From assembly GCA_019044685.2 (NCBI GenBank), contig JAGTXX020000006.1, forward strand, positions 2,375,501 through 2,439,500: a DNA stretch of 64,000 nt, in the 5' to 3' direction. Below are positions 1 to 64,000 of the stretch, one piece after another; the stretch's first letter is position 1, and each line of letters begins with the position of its first letter. A program made the translations under genes and the position numbers. Source of the stretch: Nannochloris sp. 'desiccata'. Lineage: Eukaryota; Chlorophyta; Trebouxiophyceae; Chlorellales; Chlorellaceae. Under the pieces are notes generated by a model that had not been told where the DNA came from, made no database searches, and worked only from the letters and a program-made list of their open reading frames with translations.

Positions 1-84
1 AGGGTTGAGAATACTAAAAAAGCAGGTCAAGTGATCAAGCTGGCATCTGGGGCGCCAGAATGGTGTCATAAATAAATAGCTTAC

Positions 85-371
85 CTATGTTCTTCACGGA
101 AGACGCGTTTATCTTTGATGAGCATGCTTGGCTCTGGTGGGGTCCAGACTTCCTTGTAGCAAGGTGGTCTCGCTGTAGAAGGAGCCTTTGAAGTTTCCGC
201 AGAATTGGCAGTGCTGGTCGATGCACAAATAAAGTTGCTTAAGGAGGCTCTATCGCGGAGAAAAGGGATATTGCAGCGCACTAATCGAGCTTCTACATCG
301 TTTAGGGTATTATTGCGGCCAAGACATGGGCTCTTGATTGCCCAATGTGTGCCCAAAATAGTTTGGGCCAT
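85..371 (-). CDS. Unidentified gene, first exon only (runs off left edge)
   Basis: An open frame starts at an ATG at 371 and reads leftwards for about 95 codons to a good splice donor (AG|GTAAGC, intron starting at 84). The rest of the gene would lie in or beyond the first 80 bases. The N-terminus is rich in Arg, Ser and Thr, followed by a Pro-rich stretch. This would fit an organelle leader peptide plus the start of a mature protein, but I recognise no family. A longer frame exists upstream only with a non-ATG start. This could be a coding first exon or chance; the clear donor in frame is the main support. Confidence 0.4.
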
Positions 372-1035
372 GTTCAAATCTTCCAATAAACAACAAATAA
401 CAATCCAAGATGCAATATGCAAGCGCACAAATGGGAATATTGATTTATTTCGAAAATGAATGATTGTCTAGACGGCAGCTTCGTGATATATCATTCTGGC
501 CAGTGTTGAGTCGGTGCGATGCAGTTGAAAAACTGCTGAACATTTCAAGCAAAGCAGGCAAAGAAAGCAATTTGCCTTTCTGAATACCTTTCAGAAGGAT
601 GTCATTCCGTATTATGTGGTCTTTATGACATGCTACCTTCAAGTATTTAGAACGAAGCTATCAAATTCTGGCGGAACTTCTGAAATTTGCCTATAACTAA
701 TATTAAAGCGGCGCCTTTACCAGATACTGATAGCGCCTCTGTACAAGTTGGTTGACTGATCTAAGCCCAAATAAATATCTACACGATGCAAACGTATCCT
801 TGCATCTAGCTGGCACTATTCCCAAATGAAAGTACATTTAAAACGCCGAAGAACATCATTTATGAAAAATATTTTCAAGGCATTAAGTCGGGTTCGTTCA
901 GCAGGCAAAATTTTGAAAGCAGCTCGCTCTTAATCAAGCCAATAAATTTACAAATAGAAAACGTATAAACCGGATAAATAAACTAGTACAACTTCCAAGA
1001 AAGACACTCTTCTTTACCGCCCCATGGACTTCTAC
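372..1035. other. Intergenic region, no supported gene
   Basis: About 660 bases between the left-edge exon and the 3' end of the DUF1825 gene. Only short frames without family resemblance are seen, and the sequence is AT-rich. I see no RNA gene. Confidence 0.5.
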
Positions 1036-1770
1036 TTACTCCATTTCTAACACTTTTTTCAGAGTCTTGTACAAATCTTCGTCGTCTTTATAATTTTCAA
1101 TAGCAAAGGGTCCATTCTGCATAACATCATCAATAGCGACTAACGCCCTGGGATTACTACTTAACGTCATCATAATAGAAGGATCTTTCATTATATTTTC
1201 CATACTAATGTTCTTTTGGACGGTGGACATGCGTTCAAAAGGCATGGCCTTGGCCAATTGCTGACGGAAACCGGCAAGTTGATTCAAATCGACAATTTTT
1301 TCCTCTTGTTCTAATAGTCTGCGGAAATCACTAATCTGCCTCTTCATACCTTCTTGCATGGATGCCATATTTGTAGATAAGAACAAGAGCTGCTTTGACA
1401 CTTGATTCAAATTCTGCTTCACCAGAGGGTCATCAGACAAGTTCATTCGTGTGTTGAAAACTGCGAGCCTCTCAGAAACAGATTCCATTTGCTCTATAAA
1501 TATCCTTTTGCCTTCAACATCGAACATGGGATATTTTCCCATTAATCCAGAAAGGCTCGCAAAGTCTTTCAAGATTGCTATAGATTCCTTTTGCACAATG
1601 TCTGACTCGTAGAAGCTACCCTCACGACCTTCGCCGCTGCTGCTCATAGCTAAAACATGCCGGCGAGCGGTTGGATGGAAATTCCTACGAAGGGGTATAT
1701 AAACGCACTGCAGGCGTAATTTGTGTATCAATAACTTGCCTTGAAGCAAGACAACTGCTGAACTGTGCAT
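1036..1770 (-). CDS. DUF1825 protein with C-terminal STI1-like region, probably plastid-targeted
   Basis: A 244-residue product read from the ATG at 1770; the frame upstream offers only a GTG. Residues about 1-40 are basic and hydroxylated, poor in acidic residues, and look like an organelle leader. Residues about 45-125 match the small DUF1825 family of cyanobacteria and plastid-bearing eukaryotes, with its signature order of SDIVQKE, a GK.P.FD.EGK segment and IFIEQME. The C-terminal 60 residues contain DP and NP turns (IMKDPSIMMTLSSNP) resembling the helical STI1/DP domain of Hop and Tic40. DUF1825 proteins have no known reaction. A plastid location is inferred from the leader and the family's distribution. 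The gene is divergent from EMC3 with about 300 bases between the start codons. Confidence 0.8.
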   Translation of the reverse strand: MHSSAVVLLQGKLLIHKLRLQCVYIPLRRNFHPTARRHVLAMSSSGEGREGSFYESDIVQKESIAILKDFASLSGLMGKYPMFDVEGKRIFIEQMESVSERLAVFNTRMNLSDDPLVKQNLNQVSKQLLFLSTNMASMQEGMKRQISDFRRLLEQEEKIVDLNQLAGFRQQLAKAMPFERMSTVQKNISMENIMKDPSIMMTLSSNPRALVAIDDVMQNGPFAIENYKDDEDLYKTLKKVLEME

Positions 1771-2069
1771 ACCAAGAATTGATCGAGAAAATTCCACAAA
1801 GTGATCTTCAATCAGCACAAGGTCAAATAATGGCCATCCAGCGCTGCTCGATTGGTGTAATAGGGTGCTTCAAATGGATTAGCAAAGAAAATCAGCGTCC
1901 CGAAATTTTATATAGAATCTGAGGCTTTGTGTTTCCCCAACCCAGCGCTCTGAGAGTCTGTCTTCTTTTGCCTTCAATTGGGTCTACATTTAACAAGGAG
2001 CCCTTAAATCGAAAACTTCAAACTCACTGTCCGCCCCTAATTATTCTAGACCAGCGAGCACCTGCCATC

Positions 2070-2963
2070 ATGTCGCAGGACCTCGTGATTGATCGTGATG
2101 TGAGAAACTGGGTTCTCATCCCTCTCACTCTCTCTGTGTTTCTACTAATGCTACTGCGTCAATATGCATCCGTGGTGAGTACGGAATAATTTATATACCC
2201 ACCGGATTTCTATGCCTAGCTCGACCCAGCCCTTCTTCAATATATTCTGCAAATTTCTGATCGCCACCGCACTTACTGTTATCTGCAGCTATTGATGGGA
2301 GGCAAATCTTCAGAGCCATTAAAACCCCAGGAAATTCGCGGAAAGGCAATTCTAGCACGTTCGGGAGCTCTCCGAGCCAATTTTGGTTTTCTCACCGCGT
2401 CTGGCTTCCGCCAGCGCCTGGCCTTTTTCGTTGCCAAGGACACTGGAGCGTTCAATCAAAAAACAGAGAAGAAAGATATGACTCAAATGATGATGACCAA
2501 CCCTGATGCCATGACAGGCATGATGAAACAACAATTAGGAGGCCTTGGCCCACAGCTCGCTCTCGGTGCATTTGTGAATTTCTTCTTTCGAGGTTTTATA
2601 CTAGGAAAGCTCCCTTTTGGGTTGTCCCCTAAATTTCGAAGCATGCTCCAGTCAGGAATTGATTTACCATCTTTAGATGTCTCCTACCTGTCTTCTTTAT
2701 CGTACTATATGTTACTATTATTTGGCTCTCGAGGCGTGATGACGTTATTTTTCCAAGATGCGGCTGTCAACGATGCTGCTCAGATGATGCAAATGCAAAT
2801 GCAGACCCAAATGGGTTTTATGAATCCTGCTACTATGGATCCTGAAAAGGCATATAAAGCTGAAACACAGGTGCTTAATTTGATGCAGTATAGATGGAGA
2901 ATGGAAGGCAGTGAACAAAGAGCGGCTGCATTGTTGCAAAAAAAGATAGGAAAAAGAATTTAG
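2070..2963 (+). CDS. EMC3: ER membrane protein complex subunit 3 (EMC3)
   Basis: Two exons, 2070-2174 and 2289-2963, joined in phase 0 (GTG|GTGAGT donor, ctgcag acceptor), give 259 residues, the usual EMC3 length. EMC3 is a YidC/Oxa1/GET1-superfamily core subunit of the ER membrane insertase that places tail-anchored and multi-pass proteins in the bilayer. Exon 1 begins MSQDLVIDRDVRNW and carries the first membrane segment. Exon 2 contains the cytosolic Met-rich linker (MTQMMMTNPDAMTGMMKQQ), which is typical of the family. The further membrane segments (LGAFVNFFFRGFILGKLPF, and YLSSLSYYMLLLFGSRG) follow, then a basic C-terminus. The match extends along the whole protein. Confidence 0.95.
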
Positions 2964-3191
2964 CTTAGATATCAAAAATCGTGTTTCTATCCCTCTTTAT
3001 AGCTATATATATTCTATTTCTCCGTTGTGGCAGCACTTACTCGGATGTTAATTAATATGTCTATCTTTTACTCTTCTTTGCTCTTCTCTTTTCTCAATTA
3101 CCAGGCATCGCTTTACTTTTGTTATTTAAGATCTTAAAATCTCAAGCAATTTCTAGACAAATACATATCAACTAAGTAATCAGTACATTTG

Positions 3192-4102
3192 TCAACCCCA
3201 TTCCCATCCAATCATGCCTAAACCGGTTCCATCTACTCTGCCTACCACCGTCATGGGAGCATGCGGTAATGCAACAGTACCCTCGACAGGCAACCCCGCA
3301 GCCTTCTGCTCATGCTGCGCTGCCAAACTAGGAACAGGATGATATCTCACAGCATGGACTTTAAATCTAATTTCACTGCCAATGGTGTAGTACAAAGGGG
3401 GGTCTCCTGGGTTCATCTCCCAAGTCCACTCACTGGTGCTTTCTTGCCATTGGTTCGGTTGTTGGAGCATTTCTTGAGGAATTCCGACGTCATCAAAGAA
3501 TCCTAGACTCACTTTGATACCATAACTTCATAGAGACATAATTAAATAGACGGTTAGCTGTTAATCAGATATAAATCGTAGATTGGAAGAAAAGAAAACA
3601 AGATTAATGGAGAGGGGTGGCCTCGATATAATTCTCGATTTTTTTACTTTTCTTCAAATAATTAATCTCGAGGTAACAATCAAGGTGACTTACTCGCTCA
3701 TCTCTTTGACTACACCGAGAAGCAGCTCTCCAGGGAACGGTCTAAACGCTACGGCTCTGAACGTCACTCTATAATGTGTGCCGCCATCTGAATGGTATAC
3801 TGCTCCCTCACCAACCTCTATTATATCATATAAAGTAACTATAAGACCCACATCTTGGATAACCCTATTGATGAATGTCTTTTCTAGAACGTGGGAAATA
3901 GCTTGCTCAGTAGGCTTGCCTAGCTCCTGCGGAGGTATAAAGAAATTTAATGAGTCAGAAGAAGGTGCAGCGAGAAAATGACGGAGTTGATTGAGGATTA
4001 ACTGTAAATTAGCCAATGCTACCATTGCGGAGGCCCAATCACTCGAATATTTACCTGGGGATCTATTCTAACGTTATCTTCTAGCGTGTAAAGGTTGAAC
4101 AT
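3192..4102 (-). CDS. RPC8: DNA-directed RNA polymerase III subunit RPC8 (Rpc25/POLR3H)
   Basis: Three exons (4102-4055, 3926-3694, 3525-3192) join in frame to 204 residues, the same length as human POLR3H. The first exon encodes only 16 residues (MFNLYTLEDNVRIDPQ) and was found by extending upstream of the longer frame. Rpc25 with Rpc17 forms the stalk of RNA polymerase III and acts in initiation. The N-terminal half is the Rpb7-N fold with VGLIVTLYDI and VTFRAVAFRPFPGE. The C-terminal half is the S1-like domain with VSLGFFDDVGIPQEMLQQP and WEMNPGDPPLYYTIGSEIRF. Donors are GTAAAT and GTAAGT. The ends are well fixed by homology and by the stop at 3192. Confidence 0.94.
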
Positions 4103-4793
4103 TGCATAATCGTTTTTCAAAGTTTGAAAATTGAAATTGGAAGAGAGAACAATTTTCAAGTCTTCGATAGCCGATGATCCAGGCAGCCTTTTTAGTGACT
4201 TTTAATAAGCACATGGAGCATTGAACTGCCTTGATGGCGCCTTTTTTCGCCCGGGCTGTTCTCTCAGACGATGCCCGTCTTTCTTTTTGGCCATCATCAT
4301 GAAGATGCTTGAGAATATAGCTGAGCTTAACAGGTCCCAGTCTGTCTTCGTTACCAAACGTGTAAGAGCATTTGGCTTTGTTGCATAACTATATAATTGA
4401 TCTACCCATTGCGAGCCTGGGGATCGTTCAAAGCGCTCTAAAAACGAAAACCTACCCTGACATCCATCTGCTAGCACTGGCCTTTGGCAGCAAAAGGGGT
4501 CAAAGTAATTGATCACCAGCTACTGGTAAGCCGTCGTAGCTTGAGCTATATGTCTGTTCTCTGACACAGGTGAGCTAAATGACGAAGTTAGTTATAAAAA
4601 TACTACTAGCCGTCCGTGATGCCAAAAATTAGGGCATTATGATTTATCGAACGGCTCATTGTTTCCACTGATCTTGCCGCCTTTTGCTTGTCACATTTCT
4701 CCGCAATCGAAATTATAGAGCACATTTGCTGAAATCTTCTTTCACATTTCTCTCCCTTTGCCGGTAAATGCAGGATCACAATTCCAATAATAC
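4103..4793. other. Intergenic region with one weak minus-strand frame
   Basis: About 690 bases between RPC8 and the Na+/K+-type ATPase. A minus-strand frame of 104 codons (4202-4516) is present, but its product matches no family I know and has no clear splice context. I leave it unannotated. The right end probably holds the ATPase promoter and 5' UTR. Confidence 0.4.
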
Positions 4794-7700
4794 ATGTCTA
4801 CTCCGGCCTCTACTCCTGCTTCGCCAGCCCCGGCTCCTGCCGCCTCCGCCGCTGCTGCAGAGCAACCAGCCAATGGGAGTTCTGGACTCATAAAATCCAT
4901 CTCTAAGAAGATGACCAGCCTTAGGCGTGGGAAGTAAGTTTTTCCTTTTGCAACGCGTGGTCGTCCTTTTTTCCCTTCCACCTGTTCCTGCTTTCACCAT
5001 TATCAAAGACTCATCTCTCACATAATCTCTTTTCATTTCATCACTGTAGTTCTACCTCTAAAGATGAATCTCGCTCTGAAATGCTCCGTAAGGACATTGG
5101 CTTCACTGAACACACCTGGCCAGTCGAAAAGCTATATGAATTCTATGGGTGCACCCCTGAAGGTGGTTTAACCACTGCCCAGATGCTTCAAAACCGTGAA
5201 AAATACGGTTGGAATCGTCTTACTCCTCCTGATGTTACCCCTTGGTGGATTAAATACCTCGAACAGTATGCGAATGTCTTTATGCTTTTGTTGCTGTTTG
5301 GCGGTGTGCTCTGCTTTATCGCTTATGGTGTCGACCAAAGCGATCCTACTAACCTCTACCTTGGTGTAGTACTCTTCCTCGTTGTTTTCCTTTCTGCTAC
5401 GTTTGGTTACTACACAGAGGCAAAGGCTGAGTCTACTATGGAAGGCTTTAAAAAATTGATCCCTAAAAAGTGCAAAGTTCTCCGCGACGGTGTGATGCAA
5501 ATTCTCGATGCTGAGGAACTTGTTCCTGGTGACGTTGTGGATATTTCTGATGGTGATCAAGTCCCCGCTGATATTCGTATCGTTGCTGCTCAGGATCTTA
5601 AAGTAGATAACTCATCCCTTACTGGAGAATCTGAGGCACAAGATCGAGGACCAGAATTAAACCGTGATCACAATGGAAAGTTGGTTACCGTCCCTCTTGA
5701 AGCTCAGAATTTGATGTTCTACACTACTATTGCCACTACTGGCTCTGGTAGAGGGGTTGTTATTGGCACCGGTGATAACACCGTCATGGGTCAGATCGCC
5801 GGGCTCGCTGCCGACTCTGGAAGTAACGAAAAGACACAATTCCAAAAAGAAGTAGATATTTTCATCAAGTACATTTCCATTCTTGCCATTTGTATTGGTA
5901 TTACGTTTATCTTGATTGGTGTTTTCGCCGCTGGTGCAGACATTATTGATATGATTGTCTTTGCTATTGGTATCATTGTTGGTACCGTTCCTGAGGGGCT
6001 GTTAGTGACATTAATCGTCTCTTTGGCTCTCTCTGCAAAGAACATGTACTCTAAGAACGTACTGGTGAAAGGAATGTCTTCAGTTGAAAATTTGGGGTCT
6101 ACCACCGTCGTGGCTTCCGACAAAACTGGTACTTTGACACAAAACCGAATGACTGTGCAACACGCATGGTATAATGGTGCACTTGTCACAGTCCCTGCTG
6201 CTCGTAACTTACCTCAACTCAAGGCTGCAATGAAGCCTGGTGTTATTAAAGGACCTGTCGTTAATTTTGAAGACCCGACCTGGCAGAAATTACAAATGGT
6301 TGCTACTCTCTGCAATAACTCTCGTTTTGTGTTGAAAGATAAGAACGATGAGAACTCCGAGGTGATTAATCTCGCTGAAGAGATGGTCAAGCCTGACTTT
6401 AACTTGCTTGGTTTAGATTGCACTGGAGACGCCTCCGAGAGCGGTTTGATTAAAGCTGTAGAGCTGTTGCGTGATATCGATGACTACCATCGTGCCAACC
6501 CTAAACTCCACGAAATTAAGTTTAACTCTACAAATAAATGGCAGCTGTCTATCCACAAACCTGAAGACCCCTCCGACACCTCCCCCATCTTGGTTTTGAA
6601 GGGTGCTCCTGAACGTGTTTTGAAGATGTGTACCCGCATTTTAATCGATGGCGAAGAAGTTCCCATGTCTGATGAATGGCAAACTGCCTACAATGAAGCT
6701 TATGAGAACTTGGGAGCTATGGGAGAACGTGTTCTTGGCTTTGCCTACCGTACCCTCGACAGCCTTCCCATGGATTATGCCTTTACCAACAAACCCGAGC
6801 CTAATTTTCCTACCGGAGACTTGTGCTTTGCTGGTTTGATGTCTCTGATTGATCCTCCACGTGAAGGTGTCCCCGAAGCTGTTGCCAAATGCAAAAGGGC
6901 GCGTATTAAAGTGTACATGGTCACAGGCGATCACCCAATCACTGCGTTAGCTATTGCAAAGCAAGTTGGTATCATTGATGAAGATAAATGGGATGCTGGC
7001 AAAGCAATAGTTCTCAAAGGTGATGATATTCGTGAATGGATGGATATTCAAGACCCAATGGAGCGACAAGCTAAATGGGATTGGGCGCTTGATCACGAAC
7101 AAATTGTCTTTGCTCGTGTCTCTCCTGCACACAAACTTTTGATTGTAGAAAACTGTCAACGCCGTGGAGAGAATGTCGCTGTCACTGGAGATGGAGTCAA
7201 CGATGCTCCTGCCTTAAAAAAAGCAAATACTGGTGTCGCTATGGGAATTTCTGGAAAGGATGTATCAAAGGAGGCTGCAGATATGATTCTTATGGATGAT
7301 AACTTTGCTTCTATTGTCAACGGTATTGAAGAAGGTCGTGTTATCTTTGACAACCTTAAAAAGTCTATTGCGTATACTCTGGCTTCTAAATTTCCAGAAC
7401 AGATTCCTTTCTTGCTTTATGTCGCTGCCAACTTCCCTGTGGCTATTTCCACTATTTTGATCTTAACCATTGATTTAGGTTGTGATATGTTCCCTGCTAT
7501 TTCCCTTGCTTACGAACCCAAGGAAGCAGATATCATGGATAGACCTCCTCGTAATCCTGCCGTTGAGCGTCTTGTCTCCCGTCGGTTGATTTCATTTTCC
7601 TACTTCCAAATCGGTTTAATGCAAACTGCTGCTGGTTTCTTAGCCTTTATGACTGTATTAAACGATTATGGATATGAATGGCGTAATCTAATGGGACGTG

Positions 7701-8665
7701 GTATCAATTGGCCTATTTCTCCTCTCGTCTGCCAACCTCAGTTTGACACCACACAGAATACTATTTGGGTAAACAACTGTGGTTTCGCTTGTGAAGAGCC
7801 TAAAGACAGCTTCGACGGTGTCAGTACGCTGTATGGCAGTGCCACTGATGATGGTAAATTCTGCAAAACTGGCTGTCCAATTCCCTTCCAAGGTTCTTCA
7901 GATCCCTTTGTCGAATTTTCAGAATTCGGGTTCAGAGGATACACTCCTGCTTTGTGGGGTTCTGGCTCTGCTGGACAAGACGCGGCTTCTCAAGCTGTAT
8001 GCGGCCGTACCTGTGCATGGTATTCTAGCCTTAATCCTGCGGATAGACAGCGGTGGATTGCTGCGAATGACGCGTTCCGTGCTCGTCTTGCTATTGGTTT
8101 AATCGACGTCAATGAGCCATTCAACTATGGAGGCGATGCTGGTTTGGCTTTAATGCTCTCTCAGGAGGAAGATGCCTTATTCCAAGAGTATTGCGCTGGT
8201 CCTAATGCTGACCAGTATGGTTTCCCAGGTAGAGGCATGTTTATCAAGAGCGGTTCTACCGCACCCCAAGGTGGATACTGGTGGTGGGCCGGGAAAACTC
8301 AGTACTGGCCCAACTTGGGCTATCAACAATCAGTGTTGCTTTTAGCACAGACTGCCTATTTCGCTGGTGTGGTGATGGCTCGTACTGCAGATTTACTTAT
8401 CTGCAAAACGAGGAAAGAATCACTCTTTACACAAGGAATCAGAAACAGAGTTTTAAACATCGCCTTCTTTACGATGATTTTAATCGTGTGCTTACTGTCG
8501 TATGTGCCACCTTTACGCATTGTATGGAATACCCGACCGATGCCTGTGCTGTATCTATTCATTGGGGTGCCGTTTGCCATGTTCATCTTTGTCTATGATG
8601 AACTCCGTAAGGCGGTTATCAGGGCGCATCCTAAAGGATGGGTATATAGAAATACTTATTGGTAG
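4794..8665 (+). CDS. Na+/K+-type (P2C) ATPase alpha subunit with a very large M7-M8 loop
   Basis: Exons 4794-4933 and 5050-8665 give 1251 residues, about 230 more than animal alpha subunits. The enzyme would exchange Na+ for K+ (or H+) across the plasma membrane using ATP. Seen in order: a low-complexity Ala/Pro N-terminus (exon 1), TGES near residue 238, VPEGLL in M4, the phosphorylated Asp in DKTGTLT at about 404, KGAPERVL of the nucleotide domain, MVTGDHP and GDGVNDAP near 760. In M6 the pair of Asp in IDLGCDMFPAISLAYE matches the two cation-coordinating Asp of Na+/K+-ATPases. Between M7 and M8 (about 920-1140) lies a roughly 220-residue loop with eight Cys, where animal enzymes have about 40 residues and dock the beta subunit. 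The C-terminus ends NTYW, close to the ETYY end of animal enzymes. H+-exchanging activity cannot be excluded. Confidence 0.95.
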
Positions 8666-9258
8666 AAATATATTTTTATTTTGTGCACACCAAAACTTTT
8701 TTATTTTGTTTGTGTTTTATGATAAAGAAAAGGTGAAAAGGAGAGGAGGAAGCTTCTCTCTTCCCTTCCCCTTCTTCATTTTCTTTGTTGCACTAATTGT
8801 CTTTTGAAATAGAACTTTCTAATACAATTTCGATGCATAGCTAAATAATTAAAAACCATCCTGTTGAAGAGAGGGCGGTGTGGCGGTGGCCTTAGTGCTC
8901 TCTCTTTTTCCATTTTGTAAATCTTTTGTTTTTTTCTATATTCCTTTGCTTTTCTCCAACTGATTGTATTATTTTCGTAAGATACTTATACATGTGCTGG
9001 CGAGCTGTGGGCTCTCTCTCCCTCTCTCTCTCTCCCCTGTAAAGAAATAATTCTCTCTTTGAAGCGCAGACGGCGGAGAAGTTGGCAAAGTCAAAACTTA
9101 AAAAGGCGCGAAAATTGAGTGTTATTTTAGAATTTATTTGAACTCTGCATATCGGGACACAGCTTAGATATATAGCGTTCTTAAGAAAGGAGCCATGCAG
9201 CATAAAAATAAATAATTTTATAAAGCTGTGTGCGGTTCATAGTCATTGGTGTGTCGAA
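8666..9258. other. Intergenic region with a CT-rich tract
   Basis: About 590 bases holding the 3' UTR of the ATPase and the promoter of the next gene. A pyrimidine dinucleotide tract (CT repeats) lies at about 9011-9038. No gene is supported on either strand. Confidence 0.5.
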
Positions 9259-10041
9259 ATGCCGGCCGCAAAAGGGAAAGACAGCATTGAGGCAAGCTTC
9301 AAACACGCTGAAGAGGCTCTGAACAAGCTACATACATCGCCATCAGATGATCCAAAGCAGCTCAACCTCGCAACAAGCTTAATTTATGACCTAGAGAAAT
9401 TAGTGATGAGACTCGCAGACCCTGACGAAAGAGATGACTGCCGAACAAAGCTTGAAGATCTTCAACAAAGACTGCATGACGCCGCTGGAGAAGGGGTGAC
9501 ACCAGAACCTTCCCCTGCTACAGCGCATCCTGGGGAGGTGGTTGGCGACATTGACGATCTCTTCAGTGGAATGCAGATAGCAGACGCTGGAGACTCTACA
9601 AAACAAGAATTTGTACCTCAGGCTATCCCCGGAAGACGTTATATGAAAGTAGTTAGAACCTCAGCTGGAGGGAAGGGCATCGCTGTGCCAACAGTGCCAT
9701 CACCGGCGGGAGCGCCAAGGCAACAGCAACTACCTCAGGATGCTGAAGATATAGCAGGCCAAGGCCCAGAAAAAGAAATACCTAAAGAAGATACTGACGA
9801 AGAAAATGGGCGTTATAAACCACAAAGAAATATCCCTTCTTCTCCTCTACGGGTTCTTTTGCCAGATATGCCGCTAGCAGAGGCGGCAGCAACAGCGGGC
9901 GCTACAAGTCACGGCTCTGCAGATAGCACCATGGCGAGAGGTGGAGGTGAGGATAAAAGTGGGGGTGGTGCAGATTCTGATAGCGATGATTCTATCACAT
10001 CTCCAGATAATTATAACGAAGCAGCTAGTTTTAGGAAATAG
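9259..10041 (+). CDS. Unknown acidic protein, 260 residues
   Basis: A single uninterrupted frame from an ATG in good context (cgaaATGcc). I do not recognise a family. Residues about 1-75 are predicted helical (alternating charged and hydrophobic residues, ending in KLEDLQQRLHDAAG) and could form a small helical bundle or coiled coil. The rest is Pro/Ser/Ala-rich and acidic, with a short motif DIDDLFSGMQIAD. It ends in a Gly/Asp/Ser tail (GGGEDKSGGGADSDSDD). No signal peptide or membrane segment is seen. The composition suggests a soluble, partly disordered nuclear or cytosolic adaptor, which is inference only. Confidence 0.7.
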   Translation: MPAAKGKDSIEASFKHAEEALNKLHTSPSDDPKQLNLATSLIYDLEKLVMRLADPDERDDCRTKLEDLQQRLHDAAGEGVTPEPSPATAHPGEVVGDIDDLFSGMQIADAGDSTKQEFVPQAIPGRRYMKVVRTSAGGKGIAVPTVPSPAGAPRQQQLPQDAEDIAGQGPEKEIPKEDTDEENGRYKPQRNIPSSPLRVLLPDMPLAEAAATAGATSHGSADSTMARGGGEDKSGGGADSDSDDSITSPDNYNEAASFRK

Positions 10042-10335
10042 ATTCCTTTTTCAAAGAGATTTAAAATACTTTTCAAAATATCCCCTCACTTCCTCTCTGT
10101 ATTGGATTAAGGTCTTTGATTTTGCGTTTTACTTCTATTATTAGACGAATAGCGTATTGATTTAGTAGTACTATTTGAACAGTATGTTTTTCTATTAATT
10201 TACCTTTCATCCCTTCCCTTAGTACTTGATAGCCCTGCTTACTTTTTCTTTTCTGCTTTATCATTTGTACACAATTTCTGACGCATATAAAATAAAGAAA
10301 GCCAGGAAAATGTAATCAAGGCACTCTTTCTTACG

Positions 10336-12619
10336 TTAACTCCCTATACTAGATCTCCAACCATACCACCCAGCGTAATCACCAGGTAAGAACTGCCCAC
10401 TGCTACACTGCACTGGCTTCTCATCAGCCAATCCACTCATATCTTGTTCCACCAATGCTTTCAATAATCTAGGACTGTCCAAATCTAAGTGTCGTACAGC
10501 TGTATCTGGCACACAAGATCCCCATGCAGGACGAAACCCTGAATGTGACTCTGGTAATGGAACCACATCATGAAGTAATAATCCTACAAGTACATCTTCA
10601 AAGGCAATACGTGTGTACCAGAGAGGCGCCAATTCAGGCTGACTTTCGTACGAATTGACTTTTTGCACTATATGCATTAATAAATCTCTAGAAAGTAGAT
10701 AGCCCCATCCAGCGAGGTATTTGACTCCGTGTGGGTAGGATTCGTTGGGCAGTTGTTCTTCTGAAACGTACCACTTGTTATTTTTATCGCGGATCGGCTG
10801 GAAGCCTTTTTTATTTTCGATGCATCCTAGATATATTCCAGACATACGTGGACGAGTAGAAAAGGATGAGGAAGAACCAAGCTGCTGCCTCTGCTGCTGT
10901 AATTGTCTTCTTCTTCCGCCCATAACATCAATTTCTTCTTTCCCATTCCCGCCTTCAACTCCCCCATCTACAAATCCAGAATCGCCAAAACTTCCTTGTT
11001 TTTGCTCTGTTAATTCTTCTTCAAACATTTCATCGCTGGCTCTATGTGCATCCCCATGAGGTCTTCTCGCTAACTCTGCCAGGGTCAATTCACTCCCATC
11101 AATATCATCAACGGTTTCTTTAGCATACCTTTCATCCCGGTCAACTCGTCGTACTAGATTGGACGCATCGTACAATGTCATCCCCTCAGAAACAATAGGA
11201 ACACCACGTTTTCTACTCATTTCCTCCAATTCAGCTTTTCTTTGAATGGCAGCAGCGATAACTGCTGCACTTGGAGCTGATGCCTCCTCCTCACTGTTCT
11301 TTCTACCCCCAACACCACCGCTCCTTTTGACTGGGGGTGCCTTCTCATGGAGGTATTCTAGTACTTTATGCATCCGTACCCATGTGTCATCATCTGCTTT
11401 TAAAACGTGTGTATATTCACTCGGATGTGCCAAAGTATACCTAAACATTCGAAAAGTTTTATTTGGCAAGTTAAAATACGTGTCTTTTCCACGCAAGATC
11501 ACGATATCGTTATGAGCTACAACCTCTTCTTCTAGGGCAGGTAACCATTCTGTAAGTAGGGTCTTATTTTCTGGCTGCGCTAGGAAGAATTGAATTGAGA
11601 TAGAACCAGCAGAATTATCTCGGTAACGTTCTTTAATAAGTGCCGCCCAAGTGTGGCGAATAGCTGCTCGACGTTGTAACGAAACTTGAGTACAGCAAGC
11701 AGAAGTGACAGCGACAAGGAGATGGACACCTTCAGGTTGAGGCCAGTTTATATCTGGGTTGCCAAAACCGTCGTTGGAAAACGCAGCATGGAGCGTGCTA
11801 TGTTGTTGTTGTTGTTGTTGCTGTTGTTGTGCATGCTGTCCCGTCTGGGCGTTCCATTTTTCTCCTTCTTCTTGTTGTTGTTGTTGTCGATTATCCTTTA
11901 AATGGCGACCTTGACCTCCTTCTGAATTTGTTCTACTATTTAATAGAGGATCTTCAGACCATACAGATCTGAAACTATCTTTCAAACTATTCAATTTGCT
12001 GGTACTACCGCCGCCTCGGTTGTATTGGGGTTCGAACAAGAGGGTGGTAGTAGGAGATTCTTGCAGCCCCAGCTCTTCTGGCTGAAGAGGAAAGTTTACA
12101 TCTAACGCATCCCTGCAAAAAATTAGAGAAAAAATGACAGGATTATTTCGTTTTGTTTAATCTCTTAGTTAAGAGGCAGCGAGAAATAACTTGTCTCAGA
12201 ACTTACTTTAACGGAACCAGCAGTCCAGGTGCAGTAAACTCGACATAGGCACCACCAGAAATGACACTATTCGTGCCGTAACCAGCTTCATTGCGTATAT
12301 TCAATAGAGTCCAAGCTTTCTCAGGGCCTATACTAGGTCCCCCAGCTGCCGCTGCGGAGACTGCCCTGTCATCACTGTAAGAACGTCTCTGACTGAAAAA
12401 TAAGCTTGCCCCCAGCAGAAACGTCATACATAGTATGAAAAACATCAACTCAAGAGGTTTCTTGCGTCTGTGAGTGGGTGGCTCTGCTTTTTTAGGGGAT
12501 CCAGGTCTCGCAGCCTGCAAACCTGCCTCCGGGTCTGATACTCTGTCTTCATTTTTATTTGCCAAGGCCAAAGTCCTGCCGTGTGAAGGACTTCTATGTA
12601 TAGCACGGCTTGGAAGCAT
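10336..12619 (-). CDS. GT31-family beta-1,3-galactosyltransferase-like type II membrane protein
   Basis: Exons 12619-12207 and 12112-10336 join in phase to 729 residues. The frame upstream of 12619 has only a TTG, so the ATG at 12619 is preferred. Near residue 60-80 is one membrane anchor (LMFFILCMTFLLGASLFF) after a basic cytosolic tail, as in Golgi glycosyltransferases. The catalytic part has the GT31 hallmarks: RRAAIRHTWAALI, the metal-binding acidic cluster KADDDTW, KYLAGWGYLLSRDLL, and FEDVLVGLLL. A Gln-rich tract lies between anchor and catalytic domain (encoded around 11795-11900). A roughly 180-residue low-complexity insertion separates the DDD motif from the GT-B-side motifs. Sugar donor and acceptor cannot be read from sequence. 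Confidence 0.88.
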
Positions 12620-12987
12620 TGTACCGATATATTTCAGAGCGAACAAGGTTCTCTCTGAGGCTTTTTGCTCTGCGTTTTAATATTGCAGGGAGCGAGCAAA
12701 AGCCTTCAAAAGTTTTCCGAGGTGCTGAAACTTAACCTTGTGGAGCATCCATGCATTTATAGATAGCTTAAATATGTAATATATACTGCTTATAATTAAA
12801 CATAGCGTTTTAGGAATACAGGGGTTGCTTGGTAATATATTGCAGAGCAAGGTCCCTTTCGGCTTGCTCGAGAAAAAAATCGCTCATAAATCTCGCAAAT
12901 AAACAACGCTTTAGTCTCTATTTCTGCTTGCTCCTCCTTTCACAGAACATATTTGGCATCTCACCACTATAAATAATCATTTCCATC
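12620..12987. other. Intergenic region, no supported gene
   Basis: About 370 AT-rich bases between the start of the GT31 gene and the stop of the GT2 gene, both on the minus strand. It would contain the GT31 promoter and the GT2 3' UTR. Nothing else is seen. Confidence 0.5.
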
Positions 12988-14073
12988 TCATCTAAACGCG
13001 TCTGTGTACCATTCATCATAAAGTTCCCACATTTTTTCTGAAGACGCTCCCCTCCACCACTCAAGGGATAGTTTACAATGAATCTTTGTCGTTTGCCAAT
13101 TTCCCCAGGGTGCAATCCTTCTCCCACTTGTTCTATTTATGCAATTATTCAGCTGTACCTCTCTACCTAGCTTCCCATTACGTAATCCTTCTCTATGCAT
13201 TCGTACACACAAGTCAGCGTCTTCCATGATAGGAAGCTGGTTATTAAATCCATTTACTCTCCAGAAATCTTCTGCTCTACAAAATATACTCTGATCTCCA
13301 AACATACACCGCAATCCACGTGTAAAACTCACAGGAGCGAATAATAAAGGGGCGTAATAAGTAGATATAAATTGGTGAAAGGTGGTGAAAAGTAATATTT
13401 TGCCATCGTGTTCAATTGTAGTGAAGAAGCCTCCTAGGACGATACGAGGGTCTGCTAGTGTTTTACGGGCGCGAAGAATAGCGTCCGGAGGTGGTCGACT
13501 ATCTGAATGCACAAACATTAGAATTGATCTCGTTTTTGCTTTTTTGGCGCCTTTATTCATTTGCCTTCCTCTCCCACGTTTGCTATACACCACTATAGCG
13601 CCTGCCCTTTTCGCGAGCTCCACGGTATTGTCCCTACTCCCACCGTCTACCACAATGATTTCAGCAGCAGCAGGGCTTAAAGATTTTAAATAAGTTAGTG
13701 TCTCTGTGATGCCATTGGCCTCATTCAAAACGGGGACAATAATAGAGACAGGGTTGGTCTCAGTAGGTAGAAAATCGACGTTAGGTTGGCATAGATACGT
13801 TAATAATGCACCAGAGCATAGAATTAATGTTATGTTTTGGCCTCTGAACCAAGGGTTGTTGTTATTGTCATTTGGATTGTTATCTTTACCGCCACCGCCG
13901 CCATCGTTGCCGCCTCCAATGCCGCCGTCACCCGAGGTTGCCCTGGTGGAGACTCTGCGGCATCTGGCGTGATATACTATAGTAGGTGTTCGTCTAAATT
14001 GAAGGAGCGGGGTGAAAGCAGGCCTGCAGCTCTGCGGATGAACGCCGCATTGTAAGAGATTGATCGCAATCAT
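12988..14073 (-). CDS. GT2 glycosyltransferase of the rSAM/selenodomain-associated (TIGR04283) type
   Basis: Intronless, 361 residues from the ATG at 14073. Residues about 1-80 form a leader rich in Arg and Ser followed by a Gly/Asn linker, consistent with import into the plastid. One hydrophobic segment (NITLILCSGALLTYLC) follows. The catalytic GT-A domain shows SIIVPVLNEA, EIIVVDGGSRDNT, the family-typical GRGRQMNKGA, a metal-site HSDSRPPPDA, and FGDQSIFCRAEDFW followed by PIMEDADLC. The GRGRQMN and GDQ.IF / MED combination distinguishes TIGR04283 from ordinary GT2 enzymes. Bacterial homologues sit near radical-SAM/selenodomain genes linked to arsenosugar formation. Extending that role to this alga is inference. 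Confidence 0.85.
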   Translation of the reverse strand: MIAINLLQCGVHPQSCRPAFTPLLQFRRTPTIVYHARCRRVSTRATSGDGGIGGGNDGGGGGKDNNPNDNNNNPWFRGQNITLILCSGALLTYLCQPNVDFLPTETNPVSIIVPVLNEANGITETLTYLKSLSPAAAEIIVVDGGSRDNTVELAKRAGAIVVYSKRGRGRQMNKGAKKAKTRSILMFVHSDSRPPPDAILRARKTLADPRIVLGGFFTTIEHDGKILLFTTFHQFISTYYAPLLFAPVSFTRGLRCMFGDQSIFCRAEDFWRVNGFNNQLPIMEDADLCVRMHREGLRNGKLGREVQLNNCINRTSGRRIAPWGNWQTTKIHCKLSLEWWRGASSEKMWELYDEWYTDAFR

Positions 14074-14320
14074 TCAAACATTTTTGCAGACCAAGCTCTC
14101 CCCAAATCTCCAATAAATATTTTAATAAAATTTCAATAGGATATAACTTATTTCGAATGTAAACTCTGTAAATTGGCGAGAAACTTTGCAAATCTCAATA
14201 TTAGTTAGTTTCGGAGCTCCTTCCCACCAGCGTTCCGGGTTCTAAAACTACAACCCACCATATACACCAAGCTTTGCTACACTTGGCCACATTCAATTTC
14301 AAGTTTCTCCCGAGCACCTT

Positions 14321-14328
14321 GTATATAA
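14321..14328 (+). promoter_or_regulatory. TATA-like element
   Basis: GTATATAA lies 12-19 bases upstream of the ATG at 14340. It is placed for a very short 5' leader, and it argues against starting the protein at the in-frame ATG upstream of it (14274). Function is inferred from sequence only. Confidence 0.35.
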
Positions 14329-14339
14329 ACACGCCCAGC

Positions 14340-14738
14340 ATGGCTGAAAGAAGGAGAACAGCCCACTCCAAGGGGGCGACCGCTCCCAACACTGCAGACA
14401 TTCAAGTCGACACAACTCAAGCCCCTAATAACGGCCCCACAAATCAGCCAGATTGGACCGCATTTGCTGATTCCTTACCGGCAGCAGTGCAGCCATTTGC
14501 GATTATGGTCATTGGAATCGTCAGAGCTGCCATGCCCCTCTTTCATGCCGTTTGGCCAGTATCAAAACTTATGGGTCGTTCTGGTATGTATCTCTTTGCT
14601 ATGCTGTCTCCATTGATCTGGTGGCTTGGATCAAAATGGATCCAATGGTATGTCATGAGTTACGTGAAAAAGGCGCAGAGAGTCTTGAACTGGGTGGTGT
14701 GGCTTCTCAACTTACTGCCAAAAAGCACTCCTGCTTGA
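14340..14738 (+). CDS. Small unknown membrane protein, 132 residues
   Basis: A single-exon frame. An upstream in-frame ATG at 14274 would add 22 residues, but the TATA-like element between them favours the start at 14340. The N-terminal 40 residues are polar and disordered (Thr, Asn, Pro, Gln). Two or three hydrophobic helices follow (AVQPFAIMVIGIVRAAMPLF, then MYLFAMLSPLIWWLG and VVWLLNLL), rich in Trp. No family is recognised. The gene is divergent from the GT2 gene, with 266 bases between starts. Confidence 0.6.
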   Translation: MAERRRTAHSKGATAPNTADIQVDTTQAPNNGPTNQPDWTAFADSLPAAVQPFAIMVIGIVRAAMPLFHAVWPVSKLMGRSGMYLFAMLSPLIWWLGSKWIQWYVMSYVKKAQRVLNWVVWLLNLLPKSTPA

Positions 14739-14884
14739 GAAGAGCCTTGAAATTGCACTTATGCCTTGAAAGTCGATTCGTTGCGATTGTTTTTCTTTCA
14801 TTTCTTTCTTGCATGTAATGATAATCATTGGAGAAAAAAATAGGAAACGAGAAAGCTAGATGGGGACAAAAATCATCCTTTCAA

Positions 14885-17136
14885 TCAATCGCGCTCAGCA
14901 GCAGGGGCAGCATAAACCCAATTCGGCACTGCTACCGCGAGTGCATCTCTGAGCACTGGTATATAAAGTGCTTCACACCAATGGTCATACCACGTTGTTA
15001 TTCCCAAATCCATTTCAGGTCTTGGCTCCAGCAACACATAAAACGGGCCATCAGTACCTTCCCTGGTAATCCAAATCGGCTCTCTGGTAGTACGGTAGCC
15101 AGCAAGTGGAGGTATAGCAGGTACTTCATCGAGGTTGAACTGGAAACGCCATGCTACACCTGCTGTGGCTTTATATAAAGTGACGAAATCTTCATTACCC
15201 ACTTTTGGGGCGCCTTGGGTGGCGACCAGAATATGTGCACGAGGCCATTTATAAGAAGCCCAGACTGCTGCTAGTTCACTAAGAGCGCCTCCAAGAGAGA
15301 AGCCACTCACAGCTATAAAAAGAGGGGTTTGTCCACCGTTCAGTTGATTTAACGCTGTTGTTAAATTGAGCTTCGTCTCATCGCCTTCATCAAGTAACGA
15401 TTGGAATTGGAAAAAGAAGCCAGCGTGAACTTGAGGATCCTCACTGGCAGCGGTGATTTCAGCAGCAGCGGGGAAATCCTCATCCAACAAATAACGGAAA
15501 TTATCCGTTTTATACGCAAGAGTATTAGCAGCCCAATCTCTAGACTCCTCTGTGAACTTAAAAAGGAAAATAGCTTCTTTACTGGTGTCATTCCAGGCTA
15601 CGATAGCATCACCACTGGTGGTCTGATCTTGAACTTCTAAAAAGGGCAGCCCTCCAAGAGACGGTGGAGCCATAGTAGAAGTTGCGTTATTATCAAACAT
15701 AAAGGCAGTACAGCTCATATCAAGGTATGGTAAGGTTCTACAGATGATAGGAGGGCAGGAAGACTCAGGAGGAAGCTGTCCAGGAGGTGGAAGCGAAGGC
15801 GCCGGCGCCCAGGAGGTGAGATTATTGATTTTTGGCGATCCAGCAAAGCAGGTTGGAGTGCCTCCGTAGGTTTGATTAGCAAACGAATCGTAGCAGGCTT
15901 GAACTAAAGTATCGTAATCTCCTTCTGGGAACTGTACGTTGCTTTCTTCAAGCTCAGTAGCACCTTCTGGAAGAGAGGCAGGTAGATTTGGAATCGTGAC
16001 TGCACTTTTGAGTACCTCTTCGGCTGTAATTTGCTCTTTTACTGCATAAGATATTCAATAATCTTGGAGATAATGTGATCAGGTAATGTTAGATAACTAT
16101 GAAGAGGTGGAATCAAAAGAATTACCAGAGAAAGACGAGAAAAGGTAATATAATTAGATAAAAAAACTTACACCCATTAGCAACTTGCTTCACCTCTCGA
16201 TTCAGCTCTCCCCCCAACAAGCCAGTTGTATTTGCAGGCAGCGCCAGTGTTTGTGCAGGATCAAATGGCCAAAAGTAATATAGACTAATTAGCCTATCGA
16301 ATGACCATGCCAATTGAGGATTAAATCCTTGCCAAGGTGTAGCAAAAGTTATAACATCGACACTCGTACGTGGAAAATGAAGAGCAGCGGCGAGCCCACA
16401 GAGTACCGCAAGACCACCACTTGGACCTTTTCCGGTGCATGTCACCCAGAGAATGCGTTCTCCAGCCATTACGGTTTCGATCGCTTGAGTCAAAGGGCCT
16501 GAAGGTCGAGGAGAAGGAGAAGGTGCAGCTCCCGGGCTGGTGGTTCCAAAAACAAGTTGAGAGAAAGTAGAGACGACTGCAGCAGGCGCTTCAGCAGTGT
16601 ATACAAACTTCAAACAGAAGGGTAAGTATAAGTATAAGTATAAGTATACATTGAAGTAAATCAAAGAGGCTGAAAGTTTCTTTTGTTTATTCAAATTTTC
16701 ATCAAAGGAAAGACAGGGAAATATTAATTGAAAGGTTTCTTACGTCGTGCAAAAATGGCACTTGTTGAGTATTTGTAGCCCAATTTTCAGTATCATTACC
16801 TAGTTCATTATCTTGAAAGGCGACGTACAAGCTATTCAAGCCATCACGACGCACGAGAGCATAACTACTATTTCCATAAGGCACAGAGATTTCGTTGCTC
16901 CCAAGGCCGGCTTGCTCAGGAGCTATCTCGAGATAGCGCAAAGCTTGCATTGTTTTAACCATAAAAGATCCATATTCATCTACAGATGTTACGTTTCCTG
17001 TTTGTTGATCTTCATCAGAGCCAAAGAGATCTCCAAGGGAAAAACTCTTGACGCCAGCAGCAAGCTGGAGAATTAACACGGCCCAGAGAATCTTGCTGAG
17101 CAGGCAGCATGGCTTGGAGGTCGAAGAATATCCCAT
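14885..17136 (-). CDS. Secreted class 3 lipase-like protein with two tandem domains
   Basis: Exons 17136-16744, 16607-16172 and 16041-14885 join in frame to 661 residues. The N-terminus has a signal-peptide-like hydrophobic stretch (ILWAVLILQLAAGV). Two homologous halves are visible. Each starts with an aromatic beta strand followed by a WA-N-T segment (ENWATNT in the first half, RDWAANT in the second) and has a lipase core. The second half has the alpha/beta-hydrolase nucleophile elbow SGFSLGGAL, a GAPKVGN segment and an Asp/His-containing C-terminal part, as in fungal-type lipases (PF01764). The first half has GKGPSGGLAVL at the equivalent place and FATPWQGF. The GxSxG is altered to GxSGG-like spacing, so this half may be inactive. 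Several NxS/T sites suggest a secretory route. Substrate is unknown. Confidence 0.85.
16621..16650. repeat. Hexanucleotide repeat in lipase intron 1
   Basis: Four to five imperfect tandem copies of a GTATAA-type hexamer lie inside the first intron (16608-16743) of the lipase gene. No function is apparent. Confidence 0.7.
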
Positions 17137-17528
17137 GATGTCAACTAGATGTTTCTGTTGGCTACGAAGAACTGCTGATTTGCAGCAAGTAAGGTTGTTT
17201 TCTCCTCTGTAGCTGCGGTACCCGTTGTCAATAAGGAGTCGCCTTGGACCTGGATTTCTGCTTTGAGAAGTAGCTTATCTGCAGTAATTAGCAATAAATA
17301 GGAAAGATAGATTACCCTTGATGCAGCGTCCGGGTTAAAACCACCAAACTAACTGCGTATTGCTCTCTCGCCTTTCTTGCTTCACCATGGGGTTCCCTGC
17401 CCTCCTGCAGCTACCTCTCTGTGCTTAACTTCCTGATGTAACTGGGGAAAGATTTGCATAACATTAGCGTTACAGGTCATTTAGCAAGCATTTAGGAATA
17501 AACAATCTTGAAAAACCAAGTATACACA
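17137..17528. other. Intergenic region, no supported gene
   Basis: About 390 bases between the lipase start and the 3' end of the next minus-strand gene. No frame or RNA structure is convincing. Confidence 0.5.
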
Positions 17529-17966
17529 TCATGCTCTCTGTGCCCGACGGCGCCTTGTGGCACCTTCTGCTGTTGCCGCTGTAGCAGAGCGTGTCCTTGG
17601 TGCCTCTGCCGCCTCTGGAGCCTCGGCTGTCCTTCCATTTCGTAACCACGCGTAATAATATATATTCTTGAGCATAAATACTACCCAGAAAATGAGCATT
17701 GCTTGGAATATCAACTTCTGTTGAGGGTCAGTGGCGGCAGCTACAAAATTCATCAGAAAGATGCCTCCAGCAGAGAAAATAAGGATGCCCAGTGAGACCT
17801 GTCCTCTTCTAGACTCCAAGAACCTGTAGTAGTATAACTTGGCTTTAGTTCTGAGTACTATGCGCCCAGATATCAAATTTGAAGCTTACCCCATGCTTGT
17901 TTAAATTTGAAAATGTCCAGACGATAATTGAAGCCTTCAATATTAGATGCACATCCAAAGATACTC
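17529..17966 (-). CDS. Unknown membrane protein, 3' exons
   Basis: Two exons are supported, 17966-17890 and 17857-17529, joined in phase (donor GGG|GTAAGC, acceptor catag). The 5' exon or exons further upstream (17967 to about 18060) could not be fixed; the long frame over 17857 otherwise begins only at a TTG inside the intron. The readable product has a basic amphipathic stretch (RTKAKLYYYRFLESRRG), two membrane helices (VSLGILIFSAGGIFLMNFV and LIFQAMLIFWVVFMLKNIYYYAW), and a disordered Ala/Arg-rich tail ending in RRRRAQRA. I do not recognise the family. It could be an ER or organelle membrane protein. Confidence 0.5.
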
Positions 17967-18223
17967 CTGTAATTTTATATGTTCGAAAAATGTAGCGGAA
18001 TGCGAAAATTAGCAAGGAAAAGCTCGGTGCCACCACCTTTGTCGTTTCGGAAGGGCATGCCTGCGCAGTTGCTCTTAAAGTTGATCAATGTGAATTCCTT
18101 CAACAAAAACCTTTAAAATCCTCCCTAATTCATTTAAATACCATGTGTTTCAAATGATGAGTGCAATTACATTGCTTTAGGCCTCTTTTATCTACTTCAA
18201 AATTTCAAACATCTCTGTGCACC

Positions 18224-19230
18224 ATGCCAGCACTCACAATCCTCGCTTCGCAACCTGGATGGCTTCGCAAAGCTCAATTCGTGAGTAAATTAGATGCCAC
18301 ATTTTTATACGACGAGATCCATTTGAAAAGATCATACGAGCAGTCGGGCGTTCGGCTAACACCGGCTAATACTGTCGGCGGCGGTAGCAGGGTGGTCTTG
18401 GATATAGGAGCGAATGTAGGCATGTTTGCCACGAGAGCAGCAGAGGCGTTAGGTTCCTTAGAAGTACGGCTACATTCATCATTAATCCGACATTTCTCTG
18501 CTCTTCTCTACAGAATATATAATGACTCTCTTTTTCGTCTGCAGGGCGCTCATGTTATTGCCGCAGAGCCTCTTCCAGCTACGTTCCAAGCACTTCAATC
18601 AAATATAGCAGTTCATAATTCTTGGTGCATGTCAGAAAACATTCCTTGCGCCTCTGTAACAGCACTCCAAGTAGGTGTTGGTGACGACAGCTGTCTCGGC
18701 ACCTCAGCGTCCTTCACTTTCTACCCGAAAGCTGCTGGTTGGGGAACTTTGACTAAATTTGAATCTCCTGAATCAATATTCAGCGATATGGATGCCTTCA
18801 TAAATAATGCATTAGATGATGAAAACAGCACCGCATTTCTTTAGTACAAAGAAAACTAGGACTCGCTTTAAGAAAGCTTTCGCCGGGTTTATATAAGTCA
18901 GTTTCTAGGGCTGCTGTGCAGCAATTAATGGCTGCAAAGACTGTAGTAGAATGCCCCATGACCACTGTATCTGAAATTATAGAGAGACATAAAGTTGGAA
19001 AAGTGATTTTACTAAAGGTTGATACTGAAAGGGGAGAGGTTGATGTGTTGCAAGGTGTGAGAGAAGATCATTGGGGCAGAATAGAACAAGCAGCGCTTGA
19101 AGTCCATGAAGAGAATTTAAAGCTCGTGCTGGATATATTGAGACTAAAGGGGAAATTTGAAAATGTACATACAATGCAGACTGCAGATTTGAAGGATACA
19201 TCAATTTTCATGGTGTTTGCTTACCGATAG
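18224..19230 (+). CDS. FkbM-family methyltransferase, with an apparent reading-frame break
   Basis: The ATG at 18224 opens a SAM-dependent methyltransferase of the FkbM (Methyltransf_21) type. Seen are motif I VLDIGANVGMFATRAAE, the motif II acidic residue in IAAEPLPATFQAL, and C-terminal VILLKVDTERGEVDVLQGV (the usual K.D.EG.E.. motif) followed by EVHEENL. An 81-base intron at 18464-18544 (donor GTACGG, acceptor ctgcag) is a multiple of three without stops, so both spliced and retained forms stay open; the spliced form fits the family. At 18842 the frame meets TAG, while the clearly homologous remainder (from VQRKLGLALRKL) continues one base out of register. No GT donor lies just upstream to explain it by splicing. 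It may be a sequencing indel, a frameshift mutation or an unusual intron. Confidence 0.75.
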
Positions 19231-19464
19231 CTCTGCGCTCTGCTCTGTACCTCCGGCTGACTCGAGGGACCAGCAGCCCCGGGTTTGACAGTTGGCTGCT
19301 GGATTGTTTTGACACAAATTTACATGTTACTAGCTGCATTGTTGCATTGAATTCTACTGCGGTAAAAGAATTTCCTTGTAAACAACATATTTAAAACCTA
19401 AACCCATTTGTTGCTGTCGGAAGCTGGTTTGGCAAAAACCATGACAAAAATCCCTCTTCCTTAG

Positions 19465-19683
19465 GCAATATCATCAATACCAAAAGAACGGAAGGCCTGT
19501 GATCTGCAAAGAACTTACAAGCGACTAGAACTTACACTGGAAGAATTAAAACAGCTTGCAAGGACCCACAACAGTGCGAAGGAAGCAGCTGCTGCATGTG
19601 GTATTTCCAAGAAAACTTTGGATATAAAGTGCAAAAAATACGATGTGACTTGGGGTGAGCTGAAGAGGCAAGCTCGGCAGTGA
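19465..19683 (+). CDS. Probable terminal exon of a helix-turn-helix protein
   Basis: A 73-codon frame begins immediately after a splice-acceptor-like tccttag and ends at TGA 19681-19683. The product is highly charged and ends with a recognisable helix-turn-helix: about 15 residues of helix (EELKQLARTHNSAKEAAAAC) then GISKKTLDIKCKKY, the classic A...GIS..TL pattern of Fis/psq/RWP-RK-like DNA-binding domains. I could not identify a preceding coding exon with a start codon in 19231-19464. It is either the last exon of a small gene or a relic. A minus-strand frame across the same bases lacks any recognisable domain. Confidence 0.4.
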   Translation, partial: AISSIPKERKACDLQRTYKRLELTLEELKQLARTHNSAKEAAAACGISKKTLDIKCKKYDVTWGELKRQARQ

Positions 19684-19997
19684 TTATTAACTCGCCTGTT
19701 TATTAACTCGTCCAAGGTAAACCCTGAATAAAAATATCTAGGAGATTTTTGAGGTAAACAAAAATAAACACTGGCTACACCAAGGTGCTTAAGCGTGTAG
19801 TTTGCAGCCTGGGACTTTGATGCTAAACGGCGCTTCTGTACAACATGGGGACTATTTATGAGACAATGGGGCCCTTCACTTCGCCTCCTTTTGCAATTTC
19901 CGTCAAAGAATGTGTTTCTAAATTTATAATAGGGAGAAAGGGGAAACACGTCGGTCAACAAAAAGTCAAAATTTGGTTGAACTTTGTTTATTTTTAA
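19684..19997. other. Intergenic region, no supported gene
   Basis: About 310 bases between the helix-turn-helix exon and the HDAC stop codon. No frame or RNA gene is convincing. Confidence 0.45.
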
Positions 19998-21590
19998 CTA
20001 AAGCACAGCAAATGGATCCACTGCCCCATCTTCTACACACTTAAAATACACTTTAAAGTGCTCTTGTGTATACTCTTTCAATCTTTCATGGACTACTTGC
20101 TCATCATCAACTTCGACATCAGGCAACAAGGCCTCCGGAGGTCTAAGATCCATCCCAGCACCGGGAGCTGTCTTTAATTGCTTTAATTGATCTAATATGG
20201 TACTACGTATCCTCTCTAAATCCTCTCTTTTATTGGCGTCAGCGTATCTAGCTGATAAATTATGCCGGAGTTTGGGTTCTGCAGCAAAATAAGCATAATA
20301 TTCCCCGTTTGGTAGTATATCGTCCAGCTCTACACCTAGTACTGTGGCTGTATCAAGTGTCCATGCCCGTGCAACAGTCGTTTTTGTATACCCACCACCA
20401 CCTAGTACAACCATAGGTAAATTAAATGATTTTACGAAGCGAACAGCTTCTGCATGGCCTTCGAGAGTTAGAGAAAAAGCGCCAATGCGATCTCCTACCA
20501 AGGCATCTGCCCCACATTGTAATACCACTGCCCCTGGTTTATAAATTTGCATAATCCTTTCTAAAATAGGCTTAAATAACGATAAATATTCTTCATCTGT
20601 GCAGCCTTCCACTAGGGGAACGTTGACTGAATAGCCACGCCCTGAGCCTTCCCCAATTTCCGACAAGGCGCCAGTGCCTGGAAAGAAGCCTGCTGCCCCC
20701 GTAGCGACGTTCTCTGGACGATAGAGATGTAGAGATAACGTCATAACTCTATCTGTAGTGTAAAATGCCTCTTCTACTCCATCTCCGTGGTGGATGTCAA
20801 GATCAATGTACAACACTCGGGGGTGCACTTTCAGCAATTCAAGGATGCCTAGAACGCAATCATTGATATAACAAAAGCCAGAAGCTTCAGATTTCTTGGC
20901 GTGATGCAATCCTCCGGCCCAATTAATGGCGATATCGTATTGCCCTGCGTTTAGCTTTGCAGCGGCCTCTATACTAGCTCCTGCAGATAGACGGCAATAA
21001 TCAAACAAACCTGGAAAGATAGGACAGTCTTCATCTAGACCGTATCGAGCGAATTTATTGTGGCTTTGACGCCATTGTGCAGGGCTGATATTGCGTAGAG
21101 TTTCTAAATATTCTTCTCCGTGGAAGGAAGCCAGCTCTTCAGCTTGAGCTCTTCGGGGGCGCTGTGGAAAAAGTAAAACAGGCGGAGAAATCAGGTTAGC
21201 AATCATTATTTTATTCTAGCACATAACTCAGCAACCTTTATATCGTGCGTACAATCAATCTGTATATTAATATTATATAACATCGTATCAATTAATCTAC
21301 TTACATAGACATCTAGATGTTCATGGAGACCATATCCTAAAATCAGGTCGTGTGTCATGGCAATGCGAGGAGGTTTCATTGGATGATTGGCACCATAATA
21401 CATACCGCCATATGAAGCTGCAGGGAAGAGATGTTTCTAAGAAGATAGTTGAGCTGATTATCAGAATGAGTTGAGAAAATTTATACTTAAAAGGTAAAGA
21501 CAGTAGTTGGGTTTCACAAAAAACAGAATAACGACGACGGGGCGCACCATCATAAAAGTATGCCACCTTGCGCTTGTTCCTCTCCCCCAT
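19998..21590 (-). CDS. Class I histone deacetylase (Rpd3/HDAC1-3 type)
   Basis: Three exons (21590-21548, 21417-21305, 21161-19998) join in frame to 439 residues. Exon 1 (14 codons, [14 protein letters not shown]) is anchored by the conserved start of class I HDACs, and exon 2 supplies [20 protein letters not shown]. The first donor is GTGCGC, which is non-consensus, but the joined protein ([13 protein letters not shown]) fits the family exactly. Catalytic features are complete: [20 protein letters not shown], the zinc-binding [21 protein letters not shown], and LGGGGYT near the substrate Tyr. The enzyme removes acetyl groups from histone lysines in nuclear co-repressor complexes. It is divergent from a large SANT-domain co-repressor-like gene, 476 bases away start to start. 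Confidence 0.95.
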
Positions 21591-22066
21591 GCTATATTGG
21601 ATATTAGTTTCTTGGGCTCATTATTAGATACTGTTCATGCTGCCATAGCTTTAAATTCTAGCCTCAAGAATAGAATTATTTCAAAATGGTGAAAGGACTT
21701 ATTTAAATTTCAAATGGAACGGAACGCCTTGTAAGTTGTTCTAAAGCGTGTCCCAAGTCTACGGAAACTATGGTTACTTTTTAATAAGAAATAGAAGTAG
21801 AGGGCATGCATTATTGCAGATTTAATCTGCGGCAAGCATTATTTTTCCTGTGCTATATGAAGACAGCCAGACTTTTTGTTAGGCATAGTATTTTCAAGCA
21901 ATTTTATAAGAATCTATTAAAAGTGCCCCGAGGGCACTTGGCGAAATTTCAACTTTGAATTGATTAATTAATTAAGATTTAAATTCGCTTGCATTTTTAA
22001 ATGGCCTTCGTGGGCCCAATGTTTTTTACAATGCCCGTGTTCAAGTAATACATTTTCCTTATTAAT
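21591..22066. promoter_or_regulatory. Bidirectional promoter region, HDAC / NCoR-like gene
   Basis: 476 AT-rich bases lie between the divergent start codons of the HDAC and the SANT-domain gene. I see no RNA gene and no long frame. Shared control of the two genes is plausible from the arrangement but is not shown by any recognisable motif. Confidence 0.35.
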
Positions 22067-25000
22067 ATGGAGGACGACGACGGGCGATATGGACGACCTG
22101 TGAGTAAATTAGCATGCTTCCCCTCTCAAATTCTCCTTACTTCCTCTTTAACTTTGACCTGCCTCCATTTTATGCTCACGTTTATCTCTTGCGACTTTTA
22201 TAGGAGTGGAAGAAAGGCCAGCAGGGCAACTGGGACGACCGCCAAGGTCGCCGGCAAGACGGTGCTGGGTGGCGATGGGGTCCCCCATCCAACAAGCGAG
22301 GTCATTATGAACGGGAACACTGGAACGACTGGCGCCCTTCTGACTGGGATAATGGTCCACCTGGTGGCAGAGGTCGCGGTGGTGGCCGAGGGAGAGGAGG
22401 TCGTGGCAGAGGAGGCAGAGAGGTCAATGGCCCATCGTCATTACGGTATTGCAACACGGATGGCCCAGATTTAGATAGAGACCATGATTGGCCTCCTTTA
22501 CGTGATGGCCCTAGTCACGATTCTTACCATCGTAGCAATAGCAGACCTTCTCCTTATAATGATGCTGAGCCAGGCCCACCGTGGCATCGAAGCAGCGGCG
22601 GCAGTGGCGGTTCAAGAGAAAGAGACAACGCCGGCGGACAAAAAGAGAGGCCCCCTTACCATCGAAATACCAGCAGAAGATCACCACCACCAACTCTCCC
22701 CCGTGGAGAAAGACTCCCTAGTCGTGAACGGATACATACTCTGCCATCACCACGTGGGGGAGGTGGAGATTTAAGAAATTGCATCGCTAGTAAAAGTGAC
22801 AACGGTCGACGGGAAGAAAGAGAAGTTGACCCTCAACATAGTGCGCCTTCACGCCACCACCACCACCGCAGCCAGCATGACCGACCTCATAGTAAAGAAC
22901 GAGGTGGTAGTGGACCTTCTAATTTTTACAGCGGAGGCGATTTAAGAGTCAATCTCAACAGAGGCTCTGGTGGTCCCATCATTGGCGGTGCTGGCGCGGG
23001 GGGTAGTAGTCATCATCGTTCTCGATCTCCTTCCCTAAAAAGAAGAGCACCAAGTCCCCATCCCCGCCCTTCTTCTCGACATCATTACAGAGATAAAGAG
23101 AGGAGCAGAGGCCGTGGAGCCTCTCCACGAGATGCTGAAAGAAGAGACGGCGGTGTGTTTGCACTGCCACCAAGTGCATCTGGTGCGTTGTTACCACCCC
23201 CACCCCCACCGCTGTCCCCAATGTCTGATGATGAAGAGGGACAAGCAATGGAGCACCATCACCACAGGCGTGACGACGACCACAAGAGCGCTCCAGCTGC
23301 TGCTGCTGTAGGTCCTGGCTCTACGCCCGAGCCTGGTGAGGTCTTGCTCCATGGGGAAGATATCAGAAATACGAAAGACGCTACTGCTGTACTGCATACT
23401 AGTACTGCATCTCCTTCTTTACATATACATATCTCAAAATCACCGTCAAAGTATGCTCGCCAAAGCACTGATAGGGATCATCACAGTCATAAAGACAAGC
23501 ACCAGCATCAGCACCGTTCATTAGGAAAGGAAGGAGGCGAGGAGAAGAAAACAATTCATAGCTCTATTGTTTCCCCTCCAACCTCCTCTCCTGCTGCTGG
23601 AGCCACAACAACGACGACGACTCCAGCTCCCACTGCCGTCGAGGCAGATACTATTGTTGAAGGTATCAATGCTGCGGATAAAGAGTTTGAAGCTCTTGAA
23701 GCTGAGCTTGTCGAGTTGGAACTAGAGCTGCAACGACATAACGGTGTTGAACCTCGTTTAAGGAAAGCATATGAAAAATTGCACAGCATGCCTCCTGCTG
23801 TGCCTGCTGTGATTGCTGCTGCTGAAGGTGATGAAGAACTAAATGTCTCTGATGGACCACTTTCCGACGGTTCTGGGCCTGAAGAAGATGCTGGAACTGC
23901 AGCAAAAGAACCAACAAAAAGAAAAAGAGGCCGTCCGCCGAAGAGCAGTAAGAAGAATTTGCTTGCTACTGCCGTTGCAGCGATGGATGCTGCTACCATC
24001 AATGGTGAAGATGACCTTGAGGATGCAACTGCAACACAGGGAGCAGCAACTGATGCTACTACAGCTGATATTGATGATTACCTACCCCCAGCACCTGTGC
24101 TCCCGCCTGCTCGGCACAGACTCCTCACTCGCCTCGGTGCCCTCGTTACAGCTGCATCGACTGAAGAATGTACTGCGGGTATTCTTTCACAGTGTAGAGA
24201 TCTTGGTGCTGCTTCTAGATGCCAATTTAATGCTCTTATCCCTGATTCATTACTCTGTACGCCTACTGCTGCTACAGTTAGACTTTCAGCTGCTGCTGAT
24301 GCTGATGCGGTGGCCAATTCTTCTCACCAGCCAAAAGAAGTCGAGAAAGTAGAATTTATTACTACTTTACCGACATGTATTCTGGAACCATGTGCACATG
24401 GTGCTAAAGAACAGCTTACTAGGCTGCTCTCTACGAACATCACCGGCTCTCAAGCACCTCCTGGCATTAGAGCAACTCTCAAACGGGAATTTAAAATCTT
24501 GTTACGCTCCCACGTTCTCGCTGCTATAGATTTCCGTGGCCGATATGAAAAATGGAGAAGGAAGGAATTGCAAAGGGTACAGCAAGAAGCAGAAGCCTTG
24601 CGTAGGGTAGGCAGTGGGGCTTCTCTTGGCGGCGTGCGAGGAGGCTTGAGCGGCGGTGGTGGCGGCGGCGGTGGTGCCGGGTCTCTTGAACCACCTACCA
24701 GTCCGGTAGCTGGCAGAAGTGGCTCTCGTGGTGGTCGTGGAGATATAGTCCGTAGTGATCTTGAAGAAAGACAAGCAATTGCTGCGTTACAAGCTATAGA
24801 TCTTGTTAAGAAGATGGTTGACTTACCTCCGATGTCAGTATTATCTTCCCGTGCTGCTCGGTGGGTGACTCAATACCAAGATAGAAACCGTTTAGTAGAA
24901 GATCCTGTCGCTGATGCCGAAGCTACTGCCTTTATTCGACCCTGGACCGAAGATGAAGTCTCGATTTTTGCGGAAAAGTTTTTAGCACACCATAAAGATT

Positions 25001-27558
25001 TCCAGAAAGTTGCTGGCTTTCTTCCTGGTCGTACTGTACCAGAAGTTGTACGATTGTATTATGCTGTACAACACACGGATGAATTTGAAATTACGAGAAG
25101 AAAGTATCAATTACGGAAGAGACGGGAGAAAGCAGAAGAAAATGCTGCTGCTGCACGAGTCGGAGGTGGGCTAATGATGATGGGTGCATTGCCAGCAGCA
25201 CAACTGGGCGGCGGCGGCGGCGGCGGTGGTGGTGATCCTTCTAGTGCTGGTGCTAAAGCTACCACTTCCACTGGTAACAAAGGTGGTGGCGGTGGTATGG
25301 GTCGTACAGGAAGTAAAAGTTCTTTAGGATTAGGTGGAGCAGATTCTGAGGGAGAGAATGGACGTGCTACCGCAGCAACCAGTGGCGGCGGTGGCGCTGG
25401 CGGACGAGGGCGAGGGCGCGGGAGAGGAAGGGGTCGTGGTCGAGGTCGCGGTCGTGCTGCTGCCTATGCTCTCCCACCTCCTCCTTCCGCTGTGCCTAGT
25501 CATCCTGAACCGCCTGTTCCTGCGTCACATGGGCCGCGCTCAGCACGCGCGCGTGCTGCTCGTATAGAACCACTCTTTCATTCTGATGATGATGAATTAG
25601 AGGACGCTGCTGGTGGTGCTGGTGCTGGCAGTGGTGGTGGTAGTGCTTTCGCTTTTGCTGGCGCTGGAGGAATAGCTTTCTACGATGATGATGATGCCGA
25701 GGATATGGATGCCTTTGATTCAGGAAACGACTCAGATTATGAAACAAAACGCCACCAGCCAGCTGGAGGAAGAGGCTTTGGCGGAGGCCGAGGCCGTGGT
25801 GGTGGCGCCTCCTGTGCTGGTGGTATGAATGGCGTCGGTCGTGGAAGACTTCCTAACCCAGAAACTGATGCTAAGTTTGTTGAAGGTGTACGATTATACG
25901 GACGTGACTGGTCACTTATTGCCACTCATATGGGTAATCGTACAGCTGCCGGTGTCAAATCGTACTGGGATCGACATAAAGAAAGATTGGGATTAGATGC
26001 ATTGGCTGGAGAACCGAGTGGAGCTTCTGGCAGCTGGGCAGATGGTACTTTTGGTGGTAATATCAATGTTGCGGCTGGTTCGTTTAGTAGATTGCCGAAA
26101 GTGGCAAGTATGGAGAGTTTGCTTGATTTATCACTGTGGCAGCCATTGCTCGCTGCGGTGAAAGCTCTCGATGGAGCTGCTGCAGGTGAGGATGATGATG
26201 TACCAGGAAAGGCACAACAACAGCCTGAGCTACCTGCTTCTATACATGTTTCTGAAGATAATAAAGAAATAGAAACAATAGACGCAGAGCGAACAGAAGA
26301 GGTAGCTGCACCAGCAGCCATAAAGAACTTAACTGAAACGACTACCAAGGTCCACATAGATTTCATGTCTCTCTTATCTGAAATACCCCAAACTGAACGT
26401 GAACGTGCTATTTCAATGCTTCAACCAGGTGGTGCTCTTTTGCAAGAGCTTAATGACCCCTTCCTGGGTACGGTGCTGACTCATTTATTAAATTTACGAC
26501 AAGTACACGCCCCACCGCCACCACCACCGCCGCCGCCAGGACAAGAACATGAAGTTCCTATCGTAGCACCGTCCTCTTTGGCTCCTACTGCTTCTCATGA
26601 TGTTGATACTAGCATTGCTGCTATGGGTGCGAGGCTTTCTAGTGGATCCACTGGCGGGCTTGTTATATGCTTGGCAGGTTGCATAGAAAAATACGCCTTC
26701 CTGGTATTAAACAGCCAAAACACCGGTGCTGGTGGCAATAATAAACTTCCTGGTCGTCGTGGTAAGCATTCATTTTGGTCTGCGGAAGAGAAGGACGCGT
26801 TATTGGAGACGTATAGACTTTACGGACGTGATTTTGATCAGCTTCAAGCAGCAGTGCCAAGTAAGACGCCGACACAAGTTAGGAATTTCTATCAAAATTA
26901 TAAAGCAAAATTGTTTGATCCGATCCAATTAGCGCCTGGGGCAGTGTTGCCTGGGTCGAGGAAAAGAAAGAATGATAAATTAGAAGAAGAAAGCCTTGCG
27001 GCTGGCGGTGCTGTTGTCGGTGCTAGTTCTGTTCTACCAGTAAAACTGGATGCTAAAGCAAAACCTAGAAAACGAGGTCGTCCTCCTTTATCATCATTTT
27101 CTCCGACGTCAGCAGCAGTCAGAGCGGGCGCAGCATCTGAAGTAGAAGAGGAGGAGCGAAAAGCTGCAACACTCGACTCGGTGGTGGTGGGCATTCAACA
27201 TCGAGGGTTGCCTGTAGGTTCTGAAGGATTACCTTCAAAGGTGCTCCTAGAGGATGTAGATCAAGATGAAGAAGCTGAAGATGTGGATGTAGGGGTATCA
27301 ATGAGCCCAACAGCTTTACAAGCAGCAAAAGCTGCTACAGCAGCAGCTGCCGCAATCTCAGCCACTGCAAAGCCAGTACCGATTTTCTCTCCAGAACGGC
27401 CGCCTTTAGATATACCAAGAGAGGCGGAAGATACAGAAAAATGTGATGTGCAGATGGAAGATGCAGGGGAAGCTATTGCTGCTTTCATTCCTCATCCCAC
27501 CACCACCACCACCACCACCACCACTGCTGTTGATGATGGTACCACCGCTGTGCAATGA
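22067..27558 (+). CDS. Giant SANT/Myb and AT-hook protein resembling NCoR/SMRT co-repressors
   Basis: Exon 1 (22067-22099) encodes 11 residues, then a 104-base intron, then one exon 22204-27558; total 1795 residues. The frame was checked open from 22204 onwards. Order: a Gly/Arg/Trp-rich RGG region (to about residue 95), an Arg/Ser/His-rich region, AT-hook KRKRGRPPK near 585, and SANT1 at about 921-975 (RPWTEDEVSIFAEKF then GRTVPEVVRLYY). A second Myb/SANT domain lies at about 1229-1280 and a third at about 1532-1580 (FWSAEEKDALLETYRLYGRDF). A second AT-hook (RKRGRPP) is near 1632. Gly, Ala, His and Pro runs separate the domains. SANT1 resembles the NCoR/SMRT repeat whose extended form activates class I HDACs. 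Nuclear co-repressor scaffold is the best guess; the pairing with the neighbouring HDAC supports it. Confidence 0.85.
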
Positions 27559-28103
27559 AATAACACTTTTGACTGACGTTACGAGCCGATTTATCTACCT
27601 TGACTGACGTTATTATTAATTTGACCTTTTAACTCTCTGCCTTACACTTGACTACTCTTGTTAGGACCATCTGTACGATTGAATGATACGAATAGAATGA
27701 TAGAAATCTGGGAATATCACGATTAATAATGACCTGTATTGCATATTGTACATCCTGCTCATGGTCTGGCACGGAAATCGTAACAGCCGCAGAGGGCCAT
27801 CGGAATAGCCAAGACCACGCCCCCACAGCCAGTATAAGCACACACCCAGTATCATTCTTCTGTTCCAGTCCCCGCAATATCCTCTCGTGCTGCTGCTGTG
27901 GCAGTTGGCAACTCAACTGCCAGTGGGAAGTTAGAAAGCTGGTCAAATCTAAACGAAGGAGAAACTGCTCTCACTGAAAAGGCTCTATTTATAAATTTCA
28001 TAGGATCCAAAAAGTGATGAATGAGATGTGTTTATCAGTAGCCATGGATATTAAGGTTAATAAGCTCCTATGATCGCAACCATATTTTAAAATCAATTAT
28101 TTA
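27559..28103. other. Intergenic region, no supported gene
   Basis: About 545 bases. A minus-strand frame at 27629-27946 begins only at TTG and has no recognisable domain. A TGACTGACGTTA(T/C)-type motif occurs twice just after the stop codon (27571-27585 and 27602-27615), perhaps part of the 3' UTR. Confidence 0.45.
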
Positions 28104-30158
28104 ATGGATGATCTGCAGCAGGTGCGAATGACCCCAAAAAGCCATAAGAATATAGTACTAGATAATATTCAGCCAACTTATTCGCAACTCCTTGTTTGTC
28201 CCTCGCAGTTAGAGGCGGAACTGCAGAAATGTCAATTATTTCTCAACAGCCGTGCTAATAAAAAAGAGGGCCTTCCCTCACGGTTGGAACCTGCAGACTT
28301 TGAAAATAAAAGCGCAGAATTTATTGCATTGCATGAAGCCGTTAAAGACGAACAGCATGCCAAGCCCAAGACATTCACTGATCTGTTAAATTTCTTAGAA
28401 AACGCCCCAGAAGGCCCTGTGGAGCTCGATCCAAGCCTATTATATAGTCCTAGATCTAGAATACAGGACGATGTAGGTAGTGTGGCGGGATCAGAGCGGG
28501 GAGATGGATTTTTATTTGACGACAACTTTTTGTTTCCCTCGAGCTCCCCCCCCCCAAACCAACAACGACGACAAGTGGATGAAAGCAGGGCTTTAAACAA
28601 GAATGTTTCCCTCAGTAAAATGCGAGCATTACAGCGATTGGAAGAGCTACGTCTAGAACAGCAACGTGCCGAAATGGCAGAGTGCTCTTTTGCTCCACAC
28701 ACTGGCCGGCCACCCACAGGTCCCAGAGCCGCTCAACTTCAATTGAAAGTACAAGACCGGCTACTTCTCGCAGCAAATCAACGTAGAAATGACGTAACGA
28801 GGAAAATACAACAAGAACGGGAAGAGAATGAGCGTGCAGCGTGTACATTTGCTCCACAATTAATAGCACCACCAGAGTGGCACCTCCGTGAAAAGCCTTA
28901 TATACCTATCCATGAACGATTAAACGATGAATGGCGTCGAAAAGAAGCCATTGTAGAACAAGCACGGGCAAAGGCTGATGCAGAGGCTTCTTTTAAGCCT
29001 AGAATAAACCCTGTTTCCGTGCAACTCGCTGAACAAAGACGACTCCGGAAGGACGCTGAGAAGAAGAAAGAAAAAGAAGGTGCCGCCGAGAACCTATCTG
29101 CCCCCCAACATCTAGATTCGTCTTCTTATAAGAATTTTAATTTTCAGACTAGAATCAACCCAGTTAGCCAGAGAATGCTCGAAATCAGTTCTCGAGTCCC
29201 CATTGATTTTCACCGTCGCCAACTTCATTTCTTGAAGAAACGTGAAGAAAACATGCATTCTCTCGCTTTAGACCCCACAGGAGAAGCCAGAGAATGTTTA
29301 TTTAAGCCTGATACTAGTGGTACTGCAACGACCGTCCTTGCATTATCAAATAAAAGATTTGACCAGGCAATTGAAGGCCCAGAAGAGCGATGGACTAGGA
29401 TGGCATTCAAAGAAAATCAACGTAAAGAAGAAAAATTAAAACTGAAAGAAGCTGAAATAAGAGCCGAAGAAGCGACGTTTCATCCCCAATTAAACCCTAG
29501 GTCGCTTAGTATAGCTGAAGAAAAAGCTTATCAGCATCAAATACTTTATGGCAGCAGCAGCAACAACGAGACACAGACGGGATTCGAAATGAATTTTTTG
29601 AGTAAAAAAGAAGCTGAACAGCGCCGTCGAATTGAAAGGATTGCTACACGAGATTTAAAAGAGTGTACATTTTTTCCTAATACTGCAAAACCTCGTGTTA
29701 TGGGCTATTATGACGAGTATCAGGCGCCTGTGCCCAATGCCGAACTGAGCATTGCCGCTGCTGTGCGAGATCACCCTTCTGGAGGCGGCCCTGATGCTTT
29801 ACTCCAAAGAATAGAAGAGCATAGAAGAAAGAAAGAACAATGGGCCGCACGTGTCCGGGATCAAGAGGAAAGAAAAGAACTTGCAGAGTGCACTTTTGCC
29901 CCTAGCATAAATAAATCTCGGCCGCTTGCCACCACCACCTCTGCCGGTGCTGCAGCAGCGACAATAAACGAAACGGTCGCTGGTATGGGTCGATTCTTAG
30001 AAGTTAAGGCGATGGCGGAAAGAAGGCAAGCGGAATTGGATGCTCGTGCTGCGAAAGTATTCTTGCTGCAGCCTCGGTCTCCAAAAAATCGAGGTCGAGT
30101 CACGGTGCCAAAGCCTTTTCGGTTAGCGAGTGAAGCGAGAAGGCAGGACTCTGCATGA
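28104..30158 (+). CDS. Charged coiled-coil protein with eight C/A-x-F-x-P repeats
   Basis: Single-exon, 684 residues from the ATG at 28104. Between charged helical stretches it repeats a short motif of the form (E/A)-C/A-(T/S)-F-x-P-x-(I/L)-N, at about residues 190, 243, 293, 348, 396, 456, 518 and 593 (for example AECSFAPHTG, EASFKPRINP, ATFHPQLNPRS, ECTFFPNTAK). Each motif is followed by a segment predicted to be coiled coil, rich in Glu, Arg and Lys. Such F-x-P repeats in charged rods are common in protist cytoskeletal and flagellum/basal-body proteins, but I cannot name an orthologue. There is no signal peptide or membrane segment. Function unknown. Confidence 0.8.
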   Translation: MDDLQQVRMTPKSHKNIVLDNIQPTYSQLLVCPSQLEAELQKCQLFLNSRANKKEGLPSRLEPADFENKSAEFIALHEAVKDEQHAKPKTFTDLLNFLENAPEGPVELDPSLLYSPRSRIQDDVGSVAGSERGDGFLFDDNFLFPSSSPPPNQQRRQVDESRALNKNVSLSKMRALQRLEELRLEQQRAEMAECSFAPHTGRPPTGPRAAQLQLKVQDRLLLAANQRRNDVTRKIQQEREENERAACTFAPQLIAPPEWHLREKPYIPIHERLNDEWRRKEAIVEQARAKADAEASFKPRINPVSVQLAEQRRLRKDAEKKKEKEGAAENLSAPQHLDSSSYKNFNFQTRINPVSQRMLEISSRVPIDFHRRQLHFLKKREENMHSLALDPTGEARECLFKPDTSGTATTVLALSNKRFDQAIEGPEERWTRMAFKENQRKEEKLKLKEAEIRAEEATFHPQLNPRSLSIAEEKAYQHQILYGSSSNNETQTGFEMNFLSKKEAEQRRRIERIATRDLKECTFFPNTAKPRVMGYYDEYQAPVPNAELSIAAAVRDHPSGGGPDALLQRIEEHRRKKEQWAARVRDQEERKELAECTFAPSINKSRPLATTTSAGAAAATINETVAGMGRFLEVKAMAERRQAELDARAAKVFLLQPRSPKNRGRVTVPKPFRLASEARRQDSA

Positions 30159-30415
30159 AAACGACCTTCTTCTGGCACCTAATAAGGTTGTTCATATATA
30201 AAAATAGCTGTTTAATGTAATAATGCAGACTAAATTAGTTTCATCACTTTCTTTTCGAGGCGACGGGACACGTGCTCTGTTTGTCCAGAGACTTCTGGAG
30301 AGAAAATGAGAAAGTCATCTTGGGCTTGAAATACACACCTCGGACGCTACTTCCGGCATTTAAAATAACTAAACTAAACCCAAATACAACTTTGACTGTT
30401 TAACAAGTCTTAAAG

Positions 30416-31192
30416 ATGATGAGACTCTCTATCCTGAGAAACCCTGTGCGCCATCTTGCAGGCAATGCCATGTCACCATGTCGTCAGGCAAGAACTCTCC
30501 GAACGTGCCCTGTGGTGATGCGCAAAGCATCACAAGGCTCCGGTGGTGGTAGGGAGGAACAAAATTTGCCTGCGACCACTGAACGAGGTGGTTCTGGCAC
30601 CTCTTTGGGCTTCCCTGGCCTGGGCCTCAGCAGCCCGTTCTCGTCTCGCTTCCGGGAGATGGAGCAAGAGATGGAGGTAAGCTTTCTAGTTACTTTCTTA
30701 GCTCTATAACGCCTTTTTTGTCCGCTATATGCAAATAATGCAAAGAATCTCGTCTATTTTTTGTTCTCTTTACAGAATATGATGCGTAGCTTTGGGGTCA
30801 GTCTCGCTCCCCTCGCTGACGAGTCTTCTTTCCTCCCTCGTAACGCCATGTCTCTTGCAGTAGACGTCGAAGACGCTGGAAATGCCTACAAGATCCATGC
30901 TGATGTTCCTGGAATGAAGAAAGATGAAATTAAGGTGGAAGTATCTCCTAATGGTGTTCTCACTATGACAGGCGAGCGCAAGTCAGAGAAGAAGGAAGAA
31001 GGTGAAGGTGGCTTTGTTCGTATGGAGCGTTCCTACGGCAGTTTCGCTCGTTCTTTCCGTCTTCCTGAGCATGTGGATCCTTCTGGAATCAAAGCCGAGA
31101 TGAAGAATGGTGTTTTGCAGTTGACTGTTCCGAAGAAAGAAGGCGATGAAGCTAAGAAACAAACGATCCAAATTGATGTTGGAGGGGAGTAA
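30416..31192 (+). CDS. Small heat-shock protein (HSP20/alpha-crystallin), organelle-targeted
   Basis: Exons 30416-30676 and 30776-31192 (donor GTAAGC, acceptor ttacag) give 225 residues. The first 40 residues are Arg/Ser-rich without acids (MMRLSILRNPVRHLAGN), fitting a mitochondrial or plastid leader. The alpha-crystallin domain runs from about 120: AYKIHADVPGMKKDEIKVEV, GVLTMTGERKSEK, ERSYGSFARSFRLPEHVD and the typical NGVLQLTVPK near the C-terminus. The protein acts as an ATP-independent holdase for unfolding proteins. The exact compartment cannot be told from the leader alone. Confidence 0.92.
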
Positions 31193-31551
31193 AAAGAAAG
31201 AACGCATAGGTGCATATCTTATGAAGAGGTGGCTTTTTTGAGTGTGTGCATATAATACTACGATTCTGTATAAACTTTTGATGGATGCAGCGATAAATAT
31301 AGTAAACGCATGAAACCAGGCTTCAGTTGGCCCGCTTTGCCGTGCACCGCCCTCGAATAAAAGGAAAAAGAATAAATTAAAACCAATTTAGTAGATTATT
31401 GCAAGCCTTTTCTGATTGATTACTTTAGTTATTACGATATATTATATGAAATAAAAGATGTAATGATACTACTACTCTAGAAAACTTTATAAAACTTTAA
31501 AAATTTCAACAACCACAGGAAATAAAGTATGAGCTTTATTAATTCTCAGCG
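31193..31551. other. Convergent 3' region, no supported gene
   Basis: About 360 AT-rich bases between the stops of HSP20 (plus strand) and 5-oxoprolinase (minus strand). It would hold the two 3' UTRs. Confidence 0.5.
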
Positions 31552-34500
31552 TTAAGCATTCTCTTGTGCTCTTATATATGCACTAACGCTACCACCACCA
31601 TCTCTTACTGGAGCTGAAAATACTTTCCCACCCGCGTTCCTTACTCTTAACGCTTCTAATCCGCTGACAGCTGCCAATAAGTCGGATTCATTTTGGTCGT
31701 CTTGTTGTTTTTGGCCAAGTACCGACGGCCCATAACCACCGCCCCCTGGGGTCAGCAACATAATCCTATCCCCGCCCTTCACCTCTACAGTCGCTTTACC
31801 CCCCAAACTCACCACCTTCCCATCGCTCCTCAACCACAAATTCACTCCACGAGCAGCATCGCAGCCACCAAGCAACCCAAAAGGCGGTACCGCTCTTCTT
31901 TCTGATAAGATTGAAGCCGTCATTTTTCTTAAAAATTCAATTTCCCGTACCACCCCATCACCTCCTTTAAATTTTCCATCACCGCCAGACCCTTGCCGGA
32001 GTCGGAATTGGTGTAATACGACTGGATATCTTCTTTCCAAAATTTCTGGGTCAGTTATACGAGTATTTGTCATGTGTGTGTGGACACCGCTACGGCCATG
32101 CCAACCAGGTCCAGCCCCAGCCCCACCCGCGACCGTTTCATAATACCCCATACCAGCATCTCCAAAGGTGAAATTATTCATGCACCCTTGAGATGCAGCT
32201 GCAGCGCTAAAAGCTTTTAACACCACATCAGTCACCCGCTGGCTGGTTAAGACATTGCCCCCAACGACGGCTGCATCAGCACTAGGACTGAGAAGAGACC
32301 CATCAGGAATTTTGACAGTGATTGGAGCCATGCAGCCGTGGTTTAATGGGATGTCTCGTGTTACCATGCATCTTAAAGCGTAGATAATAGCTGAGCGGGT
32401 GACAGCTGGCGGCGCATTTATATTTCCAAACACCTGTGGTCCTGTACCCTCAAAATCGAAAATAGCACTACCATTCGTACAATCTACCGTAACTGCGAGG
32501 CATATAGGTGTACCATCATCCATTTGATCTCGTGCATGGACAGTACCAACAGGTTTAGCAAGGCCTTGTTCCTGAGAAAATGCGACAAGCATTTCACGCA
32601 CAGCAGCTTCCGCATTAGATTGAATGTGGCCCATGTACGATTGCACGACAGAAAGACTGTATTCTTGAATTAGGTCAGCTACGAGAGCTATACCACGTGT
32701 ATTGGCTGCTACTTGGGCACGTAGATCTGATAGATTATCTCTCAAATTCCTCGTGCCTACGACTTTTGTACCAGTTGAAGAAAAAGACGCGTCCTTTTCT
32801 TCATCGCCCTCTGTTTGTGAAGGTATCTCTGTAAGCAATTTAGTAATTCCCCGCTCATCAAAAAGTCCATCCTTCACAAGCTTAAACGACACTATTGCAG
32901 CCCCTTCTTCAGCCAACGTTTTCGAATGAGGGGGCATTGACCCTGGTGAGATCCCCCCTATATCTGCATGATGGCCTCTAGAAGCCACAAAAAACACAAT
33001 CTTATCTTCATTGAAGACCGGAGTAATCACTGTAATGTCAGGTAAGTGACTACCTCCTGCTAATTGAGGGTGATTTGATACCAAAACATCTCCTTTATGT
33101 AAGATACAATCTTCATTTTTATTTGAGCCAGGACCGTTGGGTCCGTAGTGATGGATCTGATATTTGACAGCTTCCGACATGGCCCCGAGATGGACAGGTA
33201 AGTGTGGAGCATTAGACACCAAGTTACCATTTGAGTCGAAGAGTGCACAAGAAAAGTCAAGTCGCTCTTTTATGTTGACTGACACTGAGGTGCGTTGGAG
33301 GACTCGACCCATCTGTTCAGCGATACCCATGAACCGATGAGAAAAGATAGCCAACTGGATAGGGTCACATTGGACAGCATCTTGTGCACCGTCAGTAGCA
33401 GATGTGGTGGTGGTACTTTCCTCCACTGCTATCGTCGTTTTTTCTTTTTCTATCAAAATGTCTCCAGCAGTAGTCAACACTGCACTCCACCCTGGTTCGA
33501 TAATCACAGTAGAGATATGGTCAATCAAAATAGCAGGTCCAGAAACATTATTCCCAGGTTGTAAAGCGCTTAAAATATAAGCAGGTGTCTCTTGCCGACC
33601 TCCAACTTCAAAATACGCAGACACGGTGGCTGCTGGAAGTGGCAGAGGTGCAGCTTCTTCAGTAGTTTCTTGGTCTAGGGGGAGTTCTATAGCACGGCCA
33701 GTAGCACGGACTCGTATATCGTCTACTAAGATAGCACGATCTTCTAAAATAAAACCAAATTCTCTGCGGTAAGCAGCCTCAAAAGCAGATGCATAGCTCG
33801 TATTCTTGGAAGCATCAAAGGCGCTAGTATCGCCATAACCCCCACCGTTATTGCATGCAGTCATAACAGGGACGTCTGTTCCTTCATATCTCAAGTTCAA
33901 ATATCGTTGACACGATATCTGAGATTCTTCAAAGCCTCTCTTCTTAAGGGAATCAACCGCCGACTGTTGTAAATTATCAAGTCTTTGTTCTAGAGCAGAT
34001 AACGCTGCTTCTTCAAGTCGTGCCGCACTCGGTTCTTGCGCTTCCTGTACTACATCAGCTACGCCAATACCTACTGCAGACAAGATGCCAGCGTAGCGAT
34101 GGACGAAAATAGTTCTGACGCCGAGGGCGTGAGCAATCGCACACGCATGCTGCCCTCCAGCACCGCCAAAGCATGCAAGCACATGCTGTGTCACATCATA
34201 GCCTTTCATTTGAGTTAGTGCACGAATTGGGCGGCACATTGTTTCATTTGCTACTCGTATAAAACCCATAGCTACCTCGTCCACTGACTTGTCTGGCTGA
34301 GGCGGTTGAGCCCCCGCAGAATACGCATTCACCTCTTTAGCAACTAGCTCCATCGCAGATTTAGCTGCATCGATATCTAAAGGTTCATCTTCACCAGGTC
34401 CGAATATTTTAGGAAAGAAATCTGGCAATACACGGCCTAGTACTGCATTGGCGTCGGTAATTGCTAAATGACCCCCTTTCCTGTAGCACACAGGCCCAGG

Positions 34501-36096
34501 ATGCGCCCCAGCAGATTCAGGACCAACTCGAAATATCCCAGATTGGAAGAAGAGTCTACTTCCACCCCCTGCAGCCACCGTATTTATATCTAGTTGTGGT
34601 GCTTGTATTGTGACCCCGGCAGTTGTGCTTTCAAACACGTGTTCGTACTGCCCAGCGTATCTAGACACGTCCGTACTTGTACCGCCCATATCAAACCCAA
34701 TGATTTGGGGAGGGGCTTTTTTACCCCAACGGGTCGTAACCGCATAGCCTACGTAGCCGCCTGCTGGTCCTGAGAGCACCGCCTTGTGTCCAGAAAACTG
34801 ATCCACCCCGGCAAGACCCCCATCAGATTGCATAAAGTACACAGGAACTTTATCAACTAACCCACTATCAAAGCCAGATTTGAAAGTTTGGATGTACTTC
34901 ATTATATGCGGTGTTAGGTACGCGTCAGCTGCAGCGGTGAAGCCTCTGGGCACCATTTTGACCATCGGCATGACTTTGGCAGAAAGTGAAATTTGGGTAA
35001 AACCGAGAGATTCTGCTAGTTTCCCCACTAATTCTTCATGATCGGGGAAAATTGCAGAGTGTTTTAGTACTACAGCAATGGATCTGATGCCTGAATCGAG
35101 AATTGCGCTTAAAGCTGTGCGGAGAGAGTTTAAATTTGGAGGGGTGCGGATTTCAATCTGCTCACCGGTGGTGGCGGTGGTGGGCTTTGCTTGACCTGCA
35201 AGAGGGTGCTGTTTTGTATCATTAATCGGGTCAGTTCCAGCACGAGTGTTGGCTTCAACTCCTAGCGGTAGAACAACCAGCTCATCTACTTCTACGACTG
35301 CTTCATAGAGCACGTCAGGTGCTTTGATTTCTAGATCAAAAATATTGGGGCGGGATTGATTGGCGATATGAAGTAGGTCTCGGAAGCCTTTGGTGACGAC
35401 TAGAGCAGTGCGTTCACCTGTCCGTTCTAGCAATGCATTGGTAGCTACCTGTAAAATACATTGGTAAAGAAATAGTGTGAGCAAAACAAAAACAAAAGTT
35501 AACATTAGTGACAGTGAAGATGCGTGGTACAGATGCCTATTAAAAAATTGCAACCAAGCGAATAGCTGTGGATCTACAACTCTTTTCCATACATTAAAAA
35601 TCAACATACCGTTGTTCCCATGCGGATAGAAGCTATTCTACTTGTATCCAAGGGCTGATCTCTAGGGTGAGGGATGCCCGTCTCTTGTTCAAGCACCCTG
35701 CGAATACCTTCCCTTGGTGCATCTGGGTAGTTTGCAGGGTCTACAGATAGAAGCTTTAATACTCTTTGACGTGTGTTGCCCTGCTCGTCATCAAACTCAG
35801 CATAGACATCTGTAAAGGTTCCTCCCCTGTCTACGCTAAATTGAAAATTAGTTTTGATCGAGGAGCCCATTTGATATGGAAGCTGTGTTTTGAATTGCTA
35901 AAAATATAAAATATTGCTAATATACAGTACAGTTACAATGTGTCATTATTCAAGCTAAATGAATGCAAAATTAGATCATTAATAATAAGTCCAGTCACCG
36001 CCGTGTGTTCTTAAGACTTGTGGTGTGAGAAAGACTTACTTCAGCAGATACATTATCACCATCCTTACAGACCTTTCTAGGGCAGGATAGCTGCAT
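31552..36096 (-). CDS. OXP1: 5-oxoprolinase, ATP-hydrolysing (OPLAH/OXP1)
   Basis: Exons 35870-35610 and 35448-31552 give 1385 residues, slightly longer than the about 1290 of animal OPLAH. The enzyme opens 5-oxoproline to glutamate with ATP in the gamma-glutamyl (glutathione) cycle in the cytosol. The HyuA half shows [46 protein letters not shown] and [13 protein letters not shown]. The HyuB half shows [34 protein letters not shown], and [21 protein letters not shown] possible upstream coding exon (36096-36040, 19 codons beginning MQLSCPRK, donor GTAAGT) splices in phase to 35897-35871 and would add 28 residues ahead of the usual MGSS start. The customary start at 35870 remains the safer choice; the interval given includes the optional exon. 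Confidence 0.93.
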
Positions 36097-36239
36097 ATCT
36101 GTGAACACTGGCGGCCGCCTCGCGTATGCCCGGGTAGAGGTCCCTTACAAAATGCCACCGCAGCGCTTCAGCATCAAATTTAGACACGACACAAAAATAG
36201 GCTACCTTGGTAGTTTAATGAAAAGGTTTCCTTATGGGT

Positions 36240-37788
36240 TCAAGAGTTCTCTTGCTTTGTAAACTTCAGTATCTCTTCAGGTGGCTCCCACGAGTCCACC
36301 AGCTCCCTCAACTCCTCTTCCCACCCCAACAGTCTACACAGCTCCCACACCCCACGATCACAGTCTCCTTCAAAAAGAGCATCCCTCGTATTCCCTGCCC
36401 CAAAATCAAAGCCCTTTCTGTACCCCATGGCACGCAACACAGGGTCGGTTTCACCTACACGCTCTTTATTTATTAATAAACGCGGTGTTTCGTACCCTAC
36501 TTTATCGATTAAAGAGGCAAACGGCTGTACTACCAGCGAAGTCCCGACAACAATCAATAAATCTGCTTTTGGCAAATCTTGTTCCATACAGCTCCAAAAT
36601 CTTTTCGGTAAATTTTCTCCAAAAAAGACAATATCTGGTTTGACCAGGCCAGAGCAGCCAGCTTTCCCAGCTGCACAATAACATGGTTGCTGAGCGAAAA
36701 CAGCGTCTCGGACAAATTCTACTTCGTGCTCTGTTTTGCATTCTATACAACGTGCAGAATCGAAATTACCATGCGCTGCAATTACTTGAGAACGAGATAA
36801 CCCCGCAATGCATTCTAAACTATCAATATTTTGAGTATAACACCGTAACAATAGCCCCTTTCCATCGAGGAGTTTTAAAAAGTGGTGAGTTGGGGTCGGT
36901 GCATATGTCCCTGGATACAGTTCTTTCGCTAAAAGAAAGAATGGCTTTGGGTTTGTTTTGAAATAATCGATTTCAAAGACTGCTTGAGGGTGTGGTAGAC
37001 CGTATTCTGCCAAGCGGCTATAGAGACCAGTGCCAGGTGATCGGAAATCTGGGATGCCTGCATTTACACTGATTCCAGCCCCACACATGCATACAATACG
37101 TTTTATTTTACCACTAGAGATTAATTCTGCGATGCCAGCAAGGTCAAATGAGGAAAGGCGGCGAGGAAGTGGTGGTTGTTGCTCTTCGTTGGCTGTGGCG
37201 GAGGTTTCTTTCAACGAGATGAGTTCTTTGAATCGTGCTAATACTTCAGCATAGTCTTCATTCTGCAACGTGTGAGGTAGTTGAAGAAAAATTGAGGACA
37301 GTTAGTCGAAGGATTGGGACCAGATTATTAAGCACTAAAGCCGGTAAGAGCAGTCAAAATACCATATTGCTTTATCATAAAATAATGTTATTTTATACGT
37401 ACCGATTCGCTGCTAGATTCAATTGCATCGCCCGCATCTTCTTCTGATTCAGATGCGTCCGCACTAGAGGAAGATAGCGCGGCGACAGGAGCTGCCATTG
37501 CTGTCGGTGGCCCAGTGGCTGGAGAACTTTCACTCGGCACTGCTTCAGATGATTGATTCTCCTTGCTGGCATCAGAAGTGCAAGCATCCTTGCTTATCGC
37601 AAACGCATCTGTATAATATGTAACAGTTTGACAGTTTACAAGTAAGTAATAGCACGGTTTTAACAGAAAAATCAAATAATCTATTGAGGGATGCATGTCA
37701 TACCATGTGGTGTAGATATATCGACAGGAGCGCCGGTATCGCCCATGTTTAGATTCAAATTAAATTGCTGATCGGTTCTATACGACAT
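36240..37788 (-). CDS. Sirtuin, SIRT2/Hst2-like NAD-dependent deacylase
   Basis: Exons 37788-37704, 37608-37403 and 37262-36240 join in phase to 437 residues. Residues about 1-100 form a Ser/Glu/Asp/Ala-rich, probably disordered extension encoded largely by exon 2. The catalytic core from about 140 has CGAGISVNAGIPDFRSPGTGLY, YTQNIDSLE, the catalytic His in AAHGNFDSARC, two CxxC-type zinc pairs (CIEC and the later C.C..G..GC cluster), VKPDIVFFGE and VVGTSLVVQPFA. This places it in class I sirtuins close to SIRT2/SIRT3. The second zinc pair is written CYCAAGKAGC, slightly expanded compared with CxxC. It deacetylates histone or tubulin-type substrates; no leader is seen, so it is probably nuclear or cytosolic. 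Confidence 0.94.
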
Positions 37789-38037
37789 TTATGTGAAAAT
37801 CTACAAGGATCTCGAACGTTTTATGCAGCACAGGTGATACTTTCCTTCTTCGTTTTGCCTTCAATTATTTAAATTTGCGACCTGATCAGGGATACGCAGC
37901 CCAAAATTGTTTATTCTAGGGTTAGAAATAGCATAATTATCTCAAACAGCCGGCGTAATCATCCCCGTCTCCAGAATTTTTAAAGCAAGCACCATTTTTC
38001 AAACTTGCAACCGACACCCATTTGCATTTTGGGTTCA

Positions 38038-40587
38038 ATGAGCAAGGTAAGGAGCTTCAGAGGCGTGCATGAAGTAGTATAATAACTTCAGATGGCCACA
38101 TAGCCTTTGGAAGTTTTGAAGAGCCTCGTGATCATTCAATTTGGTGGTTGGAGCTCAACGTCCATGACAGACCTCCTTCTGTCCTTGTTTTTGCATCTCT
38201 GTAGTGCTTTGTCGACTTGAGACAAGTATCTGACTATGATGACTGGGCAGAATTTTGAAGTCTTCCTAGCTAGCTACTCACCCGCTTCTAATTTTAAGTT
38301 CATCCATATTGTTTTGATCTTGCAGACTAGAACCCGCACAGTCTCTCGCAGTCCCGCCGAGCCAATTGCGAATGGTGATGGCGAGACTGTAGTGAATACT
38401 CTCAAGAAGGCTGCTACCGCTGCTGCCAATGGCACCGTTCCTCCGCCTAGCCCTGGCCAGGGCAAGCAGCGTGCTCAACCTGCCACACATGACGCAGGCC
38501 TTGTTTCTAATGAATCCTTACAAGAGGGAGAGCTCGATGGATTCTGCGCTCCTGAAGACGCCCTTGCTGAAGAAACACGTCTTCGTGAAGAACGTGAGGC
38601 TGCTCAAGAAGCTAGAGATGCAGCACGGAGAGAAAAGGCCGAAGCCGTCCTTGAAGCAAACAAATTCGAACAGCTGGAACGTTTACTCAACCAAAGTCAA
38701 ATGTTTACTCAGTTTCTATCTGAACAAATGACTGCTGCTGAAGAACGCGCTGTCAAAGACACTGAAGAAGCCCTGGCTGAAGGGTCAGGCAAGGGAGGGA
38801 AACGCAAAGCCACCGGTGGCGGTAAAGCCACACCTAAAACTAAAAAACATCGTGGAGACGCTCCTCCTGAAGTTACTGCTGAACTCTGCCCTGGATTCAC
38901 TGGTTCTTTGCGTGATTATCAGCTCAAAGGTGTCAAGTGGATGATTTCTTTATACCAAAACGGCCTTAATGGAATTTTGGCAGATCAAATGGGTCTTGGG
39001 AAAACTGTCCAGACAATCGCGTTCCTGTGCCACATGCGTAGTAAAGGGATTTACGGCCCTTTCATGGTATTAGGCCCTTTGTCTACTTTACCAAATTGGA
39101 CCTCTGAATTCCAACGCTGGGCTCCTGATTTCCCAGTCGTTCTTTATCATGGTTCTAAAGACGAAAGAGCCGATATTCGTGCATCCCGTATGAACAGCAA
39201 AATTGCCCCCGACGTCTTTCCCGTGGTCGTTACTTCCTATGAAATTGCTATTGCTGATATCAAGTTCTTGGCGAAACATCACTGGAAGTATGTGGTCGTT
39301 GATGAAGGACATCGTCTCAAGAATATGAATTGTAAATTGATTCGGGAACTCCGCACTCTCCGCACAGATAATAAATTATTGCTCACCGGTACCCCTCTTC
39401 AAAACAATTTAACCGAGTTGTGGTCTTTGCTTAATTTCTTGCTACCTGAAGTGTTTTCTTCGTTGGAAAATTTCGAATCCTGGTTTGATTTTGCAGCAAA
39501 CGTGGGGCAAGAAGGCGCTGAAAAGGAAATTGCTGCGCAGGAGCAACGCTCCAAAGTTATTTCCAAGCTGCATGCAATCTTAAAACCTTTCTTACTTCGC
39601 CGTATCAAATCTGATGTTGAGACCTCTCTTCCTGGGAAAATGGAGATTATTTTGTATGCACACATGAGCGAAAAGCAGCGTGAAATCAACCAGCAGCTGG
39701 CTGATAAAACCTTGCTGGATGAGATGGCAAAAAATAAAGCACGTGGTGGCGGCGGTGCTTCTATGGCCTCCTTAAACAACATGCTTATGCAGATGCGTAA
39801 GAACTGCAACCACCCTGATTTAATTACTGCGCCTTTTGAGGGCTCTATCTGCTTCCCTCCTGCCGATCAGCTTGTTGCAGAGTGCGGAAAGATGGCGTTG
39901 CTCGATCGCTTGCTCAACCGTCTTTTGGCTGCAGCCCACAAAGTCCTCATTTTTTCTCAAATGACTGCTATGTTGGACATTATGGATGCATATTTTGAGG
40001 AGAAAGGTGTCCTTGCCATGCGTATCGATGGCTCTGTCAGCTGGCAAGAGAGGCAAGAGCGCATGAGAAGGTTCAACACGGAGCCCGATGCTAAAATTTT
40101 CTTGCTTTCTACCCGTGCTGGAGGTCTGGGCATTAATTTGACCGCTGCGGATACATGCATTATCTACGATTCGGATTGGAATCCTCACCAGGATTTGCAA
40201 GCTATGGATCGTTGCCATCGTATTGGTCAAACGAAGCCTGTTTTGGTGCTCCGTTTGGCCACCGCTCAGAGCGTTGAAGGGAAAATGCTTCGTCGTGCCA
40301 ATTCCAAGCTTATGCTTGAACGTTTGGTTATCAAGAAGGGTGCATTTTTGGATGTAGATACCAAGAAGTCTTCTATGAGTGCGGAAGAGTTGCTTGATGT
40401 CCTAAAAGCTGATGTTACCAAGGACGATGTGCCTCAGAGCGCCGAGGTTGATGACGAGATGTTGGAAAAAATTCTGAATAGAGGTCATTTAGCTCATGGA
40501 AAAACTTTGCCTTATCCTGAGAGTGGACCTGGATATGAAGTGGTGGCTCAGCTTGAAGGAAGTGGCTTGTTGCAAGGCGTGGAGTAG
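38038..40587 (+). CDS. DDM1: SNF2-family chromatin remodeller, LSH/DDM1 (HELLS) type
   Basis: Proposed exon 1 is only 9 bases (38038-38046, ATG AGC AAG) with a GTAAGG donor, joined in phase 0 to 38326-40587 (acceptor cttgcag), giving 756 residues. The in-frame ATGs at 38236 onwards lie in the intron. An acidic/coiled N-terminus is followed by the helicase core: GSLRDYQLKGVKWMISLYQNG, ADQMGLGKTVQTI (Walker A), VVVDEGHRLKN (DEGH, as in LSH/DDM1), LTGTPLQNNLTELWSLLNFLLP, then the second lobe KVLIFSQMTAMLDIMDAYFE, STRAGGLGINLTAADT and DRCHRIGQ. LSH/DDM1 proteins remodel nucleosomes to allow DNA methylation and silencing of transposons. The mini-exon start is inference from splice sites. Confidence 0.9.
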
Positions 40588-41207
40588 ATTAGTAATCAAA
40601 TAATTTTAGGGACAGAAATTAACACAAATAATAATTAACAAGTTGGAAGTAGTATCCGCCGCTGTGATAGATACTAAAAAGGCTGTTTTTAAGAATCCTA
40701 TATTTAATTTAATTTGCTTTTTAGGCAGATGTTGTTCTATTCTACTATTTTTCGCCCTTGATAGTTTGTAAAAATGCTAATCTGCGGTACGGTACTTCCC
40801 CTCAAAGTTCTCTCTTTCTACAATTTTATTGTACTTGTAATTGTCGTCGTTTAAGCCCTTAGATCTTAAAATACTAAATCTTACATATAAAACAGCCGCT
40901 TTTATTGATGTATTCACGCCTGGATTTTGGGATCTATGCCTGTAAAAACTGAGTACAACAGTGCAGATTTTTTGCAAAAACATTTGCAACATCTCAGATT
41001 CTGCACTGCTTTTACTCACCTCCAACTTGATGATAAAGCAAGGCGGAATCTGTTTTCGAGGCCATAGCATTCTAGCCATCAACCTAATCCTGAAATACTA
41101 TATTGATAGACCTTCTGAAACACCTAGTGCATTTACTATTTGAGTTCCTGAATTAAAATTCGAGTGATCAATTAAAACAAATTCAATAATCAATAGTTTC
41201 AGCCAAC
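40588..41207. other. Intergenic region, no supported gene
   Basis: About 620 bases. A minus-strand frame of about 100 codons (ATG at 41079, stop 40777) has no recognisable domain and AT-rich codon use unlike its neighbours, so it is not annotated. Confidence 0.4.
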
Positions 41208-42460
41208 ATGCAGCGATTGCTAATGTGAGAATATGGTTGCATTTAATGATAAATATTAGCCACAACCACGCAGCTTTATCGGATTCTTCTCTGACAAATG
41301 TTATTAATCTGTTTTCTCATTTGTCTTGCAGCCAATCTCAACATGGAGTTGCTCTGAGGAGCTCTAGGCGCACAGCTATGGCCCTGCCTCGCTCCATGCC
41401 ATCTTTAAGCACCTTCAAATCAGCATCGCAGCAACATTCATCCCGATCGCGTTTAGTTTCTAGGAACATAACTTTCAAGGTCCAGGCCAGTTCCGCCGCC
41501 TTTGCAGCCAGCTCCTTTGACAACACCCAGGTGCCTGAACTTAGCTTTTCCCAAAAGGTAGTCGCCTTCAAAAATGCATTCTGGAAATTCCTGAGGCCAC
41601 ATACCATACGTGGCACTATTCTAGGCTCTATGGCTGTTACCTCAAAAGCTCTTTTGGAAAATCCCGCTCTCATCGACTGGGGCTTGATCCCTAAAGCTTT
41701 ACTGGGCGTATTAGCGTTATTATGTGGTAACGGGTATATTGTAGGTATCAACCAAATCTATGACGTTGATATTGACGCTGTTAACAAGCCATTCCTCCCT
41801 GTAGCAGCTGGAGAACTCAGCCCAACGCTCGCTTGGTTTCTATGCATCGCCCTTGCAGCTGGTGGTTTGGCTATAACCACCTTCAATTTCGCCCCTTTAA
41901 TATCTAAATTATACGCCTTTGGTCTCTTTTTGGGAACCATTTACAGCGTCCCTCCATTACGTCTTAAACGCTCTGCTGTTGCTGCATTTATGATCATCGC
42001 CACTGTCCGTGGATTTTTATTAAATTTTGGTGTGTATCATGCTGTGCGTGCTGCCCTGGGCCAAACTTTCCAATGGAGTCCTCCCATCACCTTTATCACT
42101 GGGTTTGTCACTGTTTTTGCTACCGTTATTGCTATCACAAAGGACCTGCCAGATGTAGAGGGCGATAAAAAATATGGGATCGACACCTTTGCAACGAGAC
42201 TGGGTGTCCGTAATATTGCATTTTTAGGCTCTGGATTACTGTTTTTGAACTACGCAGCTGCAGTAGGGCTTGCTTTATACATGCCTTCTGCCTTTAATGC
42301 TGCCGTAATGGCACCTGCCCATGCTGTGCTGGGCTTGTTATTGGGGTATCAGACATTGAAATTGGACTCTGCTGGATATAATGCACCTGCTATTGCTGCG
42401 TTTTATAGATTTATTTGGAATCTGTTCTACGCAGAATACTTTATTCTACCCTTTATTTAA
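41208..42460 (+). CDS. HST: Homogentisate solanesyltransferase-like prenyltransferase (plastoquinone pathway)
   Basis: Exon 1 is 17 bases (41208-41224, MQRLL plus two bases); the intron 41225-41331 ends cttgcag; exon 2 is 41332-42460; total 381 residues. Residues 1-75 form a plastid-type leader rich in Ser and Arg. The UbiA-fold core has the first Asp-rich motif [17 protein letters not shown] and the second [13 protein letters not shown]. The last third ([20 protein letters not shown], and [15 protein letters not shown] at the end) resembles plant HST (VTE2-2/PDS2), which makes the plastoquinone-9 precursor, more than the tocopherol enzyme HPT. Eight to nine membrane helices are evident. Choice of HST over HPT rests on remembered family patterns. 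Confidence 0.85.
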
Positions 42461-42702
42461 AATAAAATAATGACCTTCCCTCCTTTTCTTCTCGAATTTT
42501 CCAAAAGAGGAGGCGTCGCCAAAAAGTTTTCATTTGCTTTTTCTCTGTTGCTTGAACTATATGAGAAGCTATATTTTTACTGCAGTAACTCTAAACATAC
42601 CATTTTTAATTATCAATGAAGTACTAGTAAACAACTTAAATAGAATAGATAGATAGTACAAGAAAAACACCGACCGCTTATCTCGATATTTGAATTTCTC
42701 TT

Positions 42703-45438
42703 TTAACTTTCCTCATCATTTAGGGAAGCTTCCAAAGCACCCAACAACTCTTCACACTTCTCTGCCTTTGTCATAGGTGTCACCATGATATACACCACGT
42801 TGCCTAGTGGCCTTGCAAACACCCCTCTTGTCCTCAAGGCAGTCACCACTCCTGCGGCGGCGTTTGAAGCATACCCACCAGCATCAGTTGAAATTTTCAG
42901 TTCTAATGCAACTACAGTACCTAGACTGATTAAGCGGTCCACTTTATGGTGGTGAGATAAGGCAATTAGCCGGGCAGGGTCCCACAGTGGGCGCAGCTTG
43001 CCACAGGGAACAGAGCAAGACGACGGAAAAGAAGAAGAAGAAGAAGAAGAAGAAGAAGAAGAAGAAGAAGAAGAAGAAAAAGAAAAAGGCGAGACCGCTG
43101 TCGCCTTGCTGTCATTTGTGGTGCTAGTACTACAAAGGCATCGATCTGGGACTTCAGGGGTGCACAGATTCGGGTTTAACTCTGGATTAGTAAACGTGTC
43201 CAACGCCTGCACCGCAGCCGCACAGCCCAGAGGGTGTGCTGTGTAAGAGTGTCCATGGAGCAAGGCATATGCTTTGCTATCCCCTTGAAAAGCTTGGAAT
43301 ACCGCATTAGATGCCAAAGTAAGTGACATCGGTACTACTCCACCAGTTAATAACTTTGCATAGCATGCAATATCCGGCAGCACGCCCAGCATGGCAGCAG
43401 CGGAAGATTCTCCAAGGCGCCAAAATCCGGTAAAGACTTCATCCAGGATCAAAGGAATATTTCGTGTTTTGCATGCTGCGGCCATAGCGCGCTGAAATTC
43501 AGGGTCGATAAGACGCATACCGCCTGCACCTTGTAATACAGGTTCAATAATGCATGCAGCTATGCTGATATCTTCACCAGCGGTGGAGCCGGTAGCTTCA
43601 TACTTGTCAATGTACTGCTCAATGTGGCTGCGGTACAATTTAGACAACTCGGAACTTTTCCGTTCTTGTATACTAAAGACATCTTCTAAACTCTTGAATG
43701 ATTCAATTCCGTTACTACCGCCAACACCGCTAATGCAAGCAGGCACTGCCACTTCCCAAACTCCTTTCCTTAGTCCAACTGTAGGCGGGTCTAGAAAGAG
43801 ACCTCTCCCTTTAAACCACGGTGTCTGTAACGGGCCATTAAAGACACTAGGAGCTACCGCATCCATGGCACCCAAGGTGTCGCCATGGTAGGCTTCTTGT
43901 AAGCCTAAAACCGCAAAATTTGGCTGAGCACCACCACCACAGTTGCCGTTGTTTAGCTTTTTGTTCTCCTTCAGAAATGCTTCACTAAAAATCATATCAT
44001 GATCAACAGCATACTTTCTAAATGCCATTTTTAACGCTACCTCAACAGCAGTAGAGCCGTTATCAGTGAAAAAGGCTCTTTTGGCCCAGCCCCGACCAAC
44101 AAGATCCACCGCACGCTGAGCTATTTCCAAAGCAGGCGCATGCACTGTCTGTGGGAAGATAATGTGACCATAACGAGCTGTACTGTATCCTATAGCACGC
44201 GCCATTGCTGGAAGGGCTTCTTGAGACATGCCTTGAGTCCACCAGCTGGCACAGCCATCGTACTCAAACAGCAACTTTTCTGCGGCCCTGGATTTATCCT
44301 TCTTATCATTTTGAGCATTATATACGGCATAGTGTTCCCCAGCTCGTGCATCTACCACATTCACGTTTTTTAAGTTTCCATGCTGAGTAAATGGCCACCA
44401 AAACACCTCTTTTGCTTGCTCGGCAGCATGTCTTAAATTGTCCAAACGGCGGTGGTGCTGCTCATGTGCAGCAGCTAAAAGATGATCAAATTGGTCTTTG
44501 TTTTCTTCCAGCCACCGCTGAAGGTTCTCTTCTACTATATATGTGTTTATTTTTCCATCTTTATCAAATAGTAGTTCAGTACCTGGGGACCCTGGCTGGA
44601 TTTCCTTGCAAGCCCCAAAAGGCAAAACTATGGTGCTGTTTCTGCTGCCATCTTTACCTCCAACATGCCGCTGTATTGCCTTCCAATTCTTCCCCTCAGG
44701 ATCCATCAATACAATCACAGGGACATCATACCCACGTATACGCAGCGACTCGAAAGCAGTTAGAGTAGCAGAAATCCCACCAAGCTTGCCGTCACCAACT
44801 AAAACTGCCGGCAATCGAAGAGGGCGAAGGATATCAGATTGAAGAGAACCGCTCGGTCCTGGGCTACCTACACCCCCAGCAGTCTCTACTATAGCTACGT
44901 TACGTTGAAACGCGTTTAAATGCTCAGCTACAGAAGATACTATTGCTGTATCGCTAACTGGGCGGCCCTCTATTTCGACAGCAATGTGAGGGCTAACTGG
45001 ATCTCGCCAGGCAAAGAGAGTCTTTATTAGATACTCAGAAGAAACATGCTGTGCTAAGGGTTTACTAGCATTAAGAGGGGGCCGATTTTCTAAAAGATGA
45101 GCAGCGTGGGGCCCATGGGTGTATTGAATTTTGTTGCTGTTACTATTTTTCCAGCTGGTGCCAAGGACGGCAGCAACGTATTTGGCATCAGAGTCTTCAG
45201 GAAAGCCGGTTTGTACCGGTTTCAGGTAAAGTAGAGATTGTTGCTGTCGTCTACATGCGTCTGCAAGGCCAGCACTGAAGAGAGTTTTGCCTACGCCTGT
45301 GTTGGAACCCCAGATACAAATTGCCGTGGAAGATAGTGAGATTTCCTGTGGTAATGATGACGATGCAGTATCAACGGTGGCATATGCTCTGCTAAAAACT
45401 CCAAGAGGGCTACGCAGTGCTCTGATTGTGGTGGCCAT
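42703..45438 (-). CDS. BIO3-BIO1: Bifunctional dethiobiotin synthetase / DAPA aminotransferase (BIO3-BIO1)
   Basis: Intronless, 911 residues. The N-terminus (MATTIRALRSPLGVFSRAYATV) looks mitochondrial, matching the location of the plant fusion enzyme. BioD part: WGSNTGVGKTLFSAGLA (P-loop) and YLKPVQTGFPEDSD. BioA part, from about residue 340: WWPFTQHGN, EYDGCASWWTQGM, FFTDNGSTAVEVALKMA, AYHGDTLGAMD, LDEVFTGFWRLG and the PLP lysine in CYAKLLTGGVVP, then HGHSYTAHPLGCAAA. A serine run (17 Ser encoded by a TCT repeat near 43031-43078) is inserted before LWD. The domain order (BioD then BioA) is the eukaryotic fusion. It makes DAPA from KAPA and then dethiobiotin. It is divergent from BIOF. Confidence 0.96.
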   Translation of the reverse strand: MATTIRALRSPLGVFSRAYATVDTASSSLPQEISLSSTAICIWGSNTGVGKTLFSAGLADACRRQQQSLLYLKPVQTGFPEDSDAKYVAAVLGTSWKNSNSNKIQYTHGPHAAHLLENRPPLNASKPLAQHVSSEYLIKTLFAWRDPVSPHIAVEIEGRPVSDTAIVSSVAEHLNAFQRNVAIVETAGGVGSPGPSGSLQSDILRPLRLPAVLVGDGKLGGISATLTAFESLRIRGYDVPVIVLMDPEGKNWKAIQRHVGGKDGSRNSTIVLPFGACKEIQPGSPGTELLFDKDGKINTYIVEENLQRWLEENKDQFDHLLAAAHEQHHRRLDNLRHAAEQAKEVFWWPFTQHGNLKNVNVVDARAGEHYAVYNAQNDKKDKSRAAEKLLFEYDGCASWWTQGMSQEALPAMARAIGYSTARYGHIIFPQTVHAPALEIAQRAVDLVGRGWAKRAFFTDNGSTAVEVALKMAFRKYAVDHDMIFSEAFLKENKKLNNGNCGGGAQPNFAVLGLQEAYHGDTLGAMDAVAPSVFNGPLQTPWFKGRGLFLDPPTVGLRKGVWEVAVPACISGVGGSNGIESFKSLEDVFSIQERKSSELSKLYRSHIEQYIDKYEATGSTAGEDISIAACIIEPVLQGAGGMRLIDPEFQRAMAAACKTRNIPLILDEVFTGFWRLGESSAAAMLGVLPDIACYAKLLTGGVVPMSLTLASNAVFQAFQGDSKAYALLHGHSYTAHPLGCAAAVQALDTFTNPELNPNLCTPEVPDRCLCSTSTTNDSKATAVSPFSFSSSSSSSSSSSSSSSSFPSSCSVPCGKLRPLWDPARLIALSHHHKVDRLISLGTVVALELKISTDAGGYASNAAAGVVTALRTRGVFARPLGNVVYIMVTPMTKAEKCEELLGALEASLNDEES
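43031..43078. repeat. GAA/TTC triplet repeat inside BIO3-BIO1
   Basis: About sixteen GAA units on the plus strand, read as serine (TCT) on the coding minus strand. Pure triplet repeats like this are length-variable, so alleles may differ in the serine run. Confidence 0.9.
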
Positions 45439-45840
45439 TTGATTTTATATGGTAAATCTCGGGTGATCAGTTTGTAATTGAATCGCAAAAAGATAGAGAA
45501 AACATTTTTAACGAGCCGTTACAAGGGCAGAATTGTCTTTGGCGATTGGTGCAAAATTTTTTGATGTAAGAACGTGTAGTGACATGCGTCTCTTTCCGCT
45601 TATTTATTGTGTACAAACTTTGACAGAAATACTCTTAGCTCGAGACTACAAAAGCTGGTGTTCTTCATTATTTTGGGCAATGAAATTGTTTTCAAGCCAT
45701 TTTATAAATTTGAAAGCATCGCATCTGCCGCACACTTACTCTTATTGTCTTTTATTTTACTATTTGATCGCAACTTAATTGCCAATTGGAATATGAGATT
45801 TCTACTATCCGCATTTTAAAATTCCTGAAAATTAGCTAGC
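45439..45840. promoter_or_regulatory. Shared upstream region of BIO3-BIO1 and BIOF
   Basis: 402 bases lie between the divergent start codons of the two biotin genes. It is AT-rich, with no supported gene. Co-regulation is suggested by the arrangement; I recognise no defined biotin-response element. Confidence 0.4.
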
Positions 45841-47211
45841 ATGAAGAGCAAAAATAATCCCAATAGCTGGCAGCCTTGGCTAGACGCCTCTGTCTCCAAT
45901 CTAAAACAGCGTGCCCTTTTCCGCTCCCTCCGCCCGACCATCCCCGGAGATTCTCCAGTGCAGGTACAGGTCACAGAATCTGACTTACAAGCTTGGTTAT
46001 CTGATTCAAAACCTTCATATAGTTTGAATAAACCCAGCCAGACTCTTATCACTGTCAAATTATTTAGCTTGAATGATTACCTCGGTCTCTCTACACACCC
46101 AGATGTCTGTGCAGCCGCATCTCAAGCTGCCCTAGCTTATGGCAACGGCCCTCGTTCCTCTGCTCTTGTGGGCGGGTATACCTGCTACCACAGAGATTTG
46201 GAAACCGCGCTTGCACGGCTTAAAGGCACTGAGGATGCTCTACTTTTCCCCACCGGCTTTGCCGCAAATCTTGCCATCGTCTCTGCGTTAGCCTCCGCAG
46301 GTGATGTAGATATATTTAGTGATGAACTGAACCATGCATCGATAATAGACGGCGCTAGACTAGGAAAACGTGGGGATGGGAGTACCCAGCTGCATATATA
46401 TAGACATAACGATATGGCTCACCTAGATTCTCTACTAAGGGGCACCTTGACTACGGCAAGCAGAACAAGTAATAAAAGAAGGAAGCAGCTCGTTGTGACG
46501 GATTCTTTATTTAGTATGGATGGAGATTTCGCTGATTTACAAGGATTGGCTGCTTTGAAGAAGAAACACGGTTTTTTATTAGCGGTAGATGAGGCACATG
46601 CAACACTAGTTTGTGGGCCCAATGGAGAAGGAGCGGTGGCCTCTGCAGGTGTTGAGGACTCGGTAGACCTCCATATTGGCACATTAAGTAAAGCTTTTGG
46701 CGCCATGGGGGGTTTTGTAGCATGCAGTATTCAGTGGAAGGATCTATTTGTCAATCTAGGCAGAGCGCAAGTGTTTTCCACATCATTGCCGGTGCCGGTG
46801 GTGGTGTCCGCGCTTGCTGCTCTTAAGGTTGCAGCAAAAGAGCCATGGAGACGGCATCATGTACATGCATTGGCGCAAAGAGTAGGTGCAGGGTTAGGGG
46901 TGCAAGCTCAGAGCCCTATCGTTCCTGTTGTTATTGGTGGAGAAGCCGAAACTATGGTGGCGTGTACTGAATTACTTAGAAGAGGTTTCCATGTTCCGGG
47001 AATACGACCCCCTACCGTACCAGCAGGCACATCACGGTTACGCGTGAGTTTATCTGCTGGCCATTCTACCTCTGATGTAGATGAATTACTGGCAGCGGTG
47101 AAAGAAGTTTGTTTTGGGACACTGACTGGAGGGAATGGTCGGGGTATAGTGAGATCGTTTGATGATGAAGATGTTAGAGGGAAGGACCATGTTTATTTAG
47201 CAAAATTGTGA
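45841..47211 (+). CDS. BIOF: KAPA synthase (8-amino-7-oxononanoate synthase), BIOF
   Basis: Intronless, 456 residues from ATG 45841. It condenses pimeloyl-CoA and alanine to KAPA with PLP. Seen: NDYLGLSTHPDVC, GNGPRSSALVGGYTCYHRDLE, FPTGFAANLAIV, DELNHASIIDGARL, TDSLFSMDGDFADL, VDEAHATLVCG and the PLP-binding lysine in GTLSKAFGAMGGF, then FSTSLPVPVV. The protein ends in AKL, a type 1 peroxisome targeting signal (S/A-K-L class), and has no N-terminal leader. Plant and fungal KAPA synthases are known to be peroxisomal, so the location is probably conserved. Product passes to BIO3-BIO1 encoded on the opposite strand next door. Confidence 0.96.
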   Translation: MKSKNNPNSWQPWLDASVSNLKQRALFRSLRPTIPGDSPVQVQVTESDLQAWLSDSKPSYSLNKPSQTLITVKLFSLNDYLGLSTHPDVCAAASQAALAYGNGPRSSALVGGYTCYHRDLETALARLKGTEDALLFPTGFAANLAIVSALASAGDVDIFSDELNHASIIDGARLGKRGDGSTQLHIYRHNDMAHLDSLLRGTLTTASRTSNKRRKQLVVTDSLFSMDGDFADLQGLAALKKKHGFLLAVDEAHATLVCGPNGEGAVASAGVEDSVDLHIGTLSKAFGAMGGFVACSIQWKDLFVNLGRAQVFSTSLPVPVVVSALAALKVAAKEPWRRHHVHALAQRVGAGLGVQAQSPIVPVVIGGEAETMVACTELLRRGFHVPGIRPPTVPAGTSRLRVSLSAGHSTSDVDELLAAVKEVCFGTLTGGNGRGIVRSFDDEDVRGKDHVYLAKL

Positions 47212-47735
47212 TTTATGTTATATGGCGTGTTTTGTATTAGCATTAAATTGTAGAAATATAAACTTGTTGTTCGAGGGTGGCGGTGGCGGGGCTCTGGGCG
47301 GAACCCCGAGTAAACAAAGGAAAGGTCTTTTGACGTTGATTCTTAAAAACTTTGCTATTTTACCATTTAATGGTATAGTACAACAGTACGCGGCAAAATT
47401 AGATCTTATCTATACACCTCATGGAAACTTTTTAAATTTGCAAGAATCTGATCATGATCGTGATTTGAATTTTCAAATTACCCGGCGTTAGGCTAGATAT
47501 AGCTCTCAGGCGCGCAGCATATCTTAACTCACCAATGTTAAAACCACATGATCATAAGTGTATCCAGAAAGAAAGATGAGAAAGTAATGGGTGTCATTTC
47601 TAATGCTTTGGACTCGATTATACCACGACGATGGCCAATTTGCTCAAATGAGTCATCAAACTGCTCACAAATTAAGCTAGCATCCCATTTGGATCATTAA
47701 AACGAGGTTTTAAAGCAGTTAAGGGCCTTTGATTG
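47212..47735. other. Intergenic region, no supported gene
   Basis: About 520 bases between BIOF and the LINE-derived sequence. A short plus-strand frame (47222-47491) begins 10 bases after the BIOF stop, is Gly-rich at first and has no family resemblance. Confidence 0.45.
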
Positions 47736-48288
47736 AGGATCTTACATGTGGCCCAGTCCCACCGCCCTGGTGAGAGAGTCAAGTGACTCGCAGGCTTCCC
47801 TATAACATGGGAATGTATAAAAAGTAGAAAAAAGACAAGAGTCTAGAATTGAGGTTAGCCAACCCAATAACAAAAGCATGGGGCGGTGAATATGCAAAAC
47901 GCCACCAACCACCATACCTGGCGGTAATGAGCAAAAGGCAAAACCCTACATTGTAACTCAGGAAAAGTGATGGATAACCAGAGATACTTTGATAACCCAT
48001 CAATAACAAATGTAAAGTTCAAAAATACAAATTATTCTTGACGAGAGATAACCCAGGTCCGTCTTTCAGGATCTGGGTGGAAGAATGGGTGATCCAGTGG
48101 CACCACAGAGAGCCATTGGGAGGGAAGAGTTTTGATAGCAATAAAATCTGTCAAGCACCCCCAAAATTCAGTCAGAGCAACTGCGCCGACTGAAGTAATC
48201 ATTTCTGGCCCTGGGGGCATAGGAGGCCTGTGTCTAGAACCAGCAGCTCTCGACGACCTTCGTGGCTGACGCTAAGCTGAGCTGAGAT
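47736..48288 (-). mobile_element. 5'-truncated, decayed LINE copy
   Basis: On the minus strand, a 62-codon frame (48220-48032) plus upstream bases to about 48275 encode the C-terminal end of the same reverse-transcriptase ORF as the adjacent full element. PPMPPGPEMI..V..V.LTEFW corresponds to PPMAPGPAMI..V..V.LAEFW, and VVPLDHPFFHPD to VVPLNHPFLHPD. It then shows a similar 3' UTR (shared GCAAAACGCCACCA-type block) ending near a TATGTAA/CATGTAA tail. An in-frame stop occurs just upstream of the homologous part and the rest of the element is missing, so it is a dead 5'-truncated insertion. Ends are approximate (about 20 bases). Confidence 0.8.
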
Positions 48289-48616
48289 TTTTACATATAG
48301 CCCGACCCACCTCACCGGTGAGCTGCCGCCGTCAACGAGACAACGTCAATGGACCAGAAATGTATAGATAAGGAGAGAGCAGCATCAAAATGGGAAAAGG
48401 AGGATGGAAAACAAGGAGAAGAAGGGAACTGCACATCGATACTATAAGCCAAAGGACACCGGTGTCCCAGGGGATCGCAAAACGCCACCAGACATGACCT
48501 CTAACCCACAGCCGTCATCGACAATGAAGCCCCACACCTTGCTGAGAACTTAACTAATCATGTAAAATGATGAATGGAAAGAAAGAAAGAAAGAGAAAAA
48601 AGAGTCTGAACACTAT

Positions 48617-51600
48617 TTATTCATAAGAAGAGACGACCCAATGAGATCTAGTACTATCAGGGTGCAAAAAGGGGTGGTTGAGGGGAACCACCTGTAACCA
48701 AGCAGGCGGTAAGACACCAAGAGAAGCAATTTCAGTAAGGCCAGACCAGAATTCAGCCAAGACAACTTGACTGACTGAAGCTATCATTGCAGGTCCAGGA
48801 GCCATAGGAGGACGGTGGATAGAGCCAGTAGTACGAGAGGAGCGAGCACGACCTCTACCGCCGCCTCTGCGACGAGCAGCTGAAACAGTAGCATGCTGAA
48901 GTTTAAGAACCCGGTCAAACCAATTCTTGCGCCCTGATTCGCAGGCAGCAAGTAATTTGATTGCTACAATGTCCCAAATACCTTGATGAAGCCTAGGGTG
49001 TGGCCTAATACCCATCCAAATATGACGGCGCTGCAGTAACCCAGGTGTTGGAATAGAAAAGTCATCACACAATTGCTGTTGCACCGCGAGCCATGTTGGC
49101 TGTACAATAGCACACTGGTGATAGAGATGGATACGGGTAGGTCCAATTGCAAGTCCGCAGCCACACTGGCGTGACTGTAGAAGAGGGAGGCTGTCAGCAG
49201 TAGGAATGCCATTAAGAACCAACCGCCAAAGCACTTCAAGGCTGCGGCCATCACAGGGGCGAGACCACATTCTGGAGAGCAGGCGTTGTACAGCACCTGG
49301 AGAAGGCTCAGTAGTGGGAGATACCAGTACCGAGAAGGAGCTCATAGGTGCTACCTGAGGAGCGGGGCGACTAGCAAGTTGGAGGATAGTGCCAACTTTC
49401 ACTTGGAAAGATGCCAAGTTAATAGTGCGGCGGCCAATCCTCCATCCCATGCAAGAAATCAGCATTTCGGCAGCAGCAGCAGATGTAGAAGATGCTTCAG
49501 CAATAGCAGCAGCTGTTGTGGATGCACCAGCCATCTCTACAGTGGAGCCGTCGTATAAAACAACTGGCGGCGTAACAGTAGTGATGGGCTGGAGAGGGGT
49601 GCCCTGAGCAGCTTCCAGCCATCCTTCAGGAAGAAGAGTACACACATGGTGTATTGCTACATCGACGTATAACTTGAGATCAGAAAGAGAGCGAGTAGTA
49701 GCAGCTACATGTGGAGAAATGGGAGAGAGGATGCCATGTTGGCCAGGGAATTTCAGAAACTGCCTTCGCTGCTCATATTGACCAGGAGCCCAAGTCTCCA
49801 GATCCAATCTTAGGCGCAGCAAATCTCCGAAAGTAATAATAGCAGGGCAGGCAATAGTCCCAAGATTAGGGCATCGTTGGCTGTGCTCCAAGGCGACGGC
49901 TCCGTTATCCAACAACAAAGGGTTACTCCAGAGAGGGAGAGCAGCACACCAAGGACCAGCTGGCACTGGAGCAACGATTGAAGGACGCGGTAAAGCTCTG
50001 AGCGCAGAGCACAATCTCTCAAGAACAACAGGAACCTCTGCGACACCTAGATGAGCAGCGAGGCTAGTGGCAGGGCGAGTCAACAGGACCAGCTGAGGAC
50101 ATGGGAAAGGCACAGCGACACCATATTGTCCAGGATCGCTTTTGACTGTGGATAGAAGGTGCGAGAGAACAGATCGAGCTACGCGTATCCATGGTGTAGT
50201 GGCAGAACCAGTAATCAGGCGCAAGGCCCACCAAGCTATTCTAGAGTTGACGTGCTCAGGCAACGGAAGCAGTCCAAGACCACCAAAGCGAGGGTGAGCA
50301 GGCATCAGAGCTCTGGAGATTCCTGAAAACCTTCTTTGGCTGGGACCCGATGAGGTAGAGATCCATGGGGGTAGCCGGAGGCAGATATCGCGATCTACAG
50401 CTGCAGGAAGCAGCCGCTCAAGGTAGTGGAGGTCACGACCCTCAGGCAACCCAGTGAATTGAGCAAAGTATAAAATCTTGGAAAGGGCATAGCTATTGAT
50501 AGCAAATGCTCTGCCAAAGGAAGAGAGTTTGCATTTAACAATCATATCCACTTTAGAGTGCACTCGCGTTAGCAACTCCACCCAGTCCACCGAGATCGCT
50601 CCCGTGAATTGAGAGAATGTCAAGCCCAACGCTGTGACAGAAGAGACTACTGGCAAACCGTGAATAGACTCAGGTAGAGGCTGCTCTGGAGGAGTGCCTA
50701 GGAAGAGAAGACGTGTCTTGGCAGGCTGCAAGTGCTGGCCAGAGGCTTGGGCAAAAATGGTCATAGCATCGAGGAAGGCAGGGATGTCTTCAGGGCCATT
50801 CAGCAACACTTTGGTGTCATCAGCGTGTTGTAATGCAGTAAGAGTCTCATCATCAATCTCGACACCAAAGCCTTTCTCTCTCAGCCACATCAAAGCTGCT
50901 TGAGCAACTAGGAGGTAGAGCGGCGGAGAGAGCGGACAGCCCTGTCTGGCTCCAGCGAGAAGAAGACGATAATCAGAGAGATAGCCATCAATAATGGCAG
51001 CAGAGCGAGTGTCAGTAAGCAATAGCTTCATCCACGAAACAAAATCTTCACCAAGTCCCATTTTGAGGGCTAAAGCAGACAAGAAGTTGCGATCGAGGGT
51101 GTCGTATGCTTTGCGGAAATCACAAAAGACCATGAGAGCAGAGCGATGATGCTGCTGGAGCCAAGCGGGCAGGAACTGCATTAGCATAGCCGTATCTCCT
51201 ATGTGCCGCCCTCTTAAGAACGCCGTTTGCACCGGATCGATGATTGTCGGGAGGACGGCACCGAGGCGGGAGCCCAAAGCGCGAGTGAGGACGCGATAAT
51301 CAGTACCAGTCAGGGAAATAGGGCGAGTATTTGCAATTAATAGACTATTTCCTGGTTTAGGAATAGAGGTAATGACACTTTTAAGGAAAGAACGGGGCGC
51401 TGAGCCGGACTTACCTATGGCGGTGAACACGCGTGAAAAAAGTGGGGCAAAACCCCGCCTAAAAGTCTTGTACAGCTTCATAGGGATACCATCTGGACCA
51501 GAAGCCGTATGAGGGCTGCATTTACGTAGCGTACTCAGAATTTCAGCTTCAGTAACATCAGACGAGCCTAGTTGTTGCACTGTCTGGGGTTGTAGCTGAG

Positions 51601-53179
51601 GCACTCCTTGAGCCTCAACAGCAGCTAGAACGGCAGTTTGAGCAGCCGCTGTGGTAGTAGGAGCAGCAGAGATACCAGCCCAGTAATCAATGACTACATT
51701 AGCACAACGAGCAGCAGAAGTTTGGAGAGTACCAGAGCTATCAAGCAGAGCAGGGATATTGACGTGTCTGCTTGCGCCAAGGATTTTAGTAAGACCGATC
51801 GAGGGGCGTTCTTTGGAATGAATCCAAGCTTTACGAGTTTTAGTCTGGTAAAAAGCTTCTAATTCCCTCTCAAGACGACCCAGTTCAGCCCTGACATGCG
51901 GAATTTCAGCGAGAGCAGCTCGGATAGAGACGGTGTCGTTCCCATTAACTTGGGAAGTGAGCGTTGCTAATGTATCACGAAGCGCCTCCACAGATGCACG
52001 ATGTTGGTTTTTGAAGAAGAAATCGCGATTCAAACTCCTGATTTTCCACTTCAATGTTTTAGACTTGAATTTAAGCCACCAGCGTTTTACTGCCTCGTCA
52101 GTAGTAGGGAGACTTGCTAGCCTCAAGTCCAGCCACTCTTCAAACTCTCGTGAAAGACAAGGATCTTTCATAAAAGAGATATTAAGACGAGGAGGTGCGT
52201 TAGGAGGGCGAGAAGAAGAAGCGGAAGAGTGTTCAAGGGACAGCGGCGCCAAGTGACAGACCACAACGGTGTGATCAGAATCATTAACACAACGACGCAG
52301 AGCTGATCTGAGAAGGTTAGAAGGGCAGACAACTTGAGTAGAAAGAGTGTCGGAGGTGTAAAAGCGGTCCAATCGAGAACCACAGTGACCATTAGGTTGG
52401 AGCCAGGTCATGTGGCGGGACGTCGGGTGCTGTAACCGAAACACGTCAACCAGAGTAGCCAAAGCTGGGAGAGCAGCCCAAACATTTGCAGTAGCCTCAG
52501 TAGTGGCAGTCGGCACCATAGCTTCACCTCCAACAGTAGTTAATCTATCTAAAGACGGATTGTGGACAAAGTTGAAATCACCTCCCCACACCAGCTGCCG
52601 CCTAGCAGCCACAGCAGAGGCAGCAAGGGGTACAAGGCGGTCCTGAAGAAACTGAGCACGCTCAGGGGCATGATTTGGGAGATAAAGACAAGCCATAGAT
52701 AGTTTATGACCCGCCCAATCAATATTGAGGGAAATAACACGCCCATCCTCGGGGCCGACACTGGCAGCGTCACCCACGAGGCGAACGGTGCCATCTCTGA
52801 TAAGGGATGTTCTAATAGCTATGGCAACGCCTCCTCTGCTGCGACCAGCAGAAATAGTAGAATCATCCAGCTCCTCAGAGGGGGTAGCAGTTGAAGAAGA
52901 TGCAGTAGAGGCAGAAATTGATGTAGTTTTGTAGCGCCAAAACACAGTCCAGCCACGGCCGTGCGGGCGGCGAGAAAATTTATTTGCAAAAGGTACAGAG
53001 TGGACCACAGAGGGGATCCAATGTTCTTGTATAAATACGATTCCTAAATGTAATTCATCCCACATTTGAGTAAAACGGGGAATGTTGTCAAGAGTCAAGC
53101 CTCGGACATTGTGGGTACCAAACCGTAAAGTAGGGCATCGAGCAACATCACCAGGCAGCAAGAGGGCATTTAGGGGCAT
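48617..53179 (-). CDS. LINE ORF2: AP endonuclease - reverse transcriptase
   Basis: 1520 residues from the ATG at 53179, two bases after the ORF1 stop. The N-terminal 260 residues are an APE-type endonuclease: GTHNVRGLTLDNIP, IFIQEHW-type motif (VFIQEHWIP), GGDFNFVHNPSLDR and DSDHTVVVCHLAP with the catalytic Asp/His. The reverse transcriptase follows with TASGPDGIPMKLYK, VFCDFRKAYDTLDR (motif A), RQGCPLSPPLYLLVA, and motif C written HADDTKVLL, with His where most elements have Tyr or Phe before ADD. The C-terminus has a Cys/His cluster (CGCGLAIG..RIHLYHQC) like the zf-RVT region, and a basic Arg/Gly stretch. No RNase H domain is recognised. The frame is uninterrupted. Confidence 0.95.
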   Translation of the reverse strand: MPLNALLLPGDVARCPTLRFGTHNVRGLTLDNIPRFTQMWDELHLGIVFIQEHWIPSVVHSVPFANKFSRRPHGRGWTVFWRYKTTSISASTASSSTATPSEELDDSTISAGRSRGGVAIAIRTSLIRDGTVRLVGDAASVGPEDGRVISLNIDWAGHKLSMACLYLPNHAPERAQFLQDRLVPLAASAVAARRQLVWGGDFNFVHNPSLDRLTTVGGEAMVPTATTEATANVWAALPALATLVDVFRLQHPTSRHMTWLQPNGHCGSRLDRFYTSDTLSTQVVCPSNLLRSALRRCVNDSDHTVVVCHLAPLSLEHSSASSSRPPNAPPRLNISFMKDPCLSREFEEWLDLRLASLPTTDEAVKRWWLKFKSKTLKWKIRSLNRDFFFKNQHRASVEALRDTLATLTSQVNGNDTVSIRAALAEIPHVRAELGRLERELEAFYQTKTRKAWIHSKERPSIGLTKILGASRHVNIPALLDSSGTLQTSAARCANVVIDYWAGISAAPTTTAAAQTAVLAAVEAQGVPQLQPQTVQQLGSSDVTEAEILSTLRKCSPHTASGPDGIPMKLYKTFRRGFAPLFSRVFTAIGKSGSAPRSFLKSVITSIPKPGNSLLIANTRPISLTGTDYRVLTRALGSRLGAVLPTIIDPVQTAFLRGRHIGDTAMLMQFLPAWLQQHHRSALMVFCDFRKAYDTLDRNFLSALALKMGLGEDFVSWMKLLLTDTRSAAIIDGYLSDYRLLLAGARQGCPLSPPLYLLVAQAALMWLREKGFGVEIDDETLTALQHADDTKVLLNGPEDIPAFLDAMTIFAQASGQHLQPAKTRLLFLGTPPEQPLPESIHGLPVVSSVTALGLTFSQFTGAISVDWVELLTRVHSKVDMIVKCKLSSFGRAFAINSYALSKILYFAQFTGLPEGRDLHYLERLLPAAVDRDICLRLPPWISTSSGPSQRRFSGISRALMPAHPRFGGLGLLPLPEHVNSRIAWWALRLITGSATTPWIRVARSVLSHLLSTVKSDPGQYGVAVPFPCPQLVLLTRPATSLAAHLGVAEVPVVLERLCSALRALPRPSIVAPVPAGPWCAALPLWSNPLLLDNGAVALEHSQRCPNLGTIACPAIITFGDLLRLRLDLETWAPGQYEQRRQFLKFPGQHGILSPISPHVAATTRSLSDLKLYVDVAIHHVCTLLPEGWLEAAQGTPLQPITTVTPPVVLYDGSTVEMAGASTTAAAIAEASSTSAAAAEMLISCMGWRIGRRTINLASFQVKVGTILQLASRPAPQVAPMSSFSVLVSPTTEPSPGAVQRLLSRMWSRPCDGRSLEVLWRLVLNGIPTADSLPLLQSRQCGCGLAIGPTRIHLYHQCAIVQPTWLAVQQQLCDDFSIPTPGLLQRRHIWMGIRPHPRLHQGIWDIVAIKLLAACESGRKNWFDRVLKLQHATVSAARRRGGGRGRARSSRTTGSIHRPPMAPGPAMIASVSQVVLAEFWSGLTEIASLGVLPPAWLQVVPLNHPFLHPDSTRSHWVVSSYE

Positions 53180-53181
53180 AT

Positions 53182-54732
53182 TTAATGTTGAGAAGGAGGA
53201 GCACCTCCATTTGTTTCTCCATCAGCAGGGGCAGGGGGTGAGTGGATTGGAGGGTCTTCCAAGTCAAAATCTTCAGCAGCAAGACTGACGCCAGACATGG
53301 AGTCATCGTCGTTTGAGGTGAGATCGGAGTCTTCAGCCATAGGATCATAGTCTTCATCGTCGTCCGTACCATCTTCAGATCCAGTTGTGGCAGCAGCCTC
53401 AGAGGATGTGGCTGCAGTAGGAGCTGCCCGGGCCTGACGATCGGGATTAATGCGAAGAGGTGGGAGATCAAGAGCACCACTAGGGGCTGCAGCAGCATCA
53501 ATAGTAGCAGCACCAGCCATACCAGCAAAGGTGCCAGCAAGAATTCCATGGACACCCGGGGTGACAATAGTGGTTCCAGCAACATGTCCAGCAGCTGGTT
53601 CAGTAGCAGAATGAATTGCAGCTGATTTGGCAGCGGCAGCCACAGTGGAAAGAGGAGAAGAGCGTGTGCGTACTTGTCCAGAGGGGCCGGCTCCATTGGC
53701 AGAGGTGACACCAGCAGCCGCAGCAGCAGCAGCAGCAGCAAGTGCTTTCGCTTCAGCCGCTTCCTTAGCAGCCTTGGCAATAGCAGCAGATTCTGCCTCT
53801 CGTTCGCGTTTCTTAGCAGCATGTTCAGCCAATTTTTGTAAGGCCGCTTGGCGCTTGGTTTCCACCGCGGCCTCTTGGGCAGAGACTTGCACTCTTTTCG
53901 AGCGTTTGGCGGTAGAAGGGCCAGGTGGCTGGGCGGCTCGAGCGGCAGCAGGAGCGCTCCTGCTAGCAGGGGGCTGGGAGACAGGAGAAGTAGATGAAGG
54001 TCGACGAGGGACGTTCCAGGCAGACGAGACAACAAGAGGGGGAGTAAGAGTCAACAAGTCTTGGTCAATGGCATCAGCAGTCCAAGTAGCGGAAGGCATA
54101 CGGACGTGGATAAGGTGAGTTTTACCTGCAAGACCAGGGAGCTGGAAGTCTGTGGGAATATCAGCAAGAGAGGAAGCTTTAAATTTGACAATAAGGCGGC
54201 CCTCTTGGGAGCTGTTGCTGGGACCAGAAATTTGCCGGACAATTGTGCAACGGCGACGGTCAGTTGAGAGGAAAGAAGCCAGATCAGCCTGATTAATATT
54301 GGCAGGCACGTTGATCAGTTCACGGGTATATTCTGCAGAATAGTTTTCCCAGGAGACACGCGCATCAACAAAAGTGATGCCACCTTCAACTTCAGCAGGC
54401 AAAGGCAGGGTGCCCGTGGCGGCAGTGGCAGCTTCGAGGCTGGGGACGGCCGCAGGGTGCTTGATAGTAAAACCCACACGCATATAGCCATCAACAGTGG
54501 TGTAAGAAGCATGCTCTGTGAGGTATTCACTCGGTTGCAAGGGGGCATCCGAGGGAATATGGGCGTGAATTGCCTTGGCGACAGCACGGGTAAAAAGAGC
54601 CCGTTGGTGCTGAGGCTCGAGCGCATAGCGAGCCTTAGCAGAGACCCGCAAAATTGGGTGGGAGTCCAAGTCCACGTCTTGGTAAAGACCGGGAGGAGGG
54701 TCCGTAAGGATGACAAGACGGCGGGGAGGCAT
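53182..54732 (-). CDS. LINE ORF1: RNA-binding-type protein
   Basis: 516 residues from the ATG at 54732. Such ORF1 proteins bind element RNA and chaperone it. The first 190 residues are folded-looking, with no obvious zinc knuckle. The middle has a strongly helical Ala/Glu/Lys/Arg segment (KLAEHAAKKREREAESA followed by an Ala run) likely to be a coiled coil. The C-terminus is acidic (DDDEDYDPMAEDSD) and Pro-rich. I assign it by position, two bases before ORF2, and by composition; no specific domain was recognised. The ORFs are separated by AT only, suggesting termination-reinitiation for ORF2. Confidence 0.85.
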   Translation of the reverse strand: MPPRRLVILTDPPPGLYQDVDLDSHPILRVSAKARYALEPQHQRALFTRAVAKAIHAHIPSDAPLQPSEYLTEHASYTTVDGYMRVGFTIKHPAAVPSLEAATAATGTLPLPAEVEGGITFVDARVSWENYSAEYTRELINVPANINQADLASFLSTDRRRCTIVRQISGPSNSSQEGRLIVKFKASSLADIPTDFQLPGLAGKTHLIHVRMPSATWTADAIDQDLLTLTPPLVVSSAWNVPRRPSSTSPVSQPPASRSAPAAARAAQPPGPSTAKRSKRVQVSAQEAAVETKRQAALQKLAEHAAKKREREAESAAIAKAAKEAAEAKALAAAAAAAAAGVTSANGAGPSGQVRTRSSPLSTVAAAAKSAAIHSATEPAAGHVAGTTIVTPGVHGILAGTFAGMAGAATIDAAAAPSGALDLPPLRINPDRQARAAPTAATSSEAAATTGSEDGTDDDEDYDPMAEDSDLTSNDDDSMSGVSLAAEDFDLEDPPIHSPPAPADGETNGGAPPSQH

Positions 54733-54860
54733 AATTAAGAAAAAATGCAGTCTCGGGGGGACAGTAAATTTTGAACAGAGTGAAATTGTTCAAACCCCAG
54801 CAAGCACCTGAAGATAACCACTCAGGAGAAGTCAAGCGCTATTTCTAGAGCAATATTGAG

Positions 54861-55116
54861 TGCGGAGCACTGTAATTGCGCGTAAATTTTTATTTTTTTA
54901 ATTTTTCACTGATGTTAGATGCGAAAAAAATCAAAAAGCAGCAGGTGCTCTTTGATCCCCTCCAGAAAGTACTATAGTGTTCTAACAGCTCTACTGTGTT
55001 ACAGAATTGATTTTTAGTTTTTTTAGAGCGCTAAATTTTTCGAAGAAATAAAAAAGTCGATAAAAAACGTATGGAACGACAAATCTCAATTGTATAAGTA
55101 ATCAATTGTCTTATAT
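54861..55116. other. AT-rich spacer between LINE and tRNA gene
   Basis: Contains runs of A and T. A TTATATA element at 55111-55117 immediately precedes and overlaps the start of the tRNA 3' half and may serve as an upstream TATA-type signal. No gene is seen. Confidence 0.4.
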
Positions 55117-55193
55117 AGAGGAAGTCGGGAGTTCGATTCTTCCCAGCTCCAGGTACGGGGCTGTGACTCAGTGGTAGCGTGTCTCTTTAGCAT
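55117..55193 (+). tRNA. Permuted tRNA-Ala(AGC): 3' half precedes 5' half
   Basis: The 3' half comes first (55117-55151): AGAGG anticodon-stem strand, AAGTC variable loop, T arm GGGAG-TTCGATT-CTTCC, acceptor CAGCTCC and discriminator A. After a 5-base spacer GGTAC comes the 5' half (55157-55193): acceptor GGGGCTG, TG, D arm ACTC-AGTGGTA-GCGT, G, anticodon strand TCTCT and loop TTAGCAT (anticodon AGC, 55189-55191). Joined 5'+3' this is a 72-nt tRNA: all seven acceptor pairs form, including G3-U70, the universal alanine identity pair. T8-A14, G15-C48, G18G19 and the T-loop consensus are present. D stem has one mismatch (T12 with C23). Flanks CAATT (55103-55107) and AATTG (55194-55198) can pair outside the anticodon stem, as expected for a splicing-endonuclease substrate. 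Exact cut sites are not fixed. Confidence 0.93.
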
Positions 55194-55199
55194 AATTGC

Positions 55200-55204
55200 T
55201 TTTT
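55200..55204 (+). terminator. RNA polymerase III T-tract terminator
   Basis: Five T residues follow the 5' half of the permuted tRNA by six bases, the right distance for Pol III termination of a circularised precursor. Confidence 0.7.
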
Positions 55205-55407
55205 GCATTGTTTTACAACACTACGCATCATTTGCGATCAAATGGTGTTTGGGGAGGCTCAATCCCACTGTTTTTAAATGTGCAAGATTGAGTGGCGCCA
55301 AATTTCATCACTTTCAGGGATAAATACTGGGCCAAATTGAACGTTTAGAGATGAGGAGGGTAAGCTATAGCTCTTTTGAAGAATAAACAGTTCAAGTTCA
55401 GGAGGTT

Positions 55408-55678
55408 TTAGATATCACCAATTTCTGGCCAGGGAGGCCTGCGTTTCCTTTCTTCAAGTTGAGGGAGCGGTGGCGGTGGCGCTGCGAGTGCTGGTGGGGA
55501 AATATCTGCATAAAAACAGAACAAAAGGAATAGTATCATAAAGTGAATTACTTATTAATCTGTGTAACAGCATCGTAGAATACTATTCTTATATATGATA
55601 TATCAACCAAACGAAGTTGAAATGTTGCCAACCAACCTCCGTCCTACCCGGGGTAAGGTACTTCACTTTGTTGTACAT
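55408..55678 (-). CDS. Possible 42-residue protein from two small exons
   Basis: ATG at 55678 opens MYNKVKYLTP; the exon ends at 55648 (donor GTAGGA) and joins in phase to 55505-55408 (acceptor atgcag), which encodes a Pro/Ala-rich segment ending RKRRPPWPEIGDI. The junction restores one frame without stops. No homologue is recognised, the donor is weak, and the gene would be very small. It is offered as a candidate because the acceptor and the proline-rich coding pattern look real. Confidence 0.3.
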
Positions 55679-55915
55679 TTTCAGCTTATACTACGAATTT
55701 AGCTTACTGCTCCACATTTAAATAAATTGAACGTATTCATATTTACATCTTTAGGCCTCTAGAACCTTTCAGGGTACTCCATTATACAAATGTTTGTTTA
55801 AATATAATATAACAGAAAGAAATAGGTGTCACCTATCTCTCCACCCGTGTCGCTCTCGCTGTCGACATCATCTCTTTGAATATACACAGTTTCTATACAA
55901 GTCGAAAGAAGGGGA

Positions 55916-58900
55916 ATGGATTCCTTCCTCTGTGACCGTGGCCACGGCATTGTTGTTGACCTCAGCACTCACTGTCATGGACCAGGCTGTGGTCACGAGC
56001 AAGTAGCCCATGGTGATCACTACGATTACGTAGGAGATGACGGTGTGCTTCATCATTTATTGCAACACGTGGATTGCTGTGAACACCATGCTAATGTTGC
56101 CAGTGATCACGGCCCAGTGGTTGTTAGCCACGGTCTGTTATCAAACGTGCTGCACAGACGCAAGTCTGCAGCAAGCGCAAGTTCCTCTTCAGCAGCCTCT
56201 CCTGAGAAGAGACTTATAGGAAGATCTACTACCATGTGCATGGGCTCTGACTGCACGCTTCCCTGCTGCGTTGGTGGCGCTCCAATTAATTTCAACGACG
56301 GTGATGGCATAATAACAAAAATATATTGTGAAGGGGTTTGCTGCCCCATGGAAATTCCCGTCGTAGAAGCTGCTTTACATCGCATTCCTGGCGTCATCTC
56401 CGTTGAGGTTGCTGTGGTAACTAAAACAGTGACAGCAAAACATGTCCCATCCCTGGCCTCCCCCGCTGCACTTGTGGCAGCACTCCAAGAAGCCCGCTTA
56501 GGCGCCTCCCTGACCTTCCCCCGGCAACAAAACATGGGGAAAAGGTCATGGTTGCCTCCCTGGTACGTTAATATCTCTGTAGTGTTACTCATAATCTCTT
56601 TATTTCACTACTTGTCAGGCCCTCTCAACGCCCCATGGCTAGAAAATTTTAAATGGATCGCTCTGGGCCCTGTCGCGCTCTGCTTACCTCGAATCGCTTT
56701 GAAAGCGTTTGGAGCATTACGCCATTGCGTTTTAGACATTCATTTTTTGATTACGCTCGCTGCTGCTGGTGCTATTGCGATTGGGGACTACTCTGAAGCT
56801 TCCGTAGTAGTAGTACTATTTTGTATTGCTGATTTCTTGGAAGAACGCTGTACTGGTCAAGCACGAGATGCTATTTCTGCTGTTTTAGCACTGAAACCTG
56901 ATAATGCAGTCCTTGCTGCTACTGGAGAAGAGGTGCCAGCGGTGGAGGTAGCACCAGGAACTTCAATTTTAATTCGAGCTGGTGATAAAGCACCTCTTGA
57001 TGGTGTGGTAGTCGCTGGAACATCTGCTTTTGACGAGAGTATTCTGACTGGGGAGAGTGTGGCTGTGGTGAAACATCCTGGGGATACAGTCTGTGCTGGA
57101 ACTTTGAATGCTGGCTCTGGCTTAATGCACGTCAGGTAAGACCTTTTAACGCATTAAATATTGACATGACCCCTTCTTATAACTTATTTTTCAATCTAGG
57201 ATGATTCTAATTTTTCAATTTGTTTACCTCTTCTCCCTCCCTCTTGATCCCTCTCGTACAGAACCACTGCTACTTCAGACGAGACTTTTATAGCAGGCAT
57301 GGCCCGCTTGGTCGAACAAGCAACCTCCCGCCAATCACCAGCAGAAGCAGCAGTAGCCCGATTCGCTAAAATCTACACCCCTATCGTCCTTTTATCTTGT
57401 ATTTTACTAGCATTTGTACCCTGGTCAGATCCAGATGCAGATAGAAAGTGGTGGGTCTATCTATCTTTACAAGTTCTGGTCACCGCCTGTCCTTGCGCCT
57501 TGGTTCTCTCCACCCCTGTGACGATAATCTCTGCGCTTGCACGTGCTGCTCAGGTAGGCGTGTTGATTAAAGGCGGCGTGGTATTGGAGACGTTACGGGA
57601 TGTGAAGGTGGTCACATTGGATAAGACAGGGACACTGACTGTCGGTGCTTTCTTAGTTGACGAGGTAAGTACGGTACCAGATAGTGGTAGTACTAATCGT
57701 ACGGGAGAGAATTATTCTGCCAATGTGACGCAGAAAGAAAAAGTAGGAGAAAAGGATGTGCTTCGTTTGGTAGGTTCGTTAGAACGTGGCTGCAACCACC
57801 CGCTTGCTGCCGCCCTCGTGGGCAGAGCCGCTGCTAGAGGCGTCGCTTGTGATGCTGAGGTGCATGGTAGTTCTATTGTCCCTGGATTTGGTATTATGGG
57901 GATTGTAGATGGCCATGCTGTGCGTGCTGGCACTGCAGAATTTATCAGGCAAGGTTTCCGAACTAGTAAAGAAAAATTGACCTCGGTTGAAAATTTTGAT
58001 TTTGAAAAGAATGAGCTTGCTCAGCTTGATTCCGATGCCGCTCGTTTTGAGGGTGGCGGTGTCACTACCTGTTTCATCTCTGTGGACGGTCGGTATGTCG
58101 CCTGTATCACTGCTAGGGATTCCTTACGTCCTGAAGCTGCTGAAGCAGTCGCTTCTCTCCGTGCTTTGGGTATCACTCCAGCAATGCTGACCGGTGACAA
58201 TGCTTCAGTGGCTAGGGCCATCGGTGTTGCTGCTGGTATTGAATTAAATCACATCCACGCTGCATTATTGCCTCAAGATAAACTCGATTTGGTCTCTGCA
58301 TATAACGTCGACTTGTTCCAAACGTATAGCACCCAGCAAGGTAGTAGGAGAGGTGTTTATTATGATTTGAGAAAAATGTTTGACAGGACGGTCAATTTTC
58401 TATTTTTTTGGAGGTGGTGGGGAAATAGGAGTAGAATACAGCAACGTAAGGTTCGTGTTGCTCATGTAGGCGATGGAGTCAATGACGCTCCTGCGTTAGC
58501 AGCTGCTGATGTAGGTATTTCTATGGGGGTAGCTGGTGCAGCAGCTGCCTTAGAAGCTGGTGACGTGGCGTTATTCACCAATGATTTACGTGTAGTACCT
58601 GCCTTACAGCGGTTAGCTCGTGCTGCTGGTAATAAAATCTTGTTTAATATTACGTTATCGGTAGTTACAAAGCTAATTGTGCTGGTATTAGCTGCGATGG
58701 GTAAATTTACTTTGTTTGGAGCGGTGTTGGTGGATGTAGGTTCCGCTTTACTAGTAACTTTAAATGGCTTAACTTTGCTGAGGTGGGATTTCGGACTTGG
58801 ACAGTCCCCTGCCGGGTGTGTAGGCGCTGCTGCGGCGGCGGCGGCAGTTGGGACGATGACAACTGGTGCAGATGGGCAGTGTTGTAGTAAGACAGGGTGC

Positions 58901-59350
58901 TGTGCGGCAAAACCTGAGAAAAAAGTAAAGTCATCAGCTTGTGCTTCTGCAGCCTGCAAAACTAAAGCGTGCTGTAGTGTTGCTACTATTAATACTAGTG
59001 AGGGTCTTGAAGGTGGTAAAGCCTGCTGTGATGATGGTGCAGAAGAAGCACAACCAGCATCTTGTTGCATCCACGACCACAAAGGTAATGGTCATCAGCA
59101 TCACCACGATCATGAGAACACGCAGCGTAGCCATCATAACAGCCACAAAGAACATACCCACGAGGCAACACATCATGAAAAGGACCTGAAGCACTCTCAT
59201 TCTCAAGGCAAGGGTAAGGGCGGGTCCTGCGGCCATGACCACCACCACAGCCACCACATTGCTGAGCACAGCGCCAGCCCCAATCACAGTGATACTAAAA
59301 TCCTTTCCAAAGGCCGTACATCTTGCTGCAGCGACCATACTCATCATTAA
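55916..59350 (+). CDS. HMA: P1B heavy-metal ATPase (Zn/Cd/Co exporter type) with Cys/His-rich ends
   Basis: Exons 55916-57135 and 57262-59350 (AG|GTAAGA donor, cgtacag acceptor) give 1102 residues. It pumps divalent soft metals (Zn2+, Cd2+, Pb2+) across a membrane using ATP. Seen: an HMA metal-binding domain near 138 with CCPME rather than CxxC (the CCxxE form of plant Zn-type HMAs), LTGES, the transport motif CPC in TACPCALVLSTP near 482, DKTGTLT near 525, NHPLAAAL (the HP locus) and VGDGVNDAPAL near 809. N- and C-terminal tails hold many CC pairs and His-rich runs, likely metal buffers. An unusual 45-residue basic insertion (about 750-800) lies before GDGVND. Vacuolar or plasma membrane location cannot be decided. 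Confidence 0.94.
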
Positions 59351-59924
59351 GACAATAATAATAACAATGATTAAAAAAATTCAGTTTTGTCTTTCTACCC
59401 GAGAACTTTTTTTTTTGCGGGGACAAACATTCTCTACTGTATAGGCGCTTTCTATTTGCTGTTCTCTTTAACTCTGTGTGCATTATATACTAATTCTATT
59501 CTTTAGCTTGCTTTACATAAACTCCTCCTCTCAGTCTGTGCTGCCTTCTCTATGTAAATATCCTTTTTTATTATCTCTTACATCAAAAGGCGGGCCGGAA
59601 AAGCAAACGAGGAAAAAATAAAAGTAGAGAGAATGAACAAAAAACCAGCCTCAAAAAGAACGACGCTCTGGTCGGGCTCATCCGTAGAAAGGTAACAAAA
59701 TCGCATTGATACAAAAGGGAACGAGAAGTAGAAGAAGAGGAGCACGGTTGTAGGAAGACAGCAACCAATCGGGGTTTCCAAAGGCAAAAACAAATATAAG
59801 AGCGGTGTGGCATGTTGTTCATTTTGATATTAATACAGATTAGGAAACAAGAAGGAGAAGGGGGCAAGATACATTCATATTATAGGTTAGTATTATAATT
59901 TCTCATTAAAACAGAACGTTAAGT
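59351..59924. other. Convergent 3' region, no supported gene
   Basis: About 570 AT-rich bases between the stops of the HMA gene (plus) and the Nudix gene (minus). Minus-strand frames here are hydrophobic and low in complexity and look like chance. Confidence 0.5.
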
Positions 59925-60791
59925 CTAATTAACAAGCTTACTGCCGACAACGACAGACGGCAACGGAAACTTGGAAACTATATTTCCTTGGCCATGTAAC
60001 CTTTTAATATGCGGCGCAAAATGCCCCGCAACAGCTTCATACACACCCTTCTTAAAGTCTACTACAGAATGTGGTAATTCTTCAAGATGCATCCACTGCC
60101 ATTCAGAAAATTCAGGTACGCCATGGCAACTGATATCAATCTCATCGTCATGGCCGGTGAAATGTAATAGCATCCATTTTTGTGTTTGACCCCGGTAGCG
60201 TATCACCTGGCCCGTTATATCACATTTAACTTTAGTGGCCCATTCGTATTCTAACCAACGGTCCATAGTGGAAACGATGTTGACAGAAGTGATGCCGGTT
60301 TCTTCTCGTAATTCACGGACGGCGGCCACAAGAGGGTTTTCGTAGGGGTCGATACCGCCTTGAGGCATCTGCCACGTGTTTTCTCGGTCATCCATTCTCC
60401 TGGAAAATGTGATGAAAAGATGAAAATTAATGGTAGAGAAGGGTCAGATCGCAACACTAGATCGCTAACTTTGAAGGATAATTCGAAATAAATCTTACTT
60501 TGCAGCGAATACAAGACCTTCACGGTTGACTACGCATAAGCCTACGCCTCTTCTAAATTCATTGCGTTCGTAAATACGCACGCTGGAGTCTGCAACAGCT
60601 GTCGAGCTGCAGATTAAACCTGTCGAAGGTGTTGAGGTGGCATCCTGCCCGCTATGAACGTGAACCAAGGGGGATCTGCCAGGGGAAATCCTCTTTGACT
60701 GTGTATTACTAATCCGTCTTCTAGATTCTGAGGGGCTGGAGCCTGCGGATGCAATAACCTGGGACCTAGGGTAATTTAAAAAAACTGTCAT
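59925..60791 (-). CDS. Nudix hydrolase, RppH/Ap4A-type, probably organelle-targeted
   Basis: Exons 60791-60499 and 60399-59925 join in phase to 255 residues. The longer frame upstream begins at TTG. The first about 75 residues are Ser/Arg-rich and leader-like. The Nudix box is complete, GGIDPYENPLVAAVRELREETGI (G-x5-E-x7-REUxEExGU), preceded by GVGLCVVNREGLVFAAK and WQMPQGG. Later motifs (WLEYEWA.KV, GQTQKWMLLHFTG, EFSEWQWM) are typical of bacterial RppH and plant NUDX26/27 plastid Ap4A/ppGpp-type hydrolases. It cleaves a nucleoside polyphosphate or removes a 5' diphosphate from RNA; which one is not decidable here. Confidence 0.92.
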
Positions 60792-61127
60792 TTTAAACAA
60801 ACTTTTGAAAGGGATGCTTCTAGGAAGCTTATTCACGCGCCTGGCGCGTACTGTAGACACCTCCAAGGTAAATACAAAACTATAAAAGTGTCAGGAGCCT
60901 CTAAAGTTCTCTTATTTTAATTTCTGTTGCAATCTTCAACCCCTGCACCTCAGTCTGGAGATTCTCTCGAGTTGGCTAGATTCTCAGCAAAAGGTTTCTT
61001 ATAAAAGTGCTGGTATTAAAAAATATCCAACAGAATCAATAGCAGTAGTAATCAGTATGTACCGATTGGAAAATAAAAAAGAATTAAAAAAATAAAATCA
61101 AACAGCAGGGAAAAGCCAAGAATGTTT
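60792..61127. other. Intergenic region, no supported gene
   Basis: About 335 bases between the Nudix start and the end of the next minus-strand gene. It is AT-rich near 61070-61100; nothing else is seen. Confidence 0.5.
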
Positions 61128-62101
61128 TCAGCCTGCCGGAGCCACCACCGGCGCTGCCACGCCTTTCCCTTTAACCTTACCACTAAAATGCTGTTCCACT
61201 GCATCGCTATACCCCTTATGCTCCGTCCCCATCAATCTATCCCAATGCGTCATATACAAACTAAAGTGCACGTTAGGAAACCGATGATGCATGTCATGGT
61301 GCCTCACAGTATTTAAACAACTAGCGGGAAATTGCCATCCTCCTATCAATAAGGCCAAAAACCCTTCTAAACTAGGAATAAACGGTGCCATTTCATACCC
61401 AGCATGCCCCCCTACATGTATCATTGTCGTATACATGTGATACACTCTATGCAAGCCCATATGTACCGGTAGTAGATAACACACAATGACTTCATTTGCA
61501 AAGACGATCACCGCTTCGACAACGTGAAAAGAGTAGCCACAATAGGCGGTCGGGACAGTGGACTTGTGGTGCATGAGGTGGATATTACGATATACTGGTG
61601 CCCAGTGCAAGAATCTATGTGTCCAGTAAAACCAGGTATCGTGGAGGTAGTCTAAAGCAATGATTGTAAAGAGAGCGTAAGCAGCATTGCTCCAGGATGA
61701 GAATACTGGATCTGAGTATAGAAGACCATGTCCTGAAGCGTGCATGCGTTCAACAAGTGTCCACACAGCAGCTTTAACTGCTAATGGGCCTGTAGATACG
61801 TTGAGTTAATGAAGAAGGAGGGAGAGAATGTGAGAATGGAGATGGGGGAGCAAGCAAGAGAGCCGACGACAAGTAGATATATTTTTTTAATTATTTTCGG
61901 ATTTTAAAGGGCTATATCCTCTTTACCTATGCTACTACGGGCTTCTCTAAGTTCTTGTCCCGGTTTTGTCTTCCCAGACTGGACTGAAGCTACAGGGGCA
62001 ACTGCAGGGACTACTAGGTGCAGAAGAGTGGCAGCGGTGTAATAGACAATGCAAGCTTGTGCAAAGGCCACCCCAAAGCCTCCCCCATATAAGGGCCACA
62101 T
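61128..62101 (-). CDS. Fatty-acid hydroxylase / sterol desaturase superfamily enzyme
   Basis: Exons 62101-61927 and 61789-61128 join in phase (ATAG|GTAAAG donor, ctacag acceptor) to 278 residues. A stop lies just upstream of the ATG in frame. The di-iron histidine boxes of PF04116 are complete: HRFLH (HX3H), HLMHH (HX2HH) and HDMHH (HX2HH), with the usual DYLHDTWFYWTH and FSLYMTHWDRLMGT ends. Four hydrophobic segments are seen. The superfamily includes sterol C4/C5 enzymes, fatty-acyl hydroxylases and alkane-chain modifying enzymes; substrate cannot be assigned. No plastid leader is evident, so ER is most likely. Confidence 0.87.
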
Positions 62102-62405
62102 TGATCACTTTTACTCTATATCTGCAATATACTAGATGTCTTAAAGCGAAAATGAGCGAGGCAAACGTGATGACTGACGGAATTCTTGATTAAAACATCA
62201 CTAAAGTATAATAAAAGGACGCATACTGTACATGTCCGAGATGCTTGAACAAAGGGCAGAATAGAATTTTGTGTGCTGAAATGCAGAGATCTTCAGATAT
62301 AAGGGCTTGCTCGCTCTGTGCTTTGGCTGGTTTGATTTTGCACGTGGCCTAAAGAATGGGGTTTCAATGGTCTGTTGATCTTATTATATTGTTTCATACA
62401 ACACA

Positions 62406-63781
62406 ATGCAGCAATCTCGGACAGTGGTCAGCGGCCTTTTGCGTCGTCTGACTTCTGGCCAAAGTGATGCGACTGTCGCATTTAACCTTGGTCTTCGCCA
62501 CCTTTCGAACACGTCATCCGCTCAACATGTGCAACCAGCACCTGTAGATGATCTTACCGCAGAAAGCTTTGAGGATAAACCCCGATGGAAGCGCGAGCTG
62601 GGTGCAATCCGCACAGATTGGACGTAAGCATGCTACTTTGACAGTATCGAGACACCTTTATCCTTCATCCAGTATCCCATTTTCATATATTATTTCTGTT
62701 ATGCAGGCGTGAAGAGGTTGCGGAAGTGTTCAACACCTCCCTCCTTGACCTTGTTTTCAATGCCGCTGCCATTCACCGCCAACACAATGACCCTTCCATG
62801 GTGCAACGCTGCACCTTGTTGTCCATCAAAACCGGCGGATGCCCTGAAAACTGCAATTACTGCAGTCAGTCCTCTTCTTGGTCGAAAGAAACAGGAACCA
62901 AGGCTGAAAAATTAATTGAATTGGAGGCTGTCTACGAGGCGGCTCTCAGAGCAAAAGCTTCCGGCAGCACCCGTTTCTGCATGGGTGCAGCATGGCGTGG
63001 CCCTTCCCAAGTGGGTAAAGGCCAATTTGCACGCGTTCTTGAAATGGTCCGTCGTATACGCTCTTTGGATATGGAAGTCTGCACCACGCTGGGCATGCTG
63101 ACACCTGATCAAGCTGCTGAGCTTAGAACTGCTGGTCTCACTGCCTACAACCACAACTTGGACACATCAAAAGAATACTATAAAAAAGTAACAACCTCCA
63201 GAAACTACGAAGACCGTCTTGCTACTATTGAAAATGTAAGGCAAGCGGGTATCTCCGTATGTGCTGGGGGCATCATTGGACTTGGAGAAGGACACATGGA
63301 CCGTGTGGGTTTACTCCATCAACTAGCCACTTTACCTGCCCACCCGGAATCCGTACCAATTAATGCACTGGTGGCCGTAAAGGGGACTCCATTTGAAGAT
63401 AAAGAGGCCCCTACCGGGCTTGATGTTGTGCGATGTGTCGCCACTGCCAGAGTGCTGATGCCACGTACTGTGGTTCGTTTATCTGCTGGAAGGCTTGAAT
63501 TTTCATTTGCCGATCAAGCTTTATGTTTCTTGGCTGGTGCCAATTCGATTTTCGATGGGGACAAGTTGCTAACAACGCCAAATAATGATAGAAACGAGGA
63601 TGAAGCCATGTTCCAGTTGCTCGGTTTACAAAGTCGGCCAGCGTTTATGGATTACGCTGCAGGAAATGATAGTAGCAGGGAATTTGATCCTTCTACATGC
63701 AAACGTCGTGCTGAGGGTGAAGCTGCTGCGGTCGCAGCAGCAGGTGGTGGTAGTAAGCAACAGCAGCAGGAGAGAGCTTGA
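62406..63781 (+). CDS. BIO2: Biotin synthase (BioB), BIO2
   Basis: Exons 62406-62623 and 62707-63781 (donor GTAAGC, acceptor atgcag) give 430 residues. Residues 1-40 are an Arg/Ser-rich mitochondrial-type leader. Radical-SAM Cys triad in GGCPENCNYCSQSS binds [4Fe-4S]; other hallmarks are RFCMGAAWRG, MEVCTTLGML, YNHNLDTS.EYY, VCAGGIIGLGE, and the C-terminal RLSAGR Arg involved in the [2Fe-2S] site and IFDGDKLLTTPN. It inserts sulfur into dethiobiotin as the final step. The C-terminus has an Ala/Gly/Gln-rich low-complexity tail. It completes the biotin set with BIOF and BIO3-BIO1 about 15 kb away. Confidence 0.97.
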
Positions 63782-64000
63782 ATAGATCTTCTGCTAAAAT
63801 ACTAAATTGTTTCATTTTTTCTTCCTTTCTTCCTTTTTCGTTGTTGTTGTTGTTTTCATATATATACATATACATTCGGGCTTTACATGATGCTAGAGAA
63901 CCGTATTACGACTGCTCCAAATTGACTTCAATTGAATTATGTAATTGCAAATCAACTGTCTTTCTTTCTTAAAAAATATACTTTTGACCTTCCGTCTCCA
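63782..64000. other. Downstream of BIO2, right edge
   Basis: 3' flank, T-rich with a GTT-repeat stretch near 63838-63853. No gene is seen before the window ends. Confidence 0.5.

Follow-up and report, generated by a model that had tools for sequence, protein, structure and literature searches.

Anatomy of the tRNA-Ala(AGC) locus

A short segment of Nannochloris sp. 'desiccata' DNA, in which the 3′ half of a tRNA is encoded ahead of its 5′ half, raises the question of whether it is a working nuclear gene in a circularly permuted layout, and whether it stands alone in its genome. The locus lies in the window, that is, the whole 64,000-nt stretch of DNA analysed here, and comprises the following features.

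55116-55192, + strand: tRNA-Ala(AGC) gene with swapped halves (sequence reading, ARAGORN on the joined halves, R1 model)
55093..55096, + strand: TATA, 24 nt upstream of position 39, a possible promoter element only (sequence)
55103..55115, + strand: end of the leader, with CAATT at 55103-55107 (outer helix) and an A at -3 from the cut (sequence, pairing)
55116..55151, + strand: 3′ half, positions 38-73 (sequence, ARAGORN, R1)
55152..55156, + strand: intervening sequence GGTAC, 5 nt, the acceptor-loop spacer of the expected circular intermediate (sequence)
55157..55192, + strand: 5′ half, positions 1-37 (sequence, ARAGORN, R1)
55193..55198, + strand: trailer, T followed by AATTG (55194-55198), able to pair with the leader CAATT (sequence, folding)
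55200..55204, + strand: T5 tract, predicted RNA polymerase III terminator (sequence)

In the upstream half, position 38 is the T at 55116 and positions 39-73 occupy 55117-55151, running through the anticodon stem (AGAGG), the variable region (AAGTC), the T arm with the B box (GGGAG-TTCGATT-CTTCC), the acceptor strand (CAGCTCC) and the discriminator A. The downstream half contains the acceptor strand GGGGCTG, the D arm with the A box, the anticodon stem TCTCT and the loop TTAGCA with the anticodon AGC. The B box is thereby placed ahead of the A box, as had been proposed. The original prediction of a tRNA-Ala(AGC) gene whose 3′ half comes first and is parted from the 5′ half by only the five bases GGTAC is borne out by the reading of the sequence, by ARAGORN applied to the joined form (verdict tRNA-Ala(agc)) and by the covariance model R1 described below.

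The joined halves give a tRNA of 72 nt with all acceptor (7/7), T-stem (5/5) and anticodon-stem (5/5) pairs kept, and the G3-U70 and G15-C48 pairs and the consensus-fitting T loop are likewise present as claimed. The D stem (window 55166-55180) contains one mismatch, U12-C23, and A10-U25 replaces the G10 pair. The same 12-23 position is A-C in the Ala(CGC) gene of this genome, and the mismatch is absent in Ala(TGC). No CCA is encoded, GGTAC following directly on the discriminator A; the 5 bp of this spacer fall within the 1-74 bp span given in Table 1 of PMC3978253.

The flanks CAATT and AATTG and the T5 tract, also part of the original prediction, are found at the positions given above. At the junction, the leader A at -3 from the cut pairs with U32 to give the A-I pair, accompanied by three of the four central-helix pairs and by the outer CAATT/AATTG helix. 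Folding of the 102-nt precursor is no more stable than that of shuffled sequences (z -0.39), and the structure of lowest energy departs from a clean cloverleaf. The anatomical marks, as described in PMC3978253, support the assignment of the gene to type II, i.e. permuted at 37/38.

Detection in the window and search for a second Ala(AGC) gene

R1 was built from six conventional tRNAs of the same genome (Val, Gln, Met, His, Pro and Asp), which were freed of introns and permuted in silico, with the Ala(AGC) gene held out. In the 64 kb window its sole match at E ≤ 10 is 55117-55192, with 34 bits and an E-value of 1.5e-9; E-values of the R1 searches are rough, and those of strong matches may be off by orders of magnitude. 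When introns are barred, ARAGORN reports no ordinary tRNA anywhere in the window. Two Rfam models match the locus below their gathering scores: cyano_tmRNA (RF01851) recognises the acceptor/T-arm module at 23.2 bits (gathering score 70), and the YrlA Y RNA (RF02553) scores 23.0 bits (gathering score 69).

Whether a normal Ala(AGC) gene also exists, a question raised together with the prediction, was examined by pattern and similarity searches of the genome, and none turned up. The D-arm pattern CTCA-GGTA-TTAGCA occurs at two places in the 21.55 Mb, one being the Ala gene and the other a non-tRNA place. The pattern from TTAGCA to the T loop occurs at 63 places, 30 of which were cut out as loci and yielded no ARAGORN tRNA with introns allowed; one more is part of a permuted tRNA-Ser(AGA), and the remaining 32 were judged from the printed pattern matches only. 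DNA similarity searches of the genome return nothing beyond the Ala locus itself, whether the query is the locus or the joined tRNA. These searches score the best candidates only, and they could overlook a conventional Ala(AGC) gene if its D arm and T loop were odd. An apparent second Ala(AGC) called by ARAGORN in one locus (L121) is an artefact of the cut segment, as the longer sequence gives a permuted Thr(TGT). The alanine isoacceptors located are AGC, TGC and CGC, and all three are permuted.

Genome-wide census of permuted tRNA genes

The census of the 21.55 Mb, in 18 contigs, yields 30 permuted-order loci of 26 kinds, compared with 11 conventional loci. Among the tRNA genes located in this nucleus, more are permuted than conventional. 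The loci are distributed as follows.

Permuted: Ala AGC, TGC, CGC; Arg ACG, TCG, CCG, TCT, CCT; Asn GTT; Cys GCA; Gly TCC, GCC (2 copies); Ile TAT; Leu TAA, AAG, CAA; Lys CTT; Met CAT; Phe GAA; Ser AGA, GCT; Thr CGT, TGT; Trp CCA (3 copies, one damaged); Tyr GTA; Val CAC
Permuted order, decayed: one Leu-like locus
Conventional: Val TAC, Gln CTG, Met CAT, His GTG, Pro TGG, Pro AGG, Ser TGA, Ser CGA, Asp GTC, and two near-identical Ser GCT copies

The two conventional Ser(GCT) copies (L004, L005) look organellar by their sequence, and the permuted Ser(GCT) sits elsewhere. The census is incomplete, Glu and Thr(AGT) being among the genes located in neither layout.

Two routes led to these loci. 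The two Rfam models, used as baits, find two places (RF01851: Ala(AGC) and the permuted Ala(TGC)) and 12 places (RF02553), all 12 of which score 34-62 bits with R1, one of them via the overlapping locus L044. Because the same baits match 12 and 13, respectively, of 14 prokaryote controls at E ≤ 10, bait matches alone prove nothing, and only R1 and the cloverleaf count. To remove bait bias, an order-blind B-box search was made, in which GGTTCGANYCC matches 66 places and AGTTCGANYCT 39. The reversed patterns match 115 and 138 places; the B-box counts lie below these controls, and the B box alone is therefore no evidence. The 105 places reduce to 102 distinct loci, since the 66 include three palindromes that were each counted double. 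Sorting by R1, by ARAGORN with introns and by stem inspection gives 29 permuted-order tRNAs, 6 conventional ones (Met, His, Asp, Ser(CGA), Gln and Pro(AGG)) and 67 loci left unassigned. The Cys(GCA) gene, found with the RF02553 bait and missed by the B-box patterns, raises the 29 loci to 30. With introns barred, ARAGORN finds no conventional tRNA in 51 of the B-box loci, 13 of which hold permuted genes. As a control, ARAGORN was run on doubled segments and reported a tRNA for 14 of 15 permuted loci vs 4 of the 67 other B-box loci; of these four, L121 and L142 later turned out to be permuted Thr genes.

R1 scores reach at least 27 bits in 22 of the 26 permuted kinds, and Ser(AGA) scores 25.7. 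Lower values are obtained for Arg(CCG) (21.1), Thr(TGT) (14.1) and Thr(CGT) (10.8), to be read against the 22.2 bits that conventional loci reach; these three assignments are based on stem inspection and on what ARAGORN makes of the joined halves. All 26 joined forms are recognised as tRNAs by ARAGORN; since R1 or manual placement determined the half boundaries (manual in L040, L096, L105, L103, L074, L159, L142 and L164), this is a check and not an independent discovery. In the first 24 kinds the acceptor stem has 7/7 pairs, the best partner being chosen by script, and the spacers measure 5 to 73 nt. Both Thr genes carry a 6-67 T-T mismatch. All 26 kinds fit the 37/38 junction.

Several candidates were rejected. 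Pro(AGG) (L137), which scores 20.3 bits with R1, is conventional with an intron, and R1 scores of 20-22 bits are not decisive. The Pro(cgg) called by ARAGORN in L073 is a Ser(CGA) with an intron, as its variable arm and anticodon stem show. In four further loci (L139, L078, L120, L084) the T stem is paired, but a convincing partner half is lacking. An exact match to the permuted-Ala pattern was found neither in viral contigs nor in bacterial/archaeal contigs.

Copies and remnants accompany the census. The three Trp(CCA) copies on contig C8 (L097, L098, L099) are near-identical (98-99%) and all permuted; two of them lie ~1 kb apart in opposite orientation near the contig end, and L099 has extra bases in the acceptor strand. 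The Leu-like locus (L109/L161, C11:1726600-1727300), whose D arm is broken and which lacks a T tract, is a probable permuted tRNA pseudogene. At Thr(TGT) (L164, C16:206700-207500) the matched B box sits not in the gene but in an extra T-arm/acceptor-like piece directly upstream of the 3′ half, a piece resembling a decayed second 3′ half such as a tandem-duplication origin would leave. The intron of the conventional Asp(GTC) gene (L041, 925-1027) contains the B-box-like sequence GTTCGAGTCC. The end of contig C6 and contig C13 share near-identical segments in opposite orientation, with 98.6% identity over 2.5 kb at Ser GCT and 99.6% over 283 nt at Gly GCC, which may reflect a segmental duplication or a haplotig; no copy of the window was matched in the 40 kb sampled from C13 (318000-357999).

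Junction design and expected processing

The register of the junction was fixed beforehand by the A-I rule, which sets position 32 against the third leader base before position 38. In this register the leader pairs with positions 32-35 in 66 of 104 cases over the 26 kinds (60 of 96 for the first 24). When leaders are shuffled among the genes, 50.1 ± 3.6 pairs are obtained and 66 is reached in none of 20,000 shuffles; other offsets give 24-46 pairs. The A-I pair itself is present in 19 of the 26 kinds. Furthermore, every one of the 26 kinds has a tract of four or more T residues in the 30 nt that follow the 5′ half, compared with 15.7% of random 30-mers. The leader is thus coupled to an anticodon loop located some 75-150 nt later, which fits the need of a precursor cut by the splicing endonuclease and would be hard to explain if the loci were dead fragments.

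The locus is very probably a nuclear tRNA-Ala(AGC) gene of a trebouxiophyte-like green alga, circularly permuted at 37/38 and expected to be processed via a circular precursor. In the proposed pathway, RNA polymerase III (Pol III) would make one linear RNA, consisting of leader, 3′ half, GGTAC, 5′ half and trailer and ending at the T5 tract. The halves would fold together, and the leader and trailer would close the anticodon stem to form a relaxed bulge-helix-bulge. Cuts by the tRNA-splicing endonuclease after A37 and before U38 would be followed by joining of the ends into a circle by a ligase, after which RNase P and tRNase Z would excise GGTAC and CCA would be added. The circular precursor of Ala(AGC), like its transcription, circularisation and charging, is what we infer by analogy with processing in other algae.

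Alternative explanations

One alternative is that the locus is the remnant of two tandem tRNA-Ala genes whose outer halves were lost, the leftover being a dead pseudogene. Tandem duplication followed by loss of the outer halves is indeed one origin route proposed for permuted genes in PMC3978253, the D stem of Ala(AGC) does contain a mismatch, and decayed permuted-order loci exist in this genome (the Leu-like locus and the damaged Trp copy). A dead leftover is nevertheless improbable, given that the acceptor, T and anticodon stems, the T5 tract, the A-I pair and the outer helix are all kept, that the genome searches found no replacement Ala(AGC) gene, and that 26 kinds have the same layout with junction pairing above every shuffle.

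Chance resemblance or an assembly artefact would have in its favour that the earlier reading was made by eye, that R1 assigns up to 22.2 bits to conventional loci and that the Rfam baits match most prokaryote controls (12/14 and 13/14). It is scarcely credible in view of the E-value of 1.5e-9 obtained in 64 kb from a model without the Ala gene, and of 26 kinds at 30 places on many contigs sharing one junction design, which is not one assembly error.

Another permuted tRNA-like RNA, namely a two-piece tmRNA or a YrlA-type Y RNA, as the matches to cyano_tmRNA and YrlA might suggest, has a negligible probability, since both scores are far under the gathering scores, the joined halves make up a full tRNA including an anticodon, and the same two models match other permuted tRNAs of the genome.

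Promoter elements and TFIIIC

The placement of promoter elements was inspected in the first 24 permuted kinds. An upstream TATA-like or AT-rich promoter is reported for Cyanidioschyzon merolae, where a TATA-like sequence lies upstream of most permuted genes, and is described as vaguer in green algae, according to PMC3978253. Here, TATA occurs within 60 nt upstream in 7 of 24 kinds vs a background of 18%, which is no enrichment; a TATA-dependent promoter, as in the C. merolae model, is thus unsupported as a general rule. Outside boxes restoring the normal order gain no support either, with an A box upstream in 2 of 24 kinds (background 4%) and a B box downstream in none of 24 (background 2%).

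A putative homologue of the largest TFIIIC subunit was found (L122, C1:137888; B-block match E 1.1e-8). A 673-aa piece of this TFIIIC-like protein matches WH_GTF3C1_N and B-block_TFIIIC. Because the B-block family also matches 4 of 14 prokaryote controls, the identification relies on the GTF3C1 winged-helix match. Among solved structures, the protein matches only a designed protein (E 6e-4) and no TFIIIC. This alga thus appears, from domain matches, to encode a GTF3C1-type TFIIIC subunit, so that permutation coexists here with such a subunit; in C. merolae, by contrast, no TFC1/TFC3 homologue is identified, according to PMC3978253.

A LINE and short elements with the same 5′ terminus upstream of permuted genes

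Upstream of the Ala gene the window holds a LINE on the opposite strand.

48617..55016, - strand: LINE (non-LTR retrotransposon), from ORF domains and homology to the LINE beside the Phe gene; 48617 is the ORF2 limit
48617-53179, - strand: LINE ORF2, with endonuclease and reverse transcriptase domains (domain match)
53182-54732, - strand: LINE ORF1 (no Pfam match)

This LINE matches the Phe-side copy from ~55016, 101 nt upstream of position 39 of the Ala gene, a distance given by the end point of a local alignment; it is without the first ~470 nt of the Phe-side copy. Elsewhere, divergently oriented elements with a common sharp 5′ terminus lie upstream of permuted genes (L052, L053, L056, L159), with the terminus at -90 (Cys), -90 (Phe), -87 (Arg(TCT)) and -103 (Arg(CCG)) relative to position 39. 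The Phe copy is a LINE, which at 0.76 kb inwards encodes a stretch 52% identical to the window ORF1. Over ~400-420 nt the Cys copy resembles four copies that lie away from tRNA genes, and all five have only ~140 nt (79%) in common with the Phe copy; these Cys-type copies may be short non-autonomous relatives of the LINE. The Arg(CCG) element is in view over 114 nt, and the Arg(TCT) site is a composite that also contains another partial copy and 350 nt that are 98.6% identical to the window ORF2. Scanning 15 loci with Rfam gave no name for the element beside Cys and Phe.

An element occurs within 300 nt upstream of 4 of 13 permuted loci vs 0 of 8 conventional ones (His has one at -762); 14 small loci were compared over 118-128 nt upstream only. 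Eight intact termini are found, four of them at permuted tRNAs, in a sample biased by loci chosen for their tRNAs. The fair count is for this reason that of the six copies reached through the order-blind pattern, which are six of the 67 unassigned B-box loci: two of the six lie at permuted genes (Cys and Phe), and four have no recognised tRNA within 330 nt. For a random insertion, the expected chance of landing in such a position is about 1 in 10^5 (30 genes, ~20 nt, one orientation, 2 x 21.55 Mb). Insertions recur at a set distance and in one orientation ahead of tRNA genes, which is the mark of a Pol III-gene-targeting LINE. By analogy, the LINE and the short elements may be green-algal non-LTR elements that target Pol III genes, and they would mark the permuted genes as sites where Pol III complexes assemble.

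The analogy is with TRE5-A, a LINE of Dictyostelium that also inserts at a set distance upstream of tRNA genes and whose targeting is attributed to Pol III complexes in PMC5391098 and PMC5911963. The distance given there is ~47 bp upstream of tRNA genes, vs 87-103 nt from position 39 here. Moreover, most copies seen here are short elements with only the 5′ terminus of the LINE, unlike TRE5-A, and the likeness drawn is one of behaviour.

Comparison with known permuted tRNA genes

By 2014, 34 permuted tRNA genes were known in six algae and one archaeon, the largest share listed being 11 of 43 tRNA genes in C. merolae (PMC3978253); one nucleomorph with permuted tRNA genes is added in PMC4494063. 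In Ostreococcus, Micromonas and the Bigelowiella nucleomorph, as here, the 3′ half lies upstream, nearly all junctions are at 37/38 and of hBH type, and the spacers are short (5-64 bp, with 5 bp, as in Ala(AGC), listed for the Bigelowiella nucleomorph). These genomes are listed with 2-6 permuted genes each and no permuted Ala(AGC) (PMC3978253), compared with 26 kinds located in this nucleus. C. merolae resembles the present case in layout, in the downstream T tract and in having a permuted Ala(TGC), and charging and circular intermediates are reported for its permuted tRNAs; its junctions, however, fall at four positions, whereas all 26 kinds here fit 37/38 (PMC3978253). The archaeon Thermofilum pendens also has permuted genes with very short spacers (1 and 7 bp), but with the junction at 59/60 and CCA encoded (PMC3978253).

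The nearest named homologues found for the present genome come from green algae such as Picochlorum, Micractinium, Chlorella and Parachlorella, which are trebouxiophytes. Within the trebouxiophytes, Auxenochlorella UTEX 250-A is described as having permuted nuclear tRNA genes, which came to light once the set found by tRNAscan-SE proved incomplete (PMC12636532; preprint PMC12633428). The earlier statement that permuted tRNAs are known only in a few lineages is accordingly fair, with trebouxiophytes already included through Auxenochlorella (PMC12636532). The kind of gene is thus known from Cyanidioschyzon, prasinophytes and Auxenochlorella, and what is new here is the host, the scale and the association with elements. 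Among open-access titles and abstract openings, no report of a permuted majority or of retrotransposon targeting of permuted genes was found.

Implications

Taken together, we lean towards a joint reading in which the permuted layout is the nuclear default, a TFIIIC B-block protein is retained, Pol III assembles on genes with the B box before the A box, and LINE-type elements land ~90-100 nt upstream. The default refers to 26 of 35 nuclear-looking kinds, with Met(CAT) counted once per layout and without the two organelle-like Ser(GCT) copies. If true, this reading would separate permutation from TFIIIC loss and would count against the idea that broken-up tRNA genes hide from mobile elements.

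Permuted genes have so far been minor exceptions, and a nucleus with a permuted majority makes open questions testable. Loss of TFIIIC is apparently not a condition for permutation, and the upstream elements suggest that permutation is not a shield from mobile elements. It may now be asked how Pol III starts transcription on genes whose B box comes before the A box, and how permutation comes to pervade a whole tRNA set. Ordinary tRNA finders, finally, can miss many of the tRNA genes of a genome.
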